Below are positions 1 to 64,000 of a stretch of DNA of 64,000 nucleotides, in pieces; positions within the stretch are counted from its first letter, which is position 1, and each line of letters starts with the position of its first letter. Under the pieces are notes generated by a model, which did not search any database, was not told where the DNA came from, and saw nothing but the letters and a program-made list of their open reading frames with translations. The stretch comes from Thioalkalivibrio sulfidiphilus (GTDB taxonomy: Bacteria; Pseudomonadota; Gammaproteobacteria; Ectothiorhodospirales; Ectothiorhodospiraceae), in the NCBI RefSeq assembly GCF_000377945.1, contig NZ_KB898928.1:25383-89382 (forward strand), given 5' to 3'. The translations under genes were made by a program, and so were the position numbers.

Positions 1-971
1 GCGGCCTTTTTCACGGTCTTCTTGGTGACGGCCTTCTTGGGCGCGGCCTTTTTCACCGCCTTCTTGGTGGTGGCCTTCTTGGGTGCAGCCTTTTTCACGG
101 CCTTCTTGGCGGCCGTCTTCTTGGGCGCAGCCTTTTCTGCGCTCTTCGGCGCAGCTGCCTTCTTGGGGGCGGCCTTGGGCGCAGCCTTCTTCTCGCCGGC
201 AGCGGCCTTCTTGGCCTTCACGGCCTCCGCGGCCTGCTTGACGGCGCTGACCTTGCGCTTGGGCGCGGGTTTGGCGGCGGGCTTGGCGGGGGCTGCTTCC
301 ACCGGCCGCTCGCTGGCGGCCTTGACCAGTTTTTCGGCGCCGCGGGTGACGGCCTGGAAGATATCGGTGATCTCGCCTTCCCCGTCGATGGTCTCCAGCA
401 CACCCCGGCTCTTGTAGTAGTTCACCAGGGGCTTGGTCTGCGCCTCGTAGACGCGCAGGCGGTTGCTGATGGTCTCTTCGTTGTCGTCGGCGCGGTGATG
501 CAGGTTGCCGCCGCACATGTCACAGACGGTGTCGTGGCGCGGGGGCTTGGTGTAGCGGTTGAACACGGCGCCGCAGGATTCGCAGGTCAGCCGGCCGCTG
601 AGGCGCTGCATGAGCAGGTCGAAGTCCACGTCGATCAGCAGGGTGCCGTCCAGGGGGCGGCCCATCTCTTCCAGCATGCGGTCCAGGGCTTCGGCCTGGC
701 TGATGTTGCGGGGGAAACCGTCAAGGATGAAACCGGCGTCGGCGTCGGGCATGGACAGGCGTTCGCGGATCATGCCCAGGACGATCTCGTCGGGCACCAG
801 CTGGCCGGCATCCATGGCGGCCTTGGCCTGCTGGCCCAGGGGGGTACCGGCGGTGACGGCACTGCGCAGCAGGTCTCCGGTGGAGATCTGGGGCACCCTG
901 TAGCGCTCCACCATGTGTTTGGCTTGCGTTCCCTTGCCGGATCCCGGCGCTCCCAGAAGCACGATGCGCAT
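1..971 (-). CDS. adk: Adenylate kinase with long Lys/Ala-rich C-terminal tail (3' end beyond window)
   Basis: Interconverts ATP+AMP and 2 ADP in the cytoplasm. The protein starts at the ATG at 971 (MRIVLLGAPGSGKGT, P-loop at residues 7-15), and the nucleotide-binding core fills about 214 residues, the normal family length. The LID domain has four cysteines (C130, C133, C150, C153) spaced CxxC...CxxC, the zinc-type LID, unlike the E. coli enzyme. After residue about 215 the same frame continues for at least 108 codons as a low-complexity tail of KKAAPKK/AVKKA/TTKKA repeats resembling histone H1-like or AlgP-type tails. I checked that the frame is continuous from the kinase core to base 1. The stop lies outside the window. 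The kinase call is firm; the function of the tail is unknown. Confidence 0.93.
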   Translation of the reverse strand, partial: MRIVLLGAPGSGKGTQAKHMVERYRVPQISTGDLLRSAVTAGTPLGQQAKAAMDAGQLVPDEIVLGMIRERLSMPDADAGFILDGFPRNISQAEALDRMLEEMGRPLDGTLLIDVDFDLLMQRLSGRLTCESCGAVFNRYTKPPRHDTVCDMCGGNLHHRADDNEETISNRLRVYEAQTKPLVNYYKSRGVLETIDGEGEITDIFQAVTRGAEKLVKAASERPVEAAPAKPAAKPAPKRKVSAVKQAAEAVKAKKAAAGEKKAAPKAAPKKAAAPKSAEKAAPKKTAAKKAVKKAAPKKATTKKAVKKAAPKKAVTKKTVKKA

Positions 972-1091
972 GGCGTCTCCCCCTCACTGTTCGCCCGCAG
1001 GCGCCACAGCCCGGCAGGCGAGGTTTATTGGAAGTGTTTGGGCCTGACTTATACCTCCTCGGCCGGTGCCGCGCAAGAGAGCGACGGCCCG

Positions 1092-1120
1092 CTGTCGGCG
1101 GGCCGCGGAGCCGGTATAAT
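1092..1120 (+). promoter_or_regulatory. Probable sigma70 promoter of ppa
   Basis: A perfect TATAAT lies at 1115-1120, 36 bases before the ppa ATG. A weak -35-like CTGTCG sits 17 bases upstream at 1092-1097. The -10 box is convincing; the -35 is not. Confidence 0.45.
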
Positions 1121-1156
1121 GCGCGCTCCACACCGAATTCTCAGGAATCGAGGCAT

Positions 1157-1693
1157 ATGAACCTGGACAAGATTTCGGCAGGCAAAGACCTGCCCAACGA
1201 CATCAACGTGATCGTCGAGATCCCGGCCCATGGTGCGCCGGTGAAGTACGAAGTGGACTATGAGAGCGGTGCGCTGCTCGTGGACCGTTTCCTGAACGTG
1301 GCCATGTTCTATCCCTGCAACTACGGCTTCGTACCCCACACCCTCTCCGAGGACGGCGATCCCGTGGATGTCCTGGTGCTGACCCCGGTGCCGGTCATGA
1401 GTGGCTCGGTGATCCGCTGCCGCCCCGTGGGCATGCTCAGGATGACCGACGAGAAAGGTCCGGATTCCAAGATCATGGCGGTGCCCGTCAATGACCTGCA
1501 CTCCTCCTACGACCATGTCCAGAGCCCCAGTGACCTGCCTCAGTCGCTCCTCGCTCAGATCGGTCACTTCTTCGGGCACTACAAGGAACTAGAGCCCAAC
1601 AAGTGGGTCAAGATTGACGAGTGGGTCGGTGTCGAAGAGGCCAAGGCGGAACTCGTCGCTTGCCAGAAACGCTTCCAGAAGAGCAAGGTCTGA
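1157..1693 (+). CDS. ppa: Inorganic pyrophosphatase, soluble family I
   Basis: Hydrolyses pyrophosphate to two phosphates in the cytoplasm, pulling biosynthetic reactions forward. The 178-residue length is typical of the hexameric bacterial enzyme. The family signature DGDPVDVLVL, with the metal-binding aspartates, is visible near residue 66, and the N-terminal KYEVD region is conserved. The ATG at 1157 is chosen because it follows an AGGAATCGAGG stretch and matches the usual MNLDKI/MSL start; the open frame begins further upstream but without similarity. It is transcribed divergently from adk. Confidence 0.96.
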   Translation: MNLDKISAGKDLPNDINVIVEIPAHGAPVKYEVDYESGALLVDRFLNVAMFYPCNYGFVPHTLSEDGDPVDVLVLTPVPVMSGSVIRCRPVGMLRMTDEKGPDSKIMAVPVNDLHSSYDHVQSPSDLPQSLLAQIGHFFGHYKELEPNKWVKIDEWVGVEEAKAELVACQKRFQKSKV

Positions 1694-1699
1694 TGCCAG

Positions 1700-1802
1700 T
1701 GGCAAGTGGCAAGTCTCAAGTGGCAAGGAACAAGGGAAACCACCCTCTGACATGAAGGAACATCGTGATGGTTTTCCCTTGCCACTTGCCACTTGCCACT
1801 TG
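1700..1802 (+). repeat. Inverted heptamer array, TGGCAAG family
   Basis: Left arm 1700-1727 is TGGCAAG, TGGCAAG, TCTCAAG, TGGCAAG. Right arm 1778-1802 is three CTTGCCA units plus CTTG. Between them, CAAGGGAAACCAC and GGTTTTCCCTTG extend the pairing. The array fills the ppa-mrdA gap and stops 15 bases before the mrdA ATG. Confidence 0.9.
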
Positions 1803-1817
1803 TTTTTATAGCACCCA

Positions 1818-3674
1818 ATGGCTGTCCGACAGGCGATCAAGAACCACCAGCAGGAGCAGCGCCTGTTCTTTGTCCGTGCCGTGATCATGGTGCTGGTGGT
1901 GCTGATCCTGGTCGGCATCCTGGCCACACGGCTCACCTTCCTGCAGGTGGTCAACTATTCCCACTTCACCACGCTGTCCCAGAACAACCGCGTGCGTCTG
2001 GAGGCGGTGCCCCCGCCCCGCGGCCTGATCTACGACCGCAACGGCGTGGTGCTGGCCGAGAACCGTCCCTCCTACCAGCTGGAGATCACCCCGGAACAGG
2101 TCCGTGACCTGGAGGACACCCTGGCCCGCCTCACGGACCTGCTGTCCCTGGAGGAGGCGGAAATCACCCGCTTCCGCCGCGAGCTACGCGGCAAGCGTCC
2201 CTTCCAGGCGGTGCCGGTGAAGCTCAACATGAGTGACGAGGAGGTGGCGATCTTCGCCATCAACCGGCACCTGTTCCCCGGCGTGGACATCCAGGCGCGT
2301 CTGGCCCGGCACTATCCCCTGGGCGAGGAGATGGCCCACGTGGTGGGTTACGTAGGACGCATCGACGAGCGCGAGCTGGCGCGCATCGACCGGCGCAACT
2401 ACAGCGGCACCACCCACATCGGCAAGATCGGCGTGGAGCGCTTCTACGAGGACGTGCTGCACGGCCAGGTGGGTTACCAGAAGGTCGAGGTCAACGCCCA
2501 GGGCCGGGTGTTGCGGGTGCTGGAGCGCGAGGCCCCGGTGCCGGGGCGGGACCTGGTGCTGAGCCTGGACGTGGGCCTGCAGGCCGCCGCGCGCCGGGCC
2601 CTGGAGGGGCGCAACGGCGCGGTGGTGGCCATGGACCCCAACACCGGCGAGGTGCTGGCCCTGGTGAGCAAGCCGAGCTTCGACCCCAACCTGTTCGTGC
2701 ATGGCATCCCCGCCAGCGTGTTCAACGAGCTGCGCAACGACCGCTACCAGCCTCTGTTCAACCGCGCCCTGTCGGGCCAGTACCCGCCCGGCTCCACCAT
2801 CAAGCCCATCGTCGGCCTGGCGGGGCTGGAGGCCGGCGTGACCACGGCGGCACGCACCATGTTCGCCCGGGGCTACTTCCAGCTGCCCAACGACGATCGT
2901 CGCTACCGCGACTGGCGCCGGGAGGGACACGGGCTGGTGAACCTGGACAAGGCCATCGCCCAGTCCTCGGACGTGTACTTCTACGACCTGGGGGTGCGCA
3001 TGGGGATCGACCGCATGTCGCCCTTCCTGGGCCAGTTCGGCCTGGGGCAGGTGACGGGGCTGGATACCACCGGCGAGCGGCCGGGCCTGCTTCCCAGCCG
3101 GGAATGGAAGCGCGCCACCCAGAACATGCCCTGGTTCCCGGGCGAGACGGTGATCACCTCCATCGGCCAGGGCTACATGCTGGCCACGCCGCTGCAGATG
3201 GCTTCCATGACCAGCACCATCGCCACCCGGGGCGAGCGGGTGCGTCCGCACCTGCTGCGCGGCATCATCGACCCGGTGAGCGGCGACCTGCGCCTGCATG
3301 AAACCGAGTGGCTGACCCCGGTGCAGGTCTCCCGCCCGGAACACTGGGACCAGATTATCCAGCCCATGATCAATTCCGTGCACCGCAGCAACGGCACCGC
3401 CTACTGGTCCACCGGACGCTTCATCCGCGGCTACACCCTGGCCGGCAAGACCGGCACCGCCCAGGTGTTCGGTCTGGCTGAGGACGAGGAATACGACGAG
3501 GAGGGGCTGGCCAAGCACCTGCGCGACCACGCCCTGTTCATCGGCTACGCACCGGCGGAGGCGCCGCGCATCGCGGTGGCCGTGATCTCCGAGCACGGCG
3601 GCAGCGGCGGGCGTGTGGCCGCGCCCATCGCCCGCGAGGTGATCGACTACTACCTGCTGCGGGAGGATCGCTGA
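1818..3674 (+). CDS. mrdA: Penicillin-binding protein 2 (elongasome transpeptidase)
   Basis: Cross-links peptidoglycan during lateral wall growth and works with RodA. Of 618 residues, one membrane segment lies at about residues 18-42, followed by the PBP dimerisation domain and the transpeptidase domain. The three catalytic motifs are seen: S326-T-I-K329, S383-S-D385 (the SxD variant typical of PBP2) and K544-T-G. It starts the operon mrdA-rodA-mltB-rlpA-dacA, with its stop overlapping the rodA start (TGATG). No clear Shine-Dalgarno precedes the ATG at 1818, because the heptamer array runs almost up to it. Confidence 0.97.
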   Translation: MAVRQAIKNHQQEQRLFFVRAVIMVLVVLILVGILATRLTFLQVVNYSHFTTLSQNNRVRLEAVPPPRGLIYDRNGVVLAENRPSYQLEITPEQVRDLEDTLARLTDLLSLEEAEITRFRRELRGKRPFQAVPVKLNMSDEEVAIFAINRHLFPGVDIQARLARHYPLGEEMAHVVGYVGRIDERELARIDRRNYSGTTHIGKIGVERFYEDVLHGQVGYQKVEVNAQGRVLRVLEREAPVPGRDLVLSLDVGLQAAARRALEGRNGAVVAMDPNTGEVLALVSKPSFDPNLFVHGIPASVFNELRNDRYQPLFNRALSGQYPPGSTIKPIVGLAGLEAGVTTAARTMFARGYFQLPNDDRRYRDWRREGHGLVNLDKAIAQSSDVYFYDLGVRMGIDRMSPFLGQFGLGQVTGLDTTGERPGLLPSREWKRATQNMPWFPGETVITSIGQGYMLATPLQMASMTSTIATRGERVRPHLLRGIIDPVSGDLRLHETEWLTPVQVSRPEHWDQIIQPMINSVHRSNGTAYWSTGRFIRGYTLAGKTGTAQVFGLAEDEEYDEEGLAKHLRDHALFIGYAPAEAPRIAVAVISEHGGSGGRVAAPIAREVIDYYLLREDR

Positions 3675-4759
3675 TGCGTACCCTGGTTCGGGCCCTGCAC
3701 CTGGACATGGTGCTGTTCACCGGCCTGCTGCTGCTCGCCGGTGTCGGACTGGTGGCCCTGTACAGCGCCACCGGCGAGAGCATGACCATGCTCAACCGTC
3801 AGCTGCTGCGCCTCGGGATCGCCTTCACGGCCCTGCTGGTCATGGCCCAGATCCCCGCCGACAACCTCAAGCGCTGGAGCCCGTGGATCTACGCGCTGGG
3901 CATCGGCCTGCTGGCGGTGGTGCTGGTCATGGGCGAGATGGGCAAGGGCGCGCAGCGCTGGCTCGACCTGGGCTTCGTGCGCTTCCAGCCCTCGGAACTG
4001 ATGAAGATCGCCGTGCCCATGATGGTGGCCTGGTACCTGGCCGACCGGCCCCTGCCGCCGCGTTTCCTGGAGGTGGTGGCAGCGGGCCTGCTGGCGCTCA
4101 TCCCCATGGTGCTCATCGCGCGCCAGCCGGACCTGGGCACGGCGCTGCTGGTGGGCGCCGCCGGCCTGCTGGTGGTGTTCCTGGCCGGCATCCGCTGGCG
4201 CATCATCTTCGCCCTGGGCGCGCTGGCCCTGGTGGCGCTGCCGGTGCTGTGGCATTTCATGCGCCCCTACCAGCGCCAGCGGGTGCTGACCCTGCTCAAT
4301 CCGGAAAGCGACCCCCTGGGCGCCGGTTATCACATCATCCAGTCCAAGATCGCCATCGGCTCCGGCGGGCTGTATGGCAAGGGCTGGCTCAACGGCACCC
4401 AGTCCCAGCTGGAGTTCCTGCCGGAACGCTCCACGGACTTCATCTTCGCGGTGTATGCGGAGGAGTTCGGCCTGCTCGGCGGGCTGCTGCTGCTGAGTCT
4501 GTACCTGCTGGTCATCCTGCGTGGTCTGTACATCTCCGTGAAGGCCCAGGACGCCTACGCGCGGCTGCTGGGCGGTTCCCTCAGCCTGACCTTCTTCGTC
4601 TACCTGTTCGTCAACGTGGGCATGGTCAGCGGCCTGCTGCCGGTGGTGGGCGTGCCCCTGCCGCTGGTCAGTTACGGCGGCAGCTCCATGGTGACCCTGC
4701 TGGCGGCATTCGGTATCCTCATGTCCATTCACTCCCATCGGAGGCTGCTGGCCCGATGA
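3674..4759 (+). CDS. rodA: Rod shape-determining SEDS glycosyltransferase RodA
   Basis: Peptidoglycan polymerase of the elongasome, partner of PBP2 encoded just upstream. The 361-residue, highly hydrophobic protein has about ten membrane segments. Typical SEDS features are seen: RWLDLGFVRFQPSELMKI in the first half and the terminal PLPLVSYGGSSMVTLL block. The start overlaps the mrdA stop by one base and its own stop overlaps the mltB start (ATGA), so translation is probably coupled through the three genes. Confidence 0.96.
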   Translation: MRTLVRALHLDMVLFTGLLLLAGVGLVALYSATGESMTMLNRQLLRLGIAFTALLVMAQIPADNLKRWSPWIYALGIGLLAVVLVMGEMGKGAQRWLDLGFVRFQPSELMKIAVPMMVAWYLADRPLPPRFLEVVAAGLLALIPMVLIARQPDLGTALLVGAAGLLVVFLAGIRWRIIFALGALALVALPVLWHFMRPYQRQRVLTLLNPESDPLGAGYHIIQSKIAIGSGGLYGKGWLNGTQSQLEFLPERSTDFIFAVYAEEFGLLGGLLLLSLYLLVILRGLYISVKAQDAYARLLGGSLSLTFFVYLFVNVGMVSGLLPVVGVPLPLVSYGGSSMVTLLAAFGILMSIHSHRRLLAR

Positions 4760-5781
4760 GTCTTCTTCCCCTAGACCGCCCCGTGTTCCGTTTCCTGACC
4801 ACCCTGTTGCTGTGCCTCGCGCTGTCCGGCGTGGCATGGGCGCAGCCGGCCTTCGTGGCCGGTGATCCGCCCTACCTGGAGCGCGAGGCGGTGCAGCAGT
4901 TCATCGACGAGATGGTGGCCGAGGGCTTCGAGCGCCGCGAACTGGAGGCCCTGTTCCGGGGCGTGGAGCCCCAGCAGCGGGTGCTGGACCTGATCTCGGC
5001 CCCCGCCGAGGCGCGGCCCTGGTACCGCTATCACCCCATCTTCCTCACCGAGCAGCGCATCCGCGAGGGCGAGCGTTTCTGGCGCGAGCACGACGAGCTG
5101 CTGGCGCGCGCCGAGCGGGAGTTCGGCGTGGAAGCGGCGGTAGTGGTGGCGATCATCGGCGTGGAGACCTTCTACGGCCGCAACCAGGGCGGCTTCCGGG
5201 TGTTGGATGCCCTGGTCACCCTGGGCTTCGACTATCCGCCCCGCTCCCGCTTCTTCCGCTCCGAGCTGGGACACTTTCTGCGCCTGGCCCGGGAAGAGGG
5301 CCTGGACCTGCGCGACACCCGCGGCTCCTACGCCGGCGCCATGGGTCGCGGCCAGTTCATCTCCTCCAGCTACCGGGAATACGCGGTGGACTTCAGCGGC
5401 GACGGACGCCGCGACCTGATCGGTTCCTGGCCCGACGCCATCGGCAGCGTGGCCAACTATTTCCGCCGCCACGGCTGGGCCCAGGGCGAGCCGGTGGTGG
5501 CCCGCGCCGAGGCGCAGGGCGAGGCCTACCGGGCGCTCATGGGCGGCGGCTTCCAGGCCCGCCACAGCCTGGAGGACCTGGCCCGGCACGGGGTGACGCC
5601 CCGGGAGCCCGTGCCCGAGGACGGGCGTTTCTCCATCATCGAGCTGGAGACGGAAAACGGCATCGAGGTCTGGCTGGGCTATCCCAACTTCTACGTGATC
5701 ACCCGCTACAACCGCAGCCCTCTGTACGCCAAGGCGGTTCACCTGCTGGCGCAAGAGATCAGCCGGTCCATGACCAATTGA
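4756..5781 (+). CDS. mltB: Lytic murein transglycosylase B
   Basis: Cleaves glycan strands of peptidoglycan with formation of 1,6-anhydro ends. The 341-residue protein carries a signal peptide (cleavage expected after AWA at about residue 28) but no lipobox cysteine, so it is predicted to be a soluble periplasmic form. The catalytic glutamate lies in IIGVETFYG, and GSYAGAMGRGQFISSSY is the substrate-binding block of the MltB family. The ATG at 4756 overlaps the rodA stop. A much longer reading frame upstream is only the shadow of rodA. Confidence 0.93.
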   Translation: MSLLPLDRPVFRFLTTLLLCLALSGVAWAQPAFVAGDPPYLEREAVQQFIDEMVAEGFERRELEALFRGVEPQQRVLDLISAPAEARPWYRYHPIFLTEQRIREGERFWREHDELLARAEREFGVEAAVVVAIIGVETFYGRNQGGFRVLDALVTLGFDYPPRSRFFRSELGHFLRLAREEGLDLRDTRGSYAGAMGRGQFISSSYREYAVDFSGDGRRDLIGSWPDAIGSVANYFRRHGWAQGEPVVARAEAQGEAYRALMGGGFQARHSLEDLARHGVTPREPVPEDGRFSIIELETENGIEVWLGYPNFYVITRYNRSPLYAKAVHLLAQEISRSMTN

Positions 5782-5787
5782 GGTGAT

Positions 5788-5815
5788 GCGTGAAGCGTGA
5801 GGCGTCAGGCGTGAG
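5788..5815 (+). repeat. Heptamer array GCGTGAG (single arm)
   Basis: Four consecutive 7-nt units, GCGTGAA, GCGTGAG, GCGTCAG, GCGTGAG, fill the gap between the mltB stop and the rlpA ATG. No inverted partner arm is seen. A GTG inside the array would lengthen rlpA artificially. Confidence 0.8.
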
Positions 5816-5825
5816 GCGTGCAAAG

Positions 5826-6683
5826 ATGAATGCGGCTGTTCTGCTCAGGGCGGCGCTGCTGGCCCTCGCTGCCCTGACGCTGGCCGCCTGTGGCAGCCCC
5901 GGGTCAAAGAAACCGGCCTCGTCCACGGCCGGGCCGGCACCGGCGCATGTACAGGACGGTGCCCCCCGTCATCGTCCCGCGGACCTCTCCAGCATCCCCG
6001 ACGCGGTGCCCCGTGTGGAGCCGCGCAGCCGCTACGGCAACCCCGCCACCTACGAGGTGTTCGGCGTGACCTACCGCGTCATGGATTCCGCCGATGGCTA
6101 CGTGGAGCGGGGCGTGGCCTCCTGGTACGGCACCAAGTTCCACGGCCGGCGCACCTCCAGCGGCGAACCCTACGACATGTTCGCCATGACCGCCGCCCAC
6201 ACCCGCCTGCCCCTGCCCACCTACGTGCAGGTCACCAACCTGGAGAACCGCCGTTCCGTGGTGGTGCGGGTCAATGACCGGGGCCCGTTTGCCCGGGGCC
6301 GCATCATCGACCTCTCCTACGCCGCGGCCTATCGCCTGGGCATGCTGGAGCAGGGCACGGCACTGGTGGAGGTACGCGCCATCGATCCGCGCGCGCCGGG
6401 CACCCAGATGGCCCAGACCCAGCCCGCGCCCCTGGCCGGGAACACCGGCGGCGCGCCGTCGGTCTACGTGCAGGTGGGTGCATTCAGCAGCCGCCACAAT
6501 GCCGAGCAGCTGCTCGCCCGGCTCAATGGCCACAACCTGGGCCGGGTGGCGATCCACGAGGCGCCCGATCTGTCCGTCTACCGGGTGCGCATCGGCCCCC
6601 TGGCCAGCGTGGATCTCGCCGACAGCGCCGCCCGGGACCTGGAACGCATCGGCTTCCCCGACTACCGCATCGTCGTGGATTGA
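5826..6683 (+). CDS. rlpA: Septal-ring lytic transglycosylase RlpA family lipoprotein with SPOR domain
   Basis: RlpA proteins degrade denuded glycan strands and bind septal peptidoglycan through SPOR. The 285-residue protein starts at the ATG at 5826, giving a lipoprotein signal (LTLAAC, lipidated Cys about residue 20). An upstream GTG at 5790 would only add residues encoded by a tandem repeat, so it is rejected. The double-psi barrel shows GVASWYGTKFHGRRTSSGE and VRVNDRGPFARGRIIDLS. A C-terminal SPOR domain (YVQVGAFSSRHNAEQLL) follows. It sits between mltB and dacA as in many gammaproteobacteria. Confidence 0.93.
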   Translation: MNAAVLLRAALLALAALTLAACGSPGSKKPASSTAGPAPAHVQDGAPRHRPADLSSIPDAVPRVEPRSRYGNPATYEVFGVTYRVMDSADGYVERGVASWYGTKFHGRRTSSGEPYDMFAMTAAHTRLPLPTYVQVTNLENRRSVVVRVNDRGPFARGRIIDLSYAAAYRLGMLEQGTALVEVRAIDPRAPGTQMAQTQPAPLAGNTGGAPSVYVQVGAFSSRHNAEQLLARLNGHNLGRVAIHEAPDLSVYRVRIGPLASVDLADSAARDLERIGFPDYRIVVD

Positions 6684-6805
6684 CCGCCGTCCCGTTCCCG
6701 GCGGGAACGGCTGTGGTAGTGTACGGGGCCGGTGCATGGCCCCGTCGATGCAGCCTCTTCTCCCCAAGTGAACCCTGTCTGAACCCGAGAGTCCGACCCG
6801 ATACC

Positions 6806-7981
6806 ATGATTCAGCGCATTCTCCTCAGCCTCATCTGCCTCCTCCTGATCGCCCCCCTGGGCCAGGCCCTGGCCCAGTCCACCGTGCGCGTGCCGCCGCC
6901 CTCGGATCTGGAGTCGCGCAACTACCTGATCATGGATCACCTGAGCGGCATGGTGCTGGCCGAGCGCGCCGCCGACGAGCGGGTCGAACCCGCCAGCCTG
7001 ACCAAGCTCATGACCGCCTACCTGGTATTCCAGGAACTCGAGCGCGGCACCATCTCCCTGGACGACGAGGTGCGCATCAGCGAGCGCGCCTGGCGCACCG
7101 GCATGCAGGGCGCCTCGCGCATGTTCATCGAGGTCAACAACCGGGTGCGGCTGCAGGACCTGTTGCGCGGCCTGATCATCCAGTCCGGCAACGACGCCAG
7201 CGTCGCCCTGGCCGAGCACGTGGCTGGCACCGAGGGGGCCTTCGTGGACCTGATGAACGCCCAGGCCCGGGTCCTGGGCATGGTCAATACCCATTTCACC
7301 AATTCCCACGGCCTGCCCACCGAGGAGGCCCAGTACACCTCCGCCCGGGACATGGCCCTGCTGGCCAGTGCCCTGATCCGGGATTTCCCCCAGCACTACG
7401 GCTACTACTCCGAGCGCAACTTCACCTTCAATGGCATCACCCAGTCCAACCGCAACCTGCTGCTGTGGCGGGACAGCCAGGTGGACGGCCTGAAGACCGG
7501 CTGGACCCGTGCCTCGGGCTACAACCTGGTGTCTTCCCGCGAGCAGGAGGGCATGCGCCTGGTGGCCGTGGTGATGGGTATCGACGCCCCCAGCCATCAG
7601 CAGGGCGGCATCAAGCGCGCCAACGAGTCCCAGGCCCTGTACAGCTGGGGCTTCCGCCAGTTCGAGACCCACCGCCTCTACGAGGCCGGCACCGCGCTGA
7701 CCGACGCGCGGGTGTGGAAGGGCGCCACCGACCGGGTGCCCATGGGCCTGCGCGAGGACCTGTACGTCACCGTGCCCCGTGGCCGCTACCGCGACATGCA
7801 GGCGCAGATGGAGCTGGACGCGAGCCTCGAGGCCCCGGTGCAGGCCGGCGAGGTCTACGGCGAGGTGCAGCTGATCCTGGACGGCGAGATCCTGAGCCGC
7901 CGCCCCCTGGTGGCCCTGGAATCCGTCGAGACCGGCGGCATCTTCCGCCGCCTGCTGGATTCCGTGCTGCAGATGTTCTGA
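6806..7981 (+). CDS. dacA: D-alanyl-D-alanine carboxypeptidase (PBP5/6 type)
   Basis: Removes the terminal D-Ala from pentapeptide side chains in the periplasm. The 391-residue preprotein has a signal peptide (cleavage after ALA, about residue 23) and the motifs S64-L-T-K67, S126-G-N128 and K229-T-G231. A C-terminal PBP5 beta domain and an amphipathic membrane anchor (GGIFRRLLDSVLQMF) complete the family layout. The ATG at 6806 places the signal peptide correctly; a longer frame upstream is not needed. Whether it is closest to DacA, DacC or DacD cannot be decided here. Confidence 0.95.
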   Translation: MIQRILLSLICLLLIAPLGQALAQSTVRVPPPSDLESRNYLIMDHLSGMVLAERAADERVEPASLTKLMTAYLVFQELERGTISLDDEVRISERAWRTGMQGASRMFIEVNNRVRLQDLLRGLIIQSGNDASVALAEHVAGTEGAFVDLMNAQARVLGMVNTHFTNSHGLPTEEAQYTSARDMALLASALIRDFPQHYGYYSERNFTFNGITQSNRNLLLWRDSQVDGLKTGWTRASGYNLVSSREQEGMRLVAVVMGIDAPSHQQGGIKRANESQALYSWGFRQFETHRLYEAGTALTDARVWKGATDRVPMGLREDLYVTVPRGRYRDMQAQMELDASLEAPVQAGEVYGEVQLILDGEILSRRPLVALESVETGGIFRRLLDSVLQMF

Positions 7982-8016
7982 TCGGCAACCAGGAGCGGCG
8001 GGTTCGTCCCGTCCTC

Positions 8017-8044
8017 CTTGCCACTAGCCACTAGCCACTAGCCA
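8017..8044 (+). repeat. Heptamer array CTTGCCA/CTAGCCA (single right arm)
   Basis: One CTTGCCA followed by three CTAGCCA units, ending nine bases before the dat ATG. The matching left arm is absent; instead a short AGGAGCGGCG/CCCG hairpin-like stretch precedes it. Confidence 0.8.
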
Positions 8045-8053
8045 CTGGTTCAC

Positions 8054-8911
8054 ATGACTGTCTATCTCAACGGCGAATTTCTCCCTGAATCCGAGGCGAA
8101 GATCTCGGTGCTGGACCGCGGCTTCCTGTTCGGCGACGGGGTCTACGAGGTGGTGCCCGTGTTCGGCGGCCGCCTGTTCCGCCTGGAGCAGCACCTGGAC
8201 CGCCTGGAGCGCAGCCTGTCGGCGGTACGCATCGACCCGCCCCTGGACCGCGCCGGCTGGGCGCGCATGCTGGAAGACCTGGTGGCGCGCAATCCCGGCG
8301 ACGACCGTTCCGTGTATCTGCAGGTAACCCGGGGCGTGGCCCGTCGGGACCATGCCTTCCCGCCCGACGTGCCGCCCACCGTGTTCGCCATGGTCAGCCC
8401 CATCAAGGCCCCGGACCCGGCCCTGTTCGAGCAGGGCGTGTCGGCGGTCACCGTGCCCGACACCCGCTGGAACCGCTGTGACATCAAGGCCATCACCCTG
8501 CTGGCCAACATCCTCGCCCGCCAGCAGGCGGTGGAGGCCGGTGCCGCCGAGGCCATCCTGGTGCGCGGCGGCTTCGCCACCGAGGGCGCGGCCAGCAACC
8601 TGTTCGTGGTGGCCGACGGGGTGATCGTCACCCCGCCCAAGGACACCAGCCTGCTGCCCGGCATCACCCGCGACCTGGTGGTGGAACTGGCCCAGCAGCA
8701 CGGCCTGCCGGTGATGGAAAGCGCCATCCCCGAGGCCAGCCTGCGCGACGCCGAGGAGATCTGGCTGACCAGTTCCACCAAGGAGATCCTGCCCGTGGCC
8801 CGCCTGGACGAGCGCGCCGTGGGTGAGGGGCGACCCGGCCCCGTGTGGCGGCGCATGTTCGACCTGTACCAGGACTACAAGCGCAAGCTTCGGACCGGCG
8901 AGCATGGCTGA
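8054..8911 (+). CDS. dat: D-alanine/D-amino-acid transaminase (PLP fold type IV)
   Basis: Transfers an amino group between D-amino acids and 2-oxo acids; in this position it is expected to link D-Ala and D-Glu pools for peptidoglycan. The 285-residue protein shows the fold-type IV features: LDRGFLFGDGVYE near the N-terminus, the PLP-binding lysine in RCDIKAITLLANI, and ATEGAASNLFVV. It lies between dacA and ybeD, as in many gammaproteobacteria. The branched-chain aminotransferase family is the nearest alternative, but the context favours a D-amino-acid enzyme. Confidence 0.88.
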   Translation: MTVYLNGEFLPESEAKISVLDRGFLFGDGVYEVVPVFGGRLFRLEQHLDRLERSLSAVRIDPPLDRAGWARMLEDLVARNPGDDRSVYLQVTRGVARRDHAFPPDVPPTVFAMVSPIKAPDPALFEQGVSAVTVPDTRWNRCDIKAITLLANILARQQAVEAGAAEAILVRGGFATEGAASNLFVVADGVIVTPPKDTSLLPGITRDLVVELAQQHGLPVMESAIPEASLRDAEEIWLTSSTKEILPVARLDERAVGEGRPGPVWRRMFDLYQDYKRKLRTGEHG

Positions 8912-9167
8912 CGAAACCCTGATGGAATTCCCCTGCCGCTTCCCTCTGAAGGTCATGGGGGCCGCGGTGCCGGAGTTTCATGCCCAGGTGGCCCGCATCG
9001 TCGAGCGCCACGTGCCGGGCACCCCCGAAGAGGCCTACACCCAGCGGGCCTCCAGCGGCGGCCGCTACCTGGCCATCACCGTGGTGGTGGAAGCCCACAG
9101 CCAGGTGCAGCTGGACGCCCTGTACCGGGAGCTGACCGCCTGCGAGCTGGTGACCATGGTGCTTTGA
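8904..9167 (+). CDS. ybeD: YbeD-family protein (DUF493)
   Basis: A small 87-residue protein of the YbeD family, which has an ACT-like ferredoxin fold and no settled function; it is conserved between dacA and lipB. The FPCRFPLKVMG start and the SSGGRYLAITVVVEA strand are typical. The ATG at 8904 overlaps the end of dat by eight bases, which suggests coupling. Family assignment is good; the role is unknown. Confidence 0.88.
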   Translation: MADETLMEFPCRFPLKVMGAAVPEFHAQVARIVERHVPGTPEEAYTQRASSGGRYLAITVVVEAHSQVQLDALYRELTACELVTMVL

Positions 9168-9173
9168 GCGGAG

Positions 9174-9280
9174 AATTCAAAATTCAAGATTCAACATTCA
9201 AAGGGAAGGCTGCAAGTGCCTGCATAGGTGGCGCGGAGGTCTTCCTTTGAATTTTGAATCTTGAATTTTGAATTCTGAAT
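9174..9280 (+). repeat. Inverted heptamer array, ATTCAAA/TTGAATT family
   Basis: Left arm: AATTCAA, AATTCAA, GATTCAA, CATTCAA, then AGGGAAG. Right arm: CTTCCTTTGAATT followed by TTGAATC, TTGAATT and a degenerate unit. The 33-base spacer is not repeated. The array fills the ybeD-lipB gap and ends ten bases before the lipB start. Confidence 0.9.
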
Positions 9281-9290
9281 CGCCCCTCCC

Positions 9291-9902
9291 GTGCCCGACA
9301 TCATCCTCAAGCAACTCGGCCTCAGCGACTACGACCCCGTCTGGCGTCGCATGCAGGCCTTCACCGATACTCGCGACGAGACCACCGCCGACGAACTCTG
9401 GCTGGTGGAGCATCCCCCCGTATTTACCCTGGGCCTGAACGGCAAGCCCGAGCACGTGCTCGACCCCGGCCCGATCCCCGTGATCCCCGTAGACCGGGGC
9501 GGCCAGGTGACCTACCACGGCCCGGGCCAGGCGGTGCTCTACGTGCTGGTGGACCTGCGCCGCCGCGGCCTGGGCGTACGCGCCCTGGTCACGTTGCTGG
9601 AACAGGCGGTCATCGCCTTCCTCGCCGATCACGGCATCCGGGCAGAGGCCCGCCCCGACGCCCCGGGTGTCTACGTGGACGGCGCAAAGATCGCCGCCCT
9701 GGGCCTGCGGGTGCGCCGGGGCGCCAGCTATCACGGTCTGGCGCTGAACGTGGACCCTGACCTGTCCGCCTTCGCGCGCATCAACCCCTGCGGCTACGAA
9801 GGGCTCGAGACCACCTCACTCAAGGCACTCGGCGTGGAGATGGACCTGGAAACCGTGGGCAGGGCAGTGGCCGACAAACTGATGCAAAGCCTCGCCCCGT
9901 AG
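9291..9902 (+). CDS. lipB: Lipoyl(octanoyl) transferase
   Basis: Transfers octanoate from acyl carrier protein to the lipoyl domains of 2-oxoacid dehydrogenases and GcvH. The 203-residue length is typical. The substrate-binding [12 protein letters not shown] motif, the lysine of [14 protein letters not shown] and the catalytic cysteine of INPCGYEG are seen. A GTG at 9291 is the start. Its usual partner lipA lies 1.6 kb downstream on the opposite strand, separated by a foreign-looking segment. Confidence 0.95.
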
Positions 9903-9948
9903 GAGCGGCGACCCCGCCGCGAATGGCCCGGGATCATGGACGAGTTGT

Positions 9949-10263
9949 GGATGTCCCAAAGCGCACCACTCTGAGGGTGACTGGTTCTTGGTCGGACCGG
10001 TTGCAGTACTACCTGATATGCAGCGTCGCGGAATCGGTTCGGCGCTCCTCGAGGCAGGTCTGAGTGAGTTACGGGACAGGGGAGCGAAAGGGTGTGTCCT
10101 GGTTGGCGACGCCGGTTACTACAGCCGGTTCGGTTTCAGCACGTTTCCCGGTCTGGAGCATGACGGCGTCCCGAATGAGTATGTGCTCGGATTGCCTTTC
10201 GGATCTGATACCCCTGCCGGGAGCATCCGGTCCCACGAGGCCTTTGGGGTCGAGCCTGAGTGA
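9949..10263 (+). pseudogene. 5'-truncated GNAT N-acetyltransferase remnant
   Basis: The frame reads GDWFLVGPVAVLPDMQRRGIGSALL, the acetyl-CoA-binding part of a YhbS-like GNAT, followed by the expected GYYSRFGF and a normal C-terminus. The first half of the domain is missing: upstream of about 9960 the frame reads into unrelated sequence without a normal start (only a TTG at 9988). The break coincides with TGTGGATGTCCCAAAG, part of a sequence repeated in tandem at 10311-10380, suggesting that the repeat marked the deletion junction. Confidence 0.7.
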
Positions 10264-10310
10264 TGGGCCTGGGCGTGTCTTGGCGGTTTTGGGGCGGTTT
10301 TGGACACCCA

Positions 10311-10380
10311 AAATCCCTGACTGTGGATGTCCCAAAGTACTTTTGAAATCCCTGACTGTGGATGTCCCAAAGTACTTTTG
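10311..10380 (+). repeat. Perfect 35-bp tandem duplication
   Basis: Bases 10311-10345 and 10346-10380 are identical 35-mers (starting AAATCCCTGACTGTGGATGT and ending CAAAGTACTTTTG). A 16-base piece, TGTGGATGTCCCAAAG, also occurs at 9946-9961 at the edge of the broken GNAT gene. The duplication ends four bases before the LysE-family start. Confidence 0.9.
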
Positions 10381-10383
10381 TGA

Positions 10384-11010
10384 ATGACGACCATGAGTCT
10401 CCTCGATGTAATCCTTCTGTTTTCAGTCATGTCCCTTTTGGCGCTGGTTCCAAGTGCCAGCGTTGCCCTGGTCGTTACTCGTTCATCAACCGCAGGATTC
10501 CCGCATGGGGCAGCGGTCGCCGCCGGCATCGTGCTGGGCGACCTGGTGTTTGTTTGTCTGGCGGTGCTTGGATTGGCGGTGATCGCTGAGGCGATGGGGG
10601 GATTCTTTGTGGTCGTCAAGTACCTGGCAGGGGCCTACCTGATCTGGTTCGGTCTGTCTCTGCTGAGAGCCAAGCGGCCAACACTGGCGGGTATGCGTGA
10701 TCGAAGCACGTCATCTTTGACGGTGAGTTTTTTCTCTGGCCTCATCCTGACCCTAGGGGATATCAAGGCAATATTCTTCTACGCAAGCCTGTTCCCCGCG
10801 TTTGTCGATCTGTCCTCCATATCTGCAACAGATCTAGCCTCGATTGTGGTGATAACCCTGCTTGCGGTTGGCGGTGTGAAAGTTGGTTATGCATACGCCG
10901 GAGTCAGAGTGGCAAGCCTGGCAGGCGGGCGCGGGGCTGGGCGCGGCGCAAAGGTTGCTGCGGGCGGTCTGATGGTCGGTGTCGGTGCATACCTGGTTGC
11001 GAAGGCATAA
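10384..11010 (+). CDS. LysE/RhtB-family amino-acid exporter
   Basis: A 208-residue inner-membrane protein with about six hydrophobic segments. The N-terminal LLALVPSASVALVV is the LysE-family PGP region in altered form (P-S-A rather than P-G-P), followed by the typical GFPHGAAVAAGIVLGD, YLAGAYLIWFGLSLLRAK and SGLILTLGDIKAIFFYASLFPAF blocks. Substrate is unknown. Codon use is visibly less GC-rich than in the neighbours, consistent with acquisition. Expression signals are obscured by the tandem duplication directly upstream. Confidence 0.85.
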   Translation: MTTMSLLDVILLFSVMSLLALVPSASVALVVTRSSTAGFPHGAAVAAGIVLGDLVFVCLAVLGLAVIAEAMGGFFVVVKYLAGAYLIWFGLSLLRAKRPTLAGMRDRSTSSLTVSFFSGLILTLGDIKAIFFYASLFPAFVDLSSISATDLASIVVITLLAVGGVKVGYAYAGVRVASLAGGRGAGRGAKVAAGGLMVGVGAYLVAKA

Positions 11011-11175
11011 CGATGCAAAGGTATATGCGTTTTGGTCACGCCGAAGGGAATGGCGCTGATTCGCTCTGAATCACACTCAGGCCAATGAGCGTGACTACTC
11101 GCTTGGCTACTTCTGTCCCGCTGGGCACCGGCTACGGTGTGACCTATACTGAATTCCTGTCCTGAGGAGCATCAC

Positions 11176-11352
11176 ATGTCACTCGTAAAAGAGAAAATGG
11201 CGGAGGTCATACAGTCGCAGCCCGAGGATGCGACCTATGAAGAGATCATGCGGGAGCTTGCTTTCGAGCGCATGGTCGAGCGTGGGCTGCAGGATTCGCG
11301 CAATGGACGCGTGATTTCTAATGATGATATGGAGCGTCAAGTCCGGGCATGA
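11176..11352 (+). CDS. Small orphan antitoxin-like protein (58 aa)
   Basis: An ATG at 11176 preceded by TGAGGAGCATCAC (good Shine-Dalgarno) opens a 58-codon frame ending at 11352. The acidic, helical sequence (QPEDATYEEIMRELAF, ERMVERGLQDS, ISNDDMERQVR) resembles the small antitoxin-type proteins found with RelE/ParE toxins in proteobacteria. No toxin gene follows: the next feature is a hairpin and then convergent lipA. Assignment rests on composition and pattern only. Confidence 0.6.
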   Translation: MSLVKEKMAEVIQSQPEDATYEEIMRELAFERMVERGLQDSRNGRVISNDDMERQVRA

Positions 11353-11360
11353 GGAACAAA

Positions 11361-11403
11361 AAGGGGTCGGTGACAAATGGTTCTCGTTTGTCACCGACCC
11401 CTT
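11361..11403 (+). terminator. 17-bp perfect hairpin (terminator or REP-like)
   Basis: AAGGGGTCGGTGACAAA pairs perfectly with TTTGTCACCGACCCCTT around a 9-base loop directly after the small antitoxin-like gene. It can terminate transcription between the convergent genes. The GGGGTCGGTGACA core also resembles palindromes dispersed in proteobacterial genomes. Confidence 0.7.
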
Positions 11404-11454
11404 CGTCGTTACCCCTGGATATCGACAGATATCTTCCTTGAATTACTTTTCGTA

Positions 11455-11497
11455 TAAACAACCTCTGCGCCCTTTGCGCCTCCGCGCCCTCTGCGTT
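11455..11497 (+). repeat. Short-period array CCTCTGCGC (8-9 nt units)
   Basis: CCTCTGCGC, CCTTTGCGC, CTCCGCGC and CCTCTGCGT follow each other between the hairpin and lipA. A single arm; related in style to the nested array at 41698-41868. Confidence 0.65.
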
Positions 11498-11515
11498 AAA
11501 TCCCCCTAACCCACA

Positions 11516-12478
11516 TCACCCCTCAGCAATCACCTTCTGCGCCTGCTGGTCCGCATGGTACGAGGACCGCACCATCGGTCCACTGGCCACCTGGCTGAAG
11601 CCCATTGCGTAGCCGATCTCGGCGAGACGCTCGAATTCCTCCGGCGTCACGTAACGCTTCACCGGCAGGTGGTGCAGGCTGGGCTGCAGGTACTGGCCCA
11701 GGGTGAGCATGTCGCAGCCGTGGTCGCGCAGGTCGCGCATCACCGCTTCGACCTCGTGCATCTCTTCGCCCAGTCCCAGCATCAGGCCCGACTTGGTGGG
11801 CACCTGGGGATGGGTCTCCTTGAAGCGCTGGATCAGGTCCAGGGACCAGTCGTAGTCGGAGCCGGGGCGGGCCTCACGGTACAGGCGGGGCACTGTCTCC
11901 AGGTTGTGGTTGAAGACGTCCGGCGGGGCCTCGTTGAGGATGGCCAGGGCCACGTCCATGCGGCCGCGGAAGTCCGGCACCAGGATCTCGATGCGGATGT
12001 CGGGGCTGTGGGCGCGGGTGGTGCGGATGCAGTCCACGAAATGGCGGGCGCCGCCGTCGCGCAGGTCGTCCCGGTCCACGGAGGTGATCACCACGTAGCG
12101 CAGGCCCATGGCGGCGATGGTGCGGGCCAGGTTCTCGGGCTCCTCGGCGTCGAGCGGCTCGGGACGGCCGTGGGCCACGTCGCAGAAGGGGCAGCGGCGG
12201 GTGCAGATGTCACCCATGATCATGAAGGTGGCGGTGCCGTGGCCGAAGCATTCGCCCAGGTTCGGGCAGGAGGCCTCCTCGCACACGGTGTGCAGGCGCT
12301 GTTCGCGCAGTACGCGCTTGAGGCGCTGCACCTCGGGGCTGCCGTGGGTGCGGGCGCGGATCCACGAGGGCTTGCGCAGGGGCTTTTCCGTGGGGGCGAT
12401 CTTGACCGGGATGCGGGCCACCTTGTCGGCGGCGCGCAGCTTGACCCCGGGCTCCGGTGACTTGCGGGTATCGGTCAT
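11516..12478 (-). CDS. lipA: Lipoyl synthase (radical SAM)
   Basis: Inserts two sulfur atoms into protein-bound octanoyl chains. The 320-residue length is normal. Both iron-sulfur clusters are recognisable: the auxiliary cluster motif [12 protein letters not shown] and the radical-SAM motif CTRRCPFC; the C-terminal serine of the RSSYHA motif, which ligates the auxiliary cluster, is present. The gene runs opposite to lipB, unlike the co-directional order in E. coli, with foreign DNA between them. Confidence 0.97.
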
Positions 12479-12519
12479 GTCGGTTGTGTCTCGGTGTTGT
12501 AGGGTATGAACTGCGGGCG

Positions 12520-13749
12520 TCAGTCGCCGCGCAGCATGTCCATGACGGCGCGGATCTCGGCCTCGGCCTCTTCCACGGGATCGATGCGGTCACCGGCGCA
12601 GACCTCCGAGAGGCACAGGCGGGAGAAGGCGGGCACCGCGTCGAAGCGTGGCACGTCGTTGCGGCCCGCCTTGGCGTAGGCGTAGAGCTGGGCCACCTGG
12701 ACCACGTCGCAGTAATCGACCTTCTCGCCGCCGGCGCGTTCCCAGTGATCCGCCTCGCGCACCACCAGGCTCATGTCAGGCCCCAGACCCCAGTGGTTGA
12801 TCACCAGTTCGCCCGTGAGGGCATGCAGGCGCGTGATGATGCGCTCGAGTTCCTCGGGGGCGATGTCCGGCTGGTGCTTGCCCACGTAGTCGAGGATGGG
12901 CACCACACCCACGTCGTGCAGCAGGCCGGCCAGCAGGGCGTGCTCGGCATCCAGGCGGCCGCAGTGACGGGCGATCACGTAGCACAGGGCGGAGACGTGC
13001 ACGCTGTGGTCCCAGAGGCTATGCATGCGTTGTTTCAGGGACGGCACGTCGGTCTTGAACACCTGGCCCATGGCGATGCTGATCACCAGCTGCCGGGTGG
13101 CATTCGTGCCCAGGCGCCGGATGGCGTCGCGCACGTGGTTGACCGGCGCGGAGCCGCCGTACATCGCGCTGTTGGCGGCCTTGATCAGCCCGCCGGTGAC
13201 CGCCATGTCCAGTTGCACGATGCGCGCCAGGTCGTTGAGGTCCGTGGTCGGGTCCTCGGTGGCGCGCTGGATCTTCAGGGCCACGTCGGGGACGCTGGGC
13301 AGGTCCAGCTGGTTGCTCATGCAGTCCTGGTAGAGCCGGGCGATGATGGCGCCCTCGGTGGGGCCGTACTCCACGTCTTCCAGTTCAATGCCGGTGCTGG
13401 TCTCGTCCGCCTTGAAGGTCTCGAACAGCTGGCGGTCCACCCGCAGCAACTGACCCTGGGTGAGTGCCACGGCGTAGTCCTGCATGCGCTCGTCGCCGAA
13501 CAGGGGGCGCAGGGAACGGCTGGAGTGGGCCTCCACTACGTGGGGCTTGCCGTTGCTCATCAGGTTGACCTTGCCGGCCAGCAGGTAATTGATCCAGCGG
13601 TGCTCGTCCCGGGCGTTGAGACGCAAGCCGGGGTTCAGATCCACCAGCTTAGCCTTCTCGGCCAGCCGCGCACGATTCTCGGCCTTCAGCTCCTGCAGCG
13701 GCCAGAGCCGCGACAGGAGCTCGTCCAGAGGCTCATGCGTTGAGGACAT
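12520..13749 (-). CDS. HDOD-domain protein with N-terminal cNMP-binding-like domain (copy 1)
   Basis: 409 residues. An N-terminal region ([17 protein letters not shown]) resembles a cyclic-nucleotide-binding/cupin fold, and the C-terminal half is an HDOD domain ([44 protein letters not shown]). HDOD proteins are signalling or output proteins related to HD phosphohydrolases, and enzymatic activity is usually doubtful. Its start overlaps the end of a clear paralogue by 17 bases, so the two are a tandem duplication and probably co-transcribed. Confidence 0.85.
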
Positions 13750-14953
13750 GCTTGATGGCTTCCAGTTCGTCCCGGACCTCGTCCAGGATCGCCAGGTTCA
13801 TGTCCGCGTCCACGCTGCCGATGTCCATCTTCTTGAAGGCGGGCACCTGGTTCGGGTCGGGCAGGCTGGCCATGCGCGGGGTGTTGAGGTAGCTGAGCAG
13901 CTGGCTGACGATCACCAGGTCGCAGTAGTCGGGCTTTTCGCCGGTATCGCGCATCCAGTTGTCCGCTTCCTCGGCCACGGTCACCAGTTCCGGGTCCATG
14001 CCCCAGTAGTTCATCACCAGCACGCCGGTCATGCCGTGCAGCTTGAACAGGGTGGATTCCAGGGCCTCGGGCGAGAGCTTGGTGCCCTGGTTCTCCATGT
14101 ACTTGAGGATCGGGATCACGCCGATGTCGTGCATCAGGCCGGCCAGCAGGGCGCGCTCGGGATCGAACTTGCGGCTCTTGCGGGCCAGCACGTAGGCGAT
14201 GGCGGAGACGTTGACGCTGTGCTCCCAGAGCTGGCGCATGCGTTCCTTGACCAGGGACGAGTCGGCCTTGAAGGTCTGGCGCATAGCGATGTTGGTGGCC
14301 AGCATGCGGGTGGTCTTCAGGCCCAGGCGCACCACGGCGTCGCGGATGTTGGTGATGGGCTGGGCGCCGCGGTAAAGGGGGCTGTTGGTGGCGTGCAGCA
14401 GGGCGCCGGCCACGGCGGCGTCCATCTGCACCACCTTGGTCAGTTCCGGGATGCCCACGTCCGGGTCGTCGGCCATGCGCTGGATGCGGATGGCCACCTC
14501 GGGCATGGGCGGCAGCTCCAGGCGGTTGTTCAGGGTGGCCTCGTAGATCTCCTGGAAGATGCGCCCCTCGTCGGCGTTAATCTCCACGTCGTTGACCTCG
14601 AAGCCGGCGGTGCGCTCGTCGTTGAGCCGATCGCCGAACGCGGCCTTGTCGATCACCAGCAGCCGGCATGTGCTCTCGGCCACGGCGAACTCGTTGCTGA
14701 TGCGCTCCGGGAACAGGGGCAGGCGCGCGCGGGGGGCGTCGGCAGTCACCCGGTTGGCCTTGCCCTGGCTCACCAGGCCCAGGCTGCCTTCCAGGAGATA
14801 GACCAGGTGCTCGCGATGGTCGGTGGCGTTGATCTTGGCACCGGCGGCCAGGGTGTCCTGTACGGCCTGCTGCAGAAGGGCCGCGCGGCCTTGCTCGCTG
14901 AGTTCCTTGAGGGGCACGAATTCACTGGCGATCTGCTCAAGCGATTGGGTCAT
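13733..14953 (-). CDS. HDOD-domain protein with N-terminal cNMP-binding-like domain (copy 2)
   Basis: 406 residues from the ATG at 14953. It is aligned along its length with the downstream copy (LVYLLEGSLGLVSQGK; LPPMPEVAIRIQRMADDP; ALLAGLMHDIGVIPIL). The open frame extends further upstream but overlaps an unrelated gene, so the ATG that matches the start of the paralogue is preferred. First gene of the HDOD pair; ligand and partner are unknown. Confidence 0.85.
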   Translation of the reverse strand: MTQSLEQIASEFVPLKELSEQGRAALLQQAVQDTLAAGAKINATDHREHLVYLLEGSLGLVSQGKANRVTADAPRARLPLFPERISNEFAVAESTCRLLVIDKAAFGDRLNDERTAGFEVNDVEINADEGRIFQEIYEATLNNRLELPPMPEVAIRIQRMADDPDVGIPELTKVVQMDAAVAGALLHATNSPLYRGAQPITNIRDAVVRLGLKTTRMLATNIAMRQTFKADSSLVKERMRQLWEHSVNVSAIAYVLARKSRKFDPERALLAGLMHDIGVIPILKYMENQGTKLSPEALESTLFKLHGMTGVLVMNYWGMDPELVTVAEEADNWMRDTGEKPDYCDLVIVSQLLSYLNTPRMASLPDPNQVPAFKKMDIGSVDADMNLAILDEVRDELEAIKHVLNA

Positions 14954-15095
14954 GGTGCAGGTTCCCGGTGCGGCTGCTGGTTGGCTGAAAAATGATGCCC
15001 TGCATTCTCTCACAGGGTGGCGGCAATCCCAATTCCGCGGTCCTGCCCGGGAGATGGGCGCGGTCCGGGCCCGGACAGGCGTGGATGTGCGCGCA

Positions 15096-15590
15096 TCAGC
15101 GCTGGCGAAGCCTGCCGGTGAAGGCCTGGTCGGCGTCCACGAGGCCGTGCGCCTGGAGCCATGCCCGCGCGTCCTCGGCATCGCCGTGGAACCAGGCCCG
15201 GGTATCGCCCAGGCGGAAGCTGTAGCCCCAGGTGTCCATGTCGTCCATGAGCCTTTCCCGGCCCACGCCGGGGAGCTGATCCGCCAGCAGGATCTGCAGG
15301 TAGCAGACCGCGCTTTCCTCCAAGTCATCGCCGCCGGCGTCGGTGTGCAGGCCGCTGCGCCGGGCCGGGTCCATGCACAGGTAATGGCAGGCCTCGTGCA
15401 GGGCCGAGTGCACCGGGGTGTCCGGGCGCACGTGCAGCACGTCGCCCACCAGCCCCGCCTCCGGCGCGCCCCAGTAGGAGCCCGGCAGTTCGGCGCCCTC
15501 GGGATGCCGTCGGATCTCCAGCCCCAGCGGTTCGAATAGATCCCGCAGGCTACTCAAATGCCCTGCTTCACAGACCAGCACGTCCATCAT
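15096..15590 (-). CDS. Conserved hypothetical protein with HExxH-like motif
   Basis: 164 residues, no signal peptide. The middle carries SALHEACHYLCMD, matching the HExxH pattern of zinc peptidases, and a downstream acidic region (DDLEESAVCYLQILLAD) could give the third metal ligand. I do not recognise the family. It is a soluble protein downstream of a small hypothetical gene, with a heptamer array filling the 9-base gap. Confidence 0.7.
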   Translation of the reverse strand: MMDVLVCEAGHLSSLRDLFEPLGLEIRRHPEGAELPGSYWGAPEAGLVGDVLHVRPDTPVHSALHEACHYLCMDPARRSGLHTDAGGDDLEESAVCYLQILLADQLPGVGRERLMDDMDTWGYSFRLGDTRAWFHGDAEDARAWLQAHGLVDADQAFTGRLRQR

Positions 15591-15593
15591 TAC

Positions 15594-15620
15594 TGTTTGT
15601 CAGTTGTCAGTTGTCAGTTG
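15594..15620 (+). repeat. Heptamer array TCAGTTG/CAGTTGT
   Basis: Three and a half perfect 7-nt units (TGTTTGT, CAGTTGT, CAGTTGT, CAGTTG). Read on the minus strand it encodes the last residues (QLTTDN) and the stop codon of the preceding gene. No partner arm. Confidence 0.8.
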
Positions 15621-16007
15621 CAGGAGGGGAGGCTTGCGATCTTTCAGCCCGGGCGGGCAGTGCTCCGGATGCCGCCGGTACCAGTCCATGGCCGCGTCCA
15701 CGTAGGCGCGCAGGCCGGAGGTGACGTAGAAGCGCGCCTGGCTGGCGTCGTGGATGGGCGGGTTGCCGTTCTCGGCGATCACGGCCGCCTTGAGCAGGGC
15801 GAGGATGGTGGTGGCCGCCTGGCGTTGTTCCATGGCGGTGATGGCTTCCCAGGCGGCGGGCTCGAAGTACAGGCGCATCAGGTCCGGGCGCTGGCTGAGC
15901 AACAGGCGTGCCACCTGCTTGAGGGTGCGGTCGGCGCCTTCCCAGTCCTGGACCAGGCCGGAGCCGAGCAGGGTGCGCAGTTCCTCCCGGCCCTTGGCGG
16001 AGATCAT
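15600..16007 (-). CDS. Hypothetical protein, 135 aa
   Basis: The ATG at 16007 is preceded on the minus strand by TAGGGGTTTC, a ribosome site made partly from the end of the 186-bp palindromic element. The protein is helical and soluble (VQDWEGADRTLKQVARLLLSQRPDLM, MEQRQAATTILALLKAAV); I do not recognise its family. The C-terminal QLTTDN and stop come from the heptamer array, so the natural C-terminus has probably been replaced. Confidence 0.65.
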   Translation of the reverse strand: MISAKGREELRTLLGSGLVQDWEGADRTLKQVARLLLSQRPDLMRLYFEPAAWEAITAMEQRQAATTILALLKAAVIAENGNPPIHDASQARFYVTSGLRAYVDAAMDWYRRHPEHCPPGLKDRKPPLLQLTTDN

Positions 16008-16013
16008 GAAACC

Positions 16014-16199
16014 CCTAGCCCGCACATCTCGCCACCCTCCTACTGCGGCCGCCGATCCGCTCGCTGTGGCAGGGCGTACTCGCTCCAGCCAGCTTGACGT
16101 AGTGTCGGCTACGCCTGCGCCGTCTTGCGCTCCGTGCACCCTGCCACAGCGGCATCTCGACGCCCTCGCTACGGATGGTGGCGAGATGTGCGGGCTTGC
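16014..16199 (-). mobile_element. 186-bp palindromic element, copy A
   Basis: Begins CCTAGCCCGCACATCTCGCC and ends with its inverted complement (21 of 23 terminal bases match). An inner stem is formed by CTGTGGCAGGG (16064-16074) and CCCTGCCACAG (16139-16149), and a small hairpin by CGTAG...CTACG. A second copy of the same length lies at 33403-33588. Copy A sits between two minus-strand genes, contributing the last codons of the ATP-grasp gene and the ribosome site of the next gene. No target duplication or transposase was seen. Confidence 0.9.
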
Positions 16200-16975
16200 A
16201 GAGTCGGCCCCGGGGTCTCGCGACTCAGATACTGGTGGATGACGTCGGCAAGCTTCACGCCCAGGGGCTCCAGACCGCCGTTGCCGAACAGCACGTTGAA
16301 TTCCAGGATGAAGGGATGGCCGTCCACCAGGGCCACGTCGAAGCCGGCGTGGTCGATCTTCAGCCGGCGGGCGAGATCGGCCACCAGGCTCACCGCCTGG
16401 GGCGGCACGTCCTCGAAGATCAGTTCGCCGCCCCGGGCGATGTTGTTGTGGAAACCGCCCTGGGGGGCCTTGCGCCAGTAGGCGGCCACCACCTGGTCGC
16501 CCACCACCGTGACGCGCACGTCCCGCTCGATGGGCAGGCGTTCCTGGGCATACAGCACGTCGTGGCTCGCCGCCCAGTCGCGCAGGGCCTGGCGGTCCTC
16601 GATCAGCGCCACGCCGCGCCCCTCGGCGCTGCGCGGTTCCTTGAGCACCAGGGGGAAGCTGAAGGTGTCGAGGATCTCCTCCAGTGCCGCCGGCGTGGAG
16701 GGCAGGATCAGGGTCTCGGGCACGTGGGCGGGGGCGGCGGCCCACAGGGCGCGGGTCATGCGCACCTTGTCGTGGCCCAGGTGGTAGCTCTGGATGCTGG
16801 GGAACAGGCGCTTGTTGTAGACCCAGGCCAGCACGTCCACCTGCCAGGAGGCGGGGAACAGCAGCCAGTCGGCGGCCAGGATCTCGGCCTCGTGCCGGTA
16901 CATGAGTTCCGGCTTGAGATAGCGGGTGTCCGGGATGCCGAAGGAACGGTAGGCGTCGAAGGACAGCAGGCGCAT
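16169..16975 (-). CDS. ATP-grasp (RimK/GshB-like) ligase of unknown substrate
   Basis: 268 residues from the ATG at 16975. An earlier in-frame start would overlap bolA. The ATP-grasp core is clear: FPLVLKEPRSAEGRGVALI (ATP-binding lysine and loop), YAQERLPIERDVRVTVVGDQVV, and the metal-binding HAGFDVALVDGHPFILEFNVLFG. Such enzymes ligate carboxylates to amines or thiols. The final LQARTSRHHP lies within the 186-bp element, so the original C-terminus has been exchanged. bolA is directly upstream. Confidence 0.8.
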   Translation of the reverse strand: MRLLSFDAYRSFGIPDTRYLKPELMYRHEAEILAADWLLFPASWQVDVLAWVYNKRLFPSIQSYHLGHDKVRMTRALWAAAPAHVPETLILPSTPAALEEILDTFSFPLVLKEPRSAEGRGVALIEDRQALRDWAASHDVLYAQERLPIERDVRVTVVGDQVVAAYWRKAPQGGFHNNIARGGELIFEDVPPQAVSLVADLARRLKIDHAGFDVALVDGHPFILEFNVLFGNGGLEPLGVKLADVIHQYLSRETPGPTLQARTSRHHP

Positions 16976-17025
16976 GGGCGTGGAACGGACCGGGACAGGG
17001 GAGGGCGCCGGGGCGCCCGGTGTCA

Positions 17026-17268
17026 TCAGCCGTTGCTGGCCTCCCACTGGGCAGGGGTGAAGGGCTTGATGCTCAGGGCATGGATGGCGCCGCTGGCGAT
17101 CTCGCCGCCCACGGTGGCATAGACCCGCTGGTGGCGCTTGACCGGGTTCAGGCCTTCAAACTCGGCGCTGATCACCGTGGCCTCGAACTTGCCGTCGCCG
17201 CCGGTGACAGAGACCCGGGCGTCGGGCATGCGGCTGCTGATCAGTTGCTGGACCTGTTCGGGAGTCAT
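17026..17268 (-). CDS. BolA/IbaG family protein
   Basis: An 80-residue BolA-fold protein (MTPEQVQQLISSRMPDARVSV; LNPVKRHQRVYA; IHALSIKPFTPAQW). The short form matches IbaG/YrbA, which partners monothiol glutaredoxins in iron-sulfur trafficking. The conserved C-terminal histidine of IHAL is present. The gene starts a small minus-strand run with the ATP-grasp gene downstream. Confidence 0.88.
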   Translation of the reverse strand: MTPEQVQQLISSRMPDARVSVTGGDGKFEATVISAEFEGLNPVKRHQRVYATVGGEIASGAIHALSIKPFTPAQWEASNG

Positions 17269-17331
17269 GGGATGGGTATTCCTGGTGGCTTGAATCGAGC
17301 GGCCAATGATAGCGCCTGCCGGGGTTCTGCG

Positions 17332-18201
17332 TCAGCCGGCGTCCGTGTCCCGGGCGTCGCTGTGCTCGGCCTCCAGCCCCAGGTAGGTGCGCAGGCTCGG
17401 CCACTGGCGCGCCAGCACCTGGTCCATGTAGGCGGACATGAGGTGGGCGCGGTCCACGCCCTCCACCCAGCCGTAGATGGACTGGCGCAGGTCCGCGGGT
17501 CCGTTCACGTTCACGTGCAGGTCGTGCACCACCCGTTGCCATTCCGCCAGGGTGGGGCGCAGGTCCAGGGCGCGGAACAGGGCCTCCAGGCTCTGGATCA
17601 TGGGCCGGGCATTCTCCGCCAGGCCCAGCTTCGCCGGTGTGATCGCCTCGTCCGGGTCGTCCCGCTGGCCCAGCCACAGGCTGAAGGCCGCCTGGCGCAG
17701 GCTGTGGTAGAGGGGCTCGTCGGAGATGAAGCTCACCAGCAGGTTGCGCCGATGGGCCTTGAGCGCCACCTCGCCATAGCGCCAGGTCCCGTCGCGCACG
17801 AACTCCGCCAGGCGCAGGTGGGTCTGGAAGGGGGCCCTGTGCAGCTGGTCCAGGATCAGGAAGGCGGGATCGCCCTCGCTGAGCGCGCAGGCCTCGGCCA
17901 TCACACGGTCCAGGGCATCCATGGGTGCCTCGCCCGGGGCCTCCTGCGCGGGTTCGGCGGGATCCATGCGTACCGGCGGCTGCGGGGGCGGGTCGGTGAA
18001 TTCATGGTAGAGCACGTGGCCGTGGCCCAGGGCGTGGCCCAGGGCATAGGCGAAGGCGGTGCGCCGCCGGCCGCAGTCGCCCTCCAGGTTCAGGCAGCGC
18101 AGGTGATCGCCGGGCGCGGACAGCAGGCACTGCACGGCATAGTCGTAATCCTGGTCGGAGACGAAGCCGTGTTCCGCAAGCCTTTGTTTCAGTGCCGTCA
18201 T
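17332..18201 (-). CDS. AAA-like P-loop protein with degenerate Walker A
   Basis: 289 residues. LNLEGDCGRRRTAFAYALGHALG occupies the place of a Walker A loop but lacks the GK[ST] signature. PAFLILDQLHRAP looks like a Walker B strand, and NLLVSFISDEPLY resembles a sensor-1 strand; a Pro-rich linker (residues about 73-95) separates the two. This suggests a MoxR/AAA-like ATPase that may have lost nucleotide binding. Function unknown; divergent from the hydrolase gene at 18329. Confidence 0.6.
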   Translation of the reverse strand: MTALKQRLAEHGFVSDQDYDYAVQCLLSAPGDHLRCLNLEGDCGRRRTAFAYALGHALGHGHVLYHEFTDPPPQPPVRMDPAEPAQEAPGEAPMDALDRVMAEACALSEGDPAFLILDQLHRAPFQTHLRLAEFVRDGTWRYGEVALKAHRRNLLVSFISDEPLYHSLRQAAFSLWLGQRDDPDEAITPAKLGLAENARPMIQSLEALFRALDLRPTLAEWQRVVHDLHVNVNGPADLRQSIYGWVEGVDRAHLMSAYMDQVLARQWPSLRTYLGLEAEHSDARDTDAG

Positions 18202-18328
18202 TTGGTCATGTCCCGGGAAGCTGCCATGATTATTGGTGCGCCCCGCTGGTTCATCAAGCCGGGGCCTGCCTGCGCCGACGGACGGCGCGCAGGGCCCGTT
18301 AAGATGTCATTCAAAGATGGAGGTCCCC

Positions 18329-19081
18329 ATGCATTTCAAGCAGCTGTTCGAACCCGACTCTTCCACCTACACCTACCTGCTCGCCTGTGACGAGACCCGT
18401 GAGTGTGTGCTTATCGACCCGGTGATCGAGACCGCGGAGCGGGATCTGGCGGTGATCAACGAGATGGGGCTCAAGCTCACCTGCGCCCTGGAGACCCACA
18501 TCCACGCCGACCACATCACCGGCGCGCGCAAGCTGAAAGCGCTAAGCGGCTGCAAGATCGCCGGCCCCGCCATGGACGAACTGCCCTGCCGGGACATCGG
18601 CGTGCGCGAGGGCGAGCCGTTTCGCGTCGGCGGCATCACCCTCAATCCCCTCTACACCCCGGGGCACACGGACACCCACCACGCCTTCCTGCTGGAACAC
18701 GGCGGCCTGAACCTGCTGTTCTCCGGCGATGCCCTGCTCATCGAGGCCTGCGGCCGGACCGACTTCCAGTCCGGTGATGCGCGCGTGCTCTATAAGTCCA
18801 TCCACGACAAGTTCTTCTCCCTGCCCGACGAGACCCTGGTGTATCCCGCCCACGACTACGAGTCCCGGCAGATCACCACCATCGGCCAGGAGAAGATGCG
18901 CAACCCGCGCCTGGGCCGGGGCAAGACGCTCGAGGAATTCGTGAAGATCATGGACGAGATGGACCTGCCCTATCCGCGCAAGATCGATTTCTCGGTGCCC
19001 GGCAACGAGCGCTGCGGCGAGTGCCCGGACAACGTGCCGGACGAGATGAAGCGGCTGTGCGAGGTGAGTAGGCAGGGGTGA
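18329..19081 (+). CDS. ETHE1-like persulfide dioxygenase (metallo-beta-lactamase fold)
   Basis: ETHE1 enzymes oxidise glutathione persulfide to sulfite. The 250-residue protein carries the metal motif THIHADHITG, the PGHTDTHHAFLL region, FSGDALLIEACGRTDFQSGD (the GRTDFQ block typical of ETHE1) and YPAHDY. The ATG at 18329 follows GGAGG by five bases. The C-terminal extension (NERCGECPDNVPDEMKRLC) has a CxxC pair, unusual for the short ETHE1 form. The role fits a sulfur-oxidising organism; a rhodanese-linked or glyoxalase-like relative is the alternative. Confidence 0.85.
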   Translation: MHFKQLFEPDSSTYTYLLACDETRECVLIDPVIETAERDLAVINEMGLKLTCALETHIHADHITGARKLKALSGCKIAGPAMDELPCRDIGVREGEPFRVGGITLNPLYTPGHTDTHHAFLLEHGGLNLLFSGDALLIEACGRTDFQSGDARVLYKSIHDKFFSLPDETLVYPAHDYESRQITTIGQEKMRNPRLGRGKTLEEFVKIMDEMDLPYPRKIDFSVPGNERCGECPDNVPDEMKRLCEVSRQG

Positions 19082-19087
19082 GGGCAG

Positions 19088-19165
19088 TGGCTAGTGGCTA
19101 GTCTCAAGTGGCAAGGAAAACCGGTTTTTTTCCTTTCCTTGCCACTAGCCACTTGAGACTTGCCA
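19088..19165 (+). repeat. Inverted heptamer array, TGGCTAG/TGGCAAG family
   Basis: Left arm TGGCTAG, TGGCTAG, TCTCAAG, TGGCAAG; right arm CTTGCCA, CTAGCCA, CTTGAGA, CTTGCCA; spacer GAAAACCGGTTTTTTTCCTTTC. The variant unit TCTCAAG sits second from the loop on the left but third on the right. Confidence 0.9.
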
Positions 19166-19167
19166 CT

Positions 19168-19209
19168 GGCCCGTTGGTGAGCGCCTTTTCAGGCGCTCAC
19201 CAACGGGCC
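19168..19209 (+). terminator. 18-bp perfect hairpin terminator between convergent genes
   Basis: GGCCCGTTGGTGAGCGCC pairs perfectly with GGCGCTCACCAACGGGCC over a 6-base loop and is followed by TTTT on the plus strand. It overlaps the last codons of the minus-strand gene and can terminate both convergent units. Confidence 0.85.
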
Positions 19210-19685
19210 TTTTCCCACATCTCCGGATTCGCCCAGTACCGGGGGTTCAGCCAGTCCGGGGTCTTCTTGTAGTCCTTGATGTTGAAACGGAACAGGTGGG
19301 TGTTGCCTTGTGCCTGACCGTAGCTGCGCACCCGGGTCAGGCCCAGGGCGATCAGGTCCTGTTCCTGCCATCCGTTCTCGCCGTCCTCGGGCATGAGCAC
19401 GTAGAGGCTCTCGCTGTTGAGATCCCGCAGGCGGGCGATCATGTGGGTGGCCTGGTCGCGGTCCAGTACCGTCAGGGCATCCAGCACCAGCACCAGTTCG
19501 TGCCGGTCCACGTCCTCCAGGGCGGCGTAGGCCTCGGCGGTGAACAGCCAGGTGATGGGCAGCGTGGGCAGGCGCGCGTGGATGGCCTCGGGCAGCGGGT
19601 TGTCGGGTGCGCTGATCACCAGCAGGGAGCGGGGGCCCAGTTCCTCGGGCAGGTGGGTCAGGTCGGCGAAGATGCGCGGGTCCAT
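19197..19685 (-). CDS. Conserved hypothetical protein, 162 aa
   Basis: The ATG at 19685 gives MDPRIFADLTHLPEELGPRSLLVISAPDNPL. The reading frame is longer, but upstream it overlaps the cNMP-binding gene on the other strand. The protein looks like a Rossmann-type domain (SLLVIS; LVLVLDALTVLDRDQATHMIARLRDL; SLYVLMPED), as in small methyltransferase-like proteins without the SAM motif. Family not recognised. Divergent from the gene at 19777. Confidence 0.65.
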   Translation of the reverse strand: MDPRIFADLTHLPEELGPRSLLVISAPDNPLPEAIHARLPTLPITWLFTAEAYAALEDVDRHELVLVLDALTVLDRDQATHMIARLRDLNSESLYVLMPEDGENGWQEQDLIALGLTRVRSYGQAQGNTHLFRFNIKDYKKTPDWLNPRYWANPEMWEKARW

Positions 19686-19776
19686 GAAATCCCCTACGTG
19701 TTGTCGATGAATGTGGCGGGCTGCCGGTATACTTGCTGCATCCCATTTTTCATCCAGTATAGCGCGAGGGTCTGTC

Positions 19777-20262
19777 ATGTCGTTCGATGCCAAGCTCAAC
19801 GAATTCCTGAGCAAACACCCCATGTCCGCCTCTCTCACCCCCAGCGAGGTGGGCACCCTGCTCGAATACCTGGAAGAGTCCAGCTTCAAGAGCAATCAGG
19901 TGATCGCGGAGATCGGCGAGGTGGGCGAGGCCCTGTATTTCGTGGTGGACGGCGAGGCCGCCCTGTACCACGACGACGCCGGGCGCGAGGTGGAGGTGGG
20001 GCGCATGAAGGAGGGCGAACTGATGGGCGAGATGTCCTTCTTCGACCGGGTGCCCCGCGCGGTGCGCATGCGCGCCCTCAAGAACGGCACCCGGGTGCTC
20101 AAGCTCACCCGCTCCATGTATGACCGCCTGCGCGTGGAGCGTCCCTACATCGCCGTGAACCTGCTGGAGTTCGCCATCATCAGCCTCGACCACCTGATCC
20201 GCCGGGTGAGCGAGGATGTGGCCACCTTCAACCGCTATTTCTACGCCCCGGGCAAGAAGTAG
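19777..20262 (+). CDS. Single-domain cyclic-nucleotide-binding (Crp-like sensory) protein
   Basis: A 161-residue protein with a cNMP-binding beta-roll (VIAEIGEVGEALYFVVDGEAALYHDD; GELMGEMSFFDRVPRAVRMRA) and a C-terminal helical segment. It lacks a helix-turn-helix domain, so it is not a transcription factor. The phosphate-binding cassette is modified (GEMSFFDRVPRAV instead of GExxxxxxxxRxA), which leaves nucleotide binding uncertain. The start at 19777 is the first ATG after the divergent promoter region. Confidence 0.8.
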   Translation: MSFDAKLNEFLSKHPMSASLTPSEVGTLLEYLEESSFKSNQVIAEIGEVGEALYFVVDGEAALYHDDAGREVEVGRMKEGELMGEMSFFDRVPRAVRMRALKNGTRVLKLTRSMYDRLRVERPYIAVNLLEFAIISLDHLIRRVSEDVATFNRYFYAPGKK

Positions 20263-20289
20263 CCTTCGCGTCCATCGCCGGCGCGTCCC

Positions 20290-21045
20290 GTGCAGGTCCT
20301 CGAACTGCTCATCCTGCCGCCCGCCAGCGGCCTGATCGCCATCGTACTCGGGCTGCTGTTCTGGGGGCGCCGTCTGGGCAAGGGGCTGGTGTTCGCCGGC
20401 ATCGTCTGGATTTATGTGGCGGCCACGCCCCTGTTCGCGGGCTGGCTGCTGGCGGGGCTTGAATCCGCGTACCCGGCGTCACCGACCTTGCCTGCCGGTG
20501 CGCAGGCCATTGTCGTGCTGGCCGGCGGGCGCTATCCCGATGCCCGGGAATACGGCAGCGAGACGGTCAATGCCTTCTCGCTGGAACGCCTGCGTTACGG
20601 CGCAAAGCTGCACCGCGAGACAGGCCTGCCGTTGCTGATCAGTGGCGGCCGGGTGCGCGGCGACGAGCCTTCCAGCGAGTCACAGCTGATGGTGCGGGTT
20701 CTGGAAGGGGAACTGGGTGTGACGGTGCACTGGCAGGAGACCGAAAGCCGCAATACCTGCGAAAACGCCTTCTTCAGTGCGCGCCTGCTGGCAGAGGCGG
20801 GTATCGAACATGTCCTGCTGGTGTCCCACGCCCTGCACATGCCCCGGGCCGTGTGGTGTTTCCAGCGCACGGAACTGGCGGTCACGCCGTTCCCCACCCT
20901 GGCGATGGGCGACCTGTCGCGCCATCGCGGCATCACCGCGTTCCTGCCCCAGCCCCGCGCCCTGTGGCTGACGGGGCAGGCGCTGCATGAGTACCTGGGC
21001 CTGGTGTGGTACCGGGTGAAGTGGGAAGTGAGAATTGGGAAGTAG
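20290..21045 (+). CDS. DUF218 (YdcF/SanA/ElyC-type) envelope protein
   Basis: 251 residues from a GTG at 20290. Two N-terminal membrane segments are followed by a DUF218 domain: AIVVLAGGRYPDAREYG, LPLLISGGRVRGDEPSSES, SRNTCENAFFSARLL and VLLVSHALHMPRAVWCF. ElyC-type members influence envelope integrity and lipid-carrier metabolism. The last residues (RVKWEVRIGK) and the stop are encoded by the first units of a heptamer array, so the natural C-terminus was probably altered. Confidence 0.82.
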   Translation: MQVLELLILPPASGLIAIVLGLLFWGRRLGKGLVFAGIVWIYVAATPLFAGWLLAGLESAYPASPTLPAGAQAIVVLAGGRYPDAREYGSETVNAFSLERLRYGAKLHRETGLPLLISGGRVRGDEPSSESQLMVRVLEGELGVTVHWQETESRNTCENAFFSARLLAEAGIEHVLLVSHALHMPRAVWCFQRTELAVTPFPTLAMGDLSRHRGITAFLPQPRALWLTGQALHEYLGLVWYRVKWEVRIGK

Positions 21046-21104
21046 GAATAAAGACATCGAAAGCCATTCTTCGCTCTTCCCAATTCACACTTCACACTTC
21101 AACT
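21016..21104 (+). repeat. Inverted heptamer array, GGGAAGT/GTGAATT family
   Basis: Left arm GTGAAGT, GGGAAGT, GAGAATT, GGGAAGT, AGGAATA; right arm CTTCCCA ATTCACA CTTCACA CTTCAAC. Each arm codes for the end of one of the two convergent genes (DUF218 and the radical SAM enzyme). Confidence 0.9.
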
Positions 21105-22188
21105 GTGCCATCCGCACTGGCATCCGCCGCTCCCCCCACTCCCCCGGCTGCGCCTCGAACACGCCGGGCAGCTTCGTGTCGCATTTCGGGCAATGGCCGT
21201 CGGCGGTGAGCTGCCAGTGGGTGATGCGGTAGCCGTCGCGGCCGATGAGCCGTTCGCCGCAGCCGTGGCAGAAGGTGCTGGCGCCCTGCTCGTCGCGCAC
21301 GTTGCCGGTGTAGGCGTGGCGCACGCCGTTGCGCCGGGCGATCTCCCGGGCGCGGGTCAGGGTGCTGGCCGGGGTGCGCGGCACGTCGGTCATCTTCCAG
21401 TCCGGGTGAAAGGCGGTGAAGTGCATGGGCACGTCCGGGCCCAGGTTTTCCACCACCCAGCGGGTCATGCAATCCAGTTCCGCATCGGAGTCGTTGTGGC
21501 CGGGGATCAGCAGGGTGGTCAGTTCCAGCCACACGTCGGTCTCGTGGCGGATGTAGCGCAGGGTCTCCAGCACCTTGTCCAGGTGGGCGCCGCAGGTCTT
21601 CCTGTAGAAGTCCTCGGTGAAGGCCTTCAGATCCACGTTGGCGGCGTCCATGTGGGCGAAGAAGTCCTCCCGGGCGCCGGGTGAGATGTAGCCCGCGGTC
21701 ACCGCCACGGATTTGATGCCCCGCTCGCGACAGGCGATGGCCGTGTCCACGGCATATTCCAGGAAGATCACCGGGTCGTTGTAGGTGTAGGCCACCGAGC
21801 GGCAGCCCAGCCGCTCCGCGGTCCGGGCCAGGGCCTCGGGGGAGGCCTGGTCCATGAGGGTGTCCATCTCCCGGGATTTGCTCATGTCCCAGTTCTGGCA
21901 GAACTTGCAGGCCAGGTTGCAGCCGGCGGTGCCGAAGGAGAGCACCGGCGAGCCGGGCAGGAAGTGGTTGAGCGGCTTCTTCTCGATGGGGTCCACGCAA
22001 AAGCCGCTGGAGCGCCCGTAACTGGTCAGCACCACCTGGTCGTTTTGCCGGGCGCGCACGAAGCACAGCCCCTGCTGACCCTCGTGGAGCTTGCATTCCC
22101 GGGGGCAGAGGTCGCACTGGATGCGCCCGTCCGGCAGGGCATGCCAGTAGCGGGTGGGGACGGTGGTCTGAATCTCGGGAGTGGTCAT
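21085..22188 (-). CDS. amrS: AmmeMemoRadiSam system radical SAM enzyme
   Basis: 367 residues from the ATG at 22188. The radical-SAM cluster motif CNLACKFC is seen, preceded by a zinc/Fe-type CDLCPRECKL motif at the N-terminus and a C-terminal CHGCG...CPKC zinc-ribbon-like pair. The family is related to pyruvate-formate-lyase activases and is always found with Memo and AMMECR1 proteins; its substrate is unknown. Memo and AMMECR1 genes lie divergently just upstream. The final QLKCEV is encoded by the heptamer array. Confidence 0.9.
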   Translation of the reverse strand: MTTPEIQTTVPTRYWHALPDGRIQCDLCPRECKLHEGQQGLCFVRARQNDQVVLTSYGRSSGFCVDPIEKKPLNHFLPGSPVLSFGTAGCNLACKFCQNWDMSKSREMDTLMDQASPEALARTAERLGCRSVAYTYNDPVIFLEYAVDTAIACRERGIKSVAVTAGYISPGAREDFFAHMDAANVDLKAFTEDFYRKTCGAHLDKVLETLRYIRHETDVWLELTTLLIPGHNDSDAELDCMTRWVVENLGPDVPMHFTAFHPDWKMTDVPRTPASTLTRAREIARRNGVRHAYTGNVRDEQGASTFCHGCGERLIGRDGYRITHWQLTADGHCPKCDTKLPGVFEAQPGEWGERRMPVRMAQLKCEV

Positions 22189-22431
22189 GGGAGGGGGGCC
22201 GGCCGGGCCGGCAGGGTGGGATACACCATGAGATATGGGTCTCAGGATGGAGAATTTCAATCGGGCATTTCCTGTACAGACACTATACTCGGGTGACGGA
22301 CGCCGGAATTGCCGGCTCCCCGGGCACGCCAACAAGAACAACAATCCCAGCCGTTGGTCAAATACATACCCTATAAATTCATGGGGTTGGTGATGGCCGT
22401 GTCTCCAGGTGTCGTGCAGGAGGAGTATCGA

Positions 22432-23256
22432 ATGATGAGAATGGAAGCGAGGAGTTTGCAGGGTGCCGTCCGCCCGGCGGCGGTGGCGGGTCATTTCTAT
22501 CCGGCGGACGCCGGTCTGTTGCGTACCGTGGTCGAGGGGCTGCTCTCGGACTTCGCCGAGGCCGAGCCCCCGGCGCGTCCCCCCAAGGCCCTGATCGTCC
22601 CCCATGCGGGTTATGTGTATTCCGGCGCCGTGGCTGCCCGGGCCTACAACCGTTTGCGGTGTGCCTCGGGCATTCGACGGGTGGTGCTGGTGGGGCCGGC
22701 CCACCGGGTGGGCTTCTATGGCATCGCGGCCCCCGAGGCCGCCTGGTTCGAGACCCCGCTCGGCCGTGTGCCCGTGGACCAGCCGGCGGTGGAACAGGCC
22801 TGCGAGCTGTCCTCGGTGTTCCGCTATGAGGCCGCCCACGCACCCGAGCACTCTCTGGAGGTGCAACTGCCCTTCCTGCAGCGCACCCTGAGCGAGGACT
22901 TCACCCTCGTGCCCCTGGTTGTGGGCGGTGCCACCACCGATGATATGGCCCGGACCCTGGAGGCCGTGTGGGGCGGACCGGAGACCCTGGTGGTGATCAG
23001 CTCCGACCTCAGCCATCACCTGGACTACGAGGCCGCCCGCGAGGTCGACGAGCGCACCAGCCAGGCCATCGAGCGCCTGGACGAGCAGGGCATTGAGCCG
23101 GGCATGGCCTGCGGCCGGGTGCCCATCCAGGGCCTGCTGCGCCTGGCCCGCCAACGGGGCCTGGCGGCTGAACGCCTGGACCTGCGCTGCTCCGGGGATA
23201 CCGCCGGCCCCCGGGACCGGGTGGTGGGTTACGGGGCCTATGCCTTCGGTGACTGA
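22432..23256 (+). CDS. amrB: AmmeMemoRadiSam system protein B (MEMO1 family)
   Basis: A 274-residue Memo-family protein, homologous to class III extradiol dioxygenases and to human MEMO1. Metal-site residues are recognisable: VPHAGYVYSG, GPAHR, EHSLEVQLPFL, SSDLSHH and the cysteine of DLRCSGDT. Start at the ATG at 22432, which follows GGAGGAG by eight bases; the frame opens earlier without similarity. The stop overlaps the AMMECR1 gene by 17 bases. Confidence 0.9.
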   Translation: MMRMEARSLQGAVRPAAVAGHFYPADAGLLRTVVEGLLSDFAEAEPPARPPKALIVPHAGYVYSGAVAARAYNRLRCASGIRRVVLVGPAHRVGFYGIAAPEAAWFETPLGRVPVDQPAVEQACELSSVFRYEAAHAPEHSLEVQLPFLQRTLSEDFTLVPLVVGGATTDDMARTLEAVWGGPETLVVISSDLSHHLDYEAAREVDERTSQAIERLDEQGIEPGMACGRVPIQGLLRLARQRGLAAERLDLRCSGDTAGPRDRVVGYGAYAFGD

Positions 23257-23830
23257 GGCCCTGGCGCCCGCCGCCGGGCGTGAGCTGCTGGCGGTGGCCC
23301 GGGAGTCCATCCTGCATGGTCTGAGTCAGGGCGTGCCCTCAAGCCCGGATCCCGCCGACTATGAACACCCCCTGCAGGCACCGGGGGCGAGCTTCGTCAC
23401 CCTGCGCTCCGCCGGCGGTGATCTGCGAGGCTGCATCGGGCACCTGGAGGCCCACCGGCCGCTGGTGCTGGACGTGGCCGGCAACGCCTTCTCCGCGGCC
23501 TTCCTGGATCCTCGCTTCAAGCCGGTCAATGAGGCGGAATTCACCCAGCTGGACATCCACATCTCCGTGCTCAGCCCTTCCGAGCCCCTGCCGGCGGACG
23601 CCTGGCGGGACCTGCCGTCCTACCTGCAACCCGGCCACCATGGCCTGATCATCCAGCTGGGATCGCGCCGGGCCACCTTCCTGCCCGCCGTCTGGGCACA
23701 GCTTCCCGAGGCGCAGGAGTTCGTGGCGGCGCTGTACCGCAAGGCGGGTCTCGAGGCCTTTGCCGATGCCTCGGGTCGCATCACCGGCTTGAGCGCCTGG
23801 GTGTACTCGGTCCACGAGATCCACGCCTAG
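23240..23830 (+). CDS. amrA: AmmeMemoRadiSam system protein A (AMMECR1 family)
   Basis: 196 residues. The AMMECR1 core motif DLRGCIGHLEAHRPL, with its invariant LRGCIG, and NAFSAAFLDPRFKPV are clear. The ATG at 23240 overlaps the Memo gene. Together with the radical SAM enzyme this completes the three-gene set conserved in bacteria and archaea; the joint biochemical function is not established. Confidence 0.92.
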   Translation: MPSVTEALAPAAGRELLAVARESILHGLSQGVPSSPDPADYEHPLQAPGASFVTLRSAGGDLRGCIGHLEAHRPLVLDVAGNAFSAAFLDPRFKPVNEAEFTQLDIHISVLSPSEPLPADAWRDLPSYLQPGHHGLIIQLGSRRATFLPAVWAQLPEAQEFVAALYRKAGLEAFADASGRITGLSAWVYSVHEIHA

Positions 23831-23915
23831 CCCGTGCGGGCTAGCAGCAAGGCGTGCGAGCGATTGTGGTCTCTCGATTTGTCTCGCGCCCTTGCTGGAA
23901 AAATGAGGCGCAGCC

Positions 23916-23987
23916 GTAGGTCGGCCTTCATGCCGACAGCCACGGTTCAGTTTGACGCCGTTGGTCGGGCTAAAGCCCGACCTGCAA
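23916..23987 (+). repeat. Pair of REP-like hairpins (GTAGGTCGG type)
   Basis: GTAGGTCGGCCTTCATGCCGACA (hairpin) and GGTCGGGCTAAAGCCCGACC lie in the 207-base gap between two convergent genes. They match dispersed extragenic palindromes common in gammaproteobacteria; they may act as terminators. Confidence 0.7.
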
Positions 23988-24037
23988 GCAAGACAGGTCG
24001 CGTGGCTGCAAGCATCCGCGCTTGCGGTTTTCGGGGT

Positions 24038-26626
24038 TCAGCCCAGCCAGCCCACCAGTTCCCCGGCAGGCATGGGCCGGGCGATGAAGAATCCCTGGAC
24101 CGCATCGCAGCCGTGTTCGCGCAGGAAGCTGGCCTGTTCCCGGGTCTCCACCCCCTCGGCGATCACCTGCAGGCGCAGGGTGCGGCCCAGGGCGATCACC
24201 GCCTCGGCGATGGCGGCATCGTCGCTGTCACGGCCGATGCCATCGACGAATTCCCGGTCGATCTTGAGCGCGTGCACCGGCAGGCGCCTGAGGTAGGCGA
24301 GGGAGGAATGCCCGGTACCGAAGTCGTCGATGGACACCCGCACGCCCAGCCGGGCGATGCGGCTGAGGGTGTCCACGGTGTGTTCCAGGTCCACGATGAT
24401 CAGCCGCTCGGTGATCTCCAGTTCCAGGCGCTCCGCCTCCAGCCCCGATTCCGCCAGCACCCGCTCCACCATGCCCGGCAGATCCGGGTGACGGAACTGG
24501 CGGGGCGAGAGGTTCACGCTCAGGTTGAGGCCCGGCAGTCCCCGGTCCTGCCAGTCGCGCACCTCCCGCGCCGCGGTGCGCAGCACCCATTCCCCCAGGG
24601 GCTCGATCAGGCCCGTGTCCTCGGCCATGGGAATGAATTCCGCGGGCGGGACCAGGCCCCGCTCCGGGTGCTGCCAGCGCACCAGGGCCTCGACACCGCA
24701 GATGCGTCCGCTGCGCAGGTCCATCTGGGGCTGGTAGTGGACCTGGAACTGGTCCAGTTCCAGGGCCTGGTGCAGCTGGTTCTGCAACAGCAGGCGCTCC
24801 ATGGCCCGGGTGTTCATGTCCGGTGTGTAGAAGCGGTAGCAGGCGCCACCCTGGGCCTTGGCCAGGTACATGGCGCTGTCGGCGTGGCGCACCAGGTCCT
24901 CCGGGTCCTCGTCGTCTTCCGGGTACAGGCTGATGCCGATGCTCACGTTGCAGAAATGCTCGTGCTCGCCCAGGCGGAAGGGATGGCGCATGGCCTGCAC
25001 CACGCGCTCGGCGGACAGGCTTGCCTGTTCGCTGTGCTCGATGTTCTCCAGGAGGATGATGAACTCGTCGCCGCCGAAACGGGCCACGGTGTCGCCCTCG
25101 CGCACGCAGCCCAGCAGCCTCTCCGCGGTCTGGCGCAACAGCTCGTCGCCCATCATGTGGCCCAGGCTGTCGTTGACGTTTTTGAACTGGTCCATGTCCA
25201 GGAACAGCAGGGCCACCAGGCGCTGGTTGCGCGTCGCGTTGGCCAGGGCGTGCTGCAGGCGGTCCTTGAACAGGGTGCGGTTGGGCAGCCCGGTGACCGG
25301 GTCGAAGTTGGCCAGGTGCCTGAGCCGGTTCTGGTAGTCGTGGCGTTCGGTGATGTCCTGGGCGGTGCCGCGCAGCAGCAGGGGTTTGCCAGCGTCGTCG
25401 TAGACCAGCTCGCCGTCCTCGTGGAGGATGCGCTCGCTGCCGTCCGGGCAGGTGATGCGATGGTCGATCTCGTAGGGCACACCGTGCTCGAGGCAGCGGG
25501 CGACGGCCTCCTGCAGCCGCTGCCGGTCGTCCCCGGGGATCATCTCCAGGAAGCGTTCGTAGTCCGGGGTGGTGAATTCCGGGCCCAGGCCCAGGAGGCT
25601 GTAGACCTCCGCGGACCAGTACAGCCGGCCGGTGGCAATCTCCCATTCCCAGTGGCCGAGGCGCGCGATGCGCTGGGCGTTGGCCAGGCGCCGCTCGCTC
25701 AGGCGCAGGGCGGACTCCACCCGGGTGCGTTCCTCGATCTCCCGGCGCAACTGCCTGACCGCCTCGGTGAGGTTCTCGGTGCGCGCCTCCACCTGCCGTT
25801 CCAGGGCATCCCGGCTGCGACGCAGGGCCTGTTCGCTCTCCTTGAGCGCCGTGGCGTCGGCGAGCACCGCGATGCACTGGCTGATCTCGCCGCGCTCGTT
25901 GAAGATGGGCGAGAGGGCGACATCGTTCCAGAACAGGCTGCCATCCGGGCGCTGGCAGCGCAGGGTCCTGCGCATCGAACCGCCGGCGCGCATCTGTGAG
26001 ACCATCGCCGTGCAGGTCTGCCCATCCTCGCCCTCGCAGGCCAGCAGGGTCAGGCCTCGACCGAGCAGGTCCACCGCCGGGATGCCGGTGATCTGGGCGA
26101 AAGCGGCATTGGCGTAGCTGATGCGCTCGCCGTCGGCGTCCACGTCTGCGATGGCGATGCCGTTGTGGGCGCTGTCCATGGCCCTGCGGAACAGGGCCAG
26201 GGTCTGGTGAAACTGGTGCCGCTCGCTGATGTCCCGCACGATACCGGTGAACAGGTGCTCGCCGCCGGCCTTGACCTCGCTCACGGCCAGTTCCAAGGGG
26301 AACAGGCTGCCGTCCTTGCGCTGGCCGTGGACCGTGCGGCCCACGCCGATGATGCGGCCCTCGCCGGTCTGCAGGTAATTGCGCAGATACTCGTCGTGGC
26401 GCTCCCGGTCCGGCGAGGGCACGAGCAGGCTGACGTTGGCGCCCAGCATCTCCGTGCGCTCATAGCCGAAGATGCGCGTCACCGCCGGGTTCACCTCGCG
26501 GATGATGCCCAAGCGGTTGATGAGCACCACGCCGTCCACCATCTCCTCCAGGACGGCCCGCAGGACACCTTCGTTCAGGGTGTCGTAGCGGGACATCAGG
26601 TCCAGGGGCTGGGACTGATCGGTCAT
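24038..26626 (-). CDS. PAS-PAS-PAS-GGDEF-EAL cyclic-di-GMP signalling protein
   Basis: 862 residues, no membrane segment. Three PAS domains span about residues 15-135, 140-265 and 305-420; a coiled coil lies at about 262-310, GGDEF at about 425-590 (intact GGDEF motif, HADSAMYLAKAQGG) and EAL at about 600-855 (EALVRW, DDFGTGHSSLAYL, EGVET). Both catalytic motifs look intact, so it may make and degrade cyclic-di-GMP, with the PAS domains sensing redox or ligand. The GGDEF domain lacks the RxxD inhibitory site (it reads LLENIEHSEQA nearby). A CRP-like site lies just upstream of its start. Confidence 0.93.
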   Translation of the reverse strand: MTDQSQPLDLMSRYDTLNEGVLRAVLEEMVDGVVLINRLGIIREVNPAVTRIFGYERTEMLGANVSLLVPSPDRERHDEYLRNYLQTGEGRIIGVGRTVHGQRKDGSLFPLELAVSEVKAGGEHLFTGIVRDISERHQFHQTLALFRRAMDSAHNGIAIADVDADGERISYANAAFAQITGIPAVDLLGRGLTLLACEGEDGQTCTAMVSQMRAGGSMRRTLRCQRPDGSLFWNDVALSPIFNERGEISQCIAVLADATALKESEQALRRSRDALERQVEARTENLTEAVRQLRREIEERTRVESALRLSERRLANAQRIARLGHWEWEIATGRLYWSAEVYSLLGLGPEFTTPDYERFLEMIPGDDRQRLQEAVARCLEHGVPYEIDHRITCPDGSERILHEDGELVYDDAGKPLLLRGTAQDITERHDYQNRLRHLANFDPVTGLPNRTLFKDRLQHALANATRNQRLVALLFLDMDQFKNVNDSLGHMMGDELLRQTAERLLGCVREGDTVARFGGDEFIILLENIEHSEQASLSAERVVQAMRHPFRLGEHEHFCNVSIGISLYPEDDEDPEDLVRHADSAMYLAKAQGGACYRFYTPDMNTRAMERLLLQNQLHQALELDQFQVHYQPQMDLRSGRICGVEALVRWQHPERGLVPPAEFIPMAEDTGLIEPLGEWVLRTAAREVRDWQDRGLPGLNLSVNLSPRQFRHPDLPGMVERVLAESGLEAERLELEITERLIIVDLEHTVDTLSRIARLGVRVSIDDFGTGHSSLAYLRRLPVHALKIDREFVDGIGRDSDDAAIAEAVIALGRTLRLQVIAEGVETREQASFLREHGCDAVQGFFIARPMPAGELVGWLG

Positions 26627-26649
26627 GGAAAGGTCCGGGGCGGGGAATA

Positions 26650-26665
26650 TGTGATGCTCATCACA
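26650..26665. promoter_or_regulatory. Perfect CRP/FNR-family palindrome
   Basis: TGTGATGCTCATCACA matches the CRP consensus TGTGA-N6-TCACA exactly, with AT-rich flanks (ATA...TTAT). It lies between the divergent GGDEF/EAL gene (24 bases from its start) and the YdbH-like gene, so it could regulate either. Confidence 0.65.
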
Positions 26666-26786
26666 TTATCTATGTTTTTATGGGTCTGTGAATAGCCGCA
26701 GGCCGACGGGATAGCGCGGAACATTGACAGATGTCATCAACACGACCGGTATTCCCTTGATCGCCAATCGGGTCCATCTTCAGGCC

Positions 26787-28841
26787 ATGCGCCAGCGCTT
26801 CCCGCCCCCTCTCATCCTTGCCCTGTGCCTGGTGCTGCTGGCGGCGCCTGCCCGGGCCGTCGAGACCCTGGTGCTGGCGGTGGAATCCCTGCAAGGGGAG
26901 GGTTTCTCCCTCACGGACCTGCGGGCCGAACTGCGCCCCGGCGAGGGGCGCCACGGGCTGAGCCTCGAGATCGGCCAACTGCGGCTGGGCGATGAGCTGC
27001 TGCTGGAGCGGGTGCGTCTGGATTGCCCCGCCCTGGTCTTGCTGGGCCTGGGCGGCACCTGCGAGCGGGGCAGCGTCCGGTTCGAGCATCCCTGGCTGGG
27101 ACCCCAGTCGCTCACCGCGGCCTTCACCTATGTCCATCCGGGCGTGCTCTCCCTGGAGCTGCAGGGCCTGCGTCTGGCCGGCGGATGGGCGCAGTTGATC
27201 GTCCATCTCGACGGGGATCGCTGGCAGCTGCGCGGCAGGGGCGATGGGCTGGACCTGGAGGGGCTGTCCCGGCTTTCCGGGCTCGCGGGCCATGCCTGGC
27301 CGGTCACCGCCACAGGCTCCGTTGCATTCCGGTTCGATGCCCGGGGACGAGGGACGCTGCCGGACAGCGCGACGCTGCAACTGGATCTTGCGGATGTGGA
27401 TTTCGCCAGCGAGGACGGGCTCAAGGCGGGCGAGGACCTTTCGCTCGGCCTGAATCTCGCCCTGCGTCGGGAGCGCACCGACTACAGGGTCGAGCTGGTC
27501 GCACGCTGGCACACCGGCGGGGTCTACGTGCACCCGGTGTTCGTGGAGGCGGATGCCCCCCTGAGTCTCGACCTGCGTGGCCGGATCAGGCCGGCCGACC
27601 GCCATCTCACCGTGGACAGCCTGCGTTTCGAGCAGCCAGGCGTGGCGGTCTTGTCCGCTCGGGGCAGTTGGGCCGCGGCGCTGGGCCTGGCAGGCCTGGA
27701 TGCCACCCTGGACCTGGAGAGCCTGCGACTGCCGGCGGCCTTCGATACCTATGCCCTGCCGTTCCTGCCGGGCACGGCCCTGGACGCCCTGGACAGCGAG
27801 GGTCTGCTGGCCGGGCGGGTGCGTCTGGCACAGGGGCAGCCCGTGGAGGCGGCCCTGCAGGCCGTGCGCCTGTTCGCGCACGACCGCATGGGGCGCTTCG
27901 CCCTGGATGGGGTGGACGCCGCGCTGAACTGGCGGGCCGACGGCACCGCGCCCGCCTCCCGGGTCGCCATGGACGGCGGGCATGTCTACGGCATCGCCCT
28001 GGGCGCGATCCGGTTCCAGCCGCAGATCAGCCGGGACGGAGTGCGCCTGCCTGAGCCCGTGCACGTGCCGATTCTGGACGGCGCCCTGGAGATCCGCGGG
28101 TTCGAGGTGGCCGGTCTGGGCAGCGGAGCGACCCGCTGGGCCTTCGACGGGGGGCTGAGCCCCATCAGCATGGAACGGCTCACCCAGGCCCTGGGCTGGC
28201 CGCTGCTCTCAGGCACCCTGGCGGGCATCATCCCCGACGTGCGTTACGAACAGGGCCTGCTCACCGTGGGCGGGCGTCTGCTGGTGCGTGCCTTCGACGG
28301 CACGGTGACCCTCGGTGACCTGCGCCTGCGCGACCCCCTGGGCGTGGCGCCGGAGCTTTCCGCCCAGATCCAGGTGCGCGGGCTGGACCTGGCGGAACTG
28401 ACCCGAACCTTCGACGTGGGCCGGATCACCGGCCGCCTGGACGGTGACATCCGGGACCTGGTGTTGGTGCGCTGGTCGCCGGTGTACTTCGACGCGGTAT
28501 TCCGCACGCCCCCCGGCGACACCTCGCCGCGACGCATCAGCCAGCGGGCCGTGGACAACCTGACCCGGGTGGGCAGCGGCGTGGGTGGTGCGCTCTCGGG
28601 CGGATTCCTGCGTTTCTTCGAGGACTTCTCCTACCGTCAGCTGGGCCTGAGCTGCCGCCTGGTGGGTGAGGTCTGCACCATGGACGGCGTTGCCCCCGCG
28701 CCCCAGGGTTACTACATCGTCCAGGGCTCGGGCCTGCCGCGCATCGACGTCATCGGCTTCACCCGCGAGGTGGCCTGGCGGGACCTGGTCAACCGGCTGT
28801 CCACGGTGGTGCTGGAGGGGGGTGGCCCGGTGGTGAGGTGA
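26787..28841 (+). CDS. YdbH-like intermembrane (AsmA-like) protein
   Basis: 684 residues with a signal peptide or N-terminal anchor (PPLILALCLVLLAAPARA). The body is a long run of beta-strand repeats typical of AsmA/YdbH bridge proteins (repeated L-x-L-R-G-x patterns), and the C-terminal VDNLTRVGSGVGGALSGGFLRFF resembles the YdbH end. In E. coli YdbH is one of three AsmA-like proteins moving phospholipids to the outer membrane, together with YnbE and YdbL. A YdbL-like gene lies 2.3 kb downstream, supporting the call. The ATG at 26787 is chosen for the signal sequence. Confidence 0.72.
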   Translation: MRQRFPPPLILALCLVLLAAPARAVETLVLAVESLQGEGFSLTDLRAELRPGEGRHGLSLEIGQLRLGDELLLERVRLDCPALVLLGLGGTCERGSVRFEHPWLGPQSLTAAFTYVHPGVLSLELQGLRLAGGWAQLIVHLDGDRWQLRGRGDGLDLEGLSRLSGLAGHAWPVTATGSVAFRFDARGRGTLPDSATLQLDLADVDFASEDGLKAGEDLSLGLNLALRRERTDYRVELVARWHTGGVYVHPVFVEADAPLSLDLRGRIRPADRHLTVDSLRFEQPGVAVLSARGSWAAALGLAGLDATLDLESLRLPAAFDTYALPFLPGTALDALDSEGLLAGRVRLAQGQPVEAALQAVRLFAHDRMGRFALDGVDAALNWRADGTAPASRVAMDGGHVYGIALGAIRFQPQISRDGVRLPEPVHVPILDGALEIRGFEVAGLGSGATRWAFDGGLSPISMERLTQALGWPLLSGTLAGIIPDVRYEQGLLTVGGRLLVRAFDGTVTLGDLRLRDPLGVAPELSAQIQVRGLDLAELTRTFDVGRITGRLDGDIRDLVLVRWSPVYFDAVFRTPPGDTSPRRISQRAVDNLTRVGSGVGGALSGGFLRFFEDFSYRQLGLSCRLVGEVCTMDGVAPAPQGYYIVQGSGLPRIDVIGFTREVAWRDLVNRLSTVVLEGGGPVVR

Positions 28842-28845
28842 GTGG

Positions 28846-29012
28846 CTAGTGGCAAGGACAACCACCCTCACCCCAACCCTCTATTCCGGGCGTCCTGCCC
28901 TCCACCCTTCGGGCCAGCCTGGCGGCTGTTCAAATCCGCTCCCGGCGGATTTGTCCCTGAGGGCGAGGGGGTAAAACAGCTCCTTGCCACTAGCCACTTG
29001 AGACTTGCCACT
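28846..29012 (+). repeat. Inverted heptamer array (TGGCTAG/TGGCAAG) holding a 115-bp repeat
   Basis: Left arm TGGCTAG, TGGCAAG (28846-28859); right arm CTTGCCA, CTAGCCA, CTTGAGA, CTTGCCA (28982-29009), identical in unit order to the right arm at 19138-19165. The roughly 115-bp interior (28862-28976) recurs inverted at 62493-62604. Confidence 0.85.
28862..28976 (+). repeat. About 115-bp dispersed repeat (CCCTCACCCCAACCCTC type), copy 1
   Basis: Starts ACCACCCTCACCCCAACCCT, contains ATTCCGGGCGTCCTGCCCTC and ends CCCTGAGGGCGAGGGGG, giving outer CCCTC/GAGGG pairing. The reverse complement of 62493-62604 matches it with few differences. Confidence 0.85.
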
Positions 29013-29136
29013 GCTTTCAAGCCCTATGCCGACTCTCCCCCGCCGTCACCCCGCCCGCGATCATGTGCGCCACGCGCAGGTCGGGATCTGGACTACATAG
29101 TTGGAGTTGAGCGCTGATCTGACCGGCCATGATCCC

Positions 29137-30414
29137 ATGAGCGTCATGCAACTCACACCCTACGCCCCGGGCCAGGCCCGAGGCACGCTCCGGCGTCCCG
29201 GGTCAGGCGCCGGGATCCTGGTCCTGGAGCATGCTGAACTGGACAGGCTGACCGGGCCATTCACGGGCCTCGTGGTGGTGAGCGCCGCGCCCTTCTCCCA
29301 TGCCATGATCCGGCTGTTGGATCTGGGCGTGCCGGTGGTCATGGCGAACCGTGCCCAGGCCGATCGCTTGCCCCTGGATGAACAGGTCTGGCTGGACGGC
29401 GAGCGTGGCCTGCTGGTCCATCCGGCAGCGGACATGGCTTTGGCATCACCACCCGCGTCCACAGCGGTCCCTGCCCGGACCGGGGATGGTGAGCGCATCG
29501 AGCTGCGCTGCACCGTGGGCGATGCCTCCGCAGCCGGACGGGCGCGGGCGGCGGGGGCCACGGCCATCGGCCTGGTGCGTACCGAATACCTGCTGCCGGC
29601 GGACGACGCCGTGCCCGACGAGGCCTTCTATCAGCAGGCGTTCGCGGACATCTGCCAGGCGGCCAATCCCCTGCCGGTGACCCTGCGATTGCTGGACATT
29701 GCCGCCGACAAGCGACCGTCCTGGCTGAGTGGCGCAACGCTGCCCGGCGGCGCGTTGGGCATGCAGGGAGCGCGGCTGTTCAACGAGAACGATGTGCGAC
29801 GCATCTACAAGGCCCAGGTGCGGGCGGCGGGCCGCGTCGCCCGACAGCATCAACTGCGCCTGCTGATCCCCTACCTCACCTCGGTGGAGGAGTTCCTGCA
29901 CTGGCGCGAGGCGGTGCTGGCCGACCTGCCGGACCGGCTGCCCATCGGCGCCATGGTGGAGACGCCGGCCTTGGCCATGATGCTGGACCGGCTGATGGAC
30001 GAGGCCGACTTCGTGGCCCTGGGCCTCAATGACCTGATGCAATGCCTGTTCGCCGCGGACCGGGACCAGCCGGCGCTGGGGCCCTGGCTGGATCCTCACG
30101 CGCCGGCCCTGTACCGTTTTCTCAACGGGGTGGCCGAGGCCGCCGGCGCGCGGGTGGGGGAGATCCAGTTGTGCGGCCTGTTGCCCCAGCTGCCGGGCAT
30201 CCTGCCGGTGTTGCTGGGTCTCGGCTTTCGCATCTTTTCCGTCACCGCCCACGTGCTGCCCTATCTGCATCGGCGCGCGGCACAGGTGCCCATGGCCGAG
30301 GCCCGGGTCCTGGCGCAGAAGGTCTGCGCCGCGGCGGATTCCGATGCCGTGCGTGCCATGTTGACGTCTTTCATGGAACAGAGCCGTCTTGACCCGTTCA
30401 TTGCCGAAGACTAG
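29137..30414 (+). CDS. PEP-utilising enzyme (PtsI-like swivelling and TIM-barrel domains)
   Basis: 425 residues from the ATG at 29137. The N-terminal phosphohistidine (swivelling) domain has VVVSAAPFSHAMIRLLDLGVPVVM, where the histidine is the phospho-acceptor. The C-terminal PEP-binding barrel has GLVRTEYLL, LRLLDIAADKRPSW, GAMVETPALAM, GLNDLMQCLFAADRD and a CG pair (QLCGLL) in the place of the catalytic cysteine. The HPr-binding N-terminal part of enzyme I is absent, so it is not a standard PTS enzyme. Similar stand-alone proteins are known but not assigned a substrate. Confidence 0.75.
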   Translation: MSVMQLTPYAPGQARGTLRRPGSGAGILVLEHAELDRLTGPFTGLVVVSAAPFSHAMIRLLDLGVPVVMANRAQADRLPLDEQVWLDGERGLLVHPAADMALASPPASTAVPARTGDGERIELRCTVGDASAAGRARAAGATAIGLVRTEYLLPADDAVPDEAFYQQAFADICQAANPLPVTLRLLDIAADKRPSWLSGATLPGGALGMQGARLFNENDVRRIYKAQVRAAGRVARQHQLRLLIPYLTSVEEFLHWREAVLADLPDRLPIGAMVETPALAMMLDRLMDEADFVALGLNDLMQCLFAADRDQPALGPWLDPHAPALYRFLNGVAEAAGARVGEIQLCGLLPQLPGILPVLLGLGFRIFSVTAHVLPYLHRRAAQVPMAEARVLAQKVCAAADSDAVRAMLTSFMEQSRLDPFIAED

Positions 30415-30534
30415 CTTCACAGGAGAGGCCGATCTTTGCGATGCCTTGCATGGCATCCGGTCCACCGGCGCAAGCTCACCCGGTATCAGGGTGACGATCA
30501 GCCAGAGCCCCCATCTCATCGAGGATCCGAAATC

Positions 30535-30933
30535 ATGCCCGCTTCATTGTCTGATACCCAGATCAGGGAACTGGAGGCACGCCTGAAGGACCGCCTGACG
30601 ACGCTGGTGGAAGAGACCCGCCAGATCCTGCTGGCCTCCGACAAGGAGCCCTACATCCGACTCGCGGGCGAGGTGCACGACATCGGCGAGCAGTCCGTGG
30701 CGGACCTGCTGGTGGACCTGGATCTGGCGGACGTGGACCGGCACGTGGAGGAGGTCCGTGATGTGGAGGCCGCGCTGCTGCGCATCGCCGGCCAGAGCTA
30801 CGGCATCTGCACCGACTGCGGCGACGCGATCGCCTACGAGCGCCTGAATGCCTATCCCACCGCCAAGCGCTGCGCCCGCTGCCAGGCGCAGCATGAAAAG
30901 ACGTTCATCTCGCCCGGGCATCCTTCCCTTTAG
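30535..30933 (+). CDS. DksA/TraR-type C4 zinc-finger protein
   Basis: A 132-residue protein: N-terminal coiled coil (residues about 6-95) and a zinc finger CTDCGDAIAYERLNAYPTAKRCARC near the C-terminus, with all four cysteines present. DksA relatives insert the coiled coil into the RNA polymerase secondary channel. The tip lacks the Asp-x-x-Asp pair of true DksA, so it is more likely a YbiI/DksA2-like paralogue than DksA itself. Start at the ATG at 30535. Confidence 0.82.
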   Translation: MPASLSDTQIRELEARLKDRLTTLVEETRQILLASDKEPYIRLAGEVHDIGEQSVADLLVDLDLADVDRHVEEVRDVEAALLRIAGQSYGICTDCGDAIAYERLNAYPTAKRCARCQAQHEKTFISPGHPSL

Positions 30934-30951
30934 GAGGCCGTTGAAAAGCGC

Positions 30952-31033
30952 CGTAGGCCGGATAAGGCAAAGCCGCATCCGGCAACGCCTAGCCTTGGGG
31001 CATCGCCGGATGCGCTGCGCTTATCCGGCCTAC
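30952..31033 (+). repeat. Inverted pair of REP-like palindromes (BIME-like)
   Basis: GTAGGCCGGATAAG at 30953-30966 pairs with CTTATCCGGCCTAC at 31020-31033, with GCCGCATCCGGC and GCCGGATGCG inside. This resembles enterobacterial REP sequences. It lies downstream of the DksA-like gene; a single related unit lies at 34258-34289. Confidence 0.85.
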
Positions 31034-31147
31034 GAGTCTGTGTGTCACGCCGGATCGTTCGTTAAATCATCGTTCATTCAACTGCCCGTACGCTCAGACT
31101 AGAATCAGTCATAGACGACACTTATTCCTACCCATGAGGAGTCCTGG

Positions 31148-31753
31148 ATGAAAACCCTGCGAGTCGCACTCTGGATGCTGGTGGCCATGGCCCTGTCCGC
31201 CTGCGTGACCGTGAACATCTACTTCCCGGCGGCGGCGGCCGAGGATGCGGCACGGACCATCGTGCGCGACGTGCTGGGCGCGCCCGAGGCCGCGCCCGCC
31301 CCTGCGCCCACGCCGGAGCCCGGCGCACGCAATCGCGGCGCGGCCGTGCAGCTGGCGGGCAGTCTGTTGAACCTGGCGATTTCCCCGGCCCAGGCCCAGC
31401 AGCCGAACATCGACATCCGTTCCCCGGCCATCGACGCCCTGCGTGCCTCCATGCGCGCCCGTTCGCCGCAACTCACGCCCCACTACCGCAGCGGCGCCGT
31501 GGGCTTCGGCCGCGACGGCCTGCTGGCCATCCGCGATCTGAACGCCGTACCCCTGCGCGACCGGGCCACGGTGCAGCGCCTGGTGGCTGACGAGAACAAC
31601 GATCGCCAGGCCCTCTATCGCGAGATCGCCCGGGCCAACGGCCATCCCGAGTGGGAGGCCAACATCCGCGACACCTTTGCCCGGGTGTGGGTGGAAGAGG
31701 CCCCGGCCGGTTACTGGTACCAGGACGCCGGGGGCAACTGGCGGCAGAAGTAG
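31148..31753 (+). CDS. YdbL-like lipoprotein (DUF1318)
   Basis: 201 residues beginning at an ATG after GAGGAGTCCTGG. A lipobox ALSAC marks Cys20 for lipidation, followed by VTVNIYFPAAAAE, the typical DUF1318 start, a Pro/Ala-rich linker (about residues 45-62) and the conserved ARANGHPEWEANIRDTFARVWVEEAPAGYWYQ end. In E. coli ydbL is co-transcribed with ydbH and ynbE. Here the signal is a lipoprotein type, so this protein may combine the YnbE and YdbL roles (inference). The next gene starts seven bases after its stop. Confidence 0.8.
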   Translation: MKTLRVALWMLVAMALSACVTVNIYFPAAAAEDAARTIVRDVLGAPEAAPAPAPTPEPGARNRGAAVQLAGSLLNLAISPAQAQQPNIDIRSPAIDALRASMRARSPQLTPHYRSGAVGFGRDGLLAIRDLNAVPLRDRATVQRLVADENNDRQALYREIARANGHPEWEANIRDTFARVWVEEAPAGYWYQDAGGNWRQK

Positions 31754-31759
31754 GCCGCC

Positions 31760-34216
31760 ATGAGCGGAACCGGTGATCCAGGGAACGGGCCGCCGTCGCT
31801 GCCACTGCAGCCGGCGGCCTGGGACGTCTGGGACCGCAAGTACCGGCTGCGGGATGCCACCGGCCGTCCCCTGGAGGACACGCCCGCCGAGACCCTGGCC
31901 CGGGTCGCCCGGGCCCTGGCCGACGTGGAGGCCACCCCGGCGCTGCGCGAACACTGGCGCGAGCGCTTCCTCTGGGCCCTGAACCACGGCGCCCTGCCCG
32001 CCGGGCGCATCTTGGCCAATGCCGGTGCCCGGGATCACAAGCGCGGCACCTCCACCATCAACTGCACCGTCTCCGGCACGATCCACGACACCCTGGACGA
32101 CATCCTCGGCAAGCTGCGCGAGGCGGGCCTGACCCTGCAGAGCGGCGCGGGCATCGGCTACGAGTTCTCCACCCTGAGACCCAAGGGCGCCTGGGTGGCG
32201 GGCGCCGGGGCGCGCAGTTCCGGTCCGCTGTCCTTCATGGACGTCTACGACCAGATGTGCCGCACCATCGCCTCGGCCGGCGACCGGCGCGGCGCCCAGA
32301 TGGCCACCTTCCACATCGGCCACCCGGACGTGCTGGAGTTCATCGAGGCCAAGCGCGAGCCCGGGCGGCTGCGCCAGTTCAACCTCTCCCTGCTGGTCCC
32401 CGACGCCTTCATGGCGGCACTGGATGCGGGTGAAGACTGGCCTCTGGCCTTCCCCCTGAGCCCCGCCGAGCAGGCGCGCACCGGCGCGGATCTGGACGAT
32501 CCCAAACAGGTGGTCTGGCGCGAGTGGCCCATCACCGAGGGGTACCTCACCGATGACCACGGCCGCGTCGCCTGCCGGGTGCAGCAGTGGATGCCGGCGG
32601 TGGCGCTTTGGGAGCAGGTGATGCGCGCCACCTACGACCATGCCGAGCCCGGCGTGATCTTCATCGACCGGGTGAATGCCGAGAACAACAACGGCTTCTG
32701 CGAGGCCATCCGCGCGGCCAACCCCTGCGGTGAGCAAATGTTGCCCCCCTACGGCGCCTGCCTGCTGGGTTCCGTGGACCTGACCCGCTTTGTGCAGCAT
32801 CCCTTCACCGGCAAGGTGCGCTTCGATTGGGACACCTACCGGGAGGTGGTGGCGGTGTTCACCCGCATGCTGGACAACGTGGTGGAGATCCACGGCCTGC
32901 CCCTGGTGCAGCAGGCCGAGGCCCTGGAGCGCACCCGGCGCCACGGCATGGGTTTTCTCGGTCTGGGCTCGGCGCTTGCGTTGATGGGCATCCGCTACGG
33001 CAGTGAGGAGGCGGCGGCCTTCACCGCCCGGGCCGCCCGGGAACTGGCGCTCACCGGCTGGCGCACGGGCCTGGCACTGGCGAGGGAGAAGGGGCCGGCG
33101 CCGCTCATGGAGGAGCGCTTCACCGTCACCGAGCACCTGCTGGCCCGCTATCCCGCCCTTGCCGAGGACGGCATCCGGGTGGGCGACGTGCTGCCCGGCC
33201 GGGTGCTGCACGCCCGCTACAGCCCCTATATGCGCCGCATCGCGGGGCTCGATCCGGCCCTGGTGGCCGCGCTGGCCGAGGAGGGCGCCCGCTTCACCCA
33301 CCACAGCGCCATCGCCCCCACCGGCACCATTGCCCTGTCCTTCGGCAACAACGTCAGCAACGGCATCGAACCGAGCTTCGCCCATACCTACCTGCGCAAC
33401 ATCCTAGCCCGCATATCTCACCACCCTTCTACTGCGGCCGCCGATCTGCTCGCTGTGACGGGGCGTGCTCACTTCAGCCGGCTTGACGTAGTGTCGGCTA
33501 CGCCGGCGCCGTCTTCCGTTCCGCGCGCCCCGTCACAGCGGCATCTCGACGCCCTCGCTACGAACGGTGGTGAGATATGCGGGCTAGGCCGGGACGGCGC
33601 CACCCGGGACACGGTGCCCGTGACCGCCTACGAGCTGCTGGCCTGGCGCGCCCTCGTCGACCCGGACGCCGACCCGGAGGCGAAGCAGGGCCCCCACCGC
33701 CTGCCCGAGGCCTTCGTCACCGCCGGCGCCATCGCCCCCCGCGCCCACCTGGCCATCCAGGCCGCCGCCCAGCCCTGGATCGACGCGGCCATCTCCAAGA
33801 CCATCAACGTGCCCACCGACTGCCCCTTCGAGGACTTCCGCGACCTGTACCGGGAGGCCCATGCCCTGGGTCTCAAGGGCTGCACCACCTACCGTCTGAA
33901 CCCCGCCGCCTTCCAGGGCGTGCTGCTGCGCCCGGAGGACCTGGCCCACAGCCGCTACCGTTTCATCCTGCGTGACGGCCGCTGCCTGAGCATCAAAGGC
34001 GATCGCTGGGTGCGTTACGGCGAGCACCGCGAACTGGCCGCGAACCTCTACGGACAACTGCGCGAGCGGGGCATCCGGGAGACCGTGGGCGACCTGCCGT
34101 CGCTCACACCCGAATGCATCGATCCGCCCGACCCCATCGAGATCCGCGTGCCGGTGGTGGAGGTGGCCTGCGAGACGCCCCATGGGGTGTCGCCGGTGTG
34201 TCCGGTGTGTGAATGA
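31760..34216 (+). CDS. nrdJ: Adenosylcobalamin-dependent ribonucleotide reductase with in-frame 62-aa element insertion
   Basis: Makes deoxyribonucleotides using B12 rather than oxygen. The 818-residue protein has the class II layout: first active-site cysteine C102 (TINCTVSG), N321-P-C323-G-E325 with the thiyl cysteine and catalytic glutamate, APTGTIALSFGNNVSNGIEPSF, and a C-terminal redox pair C814-P-V-C817. Residues about 548-610 (ARISHHPSTAAADLL ... GGEICGLG) are the translation of a 186-bp palindromic element between the barrel end (AHTYLRNI) and the conserved SKTINVP region. Without it the protein would be about 756 residues. The frame is kept. Confidence 0.93.
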   Translation: MSGTGDPGNGPPSLPLQPAAWDVWDRKYRLRDATGRPLEDTPAETLARVARALADVEATPALREHWRERFLWALNHGALPAGRILANAGARDHKRGTSTINCTVSGTIHDTLDDILGKLREAGLTLQSGAGIGYEFSTLRPKGAWVAGAGARSSGPLSFMDVYDQMCRTIASAGDRRGAQMATFHIGHPDVLEFIEAKREPGRLRQFNLSLLVPDAFMAALDAGEDWPLAFPLSPAEQARTGADLDDPKQVVWREWPITEGYLTDDHGRVACRVQQWMPAVALWEQVMRATYDHAEPGVIFIDRVNAENNNGFCEAIRAANPCGEQMLPPYGACLLGSVDLTRFVQHPFTGKVRFDWDTYREVVAVFTRMLDNVVEIHGLPLVQQAEALERTRRHGMGFLGLGSALALMGIRYGSEEAAAFTARAARELALTGWRTGLALAREKGPAPLMEERFTVTEHLLARYPALAEDGIRVGDVLPGRVLHARYSPYMRRIAGLDPALVAALAEEGARFTHHSAIAPTGTIALSFGNNVSNGIEPSFAHTYLRNILARISHHPSTAAADLLAVTGRAHFSRLDVVSATPAPSSVPRAPSQRHLDALATNGGEICGLGRDGATRDTVPVTAYELLAWRALVDPDADPEAKQGPHRLPEAFVTAGAIAPRAHLAIQAAAQPWIDAAISKTINVPTDCPFEDFRDLYREAHALGLKGCTTYRLNPAAFQGVLLRPEDLAHSRYRFILRDGRCLSIKGDRWVRYGEHRELAANLYGQLRERGIRETVGDLPSLTPECIDPPDPIEIRVPVVEVACETPHGVSPVCPVCE
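33403..33588 (+). mobile_element. 186-bp palindromic element, copy B (inside nrdJ)
   Basis: Perfect 23-bp terminal inverted repeats (starting CCTAGCCCGCATATCTCACC). Inner stem CTGTGACGGGGCG (33453-33465) with CGCCCCGTCACAG (33526-33538). Same length as copy A and an exact multiple of three (62 codons) with no stop in the nrdJ frame. Differences from copy A in both stems are compensated on the opposite strand. Confidence 0.93.
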
Positions 34217-34579
34217 AGGCGCAGAGACAAGGGACGAGATACAAGAGGAAAGTGAAGGTAGGCCGGATAAGCGCTGCGCATCCGGCGCCTTGCCCATAAC
34301 CTTCGTGTGGCGAAAAGATGCTCCTCTCACGGAGCCACAGAAGCACGGGGATTATCTAATGATCACTCCCAGTGTCCCAGCACATGCGCGTGAGAACTTT
34401 TTTTCAGGTGATCACACAAAGAGCCTGATGCCCTCGTGCGTACATCAGGGGGCAGGGTTGTCATTCATATGCCTTTCCACCGTGTCTCCGTGTCCCCGTG
34501 AGAGGATCGCCTTTCGGGCTTGTCGGAGGTCCTGGCGGCTGACTCACCCCCGACGGGCTCTGTTAGGCTTGATGAAACC
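34217..34579 (+). repeat. Gap with REP-like unit and inverted short-period array
   Basis: A 363-base gene-free stretch. It holds a REP-like unit GGCCGGATAAG...CATCCGGC (34258-34289), then an arm CCTCTCACGGAGCCACAGAA (34324 on), about 130 bases with no recognised gene, and an inverted arm CCGTGTCTCCGTGTCCCCGT...GAGAGG (34480-34505) with 8-nt periodicity. The antiporter operon starts 75 bases later. Confidence 0.7.
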
Positions 34580-35110
34580 ATGGATACCCTCTCCACAGGA
34601 CGTTTGAGTCGGCGCGCGGCACGGGCGAGGCGCTTTGCCATCACCCTGGTGCTGGCGGCGCTGTTGTGGTGGGTGCTGGCGGGCCATGCCTCGCTGCTCT
34701 CGCCCCTCGCCGTGCTCGCGATCCTGGGCGCGGCCGTCTCCACCCTGTTCCTGCCCCTGGGCCGACCCTTCCGCCTGAGTCTCTCGGCGCTGCCGGGTTT
34801 CGCCGCGTATTTCCTGCGCGCCTCGGTGGCCGGCGGCGTGGACGTGGCGCGCCGGGCCCTGTCGCCCGCCATGCCGCTCAAGCCCGGTTTCGTCTCCTAC
34901 ACCACCGAGCTGCCCCACGGTGCGGCGCTCACCTTCTTCATGGCGATCATCAGCCTGCTGCCGGGCACCCTGAGCGTGCGCCTGGAGGGGCGACTGCTTA
35001 CGGTGCACGTGCTGGATACTCGGCTGCCGATCGAGACCTCCCTGACGGATCTGGAAACCCACATCACCCGGGTGTTCATCATGGCGCCAAGACCGGGAGG
35101 GGCGGCATGA
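34580..35110 (+). CDS. mnhE: Na+/H+ antiporter subunit E (Mrp/Mbh-type)
   Basis: 176 residues; two or three N-terminal membrane segments and a cytoplasmic C-terminus with the conserved LPGTLSV...LTVHVLD pattern of MnhE. First gene of a nine-gene operon (E-F-G-DUF4040-B-C-D-D-D). The ATG at 34580 is preferred; in-frame starts exist up to 34520. Its stop overlaps the mnhF ATG. Confidence 0.88.
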   Translation: MDTLSTGRLSRRAARARRFAITLVLAALLWWVLAGHASLLSPLAVLAILGAAVSTLFLPLGRPFRLSLSALPGFAAYFLRASVAGGVDVARRALSPAMPLKPGFVSYTTELPHGAALTFFMAIISLLPGTLSVRLEGRLLTVHVLDTRLPIETSLTDLETHITRVFIMAPRPGGAA

Positions 35111-35376
35111 GCGGATTCCTCCTGGCCTCGGCCCTGTTCCTGCTGATCACCATCGCCGCGGGCATGGTGCGTGTGCTGCGCGGGCCCACCGACAGCGATC
35201 GCATGCTCGCGGCGCAGTTGTTCGGTACCACCGGCGTGGCCATCCTGCTGCTGCTTGGCGAGGCACTGGCCATGCCGGCGCTGGTGGATGTGGCCCTGGT
35301 GTTCGCGCTGCTGGCGGCGGTGGCCACGGTGGCCTTCGTGCGTCAGCGGGGCGGGCGGGAGACCGGGAATGATTGA
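35107..35376 (+). CDS. mnhF: Na+/H+ antiporter subunit F
   Basis: An 89-residue membrane protein with three helices and the family block VRVLRGPTDSDRMLAAQLFG. Starts at ATGA overlapping the mnhE stop and overlaps mnhG by eight bases; translation is likely coupled. Confidence 0.88.
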   Translation: MSGFLLASALFLLITIAAGMVRVLRGPTDSDRMLAAQLFGTTGVAILLLLGEALAMPALVDVALVFALLAAVATVAFVRQRGGRETGND

Positions 35377-35662
35377 CGTGCTCAGCATCATCCTCATCGC
35401 CGCGGGCCTGGTGTTCTTCGCCGCCGGAACGGCGGGCCTGTTGCGCTTCCCCGATGTCTACACCCGGCTGCATGCACTCACCAAGGCGGACAACCTGGGT
35501 CTCGGCCTGGTGGTGCTGGGCCTGCTGATCCGTGCCGATGCCCTGGCGCCGATGTTCAAACTGGTGCTGGTCTGGGCCCTGGTGCTGGTGGCCGGGGCGG
35601 CGGCCTGCCATCTCGTGGCGCAGCGGGCCTGGACCCGGCTGGACGGGGAGGACGAGTCATGA
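35369..35662 (+). CDS. mnhG: Na+/H+ antiporter subunit G
   Basis: A 97-residue protein, three helices, with the MnhG signature GLLRFPDVYTRLHALTKADNLG. Overlaps the preceding and following genes by a few bases. Small structural subunit of the Mrp complex. Confidence 0.88.
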   Translation: MIDVLSIILIAAGLVFFAAGTAGLLRFPDVYTRLHALTKADNLGLGLVVLGLLIRADALAPMFKLVLVWALVLVAGAAACHLVAQRAWTRLDGEDES

Positions 35663-35943
35663 ACCCCTGGCTGTGGGCCTTCGACGTCGTGCTGTTGCTC
35701 ACCCTGGTCTGGGTGGCCTGGCGCGTGCTGGCGGGCCGGGAGGCGGAGCTGTTCCGGGCGGTGGTGCTGTTCATCGCCTTCGGTCTGCTGCTGGCCGTGG
35801 CCTGGGTGCGCCTCAAGGCCCCGGACATCGCGCTCGCCGAGGCGGCCATCGGCGCCGGCGTGACCGGCGCACTGCTGCTGGTGACACTCGGCCGGCTGAA
35901 GGCGAGCGCCCGGGATGAGAGCGGCCAGGAGACGGATTCATGA
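35659..35943 (+). CDS. DUF4040/MbhD-like antiporter subunit
   Basis: 94 residues, three helices, with WVRLKAPDIALAEAAIGAGVTGALLL, the pattern found at the C-terminus of MnhA and as the separate MbhD subunit of membrane-bound hydrogenases. As a separate gene it gives this operon the Mbh-like rather than the seven-gene Mrp layout. Confidence 0.82.
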   Translation: MNPWLWAFDVVLLLTLVWVAWRVLAGREAELFRAVVLFIAFGLLLAVAWVRLKAPDIALAEAAIGAGVTGALLLVTLGRLKASARDESGQETDS

Positions 35944-36602
35944 ACCGCGCCGCCTCACGGGTTTCCGGTGTCATGGCCATGGTCATCGGTGTGCTGCTCG
36001 CCGCCGTGCTCCTGCCCCTGCCGGACAACGCTGGCCTGCGCGCCCCGGTCAGCGAACACATGCACGTCTCCGGGGTGGATCATCCGGTCACCGCGGTGCT
36101 GCTCAACTTCCGCGCCTATGACACCTTCCTGGAACTGGGGGTGCTGCTGATCGCGGTGCTCGGCGCCTGGTCCCTGGGACGCCACACGCCGCTGCCGGCC
36201 CGGCCGGTACCGGGCCCGGTGATGCCCGGCACCATACGACTGCTGATCCCCGCAGCGGTGGTGATCGGCGTGTACCTGCTGTGGGCCGGCAGCGACGCCC
36301 CCGGCGGTGCCTTCCAGGCGGGTGCGGTGCTGGGCGCGGCCGGGGTGCTGTGGGTGCTGTCCCGGCCCCGGAATCTGCCGGCCCCGCCGCCGCCCCTGCT
36401 GCGTCTCGGTCTGGCGGTCGGTGCCGCGCTGTTCCTCGCCGTGGGGATCGCGGGGCTGCTGCTCGGATTTGGCTTCATGGGCTATGCGCCGGGGCAGGCC
36501 TATGTGTTCATTCTGCTGATCGAGACGGCGGCCACGGTGTCCATTGCGCTGACCCTGGTGGCGTTGTTCCTGGGTGGAGCGCCTTTGAAGTCGGAAGGGT
36601 GA
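35940..36602 (+). CDS. mnhB: MnhB-domain subunit fused to MbhE-like segment
   Basis: 220 residues. The first part, TAVLLNFRAYDTFLELGVLLIAVLGAWSL, matches the end of MnhA (MbhE-like); the second (GVYLLWAGSDAPGGAFQAGAVLGAAGVLWVLS) is the MnhB domain. About six helices. The last codons (PLKSEG) and the stop come from a heptamer array. Confidence 0.85.
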   Translation: MNRAASRVSGVMAMVIGVLLAAVLLPLPDNAGLRAPVSEHMHVSGVDHPVTAVLLNFRAYDTFLELGVLLIAVLGAWSLGRHTPLPARPVPGPVMPGTIRLLIPAAVVIGVYLLWAGSDAPGGAFQAGAVLGAAGVLWVLSRPRNLPAPPPPLLRLGLAVGAALFLAVGIAGLLLGFGFMGYAPGQAYVFILLIETAATVSIALTLVALFLGGAPLKSEG

Positions 36603-36760
36603 ATTGGGAAGTGGGAAATGAAGGGCGAAGTGTGAATTTGGAGGTGCGAAGTGAATAACGGTTTGCGAACTGAGATGACTTCACGAAAGCAAATTCATGA
36701 CCCTGCGGTTTCGGGGTTGTGGACCTTTCTTCCCACTTCCAAATTCTTACTTCGCAATTG
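36586..36760 (+). repeat. Inverted heptamer array, GGGAAGT family, inside the antiporter operon
   Basis: The left arm (TTGAAGT, CGGAAGG, GTGAATT, GGGAAGT, GGGAAAT ...) starts within the mnhB end. The right arm (TTCTTCC, CACTTCC, AAATTCT, TACTTCG, CAATTGA) runs into the start of mnhC. About 60 bases of unique spacer lie between. Confidence 0.85.
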
Positions 36761-37066
36761 ATCCCTCTCTACCTCATCGGCGGCGCCGCCCTGTTCGCCT
36801 TGGGCCTCCACGCCCTGGTGGTGCGCCGTCACCTGGTCCTCAAGGTGCTGGCCCTGAACGTCATGGGTTCCGGGGTGTTCATGGTGCTGCTGGCACTGGC
36901 GGCCCGGGGCGGGGCGGAGCCGGATGCCGTGCCCCATGCCCTGGTACTCACCGGCATCGTGGTGGCGGTCAGTGCCACGGCCTTCGCCCTGGCCCTGATC
37001 CTGCGGGTGAAGGCGGTCACCGGGCGGGCCTACCTGCCTGAGCGCAACGGGGACGATCCAGCGTGA
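36758..37066 (+). CDS. mnhC: Na+/H+ antiporter subunit C (NuoK-like)
   Basis: About 102 residues with three helices and the NuoK-like ALVLTGIVVAVSATAFALALILRV. The start is uncertain: the TTG at 36758 (MIPLYLIGG) aligns with the family, while a GTG at 36719 would add residues coded by the heptamer array. Its stop overlaps the next start (TGATG). Confidence 0.82.
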   Translation: MIPLYLIGGAALFALGLHALVVRRHLVLKVLALNVMGSGVFMVLLALAARGGAEPDAVPHALVLTGIVVAVSATAFALALILRVKAVTGRAYLPERNGDDPA

Positions 37067-38505
37067 TGTTCGCCACGGGACTCGACTGGGCCGCCTGGGC
37101 GGTGGCCGTGCCGCTGGTGGGCGCGCTCCTGGCCGGGCTGCTGCCCCGGCTGGGACCTGTGCTGGGTCTGGTGTTCGGCCTGCTCACCGCGCTGGCCGTG
37201 GCCGGCGCGGTGATGGGTGTGTGGCACGAGGGACCGGTGCGCGCGGGTCTCGGCGGCTGGGATGTGCCCCTCGGCATTGCGCTTTCCCTGGACGGGCTCG
37301 CCGCGCTGATGCTCGCCATGACCGCCGTGGTCGGGCTCGCGGTGAGCATTTACGCACTGGGCTATCTACGCAGCTCGCAGACGCGCGGCAAGTTCTGGGC
37401 CCTGTGGCTGTGGCTCTGGGCGTCCATGAACGCCCTGTTTCTCTCCGGGGACGTGTTCAACATCTACGTGACCCTGGAGCTGGTGGGTCTCGCGGCGGTG
37501 GCGCTCACCGCGCTCTCGGGGGGCGCGGCGGCCCTGGGAGCGGCCATGCGCTACCTGCTGGTGAGCCTGCTGGGCTCGCTGGCCTATCTGATGGGCGTGG
37601 CGCTGCTCTATGGCGGCTACGGGGTCCTGGACCTGGCGGCCCTGGGCGCGGCCATGGAACCGGACAAGGTCTCGCGTCTGGCGGCCGTGCTCATGACCGT
37701 GGGGCTGCTCATGAAGACGGCCCTGTTTCCCCTGCACGTCTGGCTGCCGCCGGCCCACGGCAGTGCGCCGGCGCCGGTCAGCGCGGTGCTCTCGGCGCTG
37801 GTGGTGAAGGCCTCCTTCTATCTCATCCTGCGCCTGTGGCTGGACGTGTTCCCCGTGCTTACCGTGCCGGGCTTTGAGCTGTTCATGGGGGCGCTGGGGG
37901 CCGGTGCCCTGTTGTGGGGTTCGCTGCTGGCCCTGCGCGCGGCGCGGCTCAAGCAGGTGGTGGCCTATTCCACCGTGGCGCAACTGGGTTACCTGTTCCT
38001 GGTGTTTCCGCTCATGGCGGTCACGCCCGGTGCCTGGCAGGCGGTGGTGTTCTTCGCCCTGGCCCACGCCTGCGCCAAGGCCACGGTGTTCCTGGCCGCT
38101 GGCAGCCTGCAGAAGGCCGCCGGCCACGACCGGCTGGCGCAACTGGGCGCCGTGATGCGCAAGGAACCGGTGACCGTGTTTGCCTTCGGCATCGCCGGTG
38201 CGAGCCTGGTGGGACTGCCGCTCACCGGCGGCTTCATCGCCAAGTGGCTGCTGGTGGATGTGGCGCTGCAGGGGCATGCCTGGGGCTGGGCGTCGCTGGT
38301 GCTGGCCGGCGGGCTGCTGGCCGGGGGCTACGTCTTCCGGGTGCTGGGCCATGCCTTCGGGCGCGGTTCGGTAAACCCGGATCACCGCCCGGTGCCTGCC
38401 GTGATGGTCTGGTCGACCCTGGTGCTGGCCCTGGTGTCCGTGGCCCTGGGTTTTGCCGGTGCTGCCAGCCTTGAGCTCCTGGCGCTGCATGGAGGCCGGA
38501 CATGA
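37066..38505 (+). CDS. mnhD: Proton-conducting membrane subunit (MnhD/NuoN type), first of three
   Basis: 479 residues, about 14 helices. The antiporter core is visible: YVTLELVGLAAVALTAL with the conserved glutamate, MKTALFPLHVWLPPAHGSAPAPVSAVLSALVVKASFY (proton-channel lysines) and GSLQKAAGHDRLAQLG. Part of complex I/Mrp-type cation translocators. Confidence 0.9.
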   Translation: MFATGLDWAAWAVAVPLVGALLAGLLPRLGPVLGLVFGLLTALAVAGAVMGVWHEGPVRAGLGGWDVPLGIALSLDGLAALMLAMTAVVGLAVSIYALGYLRSSQTRGKFWALWLWLWASMNALFLSGDVFNIYVTLELVGLAAVALTALSGGAAALGAAMRYLLVSLLGSLAYLMGVALLYGGYGVLDLAALGAAMEPDKVSRLAAVLMTVGLLMKTALFPLHVWLPPAHGSAPAPVSAVLSALVVKASFYLILRLWLDVFPVLTVPGFELFMGALGAGALLWGSLLALRAARLKQVVAYSTVAQLGYLFLVFPLMAVTPGAWQAVVFFALAHACAKATVFLAAGSLQKAAGHDRLAQLGAVMRKEPVTVFAFGIAGASLVGLPLTGGFIAKWLLVDVALQGHAWGWASLVLAGGLLAGGYVFRVLGHAFGRGSVNPDHRPVPAVMVWSTLVLALVSVALGFAGAASLELLALHGGRT

Positions 38506-40013
38506 ACGCGTCCTGGCTGCTGATCTTCATCCTGATGAGCTCCCTGGTGCCGGGGCTGCTGATCTTCTTCCTGCGCGAGGAGAGCCATGGCCTGCGCACG
38601 GCGCTCAACCTGGGTGGCGCGGGCCTGAAGCTGATCCTGGTCGGATACCTGCTGCTGGGGGTGCAGCGGGGTGATGTCTATGAACTGCGGGCGGTGTTGC
38701 TGCCCGGCGTGGAACTGGTGCTCGCGGCGGATTCCCTGTCGCTGCTGTTCGCCACCCTCTCCACGCTGCTCTGGTTCGTGACCACCATCTACGCGGTGGG
38801 ATACCTGGAGGGCTCTCCCAACCACAGCCGCTTCTTCGGCTTTTTCAGCCTGTGCGTCAGCGCCACGGTGGGCATCGCCTTCTCGGGCAACCTCATCACC
38901 TTCCTGATCTTCTACGAGATCCTGACGCTGGCCACCTGGCCCCTGGTGGTGCACCGGGGCACGGCCCAGTCCCTGCGCGCCGGGCGGTTGTATCTTGCCT
39001 ACACCCTGGCCGGTGGTGCGCTGTTGCTGGCGGCCATGGTCTGGCTGGCGCTGCTGGCCGGCTCCGGGGATTTCAAACCCGGTGGCTATCTCATGGGTCT
39101 TGAGCAGGAATTCCCGACCCAGCTGAAGCTCATCTTCGCCATGCTGGTGGCGGGCTTCGGGGTGAAGGCGGCGCTGGTGCCACTGCACAGCTGGCTGCCC
39201 CGGGCCATGGTGGCGCCGGCGCCGGTGAGCGCGCTGCTGCACGCGGTGGCGGTGGTCAAGGCCGGCGCCTTCGGCATCGTGCGCGTGGTGGATGATGTCT
39301 ACGGTCTCACCCTGGTCCTGGAGCTGGGGCTGGATCTGCCGCTCATGGCGGCTGCGGTGATCACCATCGTCTACGGCTCCGTGCGCGCGCTGTTCGCCGA
39401 TGACATCAAGCGCCGGCTGGCGTTTTCCACCGTCAGCCAGGTCTCCTACATCGTGCTGGGGGTGGCGCTCGCCGGTCCTCTCGGGGCGGTGGGCGGCCTG
39501 GTGCACCTGGTGCACCAGGGGCTGATGAAGATCACCCTGTTCTTCTGCGCCGGCAACTTCGCCGAGACCCTGCACATCCACAAGGTCAGTGAGCTGAAGG
39601 GGGTGGGGCGGCGCATGCCGCTCACCATGCTGGCCTTCACCCTCGGCGCCCTGGGCATGATCGGCGCGCCGCCGCTCGCCGGGTTCATCAGCAAGTGGTA
39701 CCTGGGGCTCGGTGCCCTGCAGATGGAGCAGCACTGGGTGCTCGCGGCCCTGGTGGTGAGCAGCCTGCTCAACGCCGCCTACTTCCTGCCGCCGGTGATC
39801 CGCGGCTGGTTCGGTCGGCGCGAGGAACCCTGGCACGACGAGCACATGAAACATCATCGCTTCGAGACCCACTGGATGTTGCTGGGTCCGACCCTGTTCG
39901 TGGCCGCCGTCGCCGTGGCGGCCGGGGTGCTGGCGGGCATGCCCTACAGTCCCCTGGACTGGGTGAGCCTGATCGTCGAGCGTGAGTACGCGCCCACGGG
40001 GGGTGGCCTGTGA
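38502..40013 (+). CDS. Proton-conducting membrane subunit (MnhD/NuoL-like), second of three
   Basis: 503 residues, about 14 helices; GFGVKAALVPLHSWLPRAMVAPAPVSALLHAVAVVKAG is the diagnostic core, closer to NuoL/MnhA (HAVAVVKAGAFG). No long lateral helix is seen. Overlaps the genes on both sides. Confidence 0.88.
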   Translation: MNASWLLIFILMSSLVPGLLIFFLREESHGLRTALNLGGAGLKLILVGYLLLGVQRGDVYELRAVLLPGVELVLAADSLSLLFATLSTLLWFVTTIYAVGYLEGSPNHSRFFGFFSLCVSATVGIAFSGNLITFLIFYEILTLATWPLVVHRGTAQSLRAGRLYLAYTLAGGALLLAAMVWLALLAGSGDFKPGGYLMGLEQEFPTQLKLIFAMLVAGFGVKAALVPLHSWLPRAMVAPAPVSALLHAVAVVKAGAFGIVRVVDDVYGLTLVLELGLDLPLMAAAVITIVYGSVRALFADDIKRRLAFSTVSQVSYIVLGVALAGPLGAVGGLVHLVHQGLMKITLFFCAGNFAETLHIHKVSELKGVGRRMPLTMLAFTLGALGMIGAPPLAGFISKWYLGLGALQMEQHWVLAALVVSSLLNAAYFLPPVIRGWFGRREEPWHDEHMKHHRFETHWMLLGPTLFVAAVAVAAGVLAGMPYSPLDWVSLIVEREYAPTGGGL

Positions 40014-41680
40014 CCGCCGCGCTGCTGCTCGCCGTGCCCCTGCTGCCCCTGCTGCTGGCCGCGCTGGTGCCGTGGCGGGGGATGACCCGGCTGCAATGGC
40101 TGACGCCGCTCGCGGTGCTGCCCGGGCTCGCCGTGGTCCTGTTCCTGCCGGATGGCAGCCACGCCAGCTACCCCTGGCTGATCATGGGCATGGACCTGCA
40201 GCTGGATGCCACCGGGCGGGTGTTCCTGCTGTTGACCACCCTGCTCTGGGGCGCGGCCGGGCTCTATGGTCTGGGCTACCTGCGCGGCCAGGACCATACG
40301 GCCCGATACCACCTGTTCTTCCTGCTGGCCATGGCCGGCAACCTGGGCCTGGTGCTGGCCGCCGATGCTGTGGGCTTTTACCTGTTCTTCGCCCTGATGA
40401 GTCTGTCCTCCTACGGGCTGGTGGTGCATGCCGGGGGAGACGCGGTCTATCGCGCCGGACGCATCTACCTGATCATGGCGGTGGTCGGCGAGCTGCTGCT
40501 GTTCGCGGGCCTGGTGCTGCATGTTTCCGCCGCGGGCGGCTACCACTTCAGCCTGATGGCGGCCACGCCCCTGCAACCGGTCACGGCCGCCCTGCTGCTG
40601 ATCGGCTTCGGCATCAAGGCGGGCCTGATTCCCCTGCACGTGTGGCTGCCCCTGGCCCACCCAGCCGCGCCCACACCGGCCAGCGCGGTGCTCTCCGGGG
40701 CCATGATCAAGGCGGGTCTGCTGGGCTGGCTGCGCCTGTTGCAGCTGGAGGGACCCGGTTGGGAGGCCCTGGGCTGGCTGCTGGTGACGCTGGGGCTTGC
40801 GGGCGCCTTCCTCGCCGCGCTGGTGGGTGTGCTGCAAAGCCGCCCCAAGACCATCCTGGCCTACTCCAGCATCAGCCAGATGGGGCTCATGATCTGCGGC
40901 GTGGGCCTGATCTTCCTGTTGCCCGATCTCGGCGACCTGCTGCTGGCGGCGGTGGTGCTCTATGCCCTGCACCACGGGCTCGCCAAGGGCGCGCTGTTCC
41001 TCGGTGTCGGCATCGTGGAGCGCAGGCGTGCGCCCTGGGTCCTGGCGGTGCTGGCGGTGCCCGCGCTGGCCCTGGCCGGACTGCCCTGGACCAGCGGGGC
41101 CCTGGCCAAGCAGTCGCTCAAGTCCCCCCTCTACGAGGCGCTCCCGGCCTGGGTAGGTACGGTGGAAACCCTGCTGACCCTGGCCGCCGTGGGCACCACC
41201 CTGCTCATGGCCCGTTTCCTGTGGTGTCTGTGGATCAAGGGCGCAGCCAGGCCGGGCGCTTTGCCCTGGCAGATGTGGGTGCCCTGGCTGGTGTTGTCAT
41301 TCGCGGCCCTGGTCCTGCCCTGGGTCTGGGCCGGGGAGGCGGGTTCGGCCTGGTCCCTGATCTGGCCCCTGATACTGGGTGTCGTGCTGTCCCTGGCGGG
41401 TCTGCTTGCCTGGCGTGGCCTGCGGGTGCCGCAGGTGCCGGAGGGGGATGTGCTGTTGCCGGTGGAAGGCCTTGCACGCTGGCTGGCACGCACCGTCCGG
41501 TCCGCGCCCCGCCTCTGGCAGACCGCCGGTGACGGCCCCGCCCGCGCCCGCCTGCGCCTGGCCTGGCGCCGCACCCGTCATGGCGCGGCGCGTCTGGAGG
41601 CGGGCCTGGGTCGCTGGGAGACCGTGGGCATCGTCTTCATGGCGCTGCTGGTGGGGGTGTTCGTGAGTCTCTGGGTTTGA
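40010..41680 (+). CDS. Proton-conducting membrane subunit (MnhD-like), third of three
   Basis: 556 residues from a GTG overlapping the previous stop. Core block GFGIKAGLIPLHVWLPLAHPAAPTPASAVLSGAMIKAGLLGW. An extra hydrophilic C-terminal part (ARTVRSAPRLWQTAGDGPARARLRLAWRRTR) is followed by a last helix (VGIVFMALLVGVFVSLWV), as in hydrogenase-linked members. Last gene of the operon. Confidence 0.87.
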   Translation: MTAALLLAVPLLPLLLAALVPWRGMTRLQWLTPLAVLPGLAVVLFLPDGSHASYPWLIMGMDLQLDATGRVFLLLTTLLWGAAGLYGLGYLRGQDHTARYHLFFLLAMAGNLGLVLAADAVGFYLFFALMSLSSYGLVVHAGGDAVYRAGRIYLIMAVVGELLLFAGLVLHVSAAGGYHFSLMAATPLQPVTAALLLIGFGIKAGLIPLHVWLPLAHPAAPTPASAVLSGAMIKAGLLGWLRLLQLEGPGWEALGWLLVTLGLAGAFLAALVGVLQSRPKTILAYSSISQMGLMICGVGLIFLLPDLGDLLLAAVVLYALHHGLAKGALFLGVGIVERRRAPWVLAVLAVPALALAGLPWTSGALAKQSLKSPLYEALPAWVGTVETLLTLAAVGTTLLMARFLWCLWIKGAARPGALPWQMWVPWLVLSFAALVLPWVWAGEAGSAWSLIWPLILGVVLSLAGLLAWRGLRVPQVPEGDVLLPVEGLARWLARTVRSAPRLWQTAGDGPARARLRLAWRRTRHGAARLEAGLGRWETVGIVFMALLVGVFVSLWV

Positions 41681-41697
41681 GGGTGGTTGAAGACGTT

Positions 41698-41868
41698 TAG
41701 CCACAGAGGGCACAGAGGACGCAGAGAAAAAACCAAACGGCAAAACATGGGTCTCTCGCAAAGATGCGAAGCCGCAAAGAGAACTTTTTTGAAAGATCTT
41801 TTGTTTACTTCACGACTTTGCGTCTTCGCGAGAGAAATGAGTTTTTTCTCTGTGTCCTCTGTGGCTAA
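41698..41868 (+). repeat. Nested inverted 9-nt-period arrays
   Basis: Outer arms: TTAGCCACAGAGGGCACAGA... (41698-41733) and TTTTTTCTCTGTGTCCTCTG... (41842-41868). Inner arms: CTCTCGCAAAGATGCGAAGC... (41753-41784) and GACTTTGCGTCTTCGCGAGA (41813-41832). Units of 9 nt (CACAGAGGA; CGCAAAGAT). Confidence 0.85.
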
Positions 41869-41882
41869 TAAATCACCCTGAT

Positions 41883-41914
41883 GTAGGTTGGACTGAGCGC
41901 AGCGATGTCCAACA
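41883..41914 (+). repeat. REP-like palindrome (GTAGGTTGGACTGAGC type)
   Basis: GTAGGTTGGACTGAGCGCAG...GTCCAACA forms a hairpin with TTGGAC/GTCCAA arms and is a type dispersed in many gammaproteobacterial genomes. The remaining sequence up to 42012 shows no gene. Confidence 0.65.
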
Positions 41915-42012
41915 TGGCGGCATAGATTCGGCATATTGGGGTTCGTTCCTCACCCCAAGCTACGAGCGACGTTCAACAACGCACCGCCCCGAAGTGGTCA
42001 CAAGCGGTTATC

Positions 42013-42075
42013 CTTGCCACTTGCCACTTGCCACTTGCCACTTGCCACTTGCCACTTGCCACTTGCCACTTGCCA
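42013..42075 (+). repeat. Nine perfect CTTGCCA heptamers
   Basis: Nine uninterrupted copies of CTTGCCA end nine bases before the tauE-like ATG. It is the longest uniform array in the window and has no left arm. In an open frame it would translate as CHLPLAT repeats, which is why an upstream start for the next gene is rejected. Confidence 0.95.
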
Positions 42076-42083
42076 CTGTCTTT

Positions 42084-42842
42084 ATGGATCCGCTCAATAT
42101 CCTGGTCATCTCCCTCGCCGCCCTGGTGGCCGGTGCCATCAACGCGCTGGCGGGCGGCGGCAGTTTTCTGACCCTGCCGGCCCTGGTGTTCACGGGCGTG
42201 CCGCCGGTGGCGGCCAATGCCACGGGCACGGCGGCGCTGTTGCCGGGGTATCTCGCCAGCGCCTGGAGCTACCGGGACCTGATCCGTTCCCCGGGTATCG
42301 GCCTGTCGGTGACGGCGGTGGTGGTGCTGGGCACCCTGGGCGGGGCGCTGGGCGCGACCCTGCTGCTGTTCACCTCCAACGAGGCCTTCCGGGTGATCGT
42401 GCCCTGGCTGCTGTTGTTCGCCACCCTGCTGTTCGCCTTCGGTCCGCGCATCCACGCCCTGCTGTCGCGCCGGGCCTCGGCAGGCAGGGGTGGTTTCTGG
42501 GGCAAGCTGGGGATCGTGGGTGTATGCGGCTACGGCGGGTATTTCAACGGCGGCATGGGCATCGTCATGCTGGCCATGTTCCGCCTGCTGGGGGTGAAGG
42601 ATCTGAACGTGGCCAACGGCCTGAAGAACCTGCTCTCGGCGGTGCTGACCCTGATCGCGGTGCTGATCTACGCCGCCGGCGGGGTGATCTCCTGGCCCGA
42701 GACCGTGCCCATGGCCATCGCCGCCACCCTGGGCGGCATCGCCGGCGCCTGGATCGGCCGGGCCATCCCGCCGCAACTGCTGCGCAACGGTATCGTGGTG
42801 GTGGGGGCTGTCACCACGGTGCTGTTCTTCCTGGATATTTGA
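42084..42842 (+). CDS. TauE/SafE (DUF81) family anion exporter
   Basis: 252 residues, about eight helices. N-terminal AGAINALAGGGSFLTLPALV is the family signature, and the second half repeats it (GYFNGGMGIVMLAMFRLLG). Members export sulfite, sulfoacetate or related compounds; the substrate here is unknown, though sulfite would suit the ETHE1-type gene at 18329. Start ATG at 42084. Confidence 0.88.
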   Translation: MDPLNILVISLAALVAGAINALAGGGSFLTLPALVFTGVPPVAANATGTAALLPGYLASAWSYRDLIRSPGIGLSVTAVVVLGTLGGALGATLLLFTSNEAFRVIVPWLLLFATLLFAFGPRIHALLSRRASAGRGGFWGKLGIVGVCGYGGYFNGGMGIVMLAMFRLLGVKDLNVANGLKNLLSAVLTLIAVLIYAAGGVISWPETVPMAIAATLGGIAGAWIGRAIPPQLLRNGIVVVGAVTTVLFFLDI

Positions 42843-42848
42843 GGGGCG

Positions 42849-42926
42849 AATTCAAAATTCAAAATTCAAAATTCAAAGGGAAATTGCGGACTCCCCCTTT
42901 GAATTTTGAATGTTGAATCTTGAATT
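42849..42926 (+). repeat. Inverted heptamer array, ATTCAAA/TTGAATT family
   Basis: Left arm AATTCAA repeated four times then AGGG; right arm CCCTTTGAATT, TTGAATG, TTGAATC, TTGAATT. Spacer about 15 bases. Lies between the convergent tauE-like and dctM genes. Confidence 0.9.
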
Positions 42927-42935
42927 GCCTTCAAC

Positions 42936-44261
42936 TTACCAGCCAATCGCCTCCGGCAGCCACAGGGTGATGGCCGGGAACAGGATGATCAGGCCCAGGG
43001 CCACCAGCTGGATGATCACGAAGGGCACGGCGCCCTTGTAGATGTGGGCGGTGGTGATGCCTTTCGGCGCGACCCCCTTCATGAAGATCAGCGACCAGCC
43101 GAAGGGGGGCGTGAGGAAGGAGGTCTGCAGGTTCATGGCGATCAGGATCGCGATCCACACCATGGAGAACTCCGGCACCCCGGCCAGGAAGGGCAGGAAC
43201 AGGGGCACCACGATGAAGGTGATCTGGATCCACTCCAGGAAGAAACCCAGCAGGAAGATCAGCAGCATCATGAACAGCAGGGTGCCCATGGGGCCGCCGG
43301 GCACGAAGTCCACCATGGCCTCGATGAGGAATTCGCCATCCAGGCCGCGGAAGGCCAGGGCGAACACCTGGGAGGCGATCAGCACGAAGAACACCATGGC
43401 GGTGATGCGCACCGAGACCATCACCGCCTCGATGAAGGTCTTGCGTTCCAGGCGGCCCATCAGGGCGGCCACCACCACCGCGCCCACGGCGCCGACAGCG
43501 GCGGCCTCGGTGGGGGCGGCGATGCCGCCGATGATGGAGCCGAGCACCGCCAGCACGAGGGCGAGCGGCGGCAGCACCGAGGTGACCAGGTCCTTCAGCA
43601 ACTGCAGCTTGCTCACCTGGGCCCGCTCCTCGGCGTCGATGGCGGGCACGTCGGCGGCGTTCCACCACGCCAGGGCCAGCAGGTAGACCACGTACAGGCC
43701 GGCGAGCATCAGGCCGGGGATCAGGGCGGCGGCGAACAGGCTGCCCACGGACAGGTTCATGGTGTCCGCCAGCACCAGCAGCACCAGGCTGGGCGGGATG
43801 ATCTGGCCGAGCGTTCCCGAGGCACAGATGGTGCCGCAGGCCACGGACTTCTTGTAGCCGCGACGCAGCAGGGTGGGCAGCGCCATCAGGGTGAGGGTGA
43901 CGATGGCCGCGCCCACGATGCCCGTGGCCGCGCCCATCAGCACGCCCACCAGGATCACCGCCAGGGCCATGCCGCCGGGCAGGCCGCCGGCGGCGTGACC
44001 GATCACGTCCAGCATGCGTTCCGCCACCCGGGTCTTGTCCAGCATCACCCCCATGAACACGAACAGGGGGATGGCCAGCAGTGTGTAGTTGGTGATGGTG
44101 CCGAAGATGCGTGCGGGCAGCAGCTCGAACAGCCAGCCGTCGAAACCGATGAAGCCGAACACGAAGCCCACCGCGGCGATGGCGAAGGCCACCGGCATGC
44201 CGGTCAGGACCAGCACGAAGAAGGCCACCACCATCATCAGGGCGATGTACTCAAGCGGCAT
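42936..44261 (-). CDS. dctM: TRAP transporter large permease (DctM family)
   Basis: 441 residues, about 12-13 helices (GGLPGGMALAVILVGVLMGAATGIVGAAIVTL is the family core). The ATG at 44261 sits 9-10 bases after AGGAG; an ATG at 44270 is too close to that site. It overlaps dctQ by 11 bases. With DctQ and DctP it imports an organic acid driven by the Na+ gradient. Confidence 0.92.
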   Translation of the reverse strand: MPLEYIALMMVVAFFVLVLTGMPVAFAIAAVGFVFGFIGFDGWLFELLPARIFGTITNYTLLAIPLFVFMGVMLDKTRVAERMLDVIGHAAGGLPGGMALAVILVGVLMGAATGIVGAAIVTLTLMALPTLLRRGYKKSVACGTICASGTLGQIIPPSLVLLVLADTMNLSVGSLFAAALIPGLMLAGLYVVYLLALAWWNAADVPAIDAEERAQVSKLQLLKDLVTSVLPPLALVLAVLGSIIGGIAAPTEAAAVGAVGAVVVAALMGRLERKTFIEAVMVSVRITAMVFFVLIASQVFALAFRGLDGEFLIEAMVDFVPGGPMGTLLFMMLLIFLLGFFLEWIQITFIVVPLFLPFLAGVPEFSMVWIAILIAMNLQTSFLTPPFGWSLIFMKGVAPKGITTAHIYKGAVPFVIIQLVALGLIILFPAITLWLPEAIGW

Positions 44262-44808
44262 GGCGTGCATTCTCCTTGTTGTTGCGGGACGGGCGGCGGT
44301 AGTGGAACACCAGCTTGCGCGCGGCGCGCAGGGCCTGGCGCAGGGCCTCGGCGATGATCAGCACGAAGCCGACGAGGATCATCATCTTGGGCAGGAACAG
44401 CCAGGGCATGCCGCCGGGGTTGGGCGAGCCCTCGCTGCGGGTGTAGGAGACCATCATGTAGTCCCAGCCGTAGAAGATCATCAGCGCGGAGACGGGCAGG
44501 GCGACCAGCACCATGGTGAGCAGGTCGAGCCACAGTTTCCCGATACGGCTGAAGTTGTGGGAGAAGATGTCCACCCGCACATGTTCGTCGTAGCGCATGG
44601 CGTAGGAGATGCCGGTCATCACCGACAGGGACAGCAGGTACCACTCCAGTTCCTGCAGCCACATGGCGCCCGTGCCCAGGGCATAGCGGGCGAACATGTT
44701 GGAGAAGATGAGCAGGATCATCAGCACCATGGCGATGCCCGAGATCCAGCCGGAGAAACTCGTAATCCAGTTGAGGCCCCGTTCAAGGCCCAGTGACAGT
44801 CGTAACAT
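44251..44808 (-). CDS. dctQ: TRAP transporter small permease (DctQ family)
   Basis: 185 residues, four helices, ending in a basic tail. LQELEWYLLSLSVMTGISYAMRYDEHVRVDI is the DctQ signature. Follows dctP after a hairpin and overlaps dctM. Confidence 0.9.
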   Translation of the reverse strand: MLRLSLGLERGLNWITSFSGWISGIAMVLMILLIFSNMFARYALGTGAMWLQELEWYLLSLSVMTGISYAMRYDEHVRVDIFSHNFSRIGKLWLDLLTMVLVALPVSALMIFYGWDYMMVSYTRSEGSPNPGGMPWLFLPKMMILVGFVLIIAEALRQALRAARKLVFHYRRPSRNNKENARHAA

Positions 44809-44818
44809 GGAATTCCCC

Positions 44819-44849
44819 GACCGGGGCGGGCGCTCACGCCCGCCCCGGT
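44819..44849 (-). terminator. Intercistronic hairpin between dctP and dctQ
   Basis: GACCGGGGCGGGCG pairs with CGCCCGCCCCGGTT around CTCA. Located after dctP and before dctQM, it probably reduces readthrough or protects the dctP message, giving more binding protein than permease. Confidence 0.75.
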
Positions 44850-44871
44850 TGCCTAGGGTTTAGGGAATGGC

Positions 44872-45987
44872 TCAGCTCAGGATTTCCCGGCCCAGGTCGC
44901 GGATCTGGGTCTGGAACATGGTCTCCGAGTTGGCCTGCCAGCGGTCGTGCTTGGCCTTGAACTTGAAGTAGCTCTCGTGGACCTTGCGCACCAGCGGGTC
45001 CTTGGCGGCGTTGTCGTTGAGGATGTCCTTGGTGGCCTCCAGCAGCGCCTTGATGACGTCATCGGGCAGCGGGCGGAAGTTCACGCCGTGGTTGTTGATG
45101 AGGTCGTCCAGGGCATCCGCGTTGCGGGCCTCCAGGGTGGTGTGCGAGGTGATGTTACAGGCCGCGGCGCAGTTGCGCATGATGGCCTTGAGGTCGTTGG
45201 GCAGGGAGTCCCAGGCGGCCCGGTTGACCACCACCTCGGTGCTGGTGGCGGGTTCGTGCCAGCCGGAGGAGTAGTAGTTCTTGGCGGCGTTGTGCAGGCC
45301 CAGCTCGCGGTCGGAGTAGGGACCCACCCATTCCACGGCGTCGATGGCACCGCGCTCCAGGGCGGCGAACAGCTCACCGCCGGGCAGCAGGCGGGGGTTG
45401 GCGCCGATGGCCCGGTAGATGTCGCCGGCCAGGCCGGGCATGCGGATGTTCAGGCCGCGGAAGTCGGCCAGGCTCTCCACCGGGCGGCGGAACCAGCCCA
45501 CCGGCTGCACGCCGGTGCAGCCCACCACCAGGGGCACCAGGTTGAAGGGACGGTACACCTCTTCATAGAGCTCATAACCGCCGCCCTCGTTGAGCCAGGC
45601 GTTGTGGCCCTGGAAGGTCATGCCGAAGGGCACGGTGGTGAAGTACTGGGCGGCGAAGGACTTGTTGGCCCAGTAGTAGGCGCAGCCGTGGTTGAGCTGC
45701 ACCTGGCGGCCGGCGGAGGCGGCATCGAAGCCCTCGAAGGCGGGCACCAGCTCGCCGGCGGAGTACACGCGGATGCGGATGCGGCCGTTGGACATCTCCT
45801 CCACCCGGCGGGCGAAGTCGGTGGCGCTGCCGGGGCCGGCCTGGAAGAAGGGCAGACCGGCGGGCCAGGTGGTGGTCATGCGCCAGTTGAAGCGCTCCTG
45901 GGCCTTGACGATGGCGGGGGCACCGACGATGGCGGCACCGGCGGCCGCTGCGGTGCCTTTCAGAAAATCACGACGCTTGATGGACAT
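44872..45987 (-). CDS. dctP: TRAP transporter substrate-binding protein (DctP, TakP-like, Tat signal)
   Basis: 371 residues. The N-terminus SIKRRDFLKGTAAAAGAAIVGAPA is a twin-arginine signal, so the protein is exported folded. The mature part shows WPAGLPFFQAGPGSATDFARRVEEMSNG, FRGLNIRMPGLAGDIYRAIGA and AIDAVEWVGPYSDRELGLH, the pattern of the TakP subfamily that binds 2-oxo acids. Substrate inference is moderate. First gene of the dctPQM operon. Confidence 0.9.
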   Translation of the reverse strand: MSIKRRDFLKGTAAAAGAAIVGAPAIVKAQERFNWRMTTTWPAGLPFFQAGPGSATDFARRVEEMSNGRIRIRVYSAGELVPAFEGFDAASAGRQVQLNHGCAYYWANKSFAAQYFTTVPFGMTFQGHNAWLNEGGGYELYEEVYRPFNLVPLVVGCTGVQPVGWFRRPVESLADFRGLNIRMPGLAGDIYRAIGANPRLLPGGELFAALERGAIDAVEWVGPYSDRELGLHNAAKNYYSSGWHEPATSTEVVVNRAAWDSLPNDLKAIMRNCAAACNITSHTTLEARNADALDDLINNHGVNFRPLPDDVIKALLEATKDILNDNAAKDPLVRKVHESYFKFKAKHDRWQANSETMFQTQIRDLGREILS

Positions 45988-46270
45988 GTGGGCGATTCCT
46001 CCGACTTTGTGTCAGTTATTGTCAGACCGCCGGGCGGCGGGCCGGTTTTTCGACGCCGGAATAGGCTCCGGGTTCCGCTCAGCCGCGATTCGCGGCCGAA
46101 GGATTGAGTCTAGCAGGCCGTGCGGCGCTGCTGCCACAGGACACAGGCGCGGGCGCCCTGGCCTTGCAGGCTGTGGCACACTGTGTTCCGGGGTGACGGA
46201 TTTGCACCATGATGGTGTGGGATTTCCGGGATGAGATGATGATGTTATTCAGGAGACCGGGGGAGGGCCC

Positions 46271-46531
46271 ATGAACTACAGCGTCACGGACCTGATCGGC
46301 AACATCGGCGTGGCCATGGTGGTGTTCGCCTATTTCCGCCTGCAGATCGGGCGCTGGGGCTTCCATGACCTGCCCTACCTGCTGTCCAACCTGTGTGGCT
46401 CGTCGCTGATCATCGTGTCCCTGGTGTTCGACTTCAATCTCTCCACCATGATCCTGCAGATCTTCTGGATCGGCATCAGCCTGATCGGCCTGATGCACCT
46501 CTATCGCAAACGCACGGAGGCCGGCCCATGA
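46271..46531 (+). CDS. Small three-helix membrane protein (CBU_0592-like)
   Basis: 86 residues; three helices (IGNIGVAMVVFAYFRLQI, LLSNLCGSSLIIVSLVFDFN, MILQIFWIGISLIGLMHLY). Similar small proteins are annotated CBU_0592; function unknown. Its stop overlaps the yihY start (ATGA). The 283-base region upstream to dctP contains no recognised gene. Confidence 0.75.
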   Translation: MNYSVTDLIGNIGVAMVVFAYFRLQIGRWGFHDLPYLLSNLCGSSLIIVSLVFDFNLSTMILQIFWIGISLIGLMHLYRKRTEAGP

Positions 46532-47847
46532 CCCTCAATGACATCCAGGTTCGCGTGCGGGCCGTGCTGGAATACCGGGACCTGCGCAGCCTGCCGCGCT
46601 GGAAGCGACCCCTGATCGGTGCCCTGCGCATCGCCTGGGGCATCGGCCGGGAGGTCACCGAGGGACAGCTCACCCTGCGCGCCATGAGCCTGGTCTACAC
46701 CACCCTGCTGTCCATGGTGCCCCTGCTGGCCCTGTCGTTTTCCGTGCTCAAGGCCTTCGGGGCTCACAACCAGCTGGAGCCCCTGCTGCTCAGCCTCCTG
46801 GAGCCCCTGGGTCCCCAGGGGGTGGAGGTGGCGGAAAACGTCATTGGATTTGTGGATAACATGCGTGTCGGCGTGCTGGGCTTCATCGGCCTGATATTCC
46901 TTATCTATACGGTGATCGCGCTGGTGCAGAAGATCGAGAGCGCCTTCAACTACACCTGGCGCATCAATGGCACCCGGAGCCTGGCCCAGCGTTTCAGCAA
47001 TTATCTGAGCGTGATCCTGGTGGGTCCGGTACTGGTGGTCTCGGCCTTGGGGATCACCGCCTCCATCATGGCCACCTCGGTGATGCAGCAGGCCATGGAG
47101 GTGCAACTGCTGGGTGATGCGGTGCAGCTGGCCGGGCGCATGGTGCCCTACCTGCTGATCATCGGCGCCTTCATGTTCGTCTATGTGTTTGTGCCCAACA
47201 CCCGGGTGAAGCTTTTCCCCGCCCTGGTGGGCGCCGTGGTGGCGGGTCTGCTCTGGCAGAGCACCGGCTGGATCTTCGCCGCCATGATGGCCGGCTCCAC
47301 CCGCTATGCGGCCATCTACTCCAGTTTCGCCATCATGATCATGCTGCTCATCTGGATGTACCTGAGCTGGCTGATCCTGCTGATCGGCGCCAACGTTGCC
47401 TTCTTCGTCCAGTATCCGGAGTACATGCTGGTGCGTCGCGGGCAGGTGCAGCTGTCCAGCGCCCTGAAGGAGCGCCTGGCCCTGCGGGTGATGAAATCCA
47501 TCGGCACGCGTTTTCACGAGGGCAGGGGCCCCACGCCTCTGGACGACCTGGCCCATGAACTGGACATGCCCGTGGAGGCCGTGGAGCGGGTCACCGACGC
47601 CCTGCGCAAGGCGGGCCTGCTGGTCACCGCTGGTCAGGACCCGGTCAGTTTCGTCCCCGGCCGGGACACCGGCCAGATCACCCTCAAGGCCTGCCTGGAC
47701 GCCGTGCGCGGCGCCGACAGCACCGTGCCGGGACCCCGGGGGGAGGACGAACCGGTGGACACGCTCATGGAGGCGCTGGATCGGGCCCTGGGGGAGCGGC
47801 TGGAGGGATTGACCCTGGCGACGCTTATCGAGGGACGGGAGAAGTGA
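46528..47847 (+). CDS. YihY/BrkB family inner-membrane protein with C-terminal wHTH-like domain
   Basis: 439 residues. Six helices with the family blocks TLRAMSLVYTTLLSMVPLLAL, AAIYSSFAIMIMLLIWMYLSWLILLIGA. The last about 120 residues are cytoplasmic and look like a winged helix (TPLDDLAHELDMPVEAVERVTDALRKAGLLV). Formerly annotated as RNase BN in error. The stop codon (EK*) falls in the first heptamer of the array. Confidence 0.85.
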   Translation: MTLNDIQVRVRAVLEYRDLRSLPRWKRPLIGALRIAWGIGREVTEGQLTLRAMSLVYTTLLSMVPLLALSFSVLKAFGAHNQLEPLLLSLLEPLGPQGVEVAENVIGFVDNMRVGVLGFIGLIFLIYTVIALVQKIESAFNYTWRINGTRSLAQRFSNYLSVILVGPVLVVSALGITASIMATSVMQQAMEVQLLGDAVQLAGRMVPYLLIIGAFMFVYVFVPNTRVKLFPALVGAVVAGLLWQSTGWIFAAMMAGSTRYAAIYSSFAIMIMLLIWMYLSWLILLIGANVAFFVQYPEYMLVRRGQVQLSSALKERLALRVMKSIGTRFHEGRGPTPLDDLAHELDMPVEAVERVTDALRKAGLLVTAGQDPVSFVPGRDTGQITLKACLDAVRGADSTVPGPRGEDEPVDTLMEALDRALGERLEGLTLATLIEGREK

Positions 47848-47955
47848 GAAGTGTGAATTGGGAAGTGCGAACGGGCTCCAGACTCACCATCAACCTCATT
47901 CGGTGGGGGAATGGCGCGGCGACTTCGTACTTCCCTATTCACACTTCCGACTTCA
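47839..47955 (+). repeat. Inverted heptamer array, GAGAAGT/GTGAATT family
   Basis: Left arm GAGAAGT, GAGAAGT, GTGAATT, GGGAAGT, GCGAACG; right arm CTTCGTA, CTTCCCT, ATTCACA, CTTCCGA, CTTCAGG. The left arm ends yihY; the right arm encodes the end of the COQ10-like gene on the other strand. Confidence 0.9.
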
Positions 47956-48376
47956 GGCGCGTCTCAACGCGCCTGACAATCTCCTCGCTGAGCTTGCGCA
48001 CCAGGGGCGTGGCGGCCTTGTTGACCGCCTTCTCCATGAGCCGGCTCTTCAGGCTGTATTCCAGGCTCAGGGTGATGCGGGTACCGCCCTCCACGGCGCT
48101 GAGCCGGTAGCTGCCCTGGTTCCTCACCCCGGTGACCGAGCGCCAGGCCAGGCGCTCGTGGGGCACGCATTCGGTCACCTCCACCTCGAAGCTCATGGCC
48201 ATGCCCAGGGCCCGCACCTGCCAGCGGTAGCGGTCCTCTCCCAGGGGGATCACCTCTTCCACGGAGTCGGTGTACAGGGCGAAGTCCTCCACCCGGCTGA
48301 TCAGCGCGAACACCGCCTCGGGGGCGGCGGCGATCTCGACTTCATGTTCGATGACAGGCAAGGGGATACCACTCAA
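47939..48376 (-). CDS. SRPBCC / coenzyme Q-binding (COQ10-like) protein
   Basis: 145 residues; START-like fold with VEIAAAPEAVFALISRVEDFALYTDSVEEV and LEYSLKSRLMEKAVNKAATPLVRKLSEEIVRRVETRL. Family members bind ubiquinone or related hydrophobic ligands. There is no ATG; TTG codons at 48376 or 48361 are candidate starts, and a heptamer array abuts the 5' end. The last residues (LKSEV) are array-derived. Both gene ends thus touch repeats. Confidence 0.75.
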   Translation of the reverse strand: MSGIPLPVIEHEVEIAAAPEAVFALISRVEDFALYTDSVEEVIPLGEDRYRWQVRALGMAMSFEVEVTECVPHERLAWRSVTGVRNQGSYRLSAVEGGTRITLSLEYSLKSRLMEKAVNKAATPLVRKLSEEIVRRVETRLKSEV

Positions 48377-48508
48377 TTCAAAATTGAAAATTCAAGATTC
48401 AAAATTCAAGATTCAAGATTCAAAGGGGAAACAGCCAGTTGGTTGCCTGCGGGGCAGGGGTGGGCATAGGCTTTTCCTTTGAATTTTGAATATTGAATCT
48501 TGAATTGC
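48374..48508 (+). repeat. Inverted heptamer array, ATTCAAA/TTGAATT family
   Basis: Seven left-arm units (variants AATTCAA, AATTGAA, GATTCAA) end in AAGGGG; right arm CCTTTGAATT, TTGAATA, TTGAATC, TTGAATT. The spacer of about 40 bases contains GCCTGCGGGGCAGG. It lies between the COQ10-like gene and the pst promoter. Confidence 0.9.
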
Positions 48509-48525
48509 CCGTCCGGCGCCAGCCC

Positions 48526-48580
48526 TGTCACAAGATTGTCACAATCCGTTCATAAACTTGACACCCGAGCTCCCCATACT
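48526..48580 (+). promoter_or_regulatory. Tandem Pho boxes and -10 of the pst operon
   Basis: TGTCACA-AGAT-TGTCACA-ATCC-GTTCATA-AACT-TGACACC: four 7-bp half-sites at exact 11-bp spacing, as PhoB requires. A -10-like CATACT follows at 48575-48580, ten bases after the last half-site. Confidence 0.85.
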
Positions 48581-48666
48581 GCGTCCCGTCGACATGACCT
48601 GACGGACGGGAATCAGTCCATCGGCTCCCGACGAGATCGCCAACCACCCAGTTGAGGGAAATGCTC

Positions 48667-49638
48667 ATGAGTCTGAAAAAAGTCTTCACCGCCGGCATCG
48701 CCGCCACTCTGCTGTCCTCCGGCGCGGCCCTGGCCGACGTCGATCCCAACCTGCCCAGCTATCAGCGTGTCGCCGGTATCTCCGGCAACCTGACCTCGGT
48801 CGGTTCCGACACCCTGAACAACCTGATGACCCTGTGGGCCGAAGAGTTCGCCAAGTTCTATCCGAACGTGGCCATCCAGGTCCAGGGCGCCGGCTCCGGC
48901 ACCGCCCCCCCGGCCCTGACCGAAGGCACCTCCAACTTCGGCCCCATGAGCCGCCCCATGCGTGCCTCCGAGATCCGCGCCTTTGAAGAGCGCCACGGCT
49001 ACGCCCCCACCGAGATCCCGGTGGCCATCGACATGGTCGCCGTGTACGTGAACAAGGACAACCCGATCGAGGGTCTGTCCATTCCCCAGGTGGACGCCAT
49101 CTTCTCCGCCACCCGCTCCTGCGGCTACGCCAGCGACATCAGCACCTGGGGTCAGGTGGGTCTGACCGGCGCCTGGGCCAACCGTGACATCACCCTGTAC
49201 AGCCGCAACGCCGTGTCCGGCACCTACGGCTTCTTCCGCGAGCACGCCCTGTGCGGCGGTGACTTCAAGGCGACCGTGAACGAGCAGCCCGGTTCCTCCG
49301 CCGTGGTGCGCGGCGTGGAGCAGACCATCGGTGGTATCGGCTACTCCGGTATCGGCTACCGCACCTCCGGCGTGCGCGTCCTGCCCCTGGCCAAGGAACA
49401 CGGTGGCAAGTTCGCCGAGGCCAACGGCGAGAACGCCGTCTCCGGTGACTACCCGCTGGCCCGCTTCCTGCTGGTCTATGCCAACGCCAACCCGACCCGC
49501 GGCATGAACCCGCTGGAGAAGGAGTTCTTCCGCATGGTCCTGTCCAAGGAAGGCCAGGAAGTGGTGCACCGCGATGGTTACGTGACCATCCCGGCCAGCG
49601 TCGCCGAGCGCCTGCGCGCCGAGAAGGGCCTGAACTGA
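48667..49638 (+). CDS. pstS: Phosphate ABC transporter substrate-binding protein
   Basis: 323 residues with a Sec signal (cleavage after ALA, about residue 23). Phosphate-site motifs: TSVGSDTLNNLM, QGAGSGTAPPALTEGTSNFGPMSR, and SRNAVSGTYGFF. The ATG at 48667 lies eight bases after GAGGG, a better spacing than the ATG at 48661. First gene of pstSCAB-phoU under the Pho boxes. Confidence 0.94.
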   Translation: MSLKKVFTAGIAATLLSSGAALADVDPNLPSYQRVAGISGNLTSVGSDTLNNLMTLWAEEFAKFYPNVAIQVQGAGSGTAPPALTEGTSNFGPMSRPMRASEIRAFEERHGYAPTEIPVAIDMVAVYVNKDNPIEGLSIPQVDAIFSATRSCGYASDISTWGQVGLTGAWANRDITLYSRNAVSGTYGFFREHALCGGDFKATVNEQPGSSAVVRGVEQTIGGIGYSGIGYRTSGVRVLPLAKEHGGKFAEANGENAVSGDYPLARFLLVYANANPTRGMNPLEKEFFRMVLSKEGQEVVHRDGYVTIPASVAERLRAEKGLN

Positions 49639-49654
49639 TCCAGGTCTGAGGACA

Positions 49655-49687
49655 ACGGGCTCTGTCGCCGATGGCGGCAGGGCCCGT
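49655..49687 (+). terminator. Attenuator-like hairpin between pstS and pstC
   Basis: ACGGGCTCTGTCGCC pairs with GGCGGCAGGGCCCGT (two G-U pairs in RNA) and is followed by TTTC. It would reduce transcription into pstCAB relative to pstS. Confidence 0.75.
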
Positions 49688-49742
49688 TTCACTTGCTGAA
49701 GCAGACTAGTTACTAGACACACGCAATTTCGGAAACCAGACC

Positions 49743-52040
49743 ATGGCCGCGATCCTGCCCAACGAGAATACTCCGCGCGCATCCCTGCTGCCGAACACCG
49801 AGCGCCGTGAGAGACTGCGCAAGATCCGCGGTATTCGCGACGGCATATCCCGCTATGGCGTGGCTGCGGCAGGCCTTGGGGTGATCTTCGCCCTGGCCCT
49901 GATTTTCTTCTATTTGTTCTACGAGACCTTCCCCCTGCTCAAGCCCGTGAGCATGGAGGTCGCTTACGAGATTTCCGTGCCCGGTGACGAGGAACCCGCC
50001 CCCACCGTGCATCTGACCTTGGACCGTTTCGAGGGAATCGGCGGGCGTTTCTCCGCGTCTGGCGGCATCACCTTCTTCTCCCCCGAGACCGGCTCCATCC
50101 TGATGCGCAAGCAGGTCAATGTCCCCGAGGATGCCACGGTCACGGCCTTCGGGCGCTCGGAAAGCCGCCGCAGCCTGTTCGTCTACGGCTTCTCGGACGG
50201 CTCTGTGCTCCCGTTGAAGCTGGAATATGACCAGACCTTCCCCGAGGGTGTGCGCGTGGTGACACCCAGGCTCTCCTTCCCGCTCGGTGAGGAGCCCATG
50301 CGCATCGGCGACCGGGTGCAGGGCGATTACACGGCCCTGACCGTGGTGGAGGGGCGCACCGGCTACGTGGTGGCTGGTGGCAACCAGGACGGCAGCATCG
50401 CCATGGCCCTGTTCAGCGCCCGCAGGAACATGCTCACCGGCGACGTGCAGATCAGCCGCCAGGACTATGAACTGCCCGCCATCTCCCGGCCCGTGCGTCA
50501 GCTGCTCATCAACGAGACGTTGCGCAACCTGTTCGCCGTCGATGACCAGGGTATGTTGTACAACATCGACATCGTCGACCCCAACCGGCCGCGCATCATC
50601 GAGCGGGTGCAACTGGTGGCTGATGGCGCTTCCGTCACCGCGGCGGACTTCCTGGTGGGGTCGCGTTCGCTGATCGTGGGCGGTTCCGACGGCAGCGTCT
50701 CCCAGTGGATGCTGGTGCGCGACGAGGAAACCAACGTGCCCCACCTGACCCGGGTGCGCGGATTCCGTCAGCATCCCGGCGCAGTGACCTATATCGAACC
50801 CGAGTACACCCGCAAGGGCTTCCTGGTGGGCGATGCCACCGGCACCGTGGGGCTGCACTATGCCACCTCCAGCGTGACCCTTAAGCAGATCCCGGTCTCC
50901 GGACAGCCCATCACGCGCATCGCCGTCTCGCCCATCAACCGCCTGGCCCTGGTCAAGGGCGAGGACTCCGAGGCCCTGCGCGTGATCCGCATGGACAACC
51001 CCCATCCCCAGGCCTCCCTGAGCGGGCTGTGGGGCCGGGTCTGGTACGAGGGGCGCGGACAACCGGAATTCATCTGGCAGTCCTCCGGCGCCGACGATGC
51101 CTTCGAGTCCAAGTTCTCCCTGGTGCCGCTGACCGTGGGCACCCTCAAGGCGGCGCTGTTCGCCATGCTGCTCGGCACCCCGCTGGCCATCATGGGCGCC
51201 ATCTACACCGCCTATTTCATGGCCGGTTCCATGCGCCGCATCGTCAAGCCCTCTCTGGAGCTCATGGAGGCCCTGCCGACCGTGATCCTGGGCTTCCTGG
51301 CGGGGATCTGGCTGGCGCCTTTCATCGAGAACAACCTGCCCATCCTGGTCTCCGTGCTGGTGCTGCTGCCGCTCGGCATGCTGGCGTTCGGCTACGGCTG
51401 GACCCGCCTGCCCACCAGTATCCGGCACATGATTCCCCCAGGCTGGGAGGCGGCGCTGCTGGTGCCGGTGGTGCTGGTACTGGGCTGGGTGGCCATCACC
51501 ACCAGTCCCTGGATCGAGGTGGCCTTCTTCGGCGGCTCCATGCGCCAGTGGTTCACCGACGTGGGCATCCCCTACGACCAGCGTAATGCCCTGATCGTGG
51601 GCCTGGCCATGGGCTTTGCCGTGATCCCCACCATCTTCTCCATCGCCGAGGACGCGGTGTTCAACGTGCCCAAACACCTGACCCAGGGCTCTCTGGCCCT
51701 GGGCGCCACTTCCTGGCAGACGGTGGTGGGCGTGGTGCTGCCCACGGCGAGCCCCGGCATCTTCTCGGCGGTGATGATCGGTTTCGGCCGCGCGGTGGGT
51801 GAGACCATGATCGTGCTCATGGCCTCGGGCAACAGCCCCATCGTGAACTTCAACCTGTTCGAGGGCATGCGCACGCTGGCGGCCAACATCGCCGTGGAGC
51901 TGCCGGAGACCTCGGTGGGCGGCACCCACTTCCGCATCCTGTTCCTCTCTGCGCTGGTGCTGCTGATACTCACCTTCGTACTCAATACAGCGGCGGAAAT
52001 CGTGCGCCAGCGCCTGCGCAAGCGCTATGCGTCCCTGTGA
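49743..52040 (+). CDS. pstC: Phosphate ABC transporter permease PstC, long form
   Basis: 765 residues, more than twice the E. coli length. A first helix (about 40-62) is followed by about 400 periplasmic residues of repeated beta-strand pattern (GYVVAGGNQDGSIAMALF; IVGGSDGSVSQWMLV), propeller-like. The permease core is at the C-terminus (MLLGTPLAIMGAIYTAYFM; EALPTVILGFLAGIWLAPFIENN; GSLALGATSWQTVVGVVLPTASPGIFSAVMIGFGRAVGETM). The long form is known from several gammaproteobacteria; the extra domain has no firm role. Confidence 0.92.
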   Translation: MAAILPNENTPRASLLPNTERRERLRKIRGIRDGISRYGVAAAGLGVIFALALIFFYLFYETFPLLKPVSMEVAYEISVPGDEEPAPTVHLTLDRFEGIGGRFSASGGITFFSPETGSILMRKQVNVPEDATVTAFGRSESRRSLFVYGFSDGSVLPLKLEYDQTFPEGVRVVTPRLSFPLGEEPMRIGDRVQGDYTALTVVEGRTGYVVAGGNQDGSIAMALFSARRNMLTGDVQISRQDYELPAISRPVRQLLINETLRNLFAVDDQGMLYNIDIVDPNRPRIIERVQLVADGASVTAADFLVGSRSLIVGGSDGSVSQWMLVRDEETNVPHLTRVRGFRQHPGAVTYIEPEYTRKGFLVGDATGTVGLHYATSSVTLKQIPVSGQPITRIAVSPINRLALVKGEDSEALRVIRMDNPHPQASLSGLWGRVWYEGRGQPEFIWQSSGADDAFESKFSLVPLTVGTLKAALFAMLLGTPLAIMGAIYTAYFMAGSMRRIVKPSLELMEALPTVILGFLAGIWLAPFIENNLPILVSVLVLLPLGMLAFGYGWTRLPTSIRHMIPPGWEAALLVPVVLVLGWVAITTSPWIEVAFFGGSMRQWFTDVGIPYDQRNALIVGLAMGFAVIPTIFSIAEDAVFNVPKHLTQGSLALGATSWQTVVGVVLPTASPGIFSAVMIGFGRAVGETMIVLMASGNSPIVNFNLFEGMRTLAANIAVELPETSVGGTHFRILFLSALVLLILTFVLNTAAEIVRQRLRKRYASL

Positions 52041-52067
52041 TCCCGGAACCGATTCGAGGCTTTTGAC

Positions 52068-53720
52068 ATGAAAGAATGGTGGAAGAGCGGTTCTCCCTGG
52101 ATCTGGCTGAACGGTGGCGCGGTCACCGTCAGCATGATCATGGTGTTCGGGCTGCTGATGCTGATCCTGATCCGGGGCTTCGGCCACTTCTGGCCCCACG
52201 GTGTGGTCCAGGCCTACTACGAACTGCCCGGTGCCGATCGCGTCGAGGTGGTGGGCACGTTGCGCCGCTCCGAGACCCTGACTGGACAGTCCATGCGCGA
52301 GGCGGGTGCCCCCATCCCCGAAGACCAGCTGGTGGTGACCCGGCACCTGTTCAAGCTGGGTAACCGGGACGTGACCGGCCGTGACTTCACCTACTTCATC
52401 GACGACTTCCTGGGTGAATGGCGCTATCCCAAAGACATGACCGTACTGGAACGCCGTGAATGGGGCGACTTCTACGGCCAGCCCCTGCGAGTGCTCGAAG
52501 CAGGCAGCACGGTAGCGGAAGGTGCGGAGCTCTGGCCCGAGTTCCAGGCCCGCCTGGCACGTACCAACCAGCTCTACGACGAGATCCGCCAGATCGAGCG
52601 ACGTGACATCGGCAACATCAATTTCCGCCTGGAGCGAGTGCGCCTGGATCAGCGCCGTGCCGAGCTGCGTGGCACACTCACCCCGGAACTGGAGCGCCAG
52701 TTCGTCGAGCGCCGCGCCGCCCTGGATGCGGAATACGCGGTGCTGCAGGAACGCCTGGACACCCTGATCGACGAGGCGCGCCGGGACGCCATCGTCATGC
52801 GCGCCGCCGGCGGCCAGGAGGTGACCATCCGCCTGGATCGCATCGTCAAGGCCTGGCAGCCGAACAACATGTCGATCCCGTCCAAGGTGGTGTTCTACGT
52901 TCAGTCCTTCTTCGACTTCATCTTCGGTTATCCCCGCGAGGCCAACACCGAGGGCGGCATCTTCCCGGCCATTTTCGGCACCGTGACCATGGTGCTGGTG
53001 ATGTCCATCATCGTGACCCCCTTCGGCGTGCTGGCGGCCATCTATCTGCGCGAATACGCCAAGCAGGGCCCGCTGCTCAGGACCATCCGCATCTCGGTGT
53101 ACAACCTGGCCGGGGTGCCCTCCATCGTGTTCGGCGTATTCGGCCTGGGCTTTTTCGTCTACCTCACCGGTGGCGCCATCGACCGAACGTTCTTCCCCGA
53201 GGCCCTTCCGGCGCCCACCTTCGGCACCCCGGGCCTGTTCTGGGCCTCCCTGACGCTCGCGCTGCTCACCCTGCCGGTGGTGATCGTCTCGACAGAAGAA
53301 GGCCTGGCGCGCATACCCTCCACCATCCGCCAGGGTTCCCTGGCGCTCGGTGCCACCAAGGGTGAAACCCTGTGGAAGGTGGTGGTGCCGCTGGCCACGC
53401 CAGCCATGATGACCGGCCTGATCCTGGCCATCGCCCGGGCCGCAGGCGAGGTGGCGCCGCTGATGCTGGTGGGCGTGGTCAAGCTCGCTCCAACGCTGCC
53501 CATCGATGGCAACTTCCCCTTCATCCATTTGGAGCGCAAGATCATGCACCTGGGCTTCCACATCTACGACGTGGGCTTCCAGAGCCCCCATGCGGAGGCC
53601 GCCGAGGCGCTGGTCTACGCCACGGCCCTGATCCTGGTGCTGCTGATCGTGATGCTCAACCTCACGGCCATCACCATCCGAAACCACTTGCGTGAGAAAT
53701 ACCGCGCGGAATCCGACTGA
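52068..53720 (+). CDS. pstA: Phosphate ABC transporter permease PstA, long form
   Basis: 550 residues. First helix at about 20-42, then a periplasmic insertion with a predicted coiled coil (TNQLYDEIRQIERRDIG; RLERVRLDQRRAELRG; ALDAEYAVLQERLDTLIDEARRD). The permease core follows: VTPFGVLAAIYLREYAKQ, YNLAGVPSIVFGVFGLGFF, GSLALGATKGETLWKVVVPLATPAMMTGLILAIARAAGEVAPLMLVG. Pairs with the long PstC; ATG at 52068. Confidence 0.93.
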   Translation: MKEWWKSGSPWIWLNGGAVTVSMIMVFGLLMLILIRGFGHFWPHGVVQAYYELPGADRVEVVGTLRRSETLTGQSMREAGAPIPEDQLVVTRHLFKLGNRDVTGRDFTYFIDDFLGEWRYPKDMTVLERREWGDFYGQPLRVLEAGSTVAEGAELWPEFQARLARTNQLYDEIRQIERRDIGNINFRLERVRLDQRRAELRGTLTPELERQFVERRAALDAEYAVLQERLDTLIDEARRDAIVMRAAGGQEVTIRLDRIVKAWQPNNMSIPSKVVFYVQSFFDFIFGYPREANTEGGIFPAIFGTVTMVLVMSIIVTPFGVLAAIYLREYAKQGPLLRTIRISVYNLAGVPSIVFGVFGLGFFVYLTGGAIDRTFFPEALPAPTFGTPGLFWASLTLALLTLPVVIVSTEEGLARIPSTIRQGSLALGATKGETLWKVVVPLATPAMMTGLILAIARAAGEVAPLMLVGVVKLAPTLPIDGNFPFIHLERKIMHLGFHIYDVGFQSPHAEAAEALVYATALILVLLIVMLNLTAITIRNHLREKYRAESD

Positions 53721-53756
53721 TCACCGAAGCTGTCGGACACACAAGAGATCACAGAT

Positions 53757-54614
53757 ATGGACGGTACCAACACCATGAGCCAGCAGACCACGATGACCCA
53801 CGGCATGGGCGAGAAACTCTTCGAGGGCGTGAGCCGCAAGCGGCTGAACATCGCCAGCGAGGACATCTGTCTTCAGGTCAACGACCTCAAGCTCTACTAT
53901 GGCAATGACATCGCCATCAAGGGCGTGAGCATGGCGATCCCGCGCAACCGGGTGACCGCCTTCATTGGCCCCAGCGGCTGCGGCAAGTCGACCCTGCTGC
54001 GCTGCTTCAACCGCATGAACGACCTGATCGACGCCTGCCGCATCGAGGGCGAGATCCTGCTAGATGGCAAGAACATCTACGAGCGCGGAGTCGATGTGGC
54101 CGAACTTCGTCGCCGGGTGGGCATGGTGTTCCAGAAGCCCAACCCCTTCCCCAAGAGCATCTACGAGAACATCGCCTACGGTCTGCGCCTGCAGGGTGTG
54201 AAGGATCGCAAGGTGCTGGACGAGGTGGTGGAGCGTTCCCTGAAGGGCGCCGCGCTGTGGGACGAGGTCAAGGACCGTCTGCACGAGAACGCCTTCGGCC
54301 TGTCCGGCGGTCAGCAGCAGCGTCTCGTGATTGCGCGGGCCATCGCCATCGAGCCCGAGGTGCTGCTGCTCGACGAGCCCGCCTCGGCCCTGGACCCGAT
54401 CTCCACGGCCAAGATCGAGGAACTGATCGACGAGCTCAAGGATAACTACACCATCCTGATCGTAACCCACAACATGCAGCAGGCGGCTCGCGTGTCCGAC
54501 TACACCGCCTACATGTACCTGGGCGAGCTGATCGAGTTCGACGACACCCTGACGGTGTTCACCAACCCGGCCCAGAAGGCCACCGAGGATTACATCACCG
54601 GCCGATACGGTTGA
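53757..54614 (+). CDS. pstB: Phosphate ABC transporter ATPase
   Basis: 285 residues with Walker [10 protein letters not shown], signature LSGGQQQR, Walker [13 protein letters not shown] and the PstB-typical CFNRMNDLI and [22 protein letters not shown]. Start at 53757; the ATG at 53775 is an alternative. Confidence 0.96.
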
Positions 54615-54655
54615 TTTGATAGACGCCGCAGCGTGGCAATAAATCTAAAACATTC

Positions 54656-54739
54656 GACAGGGTTTACATGATTAACAGGATTAAAAAACGTCTTTCCAAG
54701 CGCTTCTGATTTAATCCTGAAAATCATGTACATCCTGTC
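54656..54739 (+). repeat. Inverted 9-nt-period array between pstB and phoU
   Basis: Left arm GACAGGGTT, TACATGATT, AACAGGATT; right arm AATCCTGAA, AATCATGTA, CATCCTGTC. The arms pair almost completely around a 30-base spacer. May act as a terminator or processing site within the operon. Confidence 0.9.
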
Positions 54740-54797
54740 AAATAATTTTTTCTGCGACAAATAGCAGTTATCTTGATTCCACCCGGAGCAAAGTGTC

Positions 54798-55523
54798 ATG
54801 GATAAAACCCGTCTTGGCGGTCACTACCTGGAGAAATACGACGAGGAACTGGAGTCGGTGCGTCACCGGGTGCTGTCCATGGGCGGCCTGGTGGAGGAGC
54901 AGATCAGCAATGCCATCCTGGCCCTGGGCAGCGGCGATGCCAAGCTGGCCGAAGAGGTCATGGCCAATGACATGAAGGTCAACGGATTCGAGGTGGCCAT
55001 CGACGAGCAGTGCTCCCAGATCCTGGCCCGTCACCAGCCCGCCGCCACCGACCTGCGTTTCCTGCTCGCCGTCATCAAGACCATCACCGACCTGGAGCGC
55101 ATCGGCGACCAGGCCGAACGCGTGGCCCGTATGGCCATACACCTGGCCGAGAAGGACCGTCCCAAGAACCAGTATGCCGACGTGGTGGCCCTGGGCGAGC
55201 GTGTGCTCAAGATGGTCCACGAGGCCCTGGACGCCTTCGCCCGCATGGACGTGGGAGCCGCCGTCGCCGTGGCCCGCTCCGATGCCGCCGTCGACAACGA
55301 CTACGAAGCCATCATGCGCCAGAGCATCACCTTCATGATGGAAGACCCGCGCACCATCAGCCGTGCCATGGACGTGATCTGGGCGATCCGCGCCCTGGAG
55401 CGCATCGGGGATCACTCTCGCAACATGTGCGAGTACGTGGTGTATCTGGTCAAGGGCAAGGATGTGCGGCACATCAGTATTGATCAGATGGAAGAGGCGG
55501 CATTGGGGAAGAAGAAGGAGTGA
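54798..55523 (+). CDS. phoU: Phosphate signalling protein PhoU
   Basis: 241 residues, two three-helix bundles, with the repeated metal-binding motifs (LERIGDQAERVARMA and LERIGDHSRNMCEYVVYL). Transmits PstSCAB state to PhoR and prevents PhoB activation when phosphate is plentiful. Last gene of the pst operon. Confidence 0.96.
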   Translation: MDKTRLGGHYLEKYDEELESVRHRVLSMGGLVEEQISNAILALGSGDAKLAEEVMANDMKVNGFEVAIDEQCSQILARHQPAATDLRFLLAVIKTITDLERIGDQAERVARMAIHLAEKDRPKNQYADVVALGERVLKMVHEALDAFARMDVGAAVAVARSDAAVDNDYEAIMRQSITFMMEDPRTISRAMDVIWAIRALERIGDHSRNMCEYVVYLVKGKDVRHISIDQMEEAALGKKKE

Positions 55524-55596
55524 TTCTTTCGCTGGTGTCTTTGTCCGGCCGTAGATCCAGGTTGTTGTGATTCGAGGTGGGTTTTTCTTAGAGCCA

Positions 55597-56251
55597 AGGT
55601 CAAAGGCTTCCGATCCCCGTTGCACGGGGCTCGGGTTACTTTTCTTGCTTGTCCAAGAAAAGTAACCAAAAGAAGGACACCCCGATGCCGCACCCGCTGA
55701 TCGCGGGTGCCCTGCGTTGCTCGGCTTCGAGGGGGGCGCCTGACAGGCCGTCCTTGGCCTGGCAGGCGACGCGCCGCGTCCCTGCGGCGCCCCTTCGGGC
55801 TATTTCCCTCGAAGCCTGCGCTACTCGGTGCGGCATAAGGGGGAGGTAGGTCAAAACCGCTTCGATCTGCCTTGGGTTTTCCTGGTAGGAGCCCCGATCC
55901 CGGGGCGAATATCCCACCATTCGCCCCGGGGTCGGGGCTCCACATAAAGAATACAACCCCACCGAAGGTCAAAGGGGTTGCTGCCTTTGACGTCCCCTCC
56001 CGTTTTTCTCGCCGAGCACGGGGGTGTTCCGGGGTTAAAGCCCGATAGGGGCGCCGCAGGGAAGCGGCGCGTCGGCTGCCAGGCCACGGACGGCCTGTCA
56101 GCCGACCTCCCCGGAACGCCCCCGCGCGCAGGGCACCCCGCAGGGGCGAGAAAGTCGGGTGTCTTTTCTTTGGTTACTTTCTTTGGACAAGCAAAGAAAG
56201 TAACCCGAGCCGGCTGCAAGCCGGATCGGAAGCCTTTGACTTTGACTCCAG
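55597..56251 (+). repeat. Inverted pair of complex palindromic repeats (AAAGAAAGTAACC type)
   Basis: Left copy begins GGTCAAAGGCTTCCGATC and contains GGGTTACTTTTCTTGCTTGT-CC-AAGAAAAGTAACC. The right copy is its inverted relative ending AAAGAAAGTAACCCGAGC...GGAAGCCTTTGAC. Terminal hairpins differ but stay paired (CCCCGTTGCACGGGG versus CCGGCTGCAAGCCGG). The centre holds a REP-like GTAGGAGCCCCG...CGGGGCTCC hairpin (55886-55945). No gene is supported in the 743 bases between phoU and the pit remnant. Confidence 0.85.
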
Positions 56252-56266
56252 CAAAAAACCAACGGG

Positions 56267-56424
56267 TTACCCCGCCGCCAACCCAAACGCCCCCTTCAAC
56301 CCAAAGAAGAACACAACCGCCAGAATCGCCCCCGCCGGCAGCGTCACGATCCAGGACAGGAAGATGGTGCGCAGCACCCCAGGTTGATGGCCGCGATGCC
56401 CCGCGCCATACCGACCCCTTGATT
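56267..56424 (-). pseudogene. C-terminal remnant of a PiT-family phosphate transporter
   Basis: Minus-strand reading gives VLRTIFLSWIVTLPAGAILAVVFFFGLKGAFGLAAG before the stop at 56267; the preceding MARGIAAINLG is in another frame, offset by one missing base in the G run near 56385. Together they match the end of Pit low-affinity phosphate permeases. The first about 350 codons are gone. It lies between the phosphate genes phoU and phoR, so a decayed regulon member. Confidence 0.75.
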
Positions 56425-56461
56425 ACGGATGCGGGAACGCCCCTGGGTGGGGCGGGCAGGA

Positions 56462-57802
56462 TCAGGAGGCGGTTTCGGCCCCGGCGGCCTGGGCGGTCGC
56501 CGGGTTGGCGTGACGGATGATCCGCTCCGCGGGGAAATCGCAGATGAAGCGGCTGCCTTCGCCCAGGCGGCTTTCCACCCGCAGGCGAGCGTCGTGGTGC
56601 TGTAGCACGTGCTTGACGATGGCCAGGCCCAGACCGGTGCCACCGGTGGCCCGGGAACGGTCGGATTCCACCCGGTAGAAGCGCTCGGTGATGCGCGGGA
56701 TGTGATGGGCCGCGATGCCGATGCCCGTGTCCTGGACCTCGAAATGGGCACCGTTGCGGTCCTCGTACCAGCGCACGGTGATGCTGCCGCCGGCAGGCGT
56801 GTAGCGCACGGCGTTGCTCACCAGGTTGGAGAAGGCGCTCTGTAGCTCCTGCTCAACCCCCTTGAGCCACAGGCCAGTATCGGACTCCAGGCAGATGTCC
56901 AGCCTGGCCTCGGCGGCCAGGATGCGGGCATCCTCCACCACGCTCGCCAGCATGGCCGGCACCGACACCGGCTCACCGTCCCCGGGCCGTGACTCGGCAG
57001 CCTCCAGGCGCGACAGGGTGAGCAGGTCCTCGATGATCTGGCGCATGCGCGTGGCCTGCCCCTCCATGGAGCGGTAGGTCCGCAGCAGGGCCGGATCGTC
57101 CTGGGCGTCCTCGGCGAGGGCCTCCAGGTAGCCGGCGATCACCGTCAGCGGGGTGCGCAGTTCGTGGGAGACGTTGGCCACGAAATCGCGGCGCATCTGT
57201 TCAAGACGATGAATACGGGTCACGTCGCGCACCGAAAGCAGGAACTGCCGGTTTCCATAGGGCACCATGCGGGCACTGAGCTGGCGGTCGGTATCCGGGC
57301 CGGCGGAGAATTCCACCGGCTCGGTAAAATCCCCCTTCTCCAGGTAGCCCAGGAAGGCCGGTTGGCGCAGCAGGTTGGTGATGCGCCGGCCCACGTCGTC
57401 CGGGGACTTGAGCTCCAGCAGGCGCACGGCGGCGTCGTTGAACCACTCGATCTCGAGCCGGGGGCCCAGGATCACCGTGGCGTCCGGCATGGCGGCGCTG
57501 GTTTCGTTGAAGCGGTTCAGCAATTTGGCGATCTTCTTCTTGCGGCGTCGGTTGCGCTGGTAGAGCCGATAGTGTTCGCTGACCAGATCGCCCCAGACGC
57601 CACTGGCCTCGGGCGGCTCATCACGCTTGCCGTAGCGGATCCAGGTGATGAAGCGGTACAGCTGCCGGAACTGCCAGCCGATGTAGGCGGCCAGGGCCAG
57701 CAACGTGCCCCAGGGCCAGAATCCGAACAGCCAGTCCACCAGCAGGCCGGCGAGCACGAATCCCGCCAGGCGCCAGACCTCCACCGACCAGGGTGTCGAC
57801 AA
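56462..57802 (-). CDS. phoR: Phosphate regulon sensor histidine kinase PhoR
   Basis: 446 residues: two N-terminal helices (AGFVLAGLLVDWLFGFWPWGTLLALAAYIG), a charged linker, a PAS domain (about 100-205), HisKA with phospho-acceptor His in FVANVSHELRTPLTVIAGYLEAL, and a HATPase domain (NAVRYTP, GTGLGLAIVKHVLQHHD). Three bases separate it from phoB upstream in the same operon. Confidence 0.95.
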   Translation of the reverse strand: MSTPWSVEVWRLAGFVLAGLLVDWLFGFWPWGTLLALAAYIGWQFRQLYRFITWIRYGKRDEPPEASGVWGDLVSEHYRLYQRNRRRKKKIAKLLNRFNETSAAMPDATVILGPRLEIEWFNDAAVRLLELKSPDDVGRRITNLLRQPAFLGYLEKGDFTEPVEFSAGPDTDRQLSARMVPYGNRQFLLSVRDVTRIHRLEQMRRDFVANVSHELRTPLTVIAGYLEALAEDAQDDPALLRTYRSMEGQATRMRQIIEDLLTLSRLEAAESRPGDGEPVSVPAMLASVVEDARILAAEARLDICLESDTGLWLKGVEQELQSAFSNLVSNAVRYTPAGGSITVRWYEDRNGAHFEVQDTGIGIAAHHIPRITERFYRVESDRSRATGGTGLGLAIVKHVLQHHDARLRVESRLGEGSRFICDFPAERIIRHANPATAQAAGAETAS

Positions 57803-57805
57803 GCC

Positions 57806-58510
57806 TCAACTCCTGGACGAGAACCGGTACCCGGCGCCGCGCACGGTCTGCACGTAGCGGTCGTAGCCGGACGGGCTGAGGGCCTTGCGCAGCCTCAGGA
57901 TGTGTACGTCCACGGTGCGTTCCTCCACGTAGGTGTTGCGTCCCCAGACCCGGTCCAGCAGCTGGGAGCGGGAATACACACGCTCCGGGTGGGTCATGAA
58001 GAACTGCAGCAGGCGGAATTCCGTCGGCCCCATTTCCAGTGCGTTGCCATCCACGCTGGCCCGGTGGCTGGCTGGATCCAGGGTCAGGCCATCCACCTCG
58101 AGGGGCTTGTCCTCATTCTCGGGCACGGTGCGGCGCATGACCGCCTTGATGCGCGCCACCAGTTCACGGGGGGAGAAGGGCTTGGTGACGTAGTCGTCGA
58201 CGCCGGCCTCCAGGCCGCCCACCCGGTCATCCTCCTCGCCCCGGGCGGTGAGCATGATGATGGGCACGTCCCGGGTGTATTCGTCGCGCTTCAGGCGCCG
58301 GGCGAGATCGATGCCGCTGGTGCCGGGCAGCATCCAGTCCAGCAGGATCATGTCCGGCAGGCGACTGGCGATGCGCTCCTGGGCCTCGCCCCCGTCCACC
58401 GCCTCATCCACCTCGAATCCGGCGCGGGCCAGGGCGAAGCTCACCATCTCACGGATGGCCGGCTCGTCTTCCACGATCAGTACGGTCTTGGCATTCATCA
58501 CTGTGGGCAT
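57806..58510 (-). CDS. phoB: Phosphate regulon response regulator PhoB
   Basis: 234 residues: receiver domain with phospho-acceptor Asp in [11 protein letters not shown] and a C-terminal winged helix ([43 protein letters not shown]). The ATG at 58510 follows AAGGACAG; the ATG at 58498 is the family-typical alternative. Binds the Pho boxes found here. Confidence 0.95.
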
Positions 58511-58549
58511 CTGTCCTTGTTTGAGACAGCGGTATTACAACGGATGTTT

Positions 58550-58567
58550 GTGACAGACCGGTGACAA
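58550..58567 (-). promoter_or_regulatory. Pho box upstream of phoBR
   Basis: On the minus strand TTGTCAC-CGGT-CTGTCAC, two half-sites at 11-bp spacing, followed about 12 bases later by a TAATAC -10-like box. Indicates autoregulation of phoBR by PhoB. The remaining sequence up to the egtC-like start shows no other feature. Confidence 0.78.
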
Positions 58568-58769
58568 TTGTGCGTCAAGCCGGGAAAAGTCGCCATCGCG
58601 CGGCGCCAGGGCAGAGCCCTGGGCCCAATGCGGCCCGTCGGCGAATGATGTCCGTTGGATGAACCCGTGACAGGACCCGGGATGCACTCCCCTGTCCCAG
58701 AGGCTAACATGCCGTCATGACGGGGGGTCACGATCCCGCCGACCCGACAGTCCCAACCGGGAAACACCC

Positions 58770-59549
58770 ATGTGCCGACACGCCGCCTATCTAGGCGCGC
58801 CGATCCCCCTGGGCCAGTTCCTGCTGGCGCCGGCCCACAGCCTCGAGGTGCAGTCCTGGGCGCCCCGGGAGTTGCGCTATGCCAGGCTCAATGCCGACGG
58901 CTTCGGTTTCGGCTGGCACGGTGCCGACGGCACTGCACGGCGCTACGTCAATCCCATGCCCATCTGGTCGGACGTCAACCTGCCCGCCCTGGGAGACACC
59001 CTGACCAGCCCCGTGTGGCTGGCGGCGGTGCGCAGCGCCACCTCGGGCTTTGCCAGCGGTCCGTCCAACACCCAGCCCTTCGCCCGGGACGGACTGCTGT
59101 TCTCCCACAACGGTTTCCTGGAGGACTTCGTCTCGCGGGTGCGCCCGGATCTGCAGGCCTGGCTCACGCCCGACACAGAGGCCAGCATCGGCGGCACCAC
59201 CGACTCGGAATACCTGTTCGCGGTGATCCGCCAGCTTCTCGCCGAGGACGACCTGCCCGTGGAGGCCGCCCTGGGGGAGGCCTTCAACCTGGTGGCGGAA
59301 TGGCTGGACGAAGGCGTGGCCCTGCTCAACGTGCTGGTGAGCGACGGCGAACGCATCTATGCCACCCGCCACGCCATCAACCACGAGTGCCCGAGCCTCT
59401 ACTACACCACCGACGACGACAGCTTCCCGGAGGGCGCCCAGCTGGTGGCCTCCGAGCGGCTCACCGAGAGCGACCTCTGGCAGGCGGTGCCTGAGCACCA
59501 CGTGCTGATCCTCGACCCCCATGCCCCCCCGGAGCTGCTCGCCCTGTGA
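58770..59549 (+). CDS. egtC: EgtC-like class II glutamine amidotransferase
   Basis: 259 residues. Cys2 (after Met removal, MCRHAAYLG) is the N-terminal nucleophile; NADGFGFGWH, SNTQPFARDGLLFSHNGFLEDF are the Ntn-hydrolase blocks. EgtC removes the gamma-glutamyl group from the ergothioneine intermediate. The EgtB-like gene directly downstream supports the role. Confidence 0.85.
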   Translation: MCRHAAYLGAPIPLGQFLLAPAHSLEVQSWAPRELRYARLNADGFGFGWHGADGTARRYVNPMPIWSDVNLPALGDTLTSPVWLAAVRSATSGFASGPSNTQPFARDGLLFSHNGFLEDFVSRVRPDLQAWLTPDTEASIGGTTDSEYLFAVIRQLLAEDDLPVEAALGEAFNLVAEWLDEGVALLNVLVSDGERIYATRHAINHECPSLYYTTDDDSFPEGAQLVASERLTESDLWQAVPEHHVLILDPHAPPELLAL

Positions 59550-59577
59550 GCGCACGACCACCCCAAGGAGTTTCCTG

Positions 59578-60747
59578 TTGACGGGACAGAACACCACCTC
59601 TCTGATCACCCTCACCCGCCTGCGCGCGGTGCAGCACCGACTGCGGGCCCTGATCGCGCCCCTGGACGACGAGACCTGCCGGACCCGCTTCCACCCGGAC
59701 CTGAGCCCCCTCGGCTGGCACCTGGGCCACTGCGCCTACGTGGAGAATCACTGGCTGCGCAAGGTGTTGCTCAGGGATGATCGGCTCACGCGCAAACAGC
59801 GCGACCTTTTCGCATCGCAGCCGATCCATGGGCCTCGCGGCGAACGGGCGCTGCCGGACAAACAGCGGCTTCTCGATGAGGTCATCCAGCAACAGGACGA
59901 CAACATCCTGCTGCTCTCCGGCATGGCCGAGGCCCTGCCCCAGCACCCCCTGCTGGAAAACGAATACCTGGCCCATTTCCTGATCCAGCACCATTGCCAG
60001 CACCACGAGACCATGCTCATGGCGCTCAACCAGCGTGCGCTCGGGTGCCACCGTGAACAGTTCCAACCCCAGCAACACCTGCGCCCCAACGATGCCCCGC
60101 TGGAACGCCTGCGGGTACCTGCCGGGGACTTCCCCGTGGGCGGCGAGCCCCCCAAGGCCCTCGACAACGAACTGCCGGTGCATAGTTTTTCCCAGGACGC
60201 CTTCTACCTGGGCGCCAAACCGGTCAGCAATGCCCAGTACCTGTGCTTCATCGAGGCGGGCGGTTATGAGGACCCCGCACACTGGGACGAGGACGGCCGT
60301 GCCTGGCTGGCCGAACACCCGGTACGGGCACCGGATCACTGGCGCCAGGACGACCGGGGCTGGTGGTACGGCATCGACCAGGATGGCCCCCACGACCTCG
60401 CCCCCGACCTGCCCGTGCACGGTCTCTGCCACCACGAGGCCCGGGCCTTCGCCCGCTTCGCCGGCGCCCGCCTGCCTCACGAGCATGAATGGGAGGTCGC
60501 CTGCCGCCTGGGGCTCATGTACGACAGCGGTCATGTCTGGGAGTGGTGCGCCAACAGCTTCTTCCCCTATCCGGGCTTCAAGCCCTTCCCCGATGAAGCA
60601 CAATCCCTGACGGGATTCGACGGACAGCACTACACCCTGCGCGGCGGCAGCCGCCACACCCGCCGCGACCTGCGCCGCTGCAGCTATCGGAATTTCCACA
60701 CGCCGGAGAAGCGGCATGTGTTTGCGGGGTTGAGGCTGGCCTGGTAG
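59578..60747 (+). CDS. egtB: EgtB-like sulfoxide synthase (ergothioneine/selenoneine type)
   Basis: 389 residues from a TTG seven bases after AAGGAG. An N-terminal DinB-like domain supplies iron ligands (GWHLGH; HHCQHHE fits HxxxHxE), followed by a formylglycine-synthase-like C-type-lectin domain (GAKPVSNAQYLCFIEAGGYE; RLPHEHEWEVACR; VWEWCANSFFPYPGF; LRGGSRHTRRDLRRCSYRNF). EgtB joins gamma-Glu-Cys (or Cys) to hercynine. A SenA-type selenoneine synthase is the close alternative. No egtD methyltransferase is present in the window. Confidence 0.82.
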   Translation: MTGQNTTSLITLTRLRAVQHRLRALIAPLDDETCRTRFHPDLSPLGWHLGHCAYVENHWLRKVLLRDDRLTRKQRDLFASQPIHGPRGERALPDKQRLLDEVIQQQDDNILLLSGMAEALPQHPLLENEYLAHFLIQHHCQHHETMLMALNQRALGCHREQFQPQQHLRPNDAPLERLRVPAGDFPVGGEPPKALDNELPVHSFSQDAFYLGAKPVSNAQYLCFIEAGGYEDPAHWDEDGRAWLAEHPVRAPDHWRQDDRGWWYGIDQDGPHDLAPDLPVHGLCHHEARAFARFAGARLPHEHEWEVACRLGLMYDSGHVWEWCANSFFPYPGFKPFPDEAQSLTGFDGQHYTLRGGSRHTRRDLRRCSYRNFHTPEKRHVFAGLRLAW

Positions 60748-60748
60748 G

Positions 60749-60829
60749 AAAATTCAAGATTCAAAATTCAAAATTCAAAGGTGAGGCCATGGATTTCCCT
60801 TTGAATTTTGAATTTTGAATTTTGAATTC
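60749..60829 (+). repeat. Inverted heptamer array, ATTCAAA/TTGAATT family
   Basis: Left arm AATTCAA, GATTCAA, AATTCAA, AATTCAA then AGG; right arm CCCTTTGAATT followed by three TTGAATT units. Spacer GTGAGGCCATGGATTT. Fills the egtB-marC gap, starting two bases after the egtB stop. Confidence 0.9.
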
Positions 60830-60857
60830 CCCCCCCTCGCCTTGTTAGGCTGGGGCC

Positions 60858-61586
60858 ATGCTGACCCTCCTCGAATACCTCGTCATCACCTTCCTGGCGG
60901 TCTTCGTCATCGTCAATCCGCTGACCACGGCCTTCGTGTTCATGGCGCTGCTGCCGCGGGCCTCAGAAGAACGCCGGCGCATGATCGCGCTGCGTTCCAC
61001 CAAGATCGCCACGGCACTGTTCTTCGTGTTCGCCACCATCGGCGGCATCATCTTCCAGCTGTTCGGCATTACCCTGGCGGCGTTTCGCATCGCCGGCGGC
61101 GTGATCCTGTTCGGCATCGCCATGAACATGATCCGCAAGCGAGGCGACGAGGACGAGGAAAAGGCCGAGGAGGCCCGCTCGGAACAGAGCCGACTCACCG
61201 ACGACATCTCGGTGATCCCGCTGGCCATCCCCTTCATCAGCGGACCCGGCTCCATTGCCACGGTGATGATCCTCACCAGCGAGGCGCCCACCATCTACCA
61301 CACCGGCCTGGTGTACCTGGCGGTGCTGGCCACCACCATGGCCTGCTACTTCGCCATGGTCCACTCCCGGCACATCGTGCGATTCCTGGGGGAGACCGGA
61401 AAACAGATCCTCACCAAGATCTTCGGCCTGATCCTGGCCGTGCTGGCCATCCAGTTCATCATCAATGGCGTCAGCGACGCGGTGACCGGCTACATGCTGG
61501 ACAAGGGCCTGCTGGACGGCACGGTGATCGAGGACCCACGCACGCCGCCGCAGAACCAGCGGCTGGATCTCGACACGGGCGAGTGA
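60858..61586 (+). CDS. MarC family integral membrane protein
   Basis: 242 residues, six helices: VIVNPLTTAFVFMALLPRASEERRR, ATIGGIIFQLFGITLAAFRIAGGVILF, VIPLAIPFISGPGSIATVMIL. Members (MarC, YhgN) have unknown function; the earlier link to antibiotic resistance was withdrawn. ATG at 60858. Confidence 0.85.
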   Translation: MLTLLEYLVITFLAVFVIVNPLTTAFVFMALLPRASEERRRMIALRSTKIATALFFVFATIGGIIFQLFGITLAAFRIAGGVILFGIAMNMIRKRGDEDEEKAEEARSEQSRLTDDISVIPLAIPFISGPGSIATVMILTSEAPTIYHTGLVYLAVLATTMACYFAMVHSRHIVRFLGETGKQILTKIFGLILAVLAIQFIINGVSDAVTGYMLDKGLLDGTVIEDPRTPPQNQRLDLDTGE

Positions 61587-61675
61587 TGGATGACGGCGGG
61601 CACGGTCCGCCCTATGCTTCGGGAACCAAGTACCCGGCACAACGCACAAAGCAAAAAGCCACCCGGAGTCCCGCC

Positions 61676-62410
61676 ATGCGTCCACACCCCCTGCTGACCA
61701 GTCTTCTACTCTGCCTGCTCCTGCTGCCCCTGACCGTACTGGCCGATGACGACGACGCCGTGCGCCTGCACCTCTCCGCCTTCAGCGAACAGGAGGTGGA
61801 CAACGACCTGATGCGCGTGACCCTGCAGGTGGAGCGCAGCGGCAGGGACACCGCCCGCCTGGCCCGTGAGGTGCGCGAGATCATGGACCGAGCCCTGCGC
61901 ACCGGCCGGGACCACCCCACGGTGAAGCTGCGCACCCCCGCCTACACCACCCAGCCGGTCTACGAGCACCGGGACAACCAGACCCGTCAGACCGGCTGGC
62001 GCATCATCCAGACCCTGGAGCTGGAAAGCACCGACCTGGAATCGGCCACCACCCTGGTAGGCAAGCTGCAGGAGGGTGAGCTGCGGGTCATTCAGATGGG
62101 ATTTGCGGTCTCCGACGAGACCCGCGAACGGGTGCGCAAGGCGCTCAGTGAACAGGCCATCGACCTGTGGCGCGCCAAGGCCGCCGGCGCGGCGGCACAG
62201 GTGCAGGCCAGCCACTGGCGACCTGCGGAACTGCACCTGCAGGATGAACTGGACGGCCCGCCGATACGTCCGCTGATGGCGCGCGCCATGGATGCGGCCA
62301 TGGAGTCCGCCCCGGCGGTGGAGGCCGGCACCTCGCGCCTGCGGGTGCAGGTGAGCGGCACCGCCCTGGCCTTGGGCGTGAAGGCCGAGGCGTTAGGCGT
62401 TAGGCGTTAG
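61676..62410 (+). CDS. SIMPL-domain (DUF541) periplasmic protein
   Basis: 244 residues with a signal peptide (LLLCLLLLPLTVLA). The DUF541 pattern is visible in VDNDLMRVTLQVERSGRD, AYTTQPVYEHRDNQTRQTGWRIIQTLEL and AEAL. Function unknown (E. coli YggE is a relative linked to oxidative stress). The last residues (ALGVRR) and TAG stop are encoded by the GCGTTAG array. Confidence 0.78.
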   Translation: MRPHPLLTSLLLCLLLLPLTVLADDDDAVRLHLSAFSEQEVDNDLMRVTLQVERSGRDTARLAREVREIMDRALRTGRDHPTVKLRTPAYTTQPVYEHRDNQTRQTGWRIIQTLELESTDLESATTLVGKLQEGELRVIQMGFAVSDETRERVRKALSEQAIDLWRAKAAGAAAQVQASHWRPAELHLQDELDGPPIRPLMARAMDAAMESAPAVEAGTSRLRVQVSGTALALGVKAEALGVRR

Positions 62411-62637
62411 GCGTTAGGCGTTAGGCGTTAGGCGTTAGGCGTTAGGCGAGAGCCTGCGTGCCATACCACCGAACGCAAGACCTGATTGATGAATCCCCTC
62501 CCCCTCAGGGCAAATCCGCCGGGAGCGGATTTGAACAGCCGAAAGGCTGGCCCGAAGGGTGGAGGGCAGAATGCCCGGAATAGAGGGCCGTGATGAGGGT
62601 GGTTTCACGCCTATCACCTATCGCCTTACCCCTCACG
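62390..62637 (+). repeat. GCGTTAG heptamer array with degenerate inverted arm and nested repeat
   Basis: Eight perfect GCGTTAG units at 62390-62445; a degenerate inverse arm (CGCCTAT, CACCTAT, CGCCTTA, CCCCTCA) at 62609-62636. The interior holds copy 2 of the 115-bp repeat. Confidence 0.88.
62493..62604 (-). repeat. About 115-bp dispersed repeat, copy 2 (inverted)
   Basis: Reverse complement of 28862-28976 with about 10-15% differences, including ATTCCGGGCATTCTGCCCTC and TCAAATCCGCTCCCGGCGGA. Again lies between two heptamer arms. Confidence 0.85.
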
Positions 62638-62643
62638 ACACCT

Positions 62644-64000
62644 TCACTGCAGATCCATGAGATCCCGGTGCTCTTCCACCAGGGCATCCCGGTAGAACCA
62701 CACGCGCTGGCTGCCATCCTGCTTGGCGCGGTACATGGCGAAATCGGCGCGTTGCATGAGCTGCTCGGCGTTGTCGCCGTCCTGGGGATAGAAGGCCACG
62801 CCGATACTGGTGCGCAACATCAGCGTAATCCCCTCGTGGACGAAGGGCTGCTCCAGTTCCTTCAGGATCCGCCCGGTCACCCTGAGCACGTCGACAGGGG
62901 CGTGCAGGCCGCGCAGCAGGACGATGAACTCATCACCCCCCAGACGCGCCACCATCTCACCGTCGGCCTCCCGGGAGCCGGGTGATGGCACGAGCTGTCC
63001 ACGGGCCACGTAGTCCTGGTCGCGCACACAGGCGCTGACCAGTTGCGCGAAGTGCCTGAGCACCCGGTCGCCCATGTCATGGCCATGGGTGTCGTTGATG
63101 TCCTTGAATCGATCCAGGTCCAGAAACAGCACCGCGAAGCGTTCACCCTGCCGGCGTGCCAGCTCCACCGCCCGGCTCAGGTGATCGTTGAACTGCTTGC
63201 GGTTGGCCAGGCCGGTGAGTTCGTCGTGGTAGGCCATGTGGTGAATCTGCTGATGACTGTCCTGAAGCCTTTCGACCATTTGCTCAAAGGCCTGCATGAG
63301 ACCGCCGATCTCGTCCCCGCGACGGTGCAGGGCAGGAAAATCCCAGCTACCCTCCCCGACCCGCAAGGCCGCGCGCTCAAGCGTGGCCAGGGGCTTGAGT
63401 ACCAGGACACGCAGGGCGAGCAGTACCATCAGGAAGGTGCCGGCGGTGGCCACAAACACCACCAGCAGGACCAGCCAGCCGAGGCCCCGGGTGGCCTGGG
63501 CGATCTGATCCCCCGGGACGTGGCCAAGCCAGAGATGATCCGGGTGCAGGGCGCGCACACGGACGTAGTCGGGGCCATGCCGGAGCACCGGATTCGCTTG
63601 ACCCGTGCGCAGTTCGGCAAGCCCTTCGGCGACGATCTCCGGGAGACCCGCCAGCATGGCCTCGGCACCCGCATCCTCGCCGCAGGCGGCCAGCAGCACC
63701 TCGCCCCCGTGAGTCACCGCCAGCAGGTTGCCCTGGCCGGCCTGCTGGTAGGCGAACATCTGTTCGTGGATCAGGTTCAGGTCCATGAGCAGCAGCAGGT
63801 AGCCGTAATGCTGCAGAGGGGTCGCCACCGGATCGGCGCGCACGTCGCGCAGCATCACCGGCCGGCTCACCAGCAGCAGGCTCTCGCCCAGTTGCCCATC
63901 GTGCACCAGGCGCACCCCGTCGCCCTCAAGGCCCAGCAGCGTGGCGGTCGGCAGGCCCTCACTGGAAGGGCTGCCGGTGCGCACCCAGCGCACGTCCTCG
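62644..64000 (-). CDS. Membrane-bound diguanylate cyclase (5' end beyond window)
   Basis: At least 450 residues; the start lies past 64000. A periplasmic sensor region (Cache-like) is followed by a helix (LGWLVLLVVFVATAGTFLMVLLALRVLVL), a HAMP domain and a GGDEF domain with intact RLGGDEF and the DELTGLANRKQF start. An insertion of about 19 residues (GQLVPSPGSREADGEM) interrupts the usual DxVARxGGDEF stretch. Predicted to make cyclic-di-GMP in response to an external signal. Confidence 0.88.
   Translation of the reverse strand, partial: EDVRWVRTGSPSSEGLPTATLLGLEGDGVRLVHDGQLGESLLLVSRPVMLRDVRADPVATPLQHYGYLLLLMDLNLIHEQMFAYQQAGQGNLLAVTHGGEVLLAACGEDAGAEAMLAGLPEIVAEGLAELRTGQANPVLRHGPDYVRVRALHPDHLWLGHVPGDQIAQATRGLGWLVLLVVFVATAGTFLMVLLALRVLVLKPLATLERAALRVGEGSWDFPALHRRGDEIGGLMQAFEQMVERLQDSHQQIHHMAYHDELTGLANRKQFNDHLSRAVELARRQGERFAVLFLDLDRFKDINDTHGHDMGDRVLRHFAQLVSACVRDQDYVARGQLVPSPGSREADGEMVARLGGDEFIVLLRGLHAPVDVLRVTGRILKELEQPFVHEGITLMLRTSIGVAFYPQDGDNAEQLMQRADFAMYRAKQDGSQRVWFYRDALVEEHRDLMDLQ

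Follow-up and report, generated by a model that had tools for sequence, protein, structure and literature searches.

A 176-bp palindromic element with IS1380-type ends in Thioalkalivibrio, probably a non-autonomous MITE, has in-frame copies in conserved genes

Rickettsia palindromic elements (RPEs) established that mobile palindromes can settle in working proteins, and the loss of harmful insertions with survival of readable ones has been described for them (PMC10969869). PiggyBac, with its bacterial relative IS1380 as outgroup, has ends starting with CCC and TTAA duplications, at times TTAG or CTAA (PMC10813416). Two copies, A and B, of a 176-bp imperfect palindrome were analyzed in a window of 64,000 bp from Thioalkalivibrio sulfidiphilus (contig NZ_KB898928.1, positions 25,383–89,382). 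With a probability of about 0.87 they are non-autonomous MITEs of IS1380 type, a reading that includes mobilization in trans, survival in frame and complementary arms. Coordinates of both copies and of the neighboring genes are listed in Table 1.

Table 1. Positions in the window of copies A and B, their parts and the adjoining genes.
Feature	Position	Strand	Remark
Left flanking tetranucleotide of copy A, CTAG	16015..16018	.	Sequence; one CTTG at this site in the sister genome G004
Copy A, 176-bp element	16019..16194	+	Empty site in G004
Left terminal repeat of A, CCCGCACATCTCGCC	16019..16033	+	Positions 7 and 13 depart from the family end
Right terminal repeat of A	16180..16194	-	Same two changes on the opposite arm
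Inner stem of A, left arm	16062..16079	+	
Inner stem of A, right arm	16134..16151	-	
Right flanking tetranucleotide of A, CTTG	16195..16198	.	Matches the empty site of G004
Left flanking tetranucleotide of copy B, CTAG	33404..33407	.	G004 has a single CTGG
Copy B, in frame within nrdJ	33408..33583	+	
Right flanking tetranucleotide of copy B, CTAG	33584..33587	.	Sequence
Class II (B12-dependent) ribonucleotide reductase gene (nrdJ), 818 aa, read through copy B	31760..34216	+	TIGR02504
ORF resembling an ATP-grasp protein (by eye)	16169..17047	-	Last residues read from copy A
Downstream gene, split from its neighbor by copy A	15600..16007	-	

Copies, ends and the IS1380 link

Copies A and B are 88.5% identical. 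The source genome (3.05 Mb, a draft of 69 contigs) gave 44 element matches, a count that includes partial copies, copies at contig ends and self-matches of the palindrome on the other strand and corresponds to about 40 full or partial places. A control search with the pattern reversed gave 0 element matches. Copies were gathered by similarity, which covers full-length ones best. Most are 97–99% identical to the consensus, and A is an outlier at 89%. The element is present in all five searched genomes of the genus and in 0 of 42 other genomes of the order. A sample of 369 genomes of the class yielded 65 of the ends in one genome of another family (G309) and one or two in each of six others. A search of plasmid and viral collections for the element gave no match, and a search of the literature for the end sequence gave none.

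The body of the element has a fixed length of 176 bp. The ends are 15-bp inverted repeats, CCCGCATATCTCACC, flanked as YTAR-CCCGCATATCTCACC. The flanking tetranucleotides of most copies are CTAG or TTAA on both sides, mostly CTAG. Some copies instead carry CTAA...CTAA or TTAG...TTAG in register, and because these flanks are asymmetric the repeat must be a direct 4-bp one. Empty sites were sought in G004, which is ~95–98% identical around the copies, over about a third of that genome plus direct hits. It is empty at A, at B and at several other copies; three copies (L005, L013 and L026) are filled in both genomes. Terminal inverted repeats, flanking target repeats and insertion polymorphism between relatives are thus all present, and MITE, one of the classes offered in the original prediction, is the right label for a short, multi-copy element with terminal inverted repeats and no transposase of its own.

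Other elements share the 15-bp ends, at lengths of 36, 77, 134, 170–188, 206, 254 and up to 278 bp, and most of those of other length have interiors unrelated to the 176-bp family. The 36-bp elements are two ends back to back with TTAA on both sides (L248:661-696, L249:622-657). A second family of ~254 bp has the same ends and an unrelated interior (L066, L067, L069, L070, L074, L075 and L078); 16 copies of exactly 254 bp from two genomes were among those fetched.

The ends connect the family to a transposase. In genome G088, CTAG-CCCGCATATCTCACC and its inverted partner bound 1,736 bp that hold a degenerate IS1380-family transposase in two pieces (NF033539, E = 1.7e-32 and 3.9e-7). Among 70 loci of close relatives of this transposase, drawn from many phyla and with enough flank, both ends carry the motif with matching flanks in 44, as against 0 of 70 shuffled controls, so the ends are common to elements that encode an IS1380 transposase. 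IS1380 is a DDE transposase family. An IS1380-type transposase from an element now absent in these assemblies would recognize both ends in trans and would shift the element by cut-and-paste. Positions 7 (T) and 13 (A) are invariant in 87 of 88 IS1380-type ends, and copy A departs from the two at each of its ends; it is thus probably immobile at present, as judged from its termini.

No autonomous element with CCCGCATATCTCACC ends was found in the genus by profile search (PF13701). The source genome has only two halves of one IS1380 gene, and the four other members, including G004 as a single contig, gave no match. The IS1380 gene of the source genome was considered as the mobilizer and rejected; its ends, CCCAGATTGTCCATTA, differ from CCCGCATATCTCACC. 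With no matching transposase found in the genus, mobilization is something we infer. MITEs can outlive their autonomous partner, and the missing partner lowers the claim of present mobility, not that of origin.

The original prediction had also placed the copies near REP elements and looked to a RAYT-type Y1 enzyme. A REP/REPIN-like unit moved by a RAYT would fit a palindromic element in a genome with three Y1_Tnp genes, and the copies are, like REP/REPIN units, repeated palindromes. However, all three genes lack an element end within 1.5 kb, so none is flanked by the repeat, and the 15-bp terminal inverted repeats and 4-bp flanking repeats match the DDE family IS1380. REP identity and RAYT membership were accordingly dropped, and movement by a Y1 enzyme is extremely improbable.

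In every clearly read case, except one side of A, the four bases beside an insert are not those of the empty site, and CTAG occurs at none of the empty sites whose tetranucleotide was read. CTAG may have been carried from the donor: the 4-nt overhang of the element would anneal to a near-matching target, and the tetranucleotide of the donor would persist at one flank or at both. This would mirror the mechanism of piggyBac, which is synthesis-free. Unrelated CTAG sites of the source genome are conserved in G004 in 11 of 25 cases, which weakens the evidence to about P = 0.02 for the seven CTAG cases, and donor carriage is considered possible but unlikely.

In-frame copies in genes and the surroundings of copy A

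The element and one tetranucleotide add 180 bp (176 + 4), or 60 codons, and the consensus has only one stop-free frame, in which CTAG starts a codon. Insertion in codon phase 0 of CTAG and in the readable orientation would lengthen a protein by ~60 residues without truncation. Peptides predicted from the insert frame include ARISHHPSTAAADLLAVTGR. The combination of one open frame among six with a length that is a multiple of three is no rare coincidence, at a rough estimate of 10–20%.

Nine clear gene insertions were found, with genes assigned by profile matches. The nrdJ product aligns to TIGR02504 (E = 9e-157) in one stretch across copy B, and the G004 ortholog has no insertion at that position. 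A second ribonucleotide reductase large subunit in the genome is uninterrupted, so the host gene of copy B need not be essential. The G004 nrdJ (L262) has an apparent intein between the parts of its barrel domain; the window gene has none. The rsmA/ksgA gene holds an in-frame copy with profile matches on both sides, and the genome has no second full copy of it. This rsmA with its insert (L017:146-1921) reads without a stop into 6-phosphogluconolactonase and may be fused to it. The source genome also has in-frame copies in uvrA, in a gene for a DsbH-like thioredoxin-domain protein and in a methyltransferase gene near the C-terminus. Those in other members of the genus are in dnaE2 (matches on both sides), pepN, a glycosyltransferase gene and an addB-like gene. 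The profile match lies on one side only in pepN, the glycosyltransferase, the addB-like gene, the DsbH-like protein and the methyltransferase. A tenth case, a TolC-like gene, was left out because it is interrupted before the recognized domain.

The readable orientation is seen in 9 of 9 of these insertions (P = 0.002), and a search for an insertion in unreadable orientation within a recognizable gene found none. Five candidates for such an insertion (L009, L014, L201, L202 and L229) were rejected; they have no domain on both sides and look like chance frames or intergenic copies. In the simplest view, harmful insertions would be lost, and in-frame insertions in readable orientation would survive in conserved genes. 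The orientation bias would also be expected if the element had been domesticated as a protein-coding cassette with a 60-residue insert useful to the host, but removal of damaging insertions gives the same bias. Purifying selection on the inserted frame was not detected: the frame is open in 50 of 52 copies, where 48.5 are expected (P = 0.30), and the synonymous share is 24%, against 31% under neutrality. Domestication is therefore very unlikely.

In G004, the TGA of the upstream gene overlaps the ATG of the next gene (read by eye), and in the source genome copy A sets these two minus-strand genes ~180 bp apart. Copy A probably affects the downstream gene. Where it joins the neighboring sequence (window 16005–16018), AGGGG comes to lie a few bases ahead of the downstream ATG and could be a new ribosome-binding site, absent from G004. 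A 7-bp tandem repeat (TCAGTTG-like) lies between genes at window 15597–15626, with near-identical stretches at dozens of places in genomes G001 and G002.

Matched changes in the two arms

The original prediction held that A and B differ in the terminal and inner stems and that each difference is matched on the opposite arm. The stems quoted for both copies are exact, and every quoted difference is so matched. Against the family consensus, A has 19 substitutions, 14 at paired and 5 at unpaired sites. Twelve of the 14 make up six complete Watson-Crick swaps (7/170, 13/164, 21/156, 51/126, 53/124 and 60/117), and the remaining 2 are one-sided. Random placement of the same number of substitutions gave a mean of 0.22 swaps and reached six in 0 of 20,000 runs. 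The paired changes had been taken as independent between A and B. Of the six swaps of A, 7/170 and 53/124 are private to it; 51/126, 60/117 and 21/156 also occur in copies from other genomes and are thus old subfamily differences.

The covariation test took the 46 pairs that the folds of the two strands share and an alignment of 49 copies, drawn from five genomes of a single genus and one distant genome. Thirteen stem pairs are changed on both arms, against 2.2 (sd 1.1) in shuffled alignments, in controls that remove relatedness only in part and with a structure drawn from the consensus of the tested sequences. The count was equaled in 0 of 500 shuffles, and slid partners give 0–2. Each of the 13 pairs is a position of its own, and the swaps mostly fall in different copies. 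At stem pairs, 97.6% of the cells of the alignment are paired. Unpaired stem changes at the neutral rate, which would have counted against a conserved structure, were looked for: paired sites carry 1.33 changes per site and unpaired sites 2.89, and complete swaps hold 60 of the 122 changes at paired sites. The claim of a conserved fold-back whose covariation exceeds chance is therefore upheld and extended from two copies to 49.

The further claim, selection on folding, keeps its basis in this covariation but is not proven by it. Arm-to-arm copying yields the same matches, and a transposase substrate is expected to have symmetrical ends. Selection acting on the ends or on the fold, arm-to-arm copying, or both would keep the arms complementary, and the choice between copying and fold selection as the source of the matched changes is near even.

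Without any selection, template switching or palindrome conversion could transfer a mutation from one arm to the other. Young copies that are 4–5 substitutions off the consensus already carry a complete swap (L209, 10/167; L229, 8/169), and the private changes of A fall nearly all within swaps. Orthologous copies show 13 changes with no swap, hence no sign of slow compensation after insertion, a number too small to decide. Against copying, intermediates with only one arm changed exist for several swapped pairs (8/169, 13/164). One-sided changes in the stems are also biased toward those that remain G-U on the minus strand (20 against 5, P = 0.004), whereas unpaired control sites give 17 against 20, and copying gives no reason for this bias. 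Such copying is plausible, at a little under an even chance.

Selection could instead keep the fold, either as transcribed RNA or as single-strand DNA in transposition. The 13 pairs changed on both sides, the high share of paired cells and the slower change of paired sites are consistent with this, and G-U intermediates, skewed to the minus strand, would be tolerated under such selection. However, genes that hold a copy transcribe the plus strand, opposite to the strand of the skew, and DDE-type transposition requires short ends only, as the 36-bp ends-only elements illustrate. The element has no Rfam family match as a known structured RNA, and the covariation beyond chance that a structured RNA would have is also what an inverted repeat would show. 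Maintenance of the fold by selection is put forward tentatively, as a possibility with roughly one chance in three.

Meaning and comparison with described elements

The reading of A and B as IS1380-type MITEs places RPE-like behavior outside Rickettsiales; the related transposase family and the end sequence are identified through elements elsewhere, and a sister species provides the empty sites. It becomes testable how mobile inserts of 60 residues come to sit in conserved bacterial enzymes, the single-copy RsmA among them, and whether matched changes in a fold-back reflect selection or arm-to-arm copying. Covariation in inverted repeats is, as a caution, no proof of a functional RNA.

REP/REPIN units with RAYT differ in their association with a Y1 gene, which is missing here, where DDE-type ends and flanking repeats are found. 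IS1380-family insertion sequences (NF033539, PF13701) share 15-bp ends starting with CCC, the motif CCCGSATWTCTCACC and 4-bp YTAR flanks; the elements described here are 36 to 278 bp long and have no transposase, and no partner with these ends was found in the genus. ERIC, the enterobacterial RU elements and Coxiella QMITE are likewise short inverted-repeat elements that can fuse in frame with genes (PMC10969869, PMC2759123, PMC5896051), in other hosts and with a likeness by description. Rickettsia palindromic elements are also palindromes of similar size found in frame in unrelated conserved genes (PMC10969869), a likeness by description, and in-frame insertion in unrelated conserved genes was found here as well. 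Unlike RPEs, the present elements have named ends, flanking repeats and a related transposase family, lie outside Rickettsiales and include many copies that are not in genes.

Follow-up and report, generated by a model that had tools for sequence, protein, structure and literature searches.

Period-seven repeat arrays at spacer ends in Thioalkalivibrio sulfidiphilus and the CTTGCCA array preceding its tauE/safE gene

The array of CTTGCCA heptamers that precedes a tauE/safE gene of Thioalkalivibrio sulfidiphilus is probably (we put the probability at about 0.6) a 7-base tandem repeat which is prone to slippage and occupies the coding-side end of its spacer, and one of the many, often mirrored arms that bracket spacers in this genus. 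The position and polarity of the arrays at gene boundaries, their restriction to period 7, the mirrored arms and the divergence of sister species in the number of units as well as in the unit itself were demonstrated in the genomes compared.

The window, i.e. the whole stretch of 64,000 nucleotides that was analysed, contains 9.3 perfect copies of CTTGCCA (100% matches) at positions 42013-42077 of the forward strand, the ACT end of the array facing the tauE start. The nine whole units cover 42013-42075 and the ATG of tauE is at 42084, thus 8 bases separate the ninth unit from the start codon and 6 bases remain after the periodic tract. The gene (42084-42842, forward strand) encodes a TauE/SafE family protein (PF01925, E 3e-33). 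The original prediction had placed nine perfect units just upstream of a TauE/SafE start and had called them the longest uniform array, and both statements were confirmed: no perfect array in the window is longer, the next one being AGGCGTT x8.7 at 62388-62448, which overlaps the end of a gene whose stop was placed at 62410 by our codon-usage script. The further claim that the array replaces the usual ribosome site is not established. No Shine-Dalgarno-like 4-mer could be found between -18 and -4 of the tauE ATG, but no ribosome-site motif was seen upstream of tauE in the sister species either, where the perfect array is missing.

A sigma-70-like promoter was not found in the region 41670-42200, and the search for an exact inverted partner motif of the tauE array was likewise negative. 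A possible decayed partner arm, AAGTGG..CAAG, is located at 41992-42004 of the forward strand; its predicted pairing with the first units is weak. This arm lies within the minimum-energy fold, nonetheless the region folds worse than shuffled sequences, the tauE leader being less stable than 196 of 200 shuffles (z +1.96). Farther upstream, a palindrome with CACAGAGG-type arms (41701-41868) is situated 3' of the stop of the upstream gene and is also present in the sister species. A second palindrome, GTAGGTTGGACTGAGCGCAGCGATGTCCAAC (41883-41914), belongs to a stretch of about 100 bases which is found in this genome only and is absent from the sister species. Palindromes with CACAGAGG and CGCAGAG recur in further spacers.

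Such repeats are more abundant than expected by chance. The double CTTGCCA unit matched 11 times in the window as compared to a mean of 0.00 in 100 shuffles. When perfect arrays were collected for periods 4-12 with a minimum run of 14 bases, eight of period 7 and none of any other period were obtained in the window, and first-order Markov simulations (10 per period) gave no array at all over the same periods. With overlapping matches counted, the triple unit occurs 64 times in the genome (3.05 Mb) and its reversed control not once. Among 58 genomes (this one and 57 relatives) it occurred only in the five of this genus, while a class-wide draw of 369 genomes gave three carriers, namely this genome and two from other families. 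The preponderance of period 7 held in 464 kb, comprising the window and unselected stretches of this genome and the sister species, where periods 2-24 were tested: perfect arrays of at least three units had period 7 in 31 of 35 cases, period 6 in two and period 8 in two. A third-order Markov null (264 kb, 10 repeats) yielded one period-6 array and none of period 7. Seventeen different units were encountered among the period-7 arrays of the 464 kb, and 14 of them, like CTTGCCA itself, in which the longest run of G or C is two, have no G or C run above two. The commonest size of the CTTGCCA arrays was 4.3-4.4 units (23 of 68).

For runs of 11 bases or more, period-7 arrays were outside coding sequence or on its boundary in 37 of 40 cases. 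A lag-7 identity of at least 0.55, measured over the 44 bases next to a gene, was reached by 43 of 480 spacer ends, by 2 of 133 spacer middles (taken from spacers of at least 150 bases) and by none of 326 gene middles, with gene boundaries drawn by our own codon-usage script rather than taken from annotation. At the other lags between 4 and 15 at most two spacer ends passed the threshold, with the exception of lag 14, where 30 did. Self-trained gene calls gave 24 lag-7 ends out of 278 in this genome and 18 out of 230 in the sister species (G004). In contrast to these values, no lag-7 end was detected among the 274 spacer ends sampled from 1-20 kb of each of 19 other genomes of the class, nor among 54 in five Ectothiorhodospira loci. 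The counts were also zero in 20 kb of the congener G002 (0/30) and in 40 kb of G160, a carrier from another family (0/16), which indicates that array density differs among carriers and counts against the bracket reading. One of the 19 other genomes contained two perfect period-7 arrays, thus such arrays are not confined to the genus. Four CTTGCCA-array regions of G160 have arms that hold further units, e.g. AAGTTTC, and an opposing stop adjoins the array at two of the four. A long array of G160 (L206:3026-3240) is composed of CTTGCCA and CTTGTCA units arranged in blocks, as if one were displacing the other.

The CTTGCCA arrays have a fixed polarity. A coding boundary lay no more than 10 bases from the ACT end in 48 of 68 arrays, as compared to 4 of 67 for the CTT end; the 68 arrays (at least three units each) originate mostly from stretches fetched for the triple unit and include orthologous copies, so that they are not independent. 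Random placement within the same spacers would bring the ACT end to this position in 8.5 of 62 cases, as compared to the 43 of 62 observed, and the maximum in 20,000 simulations was 20. Starts were not preferred over stops: boundaries within 16 bases of arrays comprised 26 starts and 28 opposing stops, the base rate being 295 and 283 (p 0.69). The arrays mark coding ends generally, not starts.

Inverted partners were frequent. The motif AAGTGGCAAG or one of two variants was present not more than 200 bases upstream of 29 of the 68 arrays, as compared to 30 of 9196 background windows. The 17-base arm form AGTCTCAAGTGGCAAGG has 50 copies in the genome. Its 16-base core, AGTCTCAAGTGGCAAG, has 24 sites in the fetched stretches, of which 19 are close to a stop, four are close to a start and one is far from both. 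Complementary spacer ends (score at least 12) were observed in 14 of 35 convergent spacers, in 13 of 97 and 5 of 39 tandem ones and in 1 of 47 divergent ones, mismatched spacer ends giving 0-2.6% as a null; these counts take in palindromes that are no heptamer arms.

Several spacers illustrate the arrangement. The convergent genes tauE and dctM are separated by a second bracketed spacer (42849-42926), which is filled by mirrored AATTCAA and TTTGAAT heptamer arms. At 1694-1817, a AGTGGCAAG arm four bases after a stop faces a CTTGCCA x3.6 arm before a start, and this spacer is 98% identical in the sister species. The spacer at 7982-8053 has a CTAGCCA array before the start, while its counterpart in the sister species carries CTTGTCT/CTTGCCT-type units and is largely different (spacer identity 0.63, coding flanks 98-99%). 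Elsewhere in the genome (L131:13264-13545), two 13-unit AACTCCT-type arrays are located about 100 bases apart.

The comparison with the sister species, in which each species was represented by one genome, revealed changes in unit number as well as in unit identity. The tauE orthologue of the sister species is 96% identical in DNA and 98% in protein, and upstream of it a degenerate stretch of about five units is found with a periodic score of 15; none of 5000 shuffles scored as high, and of 403 control segments, among which there may be real arrays, nine did. Close tauE genes were absent from G001, G002 and G003, the best matches being 29-30% identical in G002 and G003, with no match in G001. 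The CTTGCCA unit numbers at orthologous sites were 4.3 and 14.9, 9.6 and 7.6, 8.9 and 4.9, and 8.9 and 9.9. Between G001 and G002, 8.9 units stood against 9.9 and 5.7 against 5.4, three arrays of 4.3 units and one of 3.6 were equal, and others differed by substitutions. The gain or loss of units assumed in the original prediction is thus supported by differences between species, at tauE by decay to about five units and at other arrays as well.

Of 23 array boundaries of this genome or the sister species that were looked up in the other, 22 had a usable orthologue, and these were sorted by eye. CTTGCCA-type arrays of equal length were present at four of them (two with substitutions) and of different length at six; in the rest, the tauE array had decayed (one), a different 7-periodic unit was present (nine) or the orthologue had no own array (two). 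The queried coding flanks of the nine unit-switched boundaries were 91-100% identical. Ten partner segments had a mean lag-7 identity of 0.57, as compared to 0.50 at lag 14 and 0.22-0.29 at other lags; this mean is partly due to selection, since the switched segments had been chosen by eye, and the ten include the stop side of L072, which is counted above among the boundaries with no own array, as the array there belongs to the opposite spacer end, as well as one segment (L069) in which another lag is slightly above lag 7. In the nadD spacer both arms and the core differ between the two genomes. Of the 45 spacers of the window, 32 had a collinear orthologue in the sister species, 23 with an identity of at least 83% and nine below, including two where the spacer is almost missing from the sister species, which may be a coordinate artefact. 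Conservation is therefore the rule and replacement the minority.

A scan of nine proteins with an array at their start gave five that reached the curated cut-offs, namely NadD, RuvC, AroE, ZnuB and YicC. The others were a methyltransferase, a PLD-domain protein, a member of the SAM hydroxide adenosyltransferase family and an Hsp15-like S4-domain protein (L068), whose assignment to Hsp15 does not reach the cut-off of NCBIfam. This is not a surface-antigen spectrum. In the sister species (L086:3067-3240), a frame behind a CTTGCCA array resembles the start of MutL, but it ends 58 residues on, past a run of nine C, and mutL is therefore not counted among these genes; the cause is either a sequencing error or a real homopolymer change.

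A phase-variable switch, as originally predicted, in which slippage would alter the leader, or the reading frame that opens at GTG 41994 and runs through the array, and would thereby toggle TauE, is very unlikely. The array adjoins a start, unit number varies between species, and the GTG 41994 frame (282 residues) stays open through all nine units. However, the TauE domain begins at residue 41 of that frame, past the part encoded by the array, which makes a frameshift switch through this GTG unlikely; with the array upstream of the likely start, changes in unit number would not frameshift TauE. The sister species keeps its tauE without a perfect array, housekeeping genes are found behind arrays, and about half of the arrays flank opposing stops. 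Somewhat less improbable, yet still doubtful, is a translation element, in which the CU-rich unstructured array would serve as a ribosome binding or standby site (e.g. for protein S1), as suggested for the TAACTGA repeats. A ribosome-site-like 4-mer was found at only 1 of 26 array starts as compared to 157 of 406 genes overall, the preference for 4.3-4.4 units would suit such a role, and 25 array starts, orthologous copies included, had a mean folding energy of -7.4 kcal/mol, as compared to -11.1 kcal/mol for 282 other spacer-preceded starts (p 0.0002). The weak folding is explained, however, by the composition of the units, and the sister species has other units in the same place. Since arrays are equally common at opposing stops, a function at starts is not favoured as the cause of their position.

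Another reading is that the mirrored arms pair in RNA or DNA as stem-loops which, chiefly downstream of stops, end transcription or shield the ends of transcripts. The excess of complementary ends in convergent spacers, their rarity in divergent ones and the location of the AGTCTCAAGTGGCAAG core near stops would agree with it. On the other hand, the motifs used revealed no partner up to 200 bases from 39 of the 68 arrays, the tauE array has no exact one and its leader folds worse than shuffles, and the complementarity counts contain palindromes of another kind; we consider this reading quite unlikely. Mobilization of a palindromic element of the REP kind by a Y1 transposase appears extremely unlikely. 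The 50 copies of one 17-base arm are in its favour, as is the presence of Y1 transposase genes in each of the four genomes that were searched, but neither a heptamer array nor an arm was present at any of eight fetched Y1 loci (of 19 matches), so the link is unsupported at the loci examined, and the spacer cores vary from site to site. One spacer of the sister species (L140:15104-15357) contains a GTAGG-type palindrome and has its end some 80 bases ahead of a match to a Y1 transposase (G004:C1:2915433, at about position 15433 of the locus). This palindrome is REP-like company of the transposase, unlike the heptamer arms. The most far-reaching possibility, which we regard as tentative and rather improbable, is that the spacer ends form a bracket system which preserves period 7 and mirror pairing and leaves the unit sequence free; at some spacers both arms would have switched unit family together, selection or copying would act on period and pairing, and the tauE array would have outlived its partner.

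Since starts and stops are flanked alike and the weak folding follows from composition, slippage combined with exchange or copying was taken as the working mechanism. Replication slippage would add or remove whole units, chiefly in the longer arrays. Arms or entire spacers may be replaced via recombination or copying among spacers, and coding sequence would act as a barrier to further spread of the arrays. The tauE array would form the last part of a leader that lacks a ribosome-site motif and for which unusually little structure is predicted, and any effect of the array on expression would be a graded by-product, not an on/off switch. Some observations fit slippage and turnover less well. Slippage is deduced from a single genome per species, long arrays are sometimes equal (6.4 and 6.4 units) and an array of 4.3 units faces 14.9 in the sister species. 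The maintenance of arrays at the same boundary across 10-20% divergence could mean selection instead of drift, and the lack of ribosome-site motifs and the lower folding at array starts are also compatible with a function in translation.

Heptanucleotide repeats are known from cyanobacteria, where they form small dispersed repeats that, like the present ones, have period 7 and are dispersed and intergenic. Literature searches with the repeat letters gave no title reporting such repeats, and those on tandem repeats of Thioalkalivibrio, on heptamer repeats and on dispersed repeats brought up two heptamer reports, PMC4692102 and PMC4679880. According to Rehm et al. (2015, PMC4692102), GGGAATC and GGGGA(C/T)T heptamer arrays occur in Xanthomonas and Nostoc. 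The Xanthomonas arrays mostly have four units and form 70-75 inverted pairs; they are situated near ORFs with the G-rich strand reading outward and are scarce between divergent ORFs. Their length and sequence vary between related species, the functions of the adjacent genes are random, phase variation was deemed unlikely, and the four units were linked to quadruplexes (PMC4692102). The arrays reported here resemble them in the period of 7, the intergenic location, the commonest size of about four units, the inverted pairs, the ORF-adjacent position with fixed polarity, the rarity in divergent spacers, the variation between related species and the lack of a common function among the adjacent genes. 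They differ in two respects from the single G-rich, quadruplex-forming unit described in that account (PMC4692102), namely in having 17 units, 14 of which have no G or C run above two, and in the occurrence of unlike units where sister species are compared at one boundary. At CTTGCCA a quadruplex was rejected on account of the lack of any G or C run above two, and the same architecture built of AATTCAA or AAGTGGC units argues against quadruplexes as the general cause of such arrays, which is unlikely, the units being mostly free of runs of three G or C. As the Xanthomonas arrays are portrayed there (PMC4692102), ours are of the same kind, mostly not quadruplex-like, and with unit switching.

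The TAACTGA arrays of Beggiatoaceae, as described by MacGregor (2015, PMC4679880), are mostly located before starts, with one indirect repeat only. They too are intergenic direct heptamers beside starts, where canonical ribosome sites are likewise rare, but there one unit is favoured, whereas here many units occur, stops are flanked as often as starts and inverted partners are common. Neither TAACTGA nor a rotation of it is among the 17 canonical units; AACTGAC is present and is a different heptamer. REP elements, as characterized in PMC3733652, are palindromes of 20-40 bp whose end is tagged; they are associated with Y1 transposases, and GTAG-5 REPs are named there in Thioalkalivibrio sp. HL-EbGR7. 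They share with the present elements the nature of intergenic palindromes, but no heptamer array was present at the eight Y1 loci checked.

Among long simple repeats, those of period 7 are reported to be the most abundant in the majority of the genomes examined (Mrazek et al. 2007, cited by PMC4679880). Why the period is seven and why the arrays are adjacent to genes is the general puzzle to which the arrays of Thioalkalivibrio speak, and the period-7 bracket at spacer ends, together with the turnover of its units, is a more interesting fact than the single tauE array. The presence of different units at one boundary in sister species amounts to a natural experiment on the origin and exchange of such arrays.
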